Virus record (IMG/VR): IMGVR_UViG_3300031877_000013
Location: 1-20,369 of that record
Length of the DNA: 20,369 nucleotides
Reading direction: 5' to 3' (one strand)
Source: a virus
Shown here one piece after another: positions 1 to 20,369 of the stretch (positions are counted from its first letter, which is position 1; every line of letters starts with the position of its first letter). A program made the translations under genes and the position numbers. Under the pieces are notes generated by a model that saw nothing but the letters and a program-made list of their open reading frames with translations, did not search any database and was not told the origin of the DNA.

Positions 1-2
1 AC

Positions 3-311
3 ATTGGGCCAGAGTCTCAAGTGTTTAAGGCGATTGAAACACTTTTGAGGGCTGGCTTCTCGAAACGAAATATCAGAATCTATGTTCTGATCGGCTATGA
101 CGACACACCAAGGGATGCTCTCTATCGCCTTGAAACCTTAAAAGCATTTGGGATATGGCCCAATCCACAAAGATACAATCCGCTTGATACCCTAAAACGG
201 GATTCCTATGTGGCTCCCAACTGGACGCATCGGGAATTGCATCGCTTTATGCGTTACTGGGCAAGGCAGCGATGGCTAGAACACATATCCTTCGATGAAT
301 ACGAGGCCTAG
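3..311 (+). CDS. Radical SAM family protein, C-terminal part (5' end outside the window)
   Basis: This is the tail of a gene that enters from the left edge. The frame is open from position 3, and a GTG at 21 has no obvious ribosome binding site, so the true start is probably outside the window. The visible part contains 'IRIYVLIGYDDTP', a strand-and-turn segment, then 'RYNPLDTLKRDSYVAPNWT' and a Trp/Arg-rich end. From memory, this combination is typical of the C-terminal part of radical SAM proteins found in phage and metagenomic contigs. The iron-sulfur CxxxCxxC motif would lie upstream and cannot be seen, so the enzymatic reaction cannot be assigned. The stop codon directly abuts the ATG of the next gene, suggesting one operon. 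Confidence 0.6.
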   Translation: MGPESQVFKAIETLLRAGFSKRNIRIYVLIGYDDTPRDALYRLETLKAFGIWPNPQRYNPLDTLKRDSYVAPNWTHRELHRFMRYWARQRWLEHISFDEYEA

Positions 312-695
312 ATGGCCGAAGAGACAGATGAAATTATTTTAGTTCGCCTTCGTTATCAACTTCATCTAAACAACCGAAACGGCGGCGGTTTGACAAAAAA
401 AGGTTTAGGGCCACCAACCCCAGCCATGCTTGGTCTTCTGAATGGCAAATTGCAAGAGATTTTCGCTGGCGATGATGATAAGCGAATCTCTCTGCTCCAT
501 TGGCTATGGCGCATTGAGAAATCATCTAAGGAGTTAACCTTCGGGCAGGTAAAAGCAACGCTTGATTGGTTAATAGATCAAGACATCCCCTGGGCCAGGC
601 ATGAAACTTATGTAACAAGCGAGGAGGCCGAAAAGGCATGTCATGCGATTATCGCCCTCTATTGCAGGGAAAAGGGGCAGATGAAACTATTTTAA
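312..695 (+). CDS. Hypothetical phage protein with a C-terminal QMKLF motif
   Basis: This 127-aa soluble protein begins with ATG immediately after the previous stop and overlaps the next gene by 58 bases. I do not recognise the family. It looks mostly alpha-helical, with a basic Gly-rich patch near residues 22-32 ('NRNGGGLTKKGLGPP') and a helical, Trp-containing middle. The last five residues are QMKLF, which fits the loose QxxLF pattern of bacterial beta sliding-clamp binding peptides. Such peptides often sit at the C-terminus of replication or repair proteins. A role in replication or recombination is therefore possible but is only inference. Confidence 0.6.
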   Translation: MAEETDEIILVRLRYQLHLNNRNGGGLTKKGLGPPTPAMLGLLNGKLQEIFAGDDDKRISLLHWLWRIEKSSKELTFGQVKATLDWLIDQDIPWARHETYVTSEEAEKACHAIIALYCREKGQMKLF

Positions 696-850
696 TCCGT
701 TTCCGCTGTCCCCATTGTGGAGACATAGATATATTGGAAGACAAGGTAATCGAATACACCATCAAGGGCTTGATACGGGCTATATGCCCAAGATGTGGAT
801 GCAAAGGATTGATTAGATGGAAAAATCCAAAGCGGCACATCCCAACGTAA
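638..850 (+). CDS. Small zinc-ribbon-like protein
   Basis: This 70-aa protein has two cysteine pairs, CPHCG near residue 24 and CPRCGC near residue 51, about 27 residues apart. That arrangement is typical of a zinc ribbon. The start at 638 is supported by AGGAGG at 623-628, nine bases upstream, although it overlaps the preceding gene by 58 bases and the following gene by 34. Basic residues near the C-terminus ('RWKNPKRH') would suit nucleic-acid binding. No specific family is recognised. It could be a small transcription-factor-like or structural zinc protein of the phage. Confidence 0.6.
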   Translation: MSCDYRPLLQGKGADETILIRFRCPHCGDIDILEDKVIEYTIKGLIRAICPRCGCKGLIRWKNPKRHIPT

Positions 851-1443
851 TAATTTTAGTCAGCGATAAGGGAAACGAATCGAGGATCAAGGGCCAATAT
901 GTCGGTCGACTATCAAGCGGTAAACAATATGACCTTGGCCAACATTTCGGCAAGTTCCTCTTCGAAAGTGGCACCAGTGGTTTCTATCAAGGGTTGCATG
1001 ACTACCTAGATATGTGGCAGGAAAGATTGAAAGAGGCCGACGAGAAACGCACAGAAGGCATCAAGTTCGAGATAGCGGTTAGGGACCGTGCTAAGGGATG
1101 GTGTGAGAACTGCCTTTCCCAGGGCATGAAAACGAAGGGAACTGACGCTCATCACATCTGGCCAAAATCGACTGCCCGAAAGCCCAATAAGTGGGAACCC
1201 GAACAATTACCACCCGGCCTAGAAGCCTGGCCTCATGTGGAGATCAATGGGATTTATCTATGTAGTGCTTGCCATATCGGAGCCCACGGGGAGCGAAGGG
1301 CAAAAAAGGGTGCTGGCCCAGGCATAAGAATATCCCGACCTTACTTTTACCAGTTGCTGAGGAATATATACCCTCAAAGAATGTTCAATGGCAAGTCGTA
1401 CAAGGAATGGTTGGCAGACGAACCATTTAGAAAGTGGATGTAA
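817..1443 (+). CDS. HNH endonuclease
   Basis: This 208-aa protein carries an HNH/McrA-like nuclease core in its middle. C96 and C99 form the first zinc pair, 'DAHHIWPK' at 110-117 supplies the catalytic histidines, N144 lies in 'EINGIYLC', and C149/C152 with H153 and H157 complete the zinc site. The family cuts DNA with a single metal in a beta-beta-alpha-metal fold. The first 75 residues and the last 40 are not recognised. The start has AAAGGA at 803-808. It lies among small accessory genes, 4 kb from the terminase, so a homing, recombination or host-DNA-degradation role is as likely as the packaging-linked HNH role seen beside terminases in some phages. Confidence 0.85.
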   Translation: MEKSKAAHPNVIILVSDKGNESRIKGQYVGRLSSGKQYDLGQHFGKFLFESGTSGFYQGLHDYLDMWQERLKEADEKRTEGIKFEIAVRDRAKGWCENCLSQGMKTKGTDAHHIWPKSTARKPNKWEPEQLPPGLEAWPHVEINGIYLCSACHIGAHGERRAKKGAGPGIRISRPYFYQLLRNIYPQRMFNGKSYKEWLADEPFRKWM

Positions 1444-1457
1444 AGGAGGCGAATGAG

Positions 1458-1688
1458 ATGGAACAGCCAGAAGAATTTGATACGCTCTGCGCTCAACAGG
1501 AAATTGTTCGCGAGATGGCCTTTCGCATCAGGAATTTCCTCTATGAAGAGCCAGAAGGGGCACAGGCCAGGATGGAGAAGGCGTGGCCAAGAGAGAAAAT
1601 TGAGCAGATGATTGATTTTGAAAAGGAAACTGCCGACCTTTTGGCCCAAGTCCTATCAACATTGCCTAAACTCGGCAAGGACGAATAG
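1458..1688 (+). CDS. Small acidic helical hypothetical protein
   Basis: This 76-aa protein is rich in Glu and Ala and likely all-helical. An upstream in-frame start at 1434 is possible, but AAAGGAGG at 1442-1449 lies eight bases before the ATG at 1458, so this start is preferred. It falls right after the HNH gene stop and ends a few bases before the next small gene. I recognise no family. The content (MEQPEEFDTL... through ...LSTLPKLGKDE) shows no cysteine motif, membrane segment or signal peptide. Confidence 0.55.
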   Translation: MEQPEEFDTLCAQQEIVREMAFRIRNFLYEEPEGAQARMEKAWPREKIEQMIDFEKETADLLAQVLSTLPKLGKDE

Positions 1689-1695
1689 GCCGGTG

Positions 1696-1881
1696 ATGAA
1701 GACAGGGAATGAAACCTGTGGTACTTGCCGTTTTATGATACCAACTGGTATAAAAAAGCCCAATTCCAGGAAATGGCTTTGCGTACTGAAAGGAAGCAAC
1801 AGATGGTATACCACGCCCCCCCAAATGGCGTGCAATCTTTGGGGAAAGAGAGAGGCCAGCGATGAACCAAGGACAGATTGA
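1696..1881 (+). CDS. Small Cys-rich protein
   Basis: This 61-aa protein has CGTCRF near residue 8, a lone Cys in 'KWLCVLKG' and another in 'MACNLWG'. This CxxC...C...C layout is common in tiny uncharacterised phage proteins thought to bind zinc. The frame is open further upstream, but ATG 1696 (or GTG 1693, directly before it) fits the end of the previous gene. No strong SD is visible, which lowers confidence. It overlaps the next gene by 20 bases. Confidence 0.5.
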   Translation: MKTGNETCGTCRFMIPTGIKKPNSRKWLCVLKGSNRWYTTPPQMACNLWGKREASDEPRTD

Positions 1882-2236
1882 CTATGAGGAACTGAGGAAG
1901 AGGGCAAATGAGAAGATTGCAGACTTGAAGCACATAAAATTGGCAGCGGTGATGGCCAGGACAGGTTTTGCAGATAGCGATACGGAATTCAACAAGGCCA
2001 AGGCGGTTAGAGACGCCACCCTCGAAGCCCTAAGAGACTACATGAAGCCGCATCTTCTCGTGCCCCTAGAGATGATAAGGAAGGCAAGGGAGGAATGCGT
2101 AGAATGGCAAGGCACAGTCCTGGATAGTTGCCTTTTGGATTATAGCGAAGGGCCATGCCCAGATGCCGAGGGCTTTCCCCCTTGCTCCCTCTGCAAACTT
2201 CTCACCGGGGCCGCCAAGAGTGAAACTACCGAGTAA
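1862..2236 (+). CDS. Hypothetical phage protein with C-terminal Cys cluster
   Basis: This 124-aa protein starts with 'MNQGQIDYEELRKRANEKI', probably a helix or short coiled coil. The middle is helical and ends with four Cys residues, including 'CPDAEGFPPCSLC', which could bind a metal. The weak SD GAGAGAGG lies a short distance upstream. I do not recognise the family. It is in the run of small overlapping genes and is likely co-transcribed with them. Confidence 0.55.
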   Translation: MNQGQIDYEELRKRANEKIADLKHIKLAAVMARTGFADSDTEFNKAKAVRDATLEALRDYMKPHLLVPLEMIRKAREECVEWQGTVLDSCLLDYSEGPCPDAEGFPPCSLCKLLTGAAKSETTE

Positions 2237-2442
2237 GGAGAGAGAGGAAGGAGGTGAATGAGATGTTGGGCTACACGACAGCAACCGCCATGAATATCAT
2301 CTGGATTCCCTACGAGGACTGTCCAATATAGTGGGTGGCGGGAGGGTGGATAGGGATAAGAGTGAATGAGCCGATTATTCATCAAAAGAAGGAAGGCCAA
2401 CGGTGAACCAATGTCATGATTATAAACCAAGGAGATTTCCCA
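2237..2442 (+). other. Gap between genes holding two tiny ORFs
   Basis: This 206-base stretch has no gene of ordinary size. It contains a 22-codon ORF at 2263-2331 behind an excellent SD, listed separately. A 17-codon ORF at 2366-2419 (MSRLFIKRRKANGEPMS) has only a weak SD; its stop overlaps an upstream in-frame ATG of the following gene at 2416 (ATGA). I see no good promoter or terminator here. Confidence 0.4.
2263..2331 (+). CDS. Possible 22-aa micro-ORF with near-perfect SD
   Basis: The sequence AAGGAGGTGA at 2248-2257 matches the anti-SD over ten bases and sits eight bases before the ATG at 2263. The ORF encodes MLGYTTATAMNIIWIPYEDC plus two residues. Another ATG at 2258 opens an 11-codon frame but is too close to the SD. 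The peptide could be a real microprotein, a translated leader, or the remnant of a decayed gene. The strong SD is visible; function is unknown. Confidence 0.35.
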   Translation: MLGYTTATAMNIIWIPYEDCPI

Positions 2443-2619
2443 ATGATCCCAGAGGGGTTGATAGAGGAGTTAACGCAAATTATTGATGATTTCTATTATG
2501 CCTTTGTGCCTGAAAGGCCCACGGCAGTAGAAGAACGAGATTGGGTGGAACTGCTCATCACCCGCATCGTCCGGGCCATAATGGACGGGGAGATAAAGTT
2601 GCCCGAGGAGGAGAAATGA
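2443..2619 (+). CDS. Small acidic hypothetical protein
   Basis: This 58-aa helical acidic protein begins 'MIPEGLIEELTQIIDDFYYA'. The frame is open back to ATG 2416, but AAGGAG at 2428-2433 lies nine bases before ATG 2443, so the shorter form is chosen. Its stop overlaps the next start as ATGA at 2616-2619, suggesting translational coupling. No known family is recognised. Confidence 0.55.
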   Translation: MIPEGLIEELTQIIDDFYYAFVPERPTAVEERDWVELLITRIVRAIMDGEIKLPEEEK

Positions 2620-3155
2620 ATCTACTCATTGCTGAAGCAGCCCAACAATTTTCGCAATTCTATGAAGTTCGAGAAGAACTCAGATGGAAAATGGCCGATA
2701 CCTGTGCCCTTGTCGAAAGCGAAAGCGGTGGCTTGGCGATGCTGACCGAGGAACTAGAAAATAATTTCGGCATTTCCATAACACTCAATGCCCTCAAGAA
2801 CTACGCTCGTGTTGCAAGGGCCTTCTCGGAAGAGCATCGCCATCTACAGTATAAATTTTCAAATTATCTTGAATGGTCTAGGCACCCCGACCCAGTGAAG
2901 GCTATGGAGGTGGCCCTCGATAATTGCTGGGGCCCTAAGCAGATGCGGAATCTGAGACTTCATGGTTATTCCAACTACAAGGAGGAAAAGATTTGCGAGC
3001 GGTGCGGGAAAGAACTGGGCGAGGGGCTTTTGGTATGTAGGAGGTGTCTGGGCGCCGACTTCGGGGAAGAGAGAGATATGATTGCGGAATATGCCGAGAC
3101 CGCAGATCTCAATCTAGCGCTCGCCGAGCGTGATCCAATCAACAGCAGCGACTGA
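2616..3155 (+). CDS. Hypothetical protein with zinc-ribbon-like C-terminal region
   Basis: This 179-aa protein starts at ATG 2616, behind GAGGAGGAG at 2605-2613. The frame is open further upstream, but no other start has this support. Residues 1-110 look helical. The segment 'FGISITLNALKNYARVARAF' resembles a helix-turn-helix-like arrangement, though this is weak. Near residues 127-143, CERCG and CRRC form a compact zinc-ribbon pair. A DNA-binding or regulatory role is plausible but not shown. It is coupled to the preceding gene by an ATGA overlap. Confidence 0.65.
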   Translation: MNLLIAEAAQQFSQFYEVREELRWKMADTCALVESESGGLAMLTEELENNFGISITLNALKNYARVARAFSEEHRHLQYKFSNYLEWSRHPDPVKAMEVALDNCWGPKQMRNLRLHGYSNYKEEKICERCGKELGEGLLVCRRCLGADFGEERDMIAEYAETADLNLALAERDPINSSD

Positions 3156-3175
3156 CTATTCTTACAGTTGGGAAG

Positions 3176-3535
3176 ATGACAACAACGACGAATGATGATA
3201 TAGATTCTACCTGCCCAGTTAAAGTTGCCTTGCGGAACAAAATACGACAAGGGGGAATGGGCTGGTCGGCGAGCAACAAAAACTGGATAAGAGACTCATA
3301 CAGATTCTTTGGCCATGTTGATCGTTTTCACGAACCACGGTGGAGAACAATGGGCACAGACGAAACGGGAGCCATATTGAAACAAGGGGTGTGCCGATTC
3401 TGCGGGAAAGTTTATCTTCAGCGACATTGTTCCCAGTGCGGGATGGTTCTTGATGGCGAAATTGGATCGACATGTTGGTATTGCAACGAGGAGGAGAATG
3501 AAAGCCAATGGCAAAAGCAAATGAATCCCCCGTGA
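3176..3535 (+). CDS. Cys-rich double zinc-ribbon-like protein
   Basis: This 119-aa protein ends in three closely spaced Cys pairs: CRFCG, CSQCG and CWYC, between about residues 73 and 103. That resembles a double zinc ribbon or rubredoxin-type knuckle array. An extra Cys lies near residue 13. The N-terminal 70 residues contain basic and aromatic residues ('WIRDSYRFFGHVDRFHEPRW') and no recognised fold. The start has only a weak GGGAAG SD. The 3' end overlaps the next gene by 28 bases. Confidence 0.6.
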   Translation: MTTTTNDDIDSTCPVKVALRNKIRQGGMGWSASNKNWIRDSYRFFGHVDRFHEPRWRTMGTDETGAILKQGVCRFCGKVYLQRHCSQCGMVLDGEIGSTCWYCNEEENESQWQKQMNPP

Positions 3536-3729
3536 TAGTAACCAAAGAATCGAAAAGCCAGAAAATAAACGGCCTGGCCGCAGAGATTATTCTTTGCCTC
3601 GCAGAGCACTGCCATGTGATTGACAGGTTGGCTGCCGAAGAGGGAAGTTTGGAGATTTTCTACAACCGTGATAATATAACCCTGAGCATCAAGGGACTAT
3701 ATAGGGGGCATAAGAGAAGGCGGGGATGA
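3508..3729 (+). CDS. Small hypothetical protein
   Basis: This 73-aa protein begins inside the 3' end of the previous gene behind GAGGAGGAG at 3488-3496. It has a Lys/Ser-rich N-terminus, a helix ('INGLAAEIILCLAEHC') and a basic tail, GHKRRRG. No family is recognised. Its stop overlaps the next start as ATGA at 3726-3729. Confidence 0.5.
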   Translation: MAKANESPVIVTKESKSQKINGLAAEIILCLAEHCHVIDRLAAEEGSLEIFYNRDNITLSIKGLYRGHKRRRG

Positions 3730-4031
3730 CAAAAGAAGAAGCAGAAAAGCAGGCGGAGATATACAAACAGGGCCTTATGGACGTACCCTTGCCCTTGGGG
3801 TGCGATTGGTGGATAGAACCCGTCATGGCCACGTGGGGAACGGAGATATGCTGGTGGATTAGGGTGGGGGTGACAATGTCTTTTGCAGGCCCAGAGTATG
3901 CAGTGTCATATTGCGCACCCTTTCAATGTCCGCCCGAAGACGCAATATCCGCCTTTAAAAAACTGGTGCCGAACCTTGCGGTGAGACTTAAAGCGAAAAT
4001 ACCAGAGATTAGTGGCTGGGTTCTTCGATGA
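3726..4031 (+). CDS. Hypothetical protein, Trp-rich
   Basis: This 101-aa protein has several Trp residues in 'CDWWIEPVMATWGTEICWWI' and scattered Cys, giving the impression of a compact beta-rich fold after a short N-terminal helix. The start is coupled to the upstream stop (ATGA) and has a purine-rich SD region. Its own stop overlaps the start of the following 40-aa membrane protein in the same way. No family is recognised. Confidence 0.55.
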   Translation: MTKEEAEKQAEIYKQGLMDVPLPLGCDWWIEPVMATWGTEICWWIRVGVTMSFAGPEYAVSYCAPFQCPPEDAISAFKKLVPNLAVRLKAKIPEISGWVLR

Positions 4032-4150
4032 GTTACCGCCACCCAAGGCTTGATCCAGACTTCATAGTCTACGGGTTCTTGATGGTAGTAATAGGCATGG
4101 CCGTAATCATCCTTGGGGCAGCCCTTGGGTTATGGCCGACGCCGTTCTGA
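4028..4150 (+). CDS. 40-aa single-pass membrane protein
   Basis: This short gene starts with ATG at 4028, overlapping the previous stop as ATGA. It encodes MSYRHPRLDPDFIVYG followed by about 20 hydrophobic residues ('FLMVVIGMAVIILGAALGLW') and a short TPF end. A basic N-terminus followed by one strong membrane helix suggests an inner-membrane microprotein. Position and overlap support translation. Options include a small holin-like, antiholin-like or host-membrane-modifying protein; none can be chosen from the sequence. Confidence 0.6.
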   Translation: MSYRHPRLDPDFIVYGFLMVVIGMAVIILGAALGLWPTPF

Positions 4151-4176
4151 GGAGTTGCAGACGGTGAGGAAGATAG

Positions 4177-4359
4177 ATGAGACGAAGCAGGGCTGAGCGA
4201 GCATATGATGGGCATAGGCTGGCGATACTATGCAGCATAAGGGCATGGCGGGTTTTCCGGCTAACCGGAAGTATTTTGTGGCTATGGCGAACCGTTTATC
4301 ATGCCCTAGAAAGTGTTGCGTGGCTTATGTGGGCTCTTGTCCTTCGAGGCAGGGATTGA
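4177..4359 (+). CDS. Possible small membrane-associated protein
   Basis: This 60-aa ORF has an Arg-rich start, 'MRRSRAERAYDGHRLAILC', then Trp- and Leu-rich stretches that could form one or two short membrane segments. GAGGAAG at 4166-4172 lies a few bases upstream. Its TGA stop is part of the -35 box of the promoter at 4356. The composition is unusual and the ORF may be fortuitous, but it fills the only space between the previous gene and that promoter. Confidence 0.4.
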   Translation: MRRSRAERAYDGHRLAILCSIRAWRVFRLTGSILWLWRTVYHALESVAWLMWALVLRGRD

Positions 4360-4384
4360 CAAAACATCTCTTTTGGTGTAAAAT
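4356..4384 (+). promoter_or_regulatory. Strong sigma-70 promoter (unit A)
   Basis: TTGACA at 4356-4361 is a perfect -35 box and TAAAAT at 4379-4384 matches the -10 consensus at five of six positions, with an ideal 17-base spacer. Transcription would start near 4391. It is the first clear promoter in the window. It precedes the packaging-gene series but is followed almost at once by a terminator. Confidence 0.8.
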
Positions 4385-4390
4385 GACTAT

Positions 4391-4449
4391 GTAACAGTAG
4401 GTCATTAGACTAACCGCAGCAGGGGTCGAGTGAGGCCCCTGCTTTTATT
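4391..4449 (+). ncRNA. Predicted short terminated leader RNA (unit A)
   Basis: If transcription starts about seven bases after the -10 box and stops at the T-tract, the product is only about 58 nt, with no ORF of note. It contains TAACCGCAG at 4411-4419 leading into the terminator stem. The same nine bases stand in the same place in the second element near 18030. The RNA could be a free small RNA or the terminated form of a leader that is read through when an antitermination factor acts. Its existence is inferred, not observed. Confidence 0.4.
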
Positions 4450-4451
4450 TT
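4419..4451 (+). terminator. Intrinsic terminator (unit A)
   Basis: GCAGGGG (4419-4425) pairs with CCCCTGC (4436-4442) across a ten-base loop, followed by TTTTATTTT (4443-4451). This is a standard rho-independent terminator. It lies between a strong promoter and the first gene of the packaging series, so that gene's SD begins directly after the T-tract. Confidence 0.8.
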
Positions 4452-4463
4452 CGGGAGATTAGC

Positions 4464-4676
4464 GTGTCCTGCAACGGCAATGAGGAGTGCCCGAAACACG
4501 GCAAGCAGTATATGAGAAAAGTGGCAATAATCCCTGGCGGCACAACTAAGGAACAGGTTTGCCGGGGGTGCCACGCCGGGGAGATAGCAGCGGGGCACGA
4601 ATACATAAAGCGTGAAACCTGGCGAGCAAAGGATTCAGGTGGTCGGGGCGTTCGGTTATCAGGAGGGATGGAATAG
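4464..4676 (+). CDS. Small Cys-rich protein, first gene after terminator A
   Basis: This 70-aa protein starts with GTG at 4464 behind GGGAG a few bases downstream of the terminator. Cys residues at 'SCNGNEECPKHG' and 'VCRGCHAGEI' could bind zinc. The C-terminal third is Gly/Arg-rich. It is unrecognised. Its position makes it the first gene expressed upon read-through of terminator A, so a regulatory role is possible (inference). Confidence 0.5.
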   Translation: MSCNGNEECPKHGKQYMRKVAIIPGGTTKEQVCRGCHAGEIAAGHEYIKRETWRAKDSGGRGVRLSGGME

Positions 4677-4803
4677 TGGCACGAGAAATTGGCGGGCGCA
4701 ACAAAAGATAGATGCTCGCAGGCTGCAACGCAGGCAGAGGATGGGAAGACCATTTGGAAGCAAAAGGGCAAGGTATAGGAGAGGCAGTTTAATCGAGGGA
4801 TAA
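4612..4803 (+). CDS. Uncertain basic ORF
   Basis: This 63-aa frame, opened by GTG at 4612 without a good SD, is very rich in Arg and Gln and ends with '[20 protein letters not shown]', which recalls the GRPxGSK start of some small-terminase or DNA-binding proteins. A shorter start at ATG 4741 would give just this 20-residue piece. Competing short frames exist in the same stretch, so the coding status is doubtful. It might be a decayed gene. Confidence 0.3.
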
Positions 4804-4807
4804 GAAG

Positions 4808-5230
4808 ATGCCATTACGCCCAGGGAAATCAAGGGAAACGATCTCGAAAAATATTTCACAGTTAGTTCATGAGGGCTATCCGCAGAAGCAAGCGGTAGCC
4901 ATTGCATTTGATAAGGCGGGGCGAAGCAGGAAAAGACCCAACAATCCAGGAGGGAGGAATATGGCTGTAACAACCGAAACCGTCAGGCTGACCAAGCAGA
5001 AGCCAGCCAAGACCATCAAATACAAGAAGGGGTGGCTTGAATCCTTTGGTTGGGACGGCGACAAAAGCCCAGCGGTGCGCCACGCAGCGTTGAGAAAGGC
5101 CGTGAACGCTTCTAGTTACGCCAGGGTAAGCAGGGCCTTGGGGCTTGCGGCCAATGTCTTCAACAGTGATGCGGCCAAGGCAGACCGGGCTTGGCTTCAG
5201 AAGATGTACGGCGGCAAAGAAGAGAAATAG
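4808..5230 (+). CDS. Two-part phage protein: DUF6496-like N-terminus, DUF5771-like C-terminus
   Basis: This 140-aa protein begins '[20 protein letters not shown]' and continues to '[16 protein letters not shown]', a pattern I associate with the DUF6496 family of phage and plasmid proteins. Residues from about 70 ('[14 protein letters not shown]') to the end, with '[11 protein letters not shown]', resemble DUF5771-type helical domains. An Arg/Pro/Gly linker joins the two parts. An internal ATG at 4961 has its own excellent SD (AGGAGGGAGGA at 4948-4958), so an 89-aa C-terminal product may also be made. The function of both families is unknown. It directly precedes the terminase genes. Confidence 0.7.
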
Positions 5231-5233
5231 TCC

Positions 5234-5839
5234 ATGGCCAGGGGCAAGCCCAACGAACCCCGTGATGCTTCCTACTTTTGCGGGGCGAGAAATCGGGCGG
5301 GCAAGCCTTGTCAGCAGAGAGCGGGCTGGGGCACGGGCCATCCACGGATAGGGCGCTGCAAACTACATGGCGGGGCGAGCCCGATAAAACACGGCCTTTA
5401 CTCGAAGGTTGTCCACGAGCAACTCCGGGCGAAGATAGGCATTGCTGAAACAGCGACCCCGATTGACCAGATGATCGAGGCGCTCAATCTTCAGACTGCG
5501 TTGGCGATGGAGTATATCGGGAGGTTTGGCCCAGACATTAAATTGACGGGCAAAGACCTGGGCCTCCTGTCCGATTTACTCGAAAAAATCAGTCGCATAG
5601 GCGAGCGGATTTACAGGGTTAGGCAACTTGAAGCGATGACGATGACCGAAGGATTGGCCCTGATAGAGGAGTTTGGGCGCTTAGCGGAGAAATACCTTGA
5701 TACAGACGAGGCAAGAGAAGCTTTCGCGGCCGATGTCCGAGCGCTCCTTTATAGAATTGGTGGCCGAGAGAGTGAGACCCAAGCCATTGGCCTCGCCCTC
5801 CCGCAGGGAGCGAATCGAGCGGCTGATAATACTCGATAA
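5234..5839 (+). CDS. Putative terminase small subunit-like protein
   Basis: This 201-aa protein has a Cys/His-rich N-terminus, 'CGARNRAGKPCQQRAG', then 'GRCKLHGGASPIKHGLYSK'. The HGG...HGLYSK signature is widespread in phage proteins encoded just before TerL and often annotated as small terminase. The rest is helical and may mediate oligomerisation. Small terminases recognise the packaging site and stimulate the large subunit; that role here rests on position and signature. It begins three bases after the preceding stop and overlaps TerL by 107 bases, which is long for this window. Confidence 0.65.
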   Translation: MARGKPNEPRDASYFCGARNRAGKPCQQRAGWGTGHPRIGRCKLHGGASPIKHGLYSKVVHEQLRAKIGIAETATPIDQMIEALNLQTALAMEYIGRFGPDIKLTGKDLGLLSDLLEKISRIGERIYRVRQLEAMTMTEGLALIEEFGRLAEKYLDTDEAREAFAADVRALLYRIGGRESETQAIGLALPQGANRAADNTR

Positions 5840-7265
5840 AGACGGGGATTATTGCCCCCTAGCATTTTGGCCGGAGCAGGAGAAGATTTACCAACTCGTT
5901 GTGGAGGTGATGGGGTTGCGGGGCGATGCCGACATTCTCAAAGACAGGCGGATAGGAGTTTCCACGTTACTCCTTGCTGTTTTCTATGACGAGGTAAAGA
6001 CCAGGAAAGGCGTCAACGCCCAAGTCATCACCCACCACCCCGACGCCAGTAAAGAGTTCAGGGAGATTATCAAGCGATTCTGGCTGTACGATGAGGACAG
6101 GCCCCTGATTCAGTATGACAACGCAGGCACCTTCTCAGTGAAGGGGCAGGACAGCAGGATATATATAGGGACAGTTGAGTCGAGCGGAGAAGGTCGAGCC
6201 AGAACTATTCACCTTCTGCTCTGTACAGAAGTTGCCCGATGGCCAGAGAGGGAAGCCCAGGAACTTTGGTCTGGCTTTTCCCAGGCAGCCCAGCGGGGGC
6301 TAAGGATTCGGGAAAGCACGCCGCACGGAAGGGGGAATTTCCATCATCGAGAATGGAAAAAGGCCAGAGAAAAACGCCCAGAGAGTTGTTTATTCTTCAG
6401 ATGGTTTGACCATGACGAATACCGGGCAGACTGGCCAGCCCGAAACCTATCGAACAATGACGAAGATATATATGGTAACGAGGTAGCCGTATCCGAGATG
6501 TACGGCCTCGATCTTTACCAATTGGCTTGGCGCAGGGAGATGATAGAGGAATTGGGGAAGGACGGCTTCACCCAGGAATATCCAGAGGACGAAGAGACCT
6601 GCTTCCTTGTAACTGGTGAGACGGTATTTGAGAAGGCCATCCTACTCAAACTACTTCGAGCGACTGAGTACATCCAGCCATTAGAGCAAAGGGAGGAACT
6701 CACCGTGTGGGAGTATCCTACCGAGGGGGAATACTACGTGGCGTTTAGCGACGTGGGGGAAGGTCTCCCTCTGGGAGATCGCTCAGCAACGGTGGTTCTG
6801 CGCTGGAAAACAGGGAGGCAGGTAGCGAGGCTTTGGGGTTGCTTGCCACCAGAGGAGTTTGCAATGAAGAGCGCAGCCCTTTGCACGATGTACAATAACG
6901 CCCTTTGGGGGATCGAAGAGGCAGAGCACGGCAAGACCGTACTCTACATTGTAACCGCCCAATCGCCTTATGCCAACCTCTATTATCGAGACAAGAACAA
7001 GCCAGGCTGGAGAACGGATAGGGGAAGTCGCCCCACGATGCTCGATCAACTAAAAAGGGGTATACGGGAGGGAAGCATTGGCGTCATGGATAAGGACTTC
7101 GTGTTAGAGTGTTTATCCTTTGTGAGGACTGACGCTTACCCCGACGGCGAAGCAGATGCTGGGGCTCACGACGACTTAGTGATGGCAAATGCGGGGGTGT
7201 GGAGGCTGAGGGCTTTGAGTGGCCCACCAAGCCCGATCAAAATTAGGGAACTACTTCCCTCATAG
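5733..7265 (+). CDS. Phage terminase large subunit (TerL)
   Basis: This 510-aa protein is the packaging motor: an N-terminal ATPase drives DNA into the prohead and a C-terminal RNase H-like nuclease cuts the concatemer. 'LKDRRIGVST' (residues 69-78) is a Walker-A variant of the kind common in TerL. 'LLLCTEVARW' holds the Walker-B glutamate, E166. 'STPHGRGNFHHREW' (195-208) is the coupling motif. Nuclease acidic residues are D340 in 'FSDVGEG', E395/E396 in 'GIEEAEHG' and D480/D481 in 'HDDLVMA'. A TTG at 5697 with GGAG at 5686-5689 would add 12 residues and cannot be excluded; ATG 5733 lacks a strong SD. The ATPase-to-nuclease order and length are normal. Confidence 0.92.
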   Translation: MSERSFIELVAERVRPKPLASPSRRERIERLIILDKDGDYCPLAFWPEQEKIYQLVVEVMGLRGDADILKDRRIGVSTLLLAVFYDEVKTRKGVNAQVITHHPDASKEFREIIKRFWLYDEDRPLIQYDNAGTFSVKGQDSRIYIGTVESSGEGRARTIHLLLCTEVARWPEREAQELWSGFSQAAQRGLRIRESTPHGRGNFHHREWKKAREKRPESCLFFRWFDHDEYRADWPARNLSNNDEDIYGNEVAVSEMYGLDLYQLAWRREMIEELGKDGFTQEYPEDEETCFLVTGETVFEKAILLKLLRATEYIQPLEQREELTVWEYPTEGEYYVAFSDVGEGLPLGDRSATVVLRWKTGRQVARLWGCLPPEEFAMKSAALCTMYNNALWGIEEAEHGKTVLYIVTAQSPYANLYYRDKNKPGWRTDRGSRPTMLDQLKRGIREGSIGVMDKDFVLECLSFVRTDAYPDGEADAGAHDDLVMANAGVWRLRALSGPPSPIKIRELLPS

Positions 7266-7275
7266 GAGAAGCTCG

Positions 7276-8976
7276 ATGAAGCCGATATTAGGGTTGGAAG
7301 GAGAGAAACTACTACAGACCATCAGAGACCACGTTGGGATGCGTCGGCAGGTGCAGGCAAGGCTCAAAGAGTTCCTCGACTTGTACGAGAGGCTCTATCT
7401 TCTCAAGCCCAAGAAGGAGCGGCCCCTCGGCCAGATAGAGACTGCCCAAGGCGTAGACGTCATCACCAACGATATATGCAATGCCGTGAATGTCATGGCC
7501 AACCTCCTCAATGCGGCCCAGGTTATCATCTCCACGTTCGCTGCTGAGCCCGGGAAGGAACTGAAGAGCGACAAGGCGGAGATGTTCTACAAGAACGTGC
7601 TTTTCCACACCCGAAAGAAACTGGGGAAGCCCCCGCTAACCCTGGCCCGGATGGATCAGTGCAAGTTCGGTAGGGGATGTCTCTATCCCAACTGGCGGCA
7701 AACAGCAGACTACATCGGGCCAATCCTCGAAAGGATAGATCCCCGCAAGGTCTTGTGGGAGCCAGGTGGCCCTTCTGATGAGTATGCTTCAACTGTCGTG
7801 GTGGAAAAGAGGCCCGTCCCAACGGTCGAGAGCAAGTACAAGGTGAGTCTAGCGGATTATTCGGGCTGGGAAACTGATAAAAAGGCCGAGGCGAAGGTGG
7901 ATGTTTTCGACGTATGGACTTGGGAGGGGATAACGCAAGAGGACAAGGATGGGAACAGGACAGCCAAGGAGGTGGTGGTCAATTGCATCGTTACCGACAA
8001 GACGGTTTTGAAGGAACCCGAAGTTATGGGTGGATACAGCCACCTTCCGGTGATCACCTTTGGAGCCTATCCAACGGGCGAGGAACTCTTGGAGTACGAA
8101 TTCGTGCCTATTTCTTTCTTCATCCACACAGCAGTCCTTTTAGAGAGAAGGTTAAGGACTGCCCAATTCAAGAGATTAGACCAGATGATACGGTTGCCCC
8201 TGGTATTTAAGACGACTAGGCCAGAATATGCCAAAACGGTCTCTGTTGAGGAGGGCCCTTTTGTCATGATACCCCTAACATTGCAGGAAGAGATCACCTT
8301 TCCTGAGTGGAGGGGTTCCCCACCAGATTTAGAAAACCTGGGGCGATTCCTCGATGCCCAAAGGCAGAAAGGCTCATTTTCCGACCTAGCCCTGGGGGAG
8401 ATGCTCGTCATATCTGGAATAGCGGCAAGCCGTTTCTGGGATGTGAATGTCCTAAAGATGGAAGCGCCAGCCGAGCAATACGCTTGGGCGCTTGAGCGTT
8501 GCCTGCATATGTTCAGAGACTTCGCTATCCAGTTCGGGGGCAACGAGAAACTAATTTTGGAGTTAGGCCCTGGGGCGAAAGAAGGGCCGGGGGTCTTCGA
8601 CATACTGGGAAGAGACCTGAAGGGAAGCAAGGTAACGGTGGAAGTAAAAGCGGCCGTGCCGGCGGACATTCGTTATCGGGACAGTATGTTCGGTTTAAGA
8701 CTTCTACAAATGGGGGATAAGTGCCCCTTCCCATTGGCCTATGTGTTGGAGCGATGGTTCCATGAAGACCAGCCAGAGTTATTGTTGGAAGCAAAGCGCA
8801 AAGAGATTGAGGAATACGGTGACATCCTGGGGTTCCTGAAGGGCGAGAAGGAAAGGGAACAAGAACCCAAACCCAGGCCAGTGCTCACAGCCCAGCCAGG
8901 CCGTGAGACGGCTTATCCTGCGGAGGTTCCTTATCCTGAGACCGTGATGCAAGAAGAAGGATATGAGGAGGTGTAA
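7276..8976 (+). CDS. Portal protein
   Basis: This 566-aa protein follows TerL directly and has the length, order and layout of a portal: a helical start, 'ITNDICNAVNVMANLLNAA' near residue 65, a mixed middle with 'CKFGRGCLYPNW', and a long helical region towards the C-terminus. Portals form the dodecameric ring through which TerL pumps DNA. The ATG at 7276 has AGGAG at 7265-7269 and is preferred over an upstream in-frame start at 7219 inside TerL. The tail is Glu/Pro-rich. Identification rests on position and general resemblance rather than a sharp catalytic motif. Confidence 0.8.
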   Translation: MKPILGLEGEKLLQTIRDHVGMRRQVQARLKEFLDLYERLYLLKPKKERPLGQIETAQGVDVITNDICNAVNVMANLLNAAQVIISTFAAEPGKELKSDKAEMFYKNVLFHTRKKLGKPPLTLARMDQCKFGRGCLYPNWRQTADYIGPILERIDPRKVLWEPGGPSDEYASTVVVEKRPVPTVESKYKVSLADYSGWETDKKAEAKVDVFDVWTWEGITQEDKDGNRTAKEVVVNCIVTDKTVLKEPEVMGGYSHLPVITFGAYPTGEELLEYEFVPISFFIHTAVLLERRLRTAQFKRLDQMIRLPLVFKTTRPEYAKTVSVEEGPFVMIPLTLQEEITFPEWRGSPPDLENLGRFLDAQRQKGSFSDLALGEMLVISGIAASRFWDVNVLKMEAPAEQYAWALERCLHMFRDFAIQFGGNEKLILELGPGAKEGPGVFDILGRDLKGSKVTVEVKAAVPADIRYRDSMFGLRLLQMGDKCPFPLAYVLERWFHEDQPELLLEAKRKEIEEYGDILGFLKGEKEREQEPKPRPVLTAQPGRETAYPAEVPYPETVMQEEGYEEV

Positions 8977-8977
8977 G

Positions 8978-10372
8978 ATGGCTATAGAAACAGATGGGCA
9001 GAGGCGGAGACGCAGAGGACAACGCATGCCCTTCCCAGAACCAGAGGGAGGAGGCAGGCAGAGGCGTCGGCCACGACTAGAAAGGGAGGAACCAAGACCG
9101 CTGCGCCCAGAACCGCTGAGCGGTGTAACACCAGCACGGGTTCCAGCAGAAGAGATCAGGGCGGAGAGAGTTGGGCGGCCAAGGCCAGGCGGCAGGCCGC
9201 CTGGGCTGGCGATGATGGCCAGGCCCACAATGGTTTTGCCTCGATTGCCAGAGCGGGCAAGACCAAGATACACGATGCCTTACGGTTTCAGGCCCCGCCC
9301 GCCGAGGGCAGAGGAAGTAGGAGAAGGTGGAGGGGCATACATTCCGCCAGTAGAGCCTCCTGCACCAGCGGTGCTACTAGGGGCAGTGCCAGCACCAGCG
9401 GCAGCGCCAGCAGCAGAAGAGCCCCGACCCCTTTATCCCCTGACTCCTGGAGACTGGGAACAGTTGGAAGGAATGCCCTTTTGGAGGAGGGAGTGGGAGA
9501 TAGCATCCAGGACACAGCGAGGAATTCCCCTGCAAGGTTACGAGATTCACTCCATAAGTCGGGAGGGTTATCCTGGCAGTTTCTGGTCGGGTGAGTGGGG
9601 GCCAGAGAGCGAATCGGCTTGGCTAACCCAGGCTGAGCGAGGCGGGGGAGGAGGCGGGGGATACGTTGCCCCTCCTGCTCCAGCCCCCTACCCTGCCGTT
9701 GTCTTGCCGTCCTTCCCCGAGACACCCACCGCCACTGCGGCGACAAAGGTTACCGCCGCACCTGCAGAGAGAGGTCTTATGGCTACGGCGGGTCGTCTTG
9801 GTGCTCCACTCGCATTAGCAACCCCCACCCTGCCGAGTTGGTATGTGCAGGAGCCTACCTTCGCAGGAGATATAGGGGCGAGGCAACAGGACATACTCTG
9901 GGCTACTAACTCGCTCTTGCCCTTTATGAACCCACAAGATCAAGCGGAGATTGCAAGGTATCTCTATGTGGCAGTTGGGGGGAGTGCGGGGCCGTTTGCT
10001 TCTTACCTGGGGGCGAACGAAAGCCCCTTTGGTGGGCCAAGCGCACTGAACACTCGGGAGGGGTACGAAGTTCTACGAACCAACCTGAGTAATATCAAAG
10101 ACAACAATCTTCGGGCTGCGGCGCTTCAGATGCTAGACCTAGCCCAGGGGACAATATATGGAGCAGGGCAACCGAGGACAAGAGCACAGGAGATTGCCTT
10201 GCAGGATGGACTCAGGCGCATGGTGCAGGAAGGCCCTGAAGGCTGGGATATTCTGGGGACGATTCTGAGTAAGGTCTTCAAGCCCACGGAACTTAGGCCG
10301 GGGGCGGGGGAAATGGTGTGGAGCGAAGAGCAGAGCCGCTATGTTCCCTTCTATAATGTGCAGTGGCTGTGA
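8978..10372 (+). CDS. Arg/Pro-rich virion-module protein of unknown function
   Basis: This 464-aa protein is encoded between portal and capsid genes. GAGGAGG at 8965-8971 supports ATG 8978. Residues 1-100 are strongly basic and proline-rich (RRRRRG near residue 10) and probably disordered. An Ala/Pro stretch follows near 125-145, and a run of seven or eight glycines near 220-228 acts as a linker. The final 180 residues, from 'PSWYVQEPTFAGDIGARQQ', look folded and helical. No family is recognised. A basic disordered start suggests contact with DNA or the shell interior; this is inference. It shares its N-terminal character with the giant gene downstream. Confidence 0.75.
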   Translation: MAIETDGQRRRRRGQRMPFPEPEGGGRQRRRPRLEREEPRPLRPEPLSGVTPARVPAEEIRAERVGRPRPGGRPPGLAMMARPTMVLPRLPERARPRYTMPYGFRPRPPRAEEVGEGGGAYIPPVEPPAPAVLLGAVPAPAAAPAAEEPRPLYPLTPGDWEQLEGMPFWRREWEIASRTQRGIPLQGYEIHSISREGYPGSFWSGEWGPESESAWLTQAERGGGGGGGYVAPPAPAPYPAVVLPSFPETPTATAATKVTAAPAERGLMATAGRLGAPLALATPTLPSWYVQEPTFAGDIGARQQDILWATNSLLPFMNPQDQAEIARYLYVAVGGSAGPFASYLGANESPFGGPSALNTREGYEVLRTNLSNIKDNNLRAAALQMLDLAQGTIYGAGQPRTRAQEIALQDGLRRMVQEGPEGWDILGTILSKVFKPTELRPGAGEMVWSEEQSRYVPFYNVQWL

Positions 10373-10388
10373 GTTTAACGGCTGATGG

Positions 10389-10604
10389 TTATAGCCAACC
10401 CAACCAATGGAAAAGGGAGAGACCAGCGAGGGTAATGGCATAGAAAAACAGCAGAGCAATAGGCAAAAAGCCGAAAAACTGCCCCATCCTTTCTGCGGCT
10501 TGTAGCCCGAAGATTCTCTTAACGAGCGATGTTATGGCCCAAACAACCAAAAATAGTGGAAGCCAAAAGTCCCAGAAATCTTGCCAGAAATCATAATATC
10601 CCAT
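10389..10604 (-). CDS. Reverse-strand 71-aa membrane protein
   Basis: This is the only convincing gene on the reverse strand. It encodes an aromatic-rich start, 'MGYYDFWQDFWDFW', a first membrane helix near residues 14-28 ('WLPLFLVVWAITSLV'), a short basic/polar loop (KRIFGLQAAERM) and a second hydrophobic stretch near 43-70. The frame is open much further upstream inside the giant gene, but a consensus promoter lies just before this ATG and the upstream part is an antisense shadow. There is no SD; the expected transcript start is two or three bases before the ATG. Candidate roles include holin-like, superinfection-exclusion or host-membrane functions, none demonstrated. Confidence 0.7.
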   Translation of the reverse strand: MGYYDFWQDFWDFWLPLFLVVWAITSLVKRIFGLQAAERMGQFFGFLPIALLFFYAITLAGLSLFHWLGWL

Positions 10605-10613
10605 CTTGCGTTT

Positions 10614-10642
10614 ATTATAGCATGAATCGAGGAGCCTGTAAA
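10614..10642 (-). promoter_or_regulatory. Reverse-strand promoter for the 71-aa membrane protein
   Basis: Read on the reverse strand, TTTACA (10642-10637) is a five-of-six -35 box and TATAAT (10619-10614) is a perfect -10 box, with a 17-base spacer and TGC immediately before the -10 giving an extended -10. The expected transcript start is near 10607, almost at the ATG. The -35 box overlaps the first base of the giant + strand gene and the spacer covers that gene's SD, so the two expression signals share the same DNA. Confidence 0.75.
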
Positions 10643-13600
10643 TGGCAAGACTACCAAGACTGATCGAAGAAAGACTAGGCAGGCGACCGAGAGAACCACG
10701 CCCTTCTCGCCCGCCGCTACTTGAGCGGGTTCCTGCGCCAACGCTAAAAGTTTCCAGGCCCCGTGTGCCCAGGCCACCAAGAGCCATCGGTCGGGCTGCC
10801 GTAACTAGGGTAAGCCCTATACCCACGCCAGATAGGTTGGCCCGCTTACGAGAAAGGTTGGAGGCACGCAAAGAACGCTTGGTGGAGCGAGAGAGGCTTA
10901 CAAGGGCCGCTATGCCCCGCCCTGTTGCCATATGGAGGGCTGGGGCCGCATTGCCGCAAGCCCCCACCAGACCCCCGGCAATACCTCCTACGCCCCCCCC
11001 GGCCCCCCAACCGATTCCTCGAATACCAGCGATGGAACGTCCCCCAGAGGAAAGAGCGGAGATGGTTCCGCAAGTAAGGGCTAGACCCCCAGTAGCCCCC
11101 TACCCTGCCCTACGACCACCAACCACACAGTTATTAACCCCTGAGCAGCGACAAGCCATAAAAGAAGCGCTGACGATTACTCCAATACAACCAGATATCC
11201 TACGGGCCATAAAAGAAAGGGTGGCAAGGGTGCGGATCCCCACGCCACCGATTCCACAGGAGGAAATAGAGATAACCCGTCCTCCTATTTTTCCAGATCG
11301 CATCCCTGCTGATGTTGGCTTTATTCGTGCCGAGATAGAACGGGCGAGGCCCTACGAACCGCAGATGTCTCCTCAAGAGAAGACGAAGTACGAGAGTCTG
11401 AAACAGAGCCTAACAGAGACAGAAAGGTTAGTGCCTATGCCCCCGATGTTGTTCACTCCAGAGGAAAGAAGAAAGATGGCCGAGCCACCAGTCTTGCCCC
11501 CTGGGGTTGAGCGATTAAAGCCACTAGAGATTGCCAAACGATTTGTCAACTGGTTATCGCCTGGCTATCTGGAGCGAACTAAAATACAGTTGGTCGAACC
11601 CTTGGCTGCCATACCAGAAGCGATCAGGGCAATCCTCCCTGCGCCAACTGCGGTTATGGAAAGCACGGCAATCCCTGGATTTGAACGACACGGAGAAAGC
11701 GTAGCAGAAGAAGTAAGGAATCTTCTGGGGCCTGAAAAGGCCGAGGAATTTGGCCATGCCCCCAGCGAACCCCTTAGCAATCTCGTTCAACGTGCGGGGA
11801 TGGGGGCCTTATATGCTTGGTTCGACATAGTGGGCGGGATATTCAAGCGTGTTGATGACATTAAAAATGCTGCGCTCTCTGTCTTCTTCAGGCAGGTAGA
11901 AAAAACCCCTAATCTTGCTATGCTTTCTTTTGGTCTTCCTGGGACTCAGGGGCCACTATACCCAGCGGGGATTAGGGAAGAACTTTACAGGGGCATGGAA
12001 GAAGAGGGTAAGACCAACCCGCTTCTGAATCAGGAAGAACTCAAATCGGCCATTGACGAGAACGAAATGGTTTGGTCGATGCTAACCCTGGAACCATCCC
12101 TCAAAAAAGATTTGCGGGATAAGGTGGCTTCCGGCGAACTAACGATGGAAGACCTGATGCGGGACTATCGCAACGATAACCTTGAGTTGGCAATGAATCT
12201 AATCACTACCCCTTGGTGGTATATTCCCCTGGGGCCGGCGGGGAAGGTGATGTTTGCCCCTATTACAGTCCCCCTAAGTTTGGCATGGCGAGGATTAAAG
12301 GCAATGCCCGTAATCAACACGCTCGTTGAACTATCCAAGCGAGCCAAGGTTGAACGATATGCTGATGAGGCCGCTAAATTCTGGGAAAGGGCCATGACCC
12401 GAATGCCTGGGTGGGTTGAGCAACAGGCGGATACGGCCTTCTCTGGCGGCACGAAATTTGAACTGGGACAATTTTTTGAAAACGCCAGAATCGCAGCCGA
12501 GAAAGGAGATATCGCCAGGGTACTAGGGGTTACGGACGATGTGGCAGCAAGGCTTCAGGCTTTTATAGAGTTCGCCGAGCGAGGAGGTTTTGACCTTAGT
12601 AGGTTAATGGCTACGGCTGGCACTAAGGACGCCGTCCTTGGTTATATAAAGTGGATTGCCAGACAGGAAAAGGCCGCCGAACTGGGGGTCAACCTGGTCA
12701 GGGATCGACACTTCATGGGCGAGACCATGCAGTTTATGAAAGAGATGTGGCTGTCGACAAGTCCTTCTTGGGGAGCAGTGAACTTTCTGGATAATAGTAC
12801 GAAGTCACTCTCGCACGGCTTTTTCCCACACGGCAACTTCGCCACTAGGTTCGGCAGATTCGGCCTTACTATGCCTGATTATGTGAATCAAACGCTGGCT
12901 ACCGCTGGCATCGGGCTTGAGGCAAGGACAGTAACGGGAAGGTTGGGTATCCCCTTGATAAGCAAGCCCGAGAACTGGATGGGGGGCTACCTCATTGGAG
13001 CCATAGAGAGGTTTGCGGGGAAAGAAGCCACAAAGCCCGTCGTCAAGTTTTTAGGCCCAATAGTTGATTATACCAAGCGCCCTGAACTAAGCGGATTAGG
13101 CCGGGCTATTAAATGGACGCTAGATCACGCTAATCTGGAAAGCCTGGTAATGGCTGGGCGGGCCTTCTGGAATATGGAGTACGCTTTTAGGGCCGAAGGT
13201 GTACTCCACAGGCTAACTGGCATTGTCGAAACCTCAAGGCCACAATTTGCCGATGATGCTTACAAAGCCATTGTAGAGGCGGGTTATCCAGAAGATGTGG
13301 CGATGGGGATTAAAAATGCCCTGTCTTCCCGCCTTGTGAAAAGCCCCGCTGATATAAATCGCATCTTCTCTAGGTTATACCCAGGGGGCAAGCCCCCTGT
13401 CTATGGGTTAACTGATTACCCAATTCAATACTCTGGCAAACTCGCCGGTGTCTTGGAATGGTTGAGCACAAATCTTGCGAGGTTGGAGACATCAGGCAAG
13501 GCCACGACCGAGAGCGTTGAGGCACAATTCGATGATGCGTTAAGGATAGCCCAAAAGACCATCGACGATGTACAGAAAGTCGCCGATGACGAGGTTCCGA

Positions 13601-16600
13601 TCTCCAAAGTATTTACCAACCTGAACGATATTATAGCGGTTCAAAGAGCACGCCACCGAGTTGCTCTGGGGCGAATTGACGAACTGATACACCGAGTAAG
13701 GCAGCGAAACCTTGCGGGCGATCTCCCTGACAAGGCGGTGGATGACTGCGTGAACATTGCCAACAAAGCCATTTACCGGGCCAACAAGATAGTTAGCCAG
13801 GCTTTCAAGAAAACTGACCAAGCCCGCATTGATATGATTGACACCCCCTTAGCCGAGGCACGCAAAGCGCTGCAAGAAGGCAGGATAGATTTGGCCCAGT
13901 ATTCGCTCAGGTACAGCCAGTTAATCAAGTCTTACCTGAATTACTCCCGCCCTTACTGGGACAAAATGAACGATGACTATGTTCGTATGCTTGCGGCGGC
14001 GATGGAAAGGGTTCAGGGGAGAAGTGGCCTATTTACGGAACCGCTATCTATGGAATTGGCCGCCCGAACCGCAAGGCTAGAGACGAATATCCAGGGGATC
14101 AAGGCAGCCTGGCGAGAGCAAATTCTTGGGGAGTGGCTCGATGATGCAAGAAACCTGACGGACGAGATTGCCAAATGGCGAGAATGGGCACTGGCGAAGA
14201 TTGAGGGGGCCATCCCCGAAGAGAGAGTAGCCGAAGCGGTAGCCCCCGAAGTTGCAAGGCCAGCAGAAGGAATCAGCAAGGCTGCTGGCCTTGTCGAGCA
14301 ATTCACAAACCGTTGGCGCGCAATGATAGAAAACGCTAGGGACGAAGGGACAAGGTATTCGGAGGATATTTTCTTCAACTACGGCAACACGATAGAGCTA
14401 GAGGAAAAGATTCGTTGGGCTTTCCCCTTTGTGCATTGGCAGTTGCTTAACCCTTTGTACTGGCTCAAGCACGCCCAGGAGATGCCCTGGATTCCCAATG
14501 CTATCAGACTCTATGAATGGGAAACCGACCAGCACAGATTAAAACGCGGCCTGACCGCTAGGTTCAAATGGACTGTTGAAGCACCCCTTGATGAATGGGT
14601 TCCCTCTTTCTTCCCCGAAGGATATTACGGCACAGACTTCAGGCCATTCATGTCCTTACTTACCCAGGTGGGGTTGTTCACTCCCTATGGCGAACCTTGG
14701 CGCTGGGGCGAAGAAGATGCGGCGGGGAAACTGATACGGGCAAGCGAATGGATTGGAATAACCCCCTATCCCTGGTGGCAAGCGATAGAAGCAAGCGTAA
14801 CAAAAAGAGAAATGCCTGATTTGGGCAGCCTTTTCCCCATTACCAGGGCAGTGCGAGACCTTTTCGACATTGACCTGGGCCACATAACCGAGATTGAGGA
14901 TTACTACGCAAATTTGGAGCTTGCTGCCAGGGTAGCAGATGGCGAGATAGACGAATGGAGGGCCAAGAACGCCATTATGCAGGGTGCGGGCAATCCTGAT
15001 TATGATAGCGCCCTGGACGAAAGCCAGGATATCGCCAAGAAGTTTGACCTAATCAGATTATTTCTCCCGTTCACCATCAAGTACGCCAGCCCCGGCGAAG
15101 AGGCTATCAGGCAGGAGATAATGGAACGAGCGGGGATGCCACGAGCCGAGAGGCCAGAACCATCCCCCGGCCTTAGCACTTACTACTTCATCCGCCTATC
15201 CCCCGAAGATCAGAAACGGGCACTTGCCTACGAATCCTACATCGACCGCATCAACAACATGAATAAATGGCTTTCTGCTCAAGCACAGTTCTATGGCATC
15301 GGGACAAAGAAGTGGCAGGCAATCTCCGACAAATACTGGGAAGACCGAGAGCGCATCGCCAACGAGTACGAAGAGACCGTTACACCCGAGATGACCCAGC
15401 GGATGCGTTGGCTGCTGGCCAACCCACTAGATTCCGCCGTTCGTTCTTATAGGAACATGACCCGTCAATTCTTTGATGAGGAAGGGGACTTGAAGGAGGG
15501 ATATGAATGGGCGGATGTCATCAGCGCTCAAGAGATGTTCAAAAGAGAATTGGTCAGGGGCACGCCAGAAAGAAGGCCCATATCTCTCTTGGCCTTTGAG
15601 CAAGCCCGTCGCAAGTGGGAAATCCCTGAAGAGGCGATGTTTAGAGCCTGGGAGGAACTCTATGCTCGGCCAATATATGAAGTGATAAGCAGTACCCGCG
15701 ATATGGAAGACAGGGATGAGGCGAACGCACTAATTGCCCAGGCAAAAACCATCGCCAACAGCGGGCGGGATAATAAATCTGAACTCATGGCCGAGGTAAT
15801 AAGAATTCATCCCGATTGGACAAGAGCGCAGGTTGCGCGGGCCATAAGTGTTAAACTGCCCGAATGGGATGCCTGGGCAAGGCGGAATGATCCACTCAAG
15901 GATGCGGTTGTGGGGATAATCTGGAATGGATATATGGGCCTGTCAGACTTAGGCAGACGGCAATTCAGACAATTTCTTGAGACTACCCCAGAGATAGACC
16001 CTGCGGTATCTCTCCTTTTCCAAGAGATTATGTTGCCCAGGGAACGGATAGGGGCAGAGGAAACAAAATGGCAGCGAGATCTTGGGTTCATGCCCATTAA
16101 AGCGCTGCTGATAATTGCTGACTATCTTGGTGCTCTTCAGCCCCTGGCCCGTGAAGGCTTTAGGGCGGAGATAGAAGAAGCCGAAAAGGAGTACGAATTA
16201 GGGCCTGGGGCCGAGAGAATCCCCTTGCCCACAGTTGCCCCCCCCACCGAACTTATCACGGGGCCCTTTACACCGATGCCTCAAGGATGGGGCACTGAAA
16301 AATTGGCCGAATACATAAAGGCACTTAAACCAGAGGTGCGGCAGGCATTGTTGGAAGCGATGCCCATGGTGCGCACCGCTCAACCTCAGCCACCAGCGCC
16401 AGGCGAAATAGCAGAGATGCGATATGGCAGGGAACAATTCAGGCCCCCAGCCCCAGAGGAATCCGCAGCCTACGACAAATGGCTGGGAGTGATGACTCAG
16501 TACCAGAATGTGAGAGGCACGAACCCTGAACAGGCCAGGGCTTTCTGGGAGGCTAATGCGGGGGTACTAGAGGATAGACGTTTTTACAGCCCTGGCGCAT

Positions 16601-17292
16601 CTTCGCAGTTCTGGGATTTCTACTATGGTTCCATCCCCCCCGGTAAGATAGCGAGCGAGATCAGGAATGACCCCATAGTAAGCGCTATCGTCAACAGGCA
16701 GACACGAAAGTACCTGAACGATGCGGGGTTTGCGGAAGGCTTGAGGCGGATGCAGGCCTGGGCTGCTGCCCATCCAGAAATAGTCTCCATCGGGAATTCC
16801 CAAGAATGGGTGCGGGTGAGGGAGATTGTAGCCCAATGGAGCGACCTGAGAGATGCAGGCAGGGAGGATGAGGCAAGAGCCCTCTGGAATCAATATGGAG
16901 ACCTGCTTGGCAAATACTATGGCGGGGGGGCACGCAGGAGATTTCCGCCCGCCGGCGTGAGGCCGAGACGGTTCGGAGGTGGCGGGGGTAGGTGGGTGGC
17001 AAGAGCGCCTACTGGCGGGGAGATTCAAACCTTCTTTAATCGGGTCATACCACCCTTGCTACAAGAGAGTCTGGCCAACTACTGGACGACTGGAGCAGAG
17101 TTATCCGCTGCCGATTTAGCAGCCCTTCGCACGCTCTACGAGCGGAGCCCAATGGGGGCAGCGACTTTTGAGCAATGGTTGAACCTGCTACGGCAGATGT
17201 GGCAATCATCGATGTCCGCCTATGTCTATAGGCCCAGGTTGCCATATGCGTATCTACAGCGGGTTCCTATGGCCTATAGAGGACGTGGTTGA
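10642..17292 (+). CDS. Giant multi-region virion-associated protein, 2216 aa
   Basis: This single 6.65-kb gene covers a third of the window; CGAGGAG at 10628-10634 supports the start. Residues 1-240 are Arg/Pro-rich and probably disordered. A long, mostly helical body follows. 'STSPSWGAVNFLDN' (near 704) and 'LEEKIRWAFPFVHWQLLNP' (near 1253-1271) resemble segments I associate with very large virion-associated phage proteins, but the family is unnamed. Residues about 950-1150 are highly helical. From about 2000 there are two similar EARAxW-like units, then a Gly/Arg linker near 2092-2120 and a helical end. Lying between portal and scaffold rather than downstream of the capsid gene, it is unlikely to be an ordinary tape measure. 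An internal or ejected protein is the best guess. Confidence 0.8.
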   Translation: MARLPRLIEERLGRRPREPRPSRPPLLERVPAPTLKVSRPRVPRPPRAIGRAAVTRVSPIPTPDRLARLRERLEARKERLVERERLTRAAMPRPVAIWRAGAALPQAPTRPPAIPPTPPPAPQPIPRIPAMERPPEERAEMVPQVRARPPVAPYPALRPPTTQLLTPEQRQAIKEALTITPIQPDILRAIKERVARVRIPTPPIPQEEIEITRPPIFPDRIPADVGFIRAEIERARPYEPQMSPQEKTKYESLKQSLTETERLVPMPPMLFTPEERRKMAEPPVLPPGVERLKPLEIAKRFVNWLSPGYLERTKIQLVEPLAAIPEAIRAILPAPTAVMESTAIPGFERHGESVAEEVRNLLGPEKAEEFGHAPSEPLSNLVQRAGMGALYAWFDIVGGIFKRVDDIKNAALSVFFRQVEKTPNLAMLSFGLPGTQGPLYPAGIREELYRGMEEEGKTNPLLNQEELKSAIDENEMVWSMLTLEPSLKKDLRDKVASGELTMEDLMRDYRNDNLELAMNLITTPWWYIPLGPAGKVMFAPITVPLSLAWRGLKAMPVINTLVELSKRAKVERYADEAAKFWERAMTRMPGWVEQQADTAFSGGTKFELGQFFENARIAAEKGDIARVLGVTDDVAARLQAFIEFAERGGFDLSRLMATAGTKDAVLGYIKWIARQEKAAELGVNLVRDRHFMGETMQFMKEMWLSTSPSWGAVNFLDNSTKSLSHGFFPHGNFATRFGRFGLTMPDYVNQTLATAGIGLEARTVTGRLGIPLISKPENWMGGYLIGAIERFAGKEATKPVVKFLGPIVDYTKRPELSGLGRAIKWTLDHANLESLVMAGRAFWNMEYAFRAEGVLHRLTGIVETSRPQFADDAYKAIVEAGYPEDVAMGIKNALSSRLVKSPADINRIFSRLYPGGKPPVYGLTDYPIQYSGKLAGVLEWLSTNLARLETSGKATTESVEAQFDDALRIAQKTIDDVQKVADDEVPISKVFTNLNDIIAVQRARHRVALGRIDELIHRVRQRNLAGDLPDKAVDDCVNIANKAIYRANKIVSQAFKKTDQARIDMIDTPLAEARKALQEGRIDLAQYSLRYSQLIKSYLNYSRPYWDKMNDDYVRMLAAAMERVQGRSGLFTEPLSMELAARTARLETNIQGIKAAWREQILGEWLDDARNLTDEIAKWREWALAKIEGAIPEERVAEAVAPEVARPAEGISKAAGLVEQFTNRWRAMIENARDEGTRYSEDIFFNYGNTIELEEKIRWAFPFVHWQLLNPLYWLKHAQEMPWIPNAIRLYEWETDQHRLKRGLTARFKWTVEAPLDEWVPSFFPEGYYGTDFRPFMSLLTQVGLFTPYGEPWRWGEEDAAGKLIRASEWIGITPYPWWQAIEASVTKREMPDLGSLFPITRAVRDLFDIDLGHITEIEDYYANLELAARVADGEIDEWRAKNAIMQGAGNPDYDSALDESQDIAKKFDLIRLFLPFTIKYASPGEEAIRQEIMERAGMPRAERPEPSPGLSTYYFIRLSPEDQKRALAYESYIDRINNMNKWLSAQAQFYGIGTKKWQAISDKYWEDRERIANEYEETVTPEMTQRMRWLLANPLDSAVRSYRNMTRQFFDEEGDLKEGYEWADVISAQEMFKRELVRGTPERRPISLLAFEQARRKWEIPEEAMFRAWEELYARPIYEVISSTRDMEDRDEANALIAQAKTIANSGRDNKSELMAEVIRIHPDWTRAQVARAISVKLPEWDAWARRNDPLKDAVVGIIWNGYMGLSDLGRRQFRQFLETTPEIDPAVSLLFQEIMLPRERIGAEETKWQRDLGFMPIKALLIIADYLGALQPLAREGFRAEIEEAEKEYELGPGAERIPLPTVAPPTELITGPFTPMPQGWGTEKLAEYIKALKPEVRQALLEAMPMVRTAQPQPPAPGEIAEMRYGREQFRPPAPEESAAYDKWLGVMTQYQNVRGTNPEQARAFWEANAGVLEDRRFYSPGASSQFWDFYYGSIPPGKIASEIRNDPIVSAIVNRQTRKYLNDAGFAEGLRRMQAWAAAHPEIVSIGNSQEWVRVREIVAQWSDLRDAGREDEARALWNQYGDLLGKYYGGGARRRFPPAGVRPRRFGGGGGRWVARAPTGGEIQTFFNRVIPPLLQESLANYWTTGAELSAADLAALRTLYERSPMGAATFEQWLNLLRQMWQSSMSAYVYRPRLPYAYLQRVPMAYRGRG

Positions 17293-17294
17293 GA

Positions 17295-17322
17295 TTGCAA
17301 AGTCACTAGGATATGGTAAAAT
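17295..17322 (+). promoter_or_regulatory. Extended -10 promoter for the homing endonuclease
   Basis: TGG followed by TAAAAT (17317-17322) makes an extended -10. TTGCAA at 17295-17300, four of six matches, is a weak -35 at a 16-base spacing. The expected transcript start falls on A17329, the first base of the endonuclease ATG, predicting a leaderless mRNA. The promoter begins immediately after the giant gene's stop. Confidence 0.6.
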
Positions 17323-17328
17323 AGGATT

Positions 17329-17970
17329 ATGAAGTGCATCGGTGGTAGTCCTAGCAAGCGCAGGCGGACATTGCCCGAAACTCGCAAGAAAATAAGCGAG
17401 GCTTTACGGGGTAGAAAATTCTCTGCCGAACATCGAGAAAAGATGAGCGAGGCTTTACGGGGTAGAAAACTCTCTGCTGAACATCGAGAAAAGATGAGCG
17501 AGGCCCACAAAGGCAAGAAGTTGTCCACAGAGCATCGGCGAAAGATAAGCGAGGCTCATAGAGGCAAGAAGTTCTCAGCAGAGCATCGGAGAAAATTGAG
17601 CAAAGCCAAGCAGGGCCACAAAATCTCACCGGAAAACCGTCAAAAGATAAGGGCAGCCTGGGAAAGCAAACGCAAGCGAGGCGACATAAGGCGGGGCCAC
17701 ATGGCCACCTACTGGAAAGGGGGACGTTCTAATCGGGGAGGTTATGTCATAGTCTTGAAGCCTGGTCATCCCGGTGGTGATGCTCAAGGTTATGTATACG
17801 AGCAACGGCTGGTTATGGAAAAACATCTTGGTCGCCTTCTCGGTTTGAGGGAAGTGGTACACCACATCAATGGAAATAGAGTAGACAATCGGATTGAAAA
17901 CCTCATGCTTTTCCCATCCTTTGTAGAGCATCTTGCCTATCATAGAGAGCAACGTAAAAAGTTGACATGA
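17329..17970 (+). CDS. NUMOD3-repeat HNH homing-type endonuclease
   Basis: This 213-aa protein has five tandem 17-residue basic repeats at about residues 23-107 (SEALRGRKFSAEHREKM type), which match NUMOD3 DNA-binding motifs of homing endonucleases. An HNH domain follows: 'REVVHHINGNRVDNRIENL' (174-192) with H178, H179, N187 and N191, and a final 'EHLAYH'. Such enzymes cut a specific site in genomes lacking the gene and spread it by repair. It is free-standing in the gap between the giant gene and the scaffold gene and no intron is evident. It has no SD; a promoter places the transcript start on the ATG. Its end overlaps the promoter of the capsid unit. Confidence 0.9.
   Translation: MKCIGGSPSKRRRTLPETRKKISEALRGRKFSAEHREKMSEALRGRKLSAEHREKMSEAHKGKKLSTEHRRKISEAHRGKKFSAEHRRKLSKAKQGHKISPENRQKIRAAWESKRKRGDIRRGHMATYWKGGRSNRGGYVIVLKPGHPGGDAQGYVYEQRLVMEKHLGRLLGLREVVHHINGNRVDNRIENLMLFPSFVEHLAYHREQRKKLT
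17395..17649 (+). repeat. Five tandem 51-bp coding repeats (NUMOD3 units)
   Basis: Units run 17395-17445, 17446-17496, 17497-17547, 17548-17598 and 17599-17649. Units 1 and 2 differ at only two of 51 bases, while later units are more divergent. All stay in frame and each gives one 17-residue DNA-binding motif. Near-identity of the first two suggests a recent duplication. Confidence 0.9.
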
Positions 17971-17990
17971 TCTGAGTCCTGTGATATAAT
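17962..17990 (+). promoter_or_regulatory. Perfect-consensus sigma-70 promoter (unit B)
   Basis: TTGACA at 17962-17967 and TATAAT at 17985-17990 are both perfect, separated by 17 bases, with TGA before the -10 adding an extended -10. The -35 box encodes the last two residues (Leu-Thr) of the endonuclease. The expected start is near 17997. It is the strongest promoter-like sequence in the window and lies in front of the scaffold and capsid genes. Confidence 0.88.
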
Positions 17991-17996
17991 ATGCTT

Positions 17997-18073
17997 GAGA
18001 CAACGGAATAGATCGACGATTTCGGGCAGTAACCGCAGAAGGGCTGTGCGATAAGCGCGGCCCTTTTTTATTT
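17997..18073 (+). ncRNA. Predicted short terminated leader RNA (unit B)
   Basis: Between the expected start and the terminator is a leader of about 75 nt without a gene. It contains TAACCGCAG at 18030-18038, identical to the box at 4411-4419 and likewise directly before the terminator stem. It may be a small RNA or an antitermination/attenuation leader. The transcript is inferred. Confidence 0.4.
18039..18073 (+). terminator. Intrinsic terminator (unit B)
   Basis: GGGCTGTGC (18041-18049) pairs with GCGCGGCCC (18055-18063) over a five-base GATAA loop. There are nine pairs including two G-U, plus flanking A-T pairs, followed by TTTTTTATTT. It also ends transcription of the endonuclease gene. 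The scaffold gene's SD starts about ten bases later. Confidence 0.88.
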
Positions 18074-18093
18074 AACAATTCAGGAGGTCTAAC

Positions 18094-18852
18094 GTGGCAA
18101 AAGAAAAGACCGGAGTTGGATCTAAGGAACCGGGACAGCCTACAGGGACAGCAGTTTCACCTGGGACAGGCGTTCAGGCAGGAGTTCCACCGAAGGAGCC
18201 GACAGCCGAGTTCGATTTCAAAAGCGTGCCCCCAGAAGCCTGGAAATCAGGCAAATGGTACGAGCACGTGCCATCGGAGGCTGTCAACCTCGACAAATTC
18301 CCGCAGTTCGGCAAGTTCAAATCGGAGCGAGATAAGTCTGAGGCTACGCTTCGCAAAGAGATGGCCGACCTACAGGCGCAGGTACAGCAACTAGAGCAAA
18401 TGATCGAGTATCAGGAACTCGAAGGGCTGAAGCCTGAAGAGCGGGAGGGCTACGAACTCCAGAAACTCCGTGAGGAGCGGGCCAAGTCCCAGCAAGACAG
18501 AGAGATTGAGGCTGCCTGGGATGCTGCCTGGGAACAAGTCTGTGATCAGCGGGACGGCTTGGCGGAAATCTTTGGCTTAGAAGACCCAGAGAAACTCGAA
18601 ATCAACGTAGAACTCTTCTACAAAGACCCGAACCTCGCAATTGCGGATTTGAGGAAGCAGGCAAAAGAGATAGCCGAGGAGATAGCAACACCGACTACCC
18701 CACCTCCCCTTACCGAGTCCCATGCTGGGGGTGCGCCCAGCGGCGGGCTCATTGAAGAAGTGGCGGGCAAGCCTCCAAGGGAGCGCCAGAGGATATATTC
18801 CTCTCACAAGCAGGTGAAACGGCTCTTAGAAGAGGCTGGTTCCCGCAAGTAA
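18094..18852 (+). CDS. Putative capsid scaffold protein
   Basis: This 252-aa protein lies directly before the major capsid gene and has scaffold-like composition: a Gly/Pro/Thr-rich N-terminus, a charged coiled-coil candidate at about residues 70-140 ('MADLQAQVQQLEQMIEYQEL' and following), another helix near 170-205, a Pro/Gly linker, and a basic C-terminal helix ('HKQVKRLLEEAG'), as many scaffolds use to bind the capsid protein. Scaffolds direct prohead assembly and are then released. GTG 18094 follows CAGGAGGT with good spacing. No sequence family was matched; the call is by position and architecture. Confidence 0.75.
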   Translation: MAKEKTGVGSKEPGQPTGTAVSPGTGVQAGVPPKEPTAEFDFKSVPPEAWKSGKWYEHVPSEAVNLDKFPQFGKFKSERDKSEATLRKEMADLQAQVQQLEQMIEYQELEGLKPEEREGYELQKLREERAKSQQDREIEAAWDAAWEQVCDQRDGLAEIFGLEDPEKLEINVELFYKDPNLAIADLRKQAKEIAEEIATPTTPPPLTESHAGGAPSGGLIEEVAGKPPRERQRIYSSHKQVKRLLEEAGSRK

Positions 18853-18874
18853 ACACTAACTACGGAGGTTTAAC

Positions 18875-19864
18875 ATGAAAGTGCTATCGGAACTTACCGC
18901 AGCACAACACACCGAGGTAAGAAAGGCTGCCCTACTTGCAGGGTTTGGTAGATTAGCCTTTGGGCGATTTGGTGAGCAAGGCGAGTTAACCGAGAAGGGC
19001 GGGAATGTCTATCGTATGTGGCGTATCCCGGCCTTCACTGTCCCCGCTACCCCCGTCGAATTAGCGGGTGGCGAGACCCCCGCAGAGACCGCTTACACCC
19101 TTTCCTACGTAGATATCACGCCCAAGTGGTACGGAGCCTTCTCCTGGATACCTACCGAGGTCAAGGTGCAATCCATCCTAGACTTGGTAAGCCGACTGGG
19201 TATCAATTTCGGCATCTACATGGCCGAATTGGTCGAGACGCTGACGAAGAACGTGGTTACGGTGGGCACGACCGTGCAGTATGCGAGCACGGCGACCGCA
19301 CGGAACCAGATTACCAATGCCATGCCCCTCAGCACCGCAGAGGTTATCGAGGCTGTTACGACCTTGGAGGAGAACAAGGCACAGGGCTACCCCAATGCAG
19401 CGATGCGGAAAATCTGCATCATACATCCCCGTCAGAAAGCAGACCTTCAGAAAGATTCCGACTTCAAAAACTCCCTCCTGTATGCTAAGGAGCGAGGCGA
19501 TGACAACCCGATCTTTGACGGTCTTCTGGCTGACTACCTGGGTGTGCGGTTCTTCGTGAGCGACTTTGCTCCGAAGTACGCTGGTGAGGGGGCTGGTTCG
19601 GCCAACGTCTACGGCGCATTGATGATCGGCTATCAAGCCTATGGCCTGGGTGGTGTCTCTGGGTACATGATTGACCAAATGGAAGGTGGAACGGAGAACG
19701 AGGATGAGGTCAAGAATGCCGTGAAACTCATCACGAAGAGTGAGGAGCAAATCGGCGGGCCTCTGGATGTCAAGGGTTCCATTGGCACAAAGTGCACGCA
19801 CGGATCGGTCATCTGTATCCAGACGTGGATGGTGCGGATCGAGACCGGATCGTCTCTAGGCTAA
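18875..19864 (+). CDS. Major capsid protein, N4-gp56-like
   Basis: This 329-aa protein has the features I associate with the N4-gp56 major capsid family (HK97 fold): a helical N-terminus, 'TPKWYGAFSWIPTEVKVQS' near residues 88-106, a spine-helix region, 'IIHPRQKADLQKDSDFKN' near 188-205, and 'LGVRFFVSDFAPKYAGEG' followed by 'VYGALMIGYQAYGLGG'. It forms the icosahedral shell. GGAGG lies a few bases before ATG 18875. Neighbours on both sides fit: scaffold before, decoration-like after. Strong promoter B and a good SD agree with high late expression. Confidence 0.88.
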   Translation: MKVLSELTAAQHTEVRKAALLAGFGRLAFGRFGEQGELTEKGGNVYRMWRIPAFTVPATPVELAGGETPAETAYTLSYVDITPKWYGAFSWIPTEVKVQSILDLVSRLGINFGIYMAELVETLTKNVVTVGTTVQYASTATARNQITNAMPLSTAEVIEAVTTLEENKAQGYPNAAMRKICIIHPRQKADLQKDSDFKNSLLYAKERGDDNPIFDGLLADYLGVRFFVSDFAPKYAGEGAGSANVYGALMIGYQAYGLGGVSGYMIDQMEGGTENEDEVKNAVKLITKSEEQIGGPLDVKGSIGTKCTHGSVICIQTWMVRIETGSSLG

Positions 19865-19891
19865 AGCGAATAAGGATTTAGGAGGTAGAAC

Positions 19892-20287
19892 ATGGCAACA
19901 ACTACTCCCATTCGGGATGTCGTGGGACAGGCTGTGGTATTCCACCTATACAGGCCAGGCACTCTTGCTGTGGCTGATGATAAACCCTCATGGCCCATGC
20001 CTAAGTGCCGGGTTATATGGGCTGCGGCTCTCGTGGAGGCCGTCGGTGGGACTTCTGGGGCTACCGATATCACGCTAGAGAACGCTACCGATAGCGTGGA
20101 TTTGCTTGCCTCTGCCATCAGCATCGCCTATAACGGCACGGCTTATCTAGGCGTGGTTGGCACGCTGGTGTCGAGCGAGGCATCGCTCTTCTTTGATGAG
20201 GGCGACAAACTGAGCCTCAACATTGATGCCATTCCTGGAACGGCATCTACTGGTGCCCATGCCTTCGTGATGGTGGAATTGCTATAG
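19892..20287 (+). CDS. Putative head decoration or fibre-like protein
   Basis: This 131-aa protein is rich in Ala, Thr, Val and Ser and looks mostly beta-stranded ('ITLENATDSVDLLASAISIA' and 'EGDKLSLNIDAIPGTAS'). Small beta-rich proteins immediately after the major capsid gene are commonly capsid decoration or stabilising proteins, and beta-rich receptor-binding pieces look similar. AGGAGGT a short distance upstream supports ATG 19892. No catalytic motif is present. Confidence 0.6.
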   Translation: MATTTPIRDVVGQAVVFHLYRPGTLAVADDKPSWPMPKCRVIWAAALVEAVGGTSGATDITLENATDSVDLLASAISIAYNGTAYLGVVGTLVSSEASLFFDEGDKLSLNIDAIPGTASTGAHAFVMVELL

Positions 20288-20295
20288 TCCAAGTT

Positions 20296-20321
20296 AGGGG
20301 GCGACCCCAAGGCCGCCCCCT
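20296..20321 (+). other. GC-rich hairpin without T-tract after the capsid module
   Basis: AGGGGGCG (20296-20303) can pair with CGCCCCCT (20314-20321) over a ten-base loop. No run of T follows, so it is not a standard intrinsic terminator. It may stabilise the 3' end of the abundant capsid mRNA or partly attenuate downstream transcription. Confidence 0.5.
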
Positions 20322-20338
20322 TGCCCAAGGAAAGGGAT

Positions 20339-20369
20339 ATGGCTGAGCCCTGGAAAGATAAGGCTTGGC
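20339..20369 (+). CDS. Start of the next gene (cut by window end)
   Basis: ATG 20339 follows an AAGGAAAGGG purine stretch and opens MAEPWKDKAW before the sequence ends. Too little is visible to assign a function. The frame has no stop in the ten codons present. Confidence 0.45.
   Translation, partial: MAEPWKDKAW

Follow-up and report, generated by a model that had tools for sequence, protein, structure and literature searches.

What role could a near-consensus promoter play if a full intrinsic terminator follows it almost at once, directly upstream of phage packaging genes? The question arises from a viral fragment of 20,369 bases (IMGVR_UViG_3300031877_000013), the whole of which we analyzed and refer to as the window. 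It contains two such promoter-terminator units (Table 1), which we consider likely to be late attenuators.

Two promoter-terminator units precede the late genes

Unit 1 precedes a small open reading frame heading the packaging genes, for whose product a family match was sought and none was found; unit 2 precedes the scaffold and capsid genes. The small terminase, portal and scaffold assignments are probable ones, drawn from weak PHROG matches together with gene order. Two HNH proteins are encoded in the window. The one at 17329-17970, an HNH endonuclease carrying NUMOD3 repeats, ends with its stop codon at the unit 2 -35 hexamer and is probably a homing endonuclease set just before the capsid operon. 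Between the portal region and the capsid gene lies a gene for a 2216 aa protein (10642-17292), possibly an ejection protein, for which Pfam and PHROGs gave no significant match.

A consensus scan of the window returned 15 promoter-like and 23 terminator-like sites, both totals being close to the level found in shuffled sequence. Among the 15, the two units supply the best pair of + strand promoters, the only near-consensus ones on that strand, and their terminators are the two best of the 23. Under a stricter scan the + strand retains only two strong terminators, one 33 nt and the other about 46 nt past the -10 of a strong promoter, so placed that the expected transcript before the terminator is about 27 nt in unit 1 and about 40 nt in unit 2. 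Elsewhere in viral DNA, a terminator within 110 nt of a promoter matching at least 11/12 consensus positions was found in 0/56 and 6/379 cases, a rough yardstick because these comparison loci were gathered by promoter patterns. The pairing of best promoter with best terminator, twice over, is not at chance level, as the generic site counts are, but above it.

A preliminary description of the locus had reported a TTGACA-17-TAAAAT promoter with a prompt, full terminator at 4356-4451, and re-reading of the sequence bears this out, the promoter being among the top + strand sites. Its predicted short transcript of ~58 nt is close to the ~60 nt that we expect from a start near 4391 and this terminator. 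The start region of unit 1 is in addition spanned by an inverted repeat, a possible operator.

Table 1. Positions of the features discussed in the text (window coordinates unless a locus is named)
Feature	Position	Strand	Remarks
Unit 1 sigma-70 promoter, TTGACA-17-TAAAAT	4356-4384	+	11/12 consensus; start expected near 4391
Unit 1 inverted repeat, AATGAC-N13-GTCATT	4382-4406	+	Spans start region; absent from unit 2; putative operator
Unit 1 box, TAACCGCAG	4411-4419	+	Last two bases form the foot of the terminator stem
Unit 1 intrinsic terminator	4418-4451 (hairpin 4418-4443)	+	10 bp stem, then TTTTATTTT; about -20 kcal/mol
First gene after unit 1	4464-4676	+	70 aa, Cys/His-rich; GTG start
Probable terminase small subunit	5234-5839	+	Weak phrog_509 match (E 0.003); precedes large subunit
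Terminase large subunit	5697-7265	+	Protein matches
Probable portal protein	7219-8976	+	Weak phrog_332 match; comes after terminase
Unit 2 sigma-70 promoter, TTGACA-17-TATAAT with TGn	17962-17990	+	12/12 consensus; start expected near 17997
Unit 2 box, TAACCGCAG	18030-18038	+	Register to stem as in unit 1
Unit 2 intrinsic terminator	18037-18073 (hairpin 18037-18067)	+	T-tract following a 13 bp stem; about -21 to -22 kcal/mol
Probable scaffolding protein, first gene after unit 2	18094-18852	+	GTG start; weak phrog_172 match; precedes capsid gene
Major capsid protein	18875-19864	+	phrog_1357, E 3e-27
Promoter with immediate terminator before holin/terminase	L291 455-545; L292 9034-9165; L305 8873-9130
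GAAC-N4-GTNC (GTAC in one) between -35 and -10	L292 9045; L293 358; L295 160; L296 8472; L297 755; L304 16273; L305 8884 and 9073

A nine-base box in register with both terminator stems

As had been noted earlier, the same box stands before the stem in each unit: TAACCGCAG is identical in the two, with its final AG already within the stem, and the common stretch runs on into the stem as TAACCGCAGNAGGG, matching at 13/14 positions. Apart from the box, the leaders and hairpin sequences differ, and between -35 and -10 and through the start region the units share no run of at least five bases, the run length covered by the comparison; this agrees with the earlier view that only promoter, box and terminator are held in common.

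In dinucleotide shuffles, a common run of at least nine bases has a probability of 0.0067 anywhere and of 0.0007 in register with the stem. A second null, built from 353 real terminators, gave 31 of 61,696 pairs (~5e-4) with nine or more G+C-balanced bases in common and in register. Many of these 31 pairs proved to be tRNA arms (T-arm), T-boxes and ZTP riboswitches, and because so many are true RNA motifs, the register test picks out functional elements. A third exact TAACCGCAG (11648-11656, minus strand) lies within coding sequence, with neither promoter nor terminator, and is expected by chance. Use of TAACCGCAGNAGGG as a promoter for a phage RNA polymerase was considered and rejected, as there are just two perfect copies and near-matches occur at chance level.

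The box test rests on a single pair because there are only two copies, and TAACCGCAG is, on that one pair, probably meaningful. It could instead be a chance match between two independent attenuators that have no common factor, an outcome expected in ~1 in 1500 to 1 in 150 cases, the figure varying with the strictness of the register requirement. Against this, the registers agree and the sequence is G+C-balanced, and such matches are rare among real terminators and often true RNA motifs; we regard a chance box as rather unlikely. The computation gives us the anatomy of the units, the coupling of promoter to terminator and the register of the box.

Comparison with known antitermination and leader systems

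The preliminary description had likened the arrangement to an antitermination site of the lambda pR'/tR' type. Attenuator anatomy with a constitutive-looking promoter, present twice before late genes, upholds that likeness, whereas membership of the Q, AlpA or GafZ systems is not upheld, since the -35/-10 spacers have no sequence in common and the scanned proteins matched no antiterminator family known to us. As a whole, the earlier observation is confirmed and its interpretation partly supported.

Lambdoid Q systems (pR'/tR'; 21Q and lambda Q) also combine a promoter, a short leader, an intrinsic terminator and late genes for which read-through is needed. However, the QBE at which Q loads lies between -35 and -10 and is accompanied by a -10-like pause element (PMC6606751); units 1 and 2 have no run of five or more bases in common in that spacer and no clear common pause element, and there are two units here rather than one. 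The best candidates for a pause element are TAGACT (4/6) in unit 1 and a 3/6 match in unit 2. AlpA of Pseudomonas aeruginosa is a single protein that serves two operons, with a terminator beginning 26 bp past the PA0807 start site (PMC7969949), compared with ~27 and ~40 here; the AlpA element, GGGACG, sits between -35 and -10 (PMC7969949, PMC9371919), whereas the element shared by our units is at the terminator base. GafZ, from the Caulobacter gene transfer agent, resembles the present case in antiterminating a phage-like structural gene cluster, but its element, a palindrome, occupies the -35/-10 spacer and its terminator is located after the first gene (PMC11150451). The trait of these systems that both units possess is a promoter and then an intrinsic terminator ahead of regulated genes. 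Because a shared -35/-10 element was tested for and not found, we do not file the units as members of the Q, AlpA or GafZ systems; they may work in a similar way. Pfam and PHROGs searches of the scanned window proteins returned no known antiterminator family, Q included, from this 20 kb fragment, and such families are diverse.

A factor of the Q, AlpA or GafZ kind might still load at the promoter, the shared box being coincidental or merely an aid to termination. Architecture and gene position fit lambda pR'/tR', PA0807 and the Caulobacter GTA cluster, and recognition elements are short and may go unnoticed when just two promoters are compared. With no common run of five or more bases in the spacers, no clear common pause element and no scanned protein that matched a known Q family, we think promoter loading unlikely.

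In cellular operons with RNA-binding antiterminator or T-box leaders, read-through is decided by a conserved leader sequence at the base of the terminator hairpin. Those leaders differ from the present ones in being longer and in having a stable alternative hairpin, none of which is evident in units 1 and 2. Rfam gave no match above gathering score over the window, the best overlapping one being BjrC68 at 21.2 bits, below its cut-off of 39. Identity as T-boxes was rejected, given the short leader and the lack of an Rfam match.

Two proteins with Cys-rich, zinc-ribbon-like stretches are encoded ~1 kb before unit 1 (2619-3155 and 3176-3535), near the position occupied by lambdoid Q. They are candidates for an antitermination factor; AlphaFold models of both had pLDDT values of 45 and 54, too poor for structure search.

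The terminators might also be leaky and work without any factor, either setting the level of late transcription or guarding against other transcription. Intrinsic terminators are rarely complete, and no factor was found in the scanned window proteins. However, both stems are long and G+C-rich with full T-tracts, a strong promoter right before a strong terminator would be wasteful unless regulated, and the in-register box is left unexplained. We judge this account distinctly unlikely. The earlier suggestion of two small RNAs with a common seed, the terminators simply ending them, is weak and highly improbable: the transcript is short and the box mostly outside the hairpin, but within the window the box has a single + strand complement, located in coding sequence ~1 kb from the start of that sequence and without extended pairing, no translation start in the window offered a target, and both units directly precede late genes.

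Relatives and further copies

Relatives were sought by their large terminase, portal and capsid proteins. The only close one, L007, is 99.9% identical across 13.6 kb and is without unit 2. Comparable strong units were found neither in terminase relatives at ~30% (L016-L018, MW202692, MW202801) nor in the capsid relative Palmer, where a terminator precedes the small terminase gene and the promoter scores 9/12 only. The portal protein had no match in 84,980 species genomes.

The preliminary description had proposed looking in phage contigs for promoter, box and hairpin with T-tract. That search recovered the box unit in L007; viral and bacterial collections gave no further promoter-box-terminator unit among the matches listed. 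For the promoter and box pattern, viral matches apart from L007 had no convincing terminator behind the box, and the genome matches listed were a mixture that included operators, hairpins with the box as an arm, and ZTP riboswitches, the last identity being backed by Rfam for three. Box, hairpin and T-tract occurred together across viral contigs in L007 only, a scan of viral DNA for the core AACCGC gave no box-like unit among the matches listed, and a DNA similarity search of both units against phages returned chance matches only.

The AACCGC scan led to L217/L291, in which a 12/12 promoter and a terminator precede genes for a small membrane protein and terminase. Terminase relatives of L291 include L292, with a unit followed by holin and terminase genes, and L305, with two units; the terminases of all three belong to a different group from that of the window. 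These units resemble units 1 and 2 in having a promoter of at least 10/12, a leader and a terminator, then (holin and) terminase genes. They differ in lacking TAACCGCAG, and in the L292 and L305 units a LexA-like motif, GAAC-N4-GTNC or similar, is present. Across 160 kb of L291-group loci, a terminator lies within 110 nt in 4/16 promoters of at least 10/12, all before packaging genes, a tally from which L291 should be discounted because it was found through such a unit. Since L291, L292 and L305 all have it ahead of their packaging genes, the promoter-terminator architecture is a recurring one.

The spacer motif of L292 and L305 was also considered as a Q-like element and is better read as a LexA-like site; we take it to resemble the Gram-positive LexA (SOS) site. 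Promoters with GAAC-N4-GTNC occur across a set of uncultured phages, where most of them precede packaging genes, and the motif suggests that late genes of this group may be directly SOS-controlled.

Two other kinds of unit were met in the scans. Eight loci from Lacrimispora, Hungatella, Clostridium and MAGs (L020, L033, L043, L069, L082, L105, L108, L132) share a conserved unit with the promoter inside an inverted repeat, a short leader ending in TTTTGTAACCGCAGTA or similar, a hairpin CCGCAGTA...TACTGCGG and, in some, a T-tract; there was no Rfam match in the three tested. In low-GC viral contigs (L001, L003, L005, L008, L011, L013), TTGACA-17-TATAAT is followed directly by GGGGG...CCCCCTTTTT, a hairpin that resembles a terminator and lies where transcription is expected to start.

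A model for late-gene control

We propose that units 1 and 2 attenuate the late operons until a trans-acting antiterminator, with TAACCGCAG as its candidate site, opens them, a model that we think has an even chance of being right. In it we infer where transcription starts and stops, a need for read-through, the existence and identity of a factor and the role of the box. Host RNA polymerase would initiate at both promoters and normally halt at the terminators, leaving RNAs of ~60 nt (unit 1) and ~77 nt (unit 2). In both units the end of the terminator is 12-21 nt from the next start codon, too short a gap for another promoter, and the consensus scan placed no + strand promoter-like site between either terminator and its late genes; barring unrecognized promoters, late expression should for this reason need read-through. 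Transcripts for the packaging or scaffold-capsid genes would thus have to cross the terminators, and the late genes would come on only after antitermination. Polymerase arriving from unit 1 would be stopped by the unit 2 terminator as well.

The factor, a phage protein or RNA, would recognize TAACCGCAG as RNA or DNA just ahead of the hairpin. A single common factor is likely because the box occupies one register in both units while leaders and hairpins otherwise differ, and this arrangement suggests that one switch frees both structural gene groups. The new element would be a terminator-proximal box common to two late operons. We advance only tentatively, with doubt outweighing confidence, the broader idea that specificity in phage late antitermination can come from a nine-base box at the hairpin base rather than from the promoter, with one factor acting on packaging and capsid operons. 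If true, terminator-proximal recognition would be a different route to a terminator-resistant polymerase than that taken by the promoter-loaded Q, AlpA and GafZ. Even if the box is incidental, promoter-terminator units recur before the packaging genes of uncultured phages, and late control by attenuation may therefore be common beyond the lambdoid phages.
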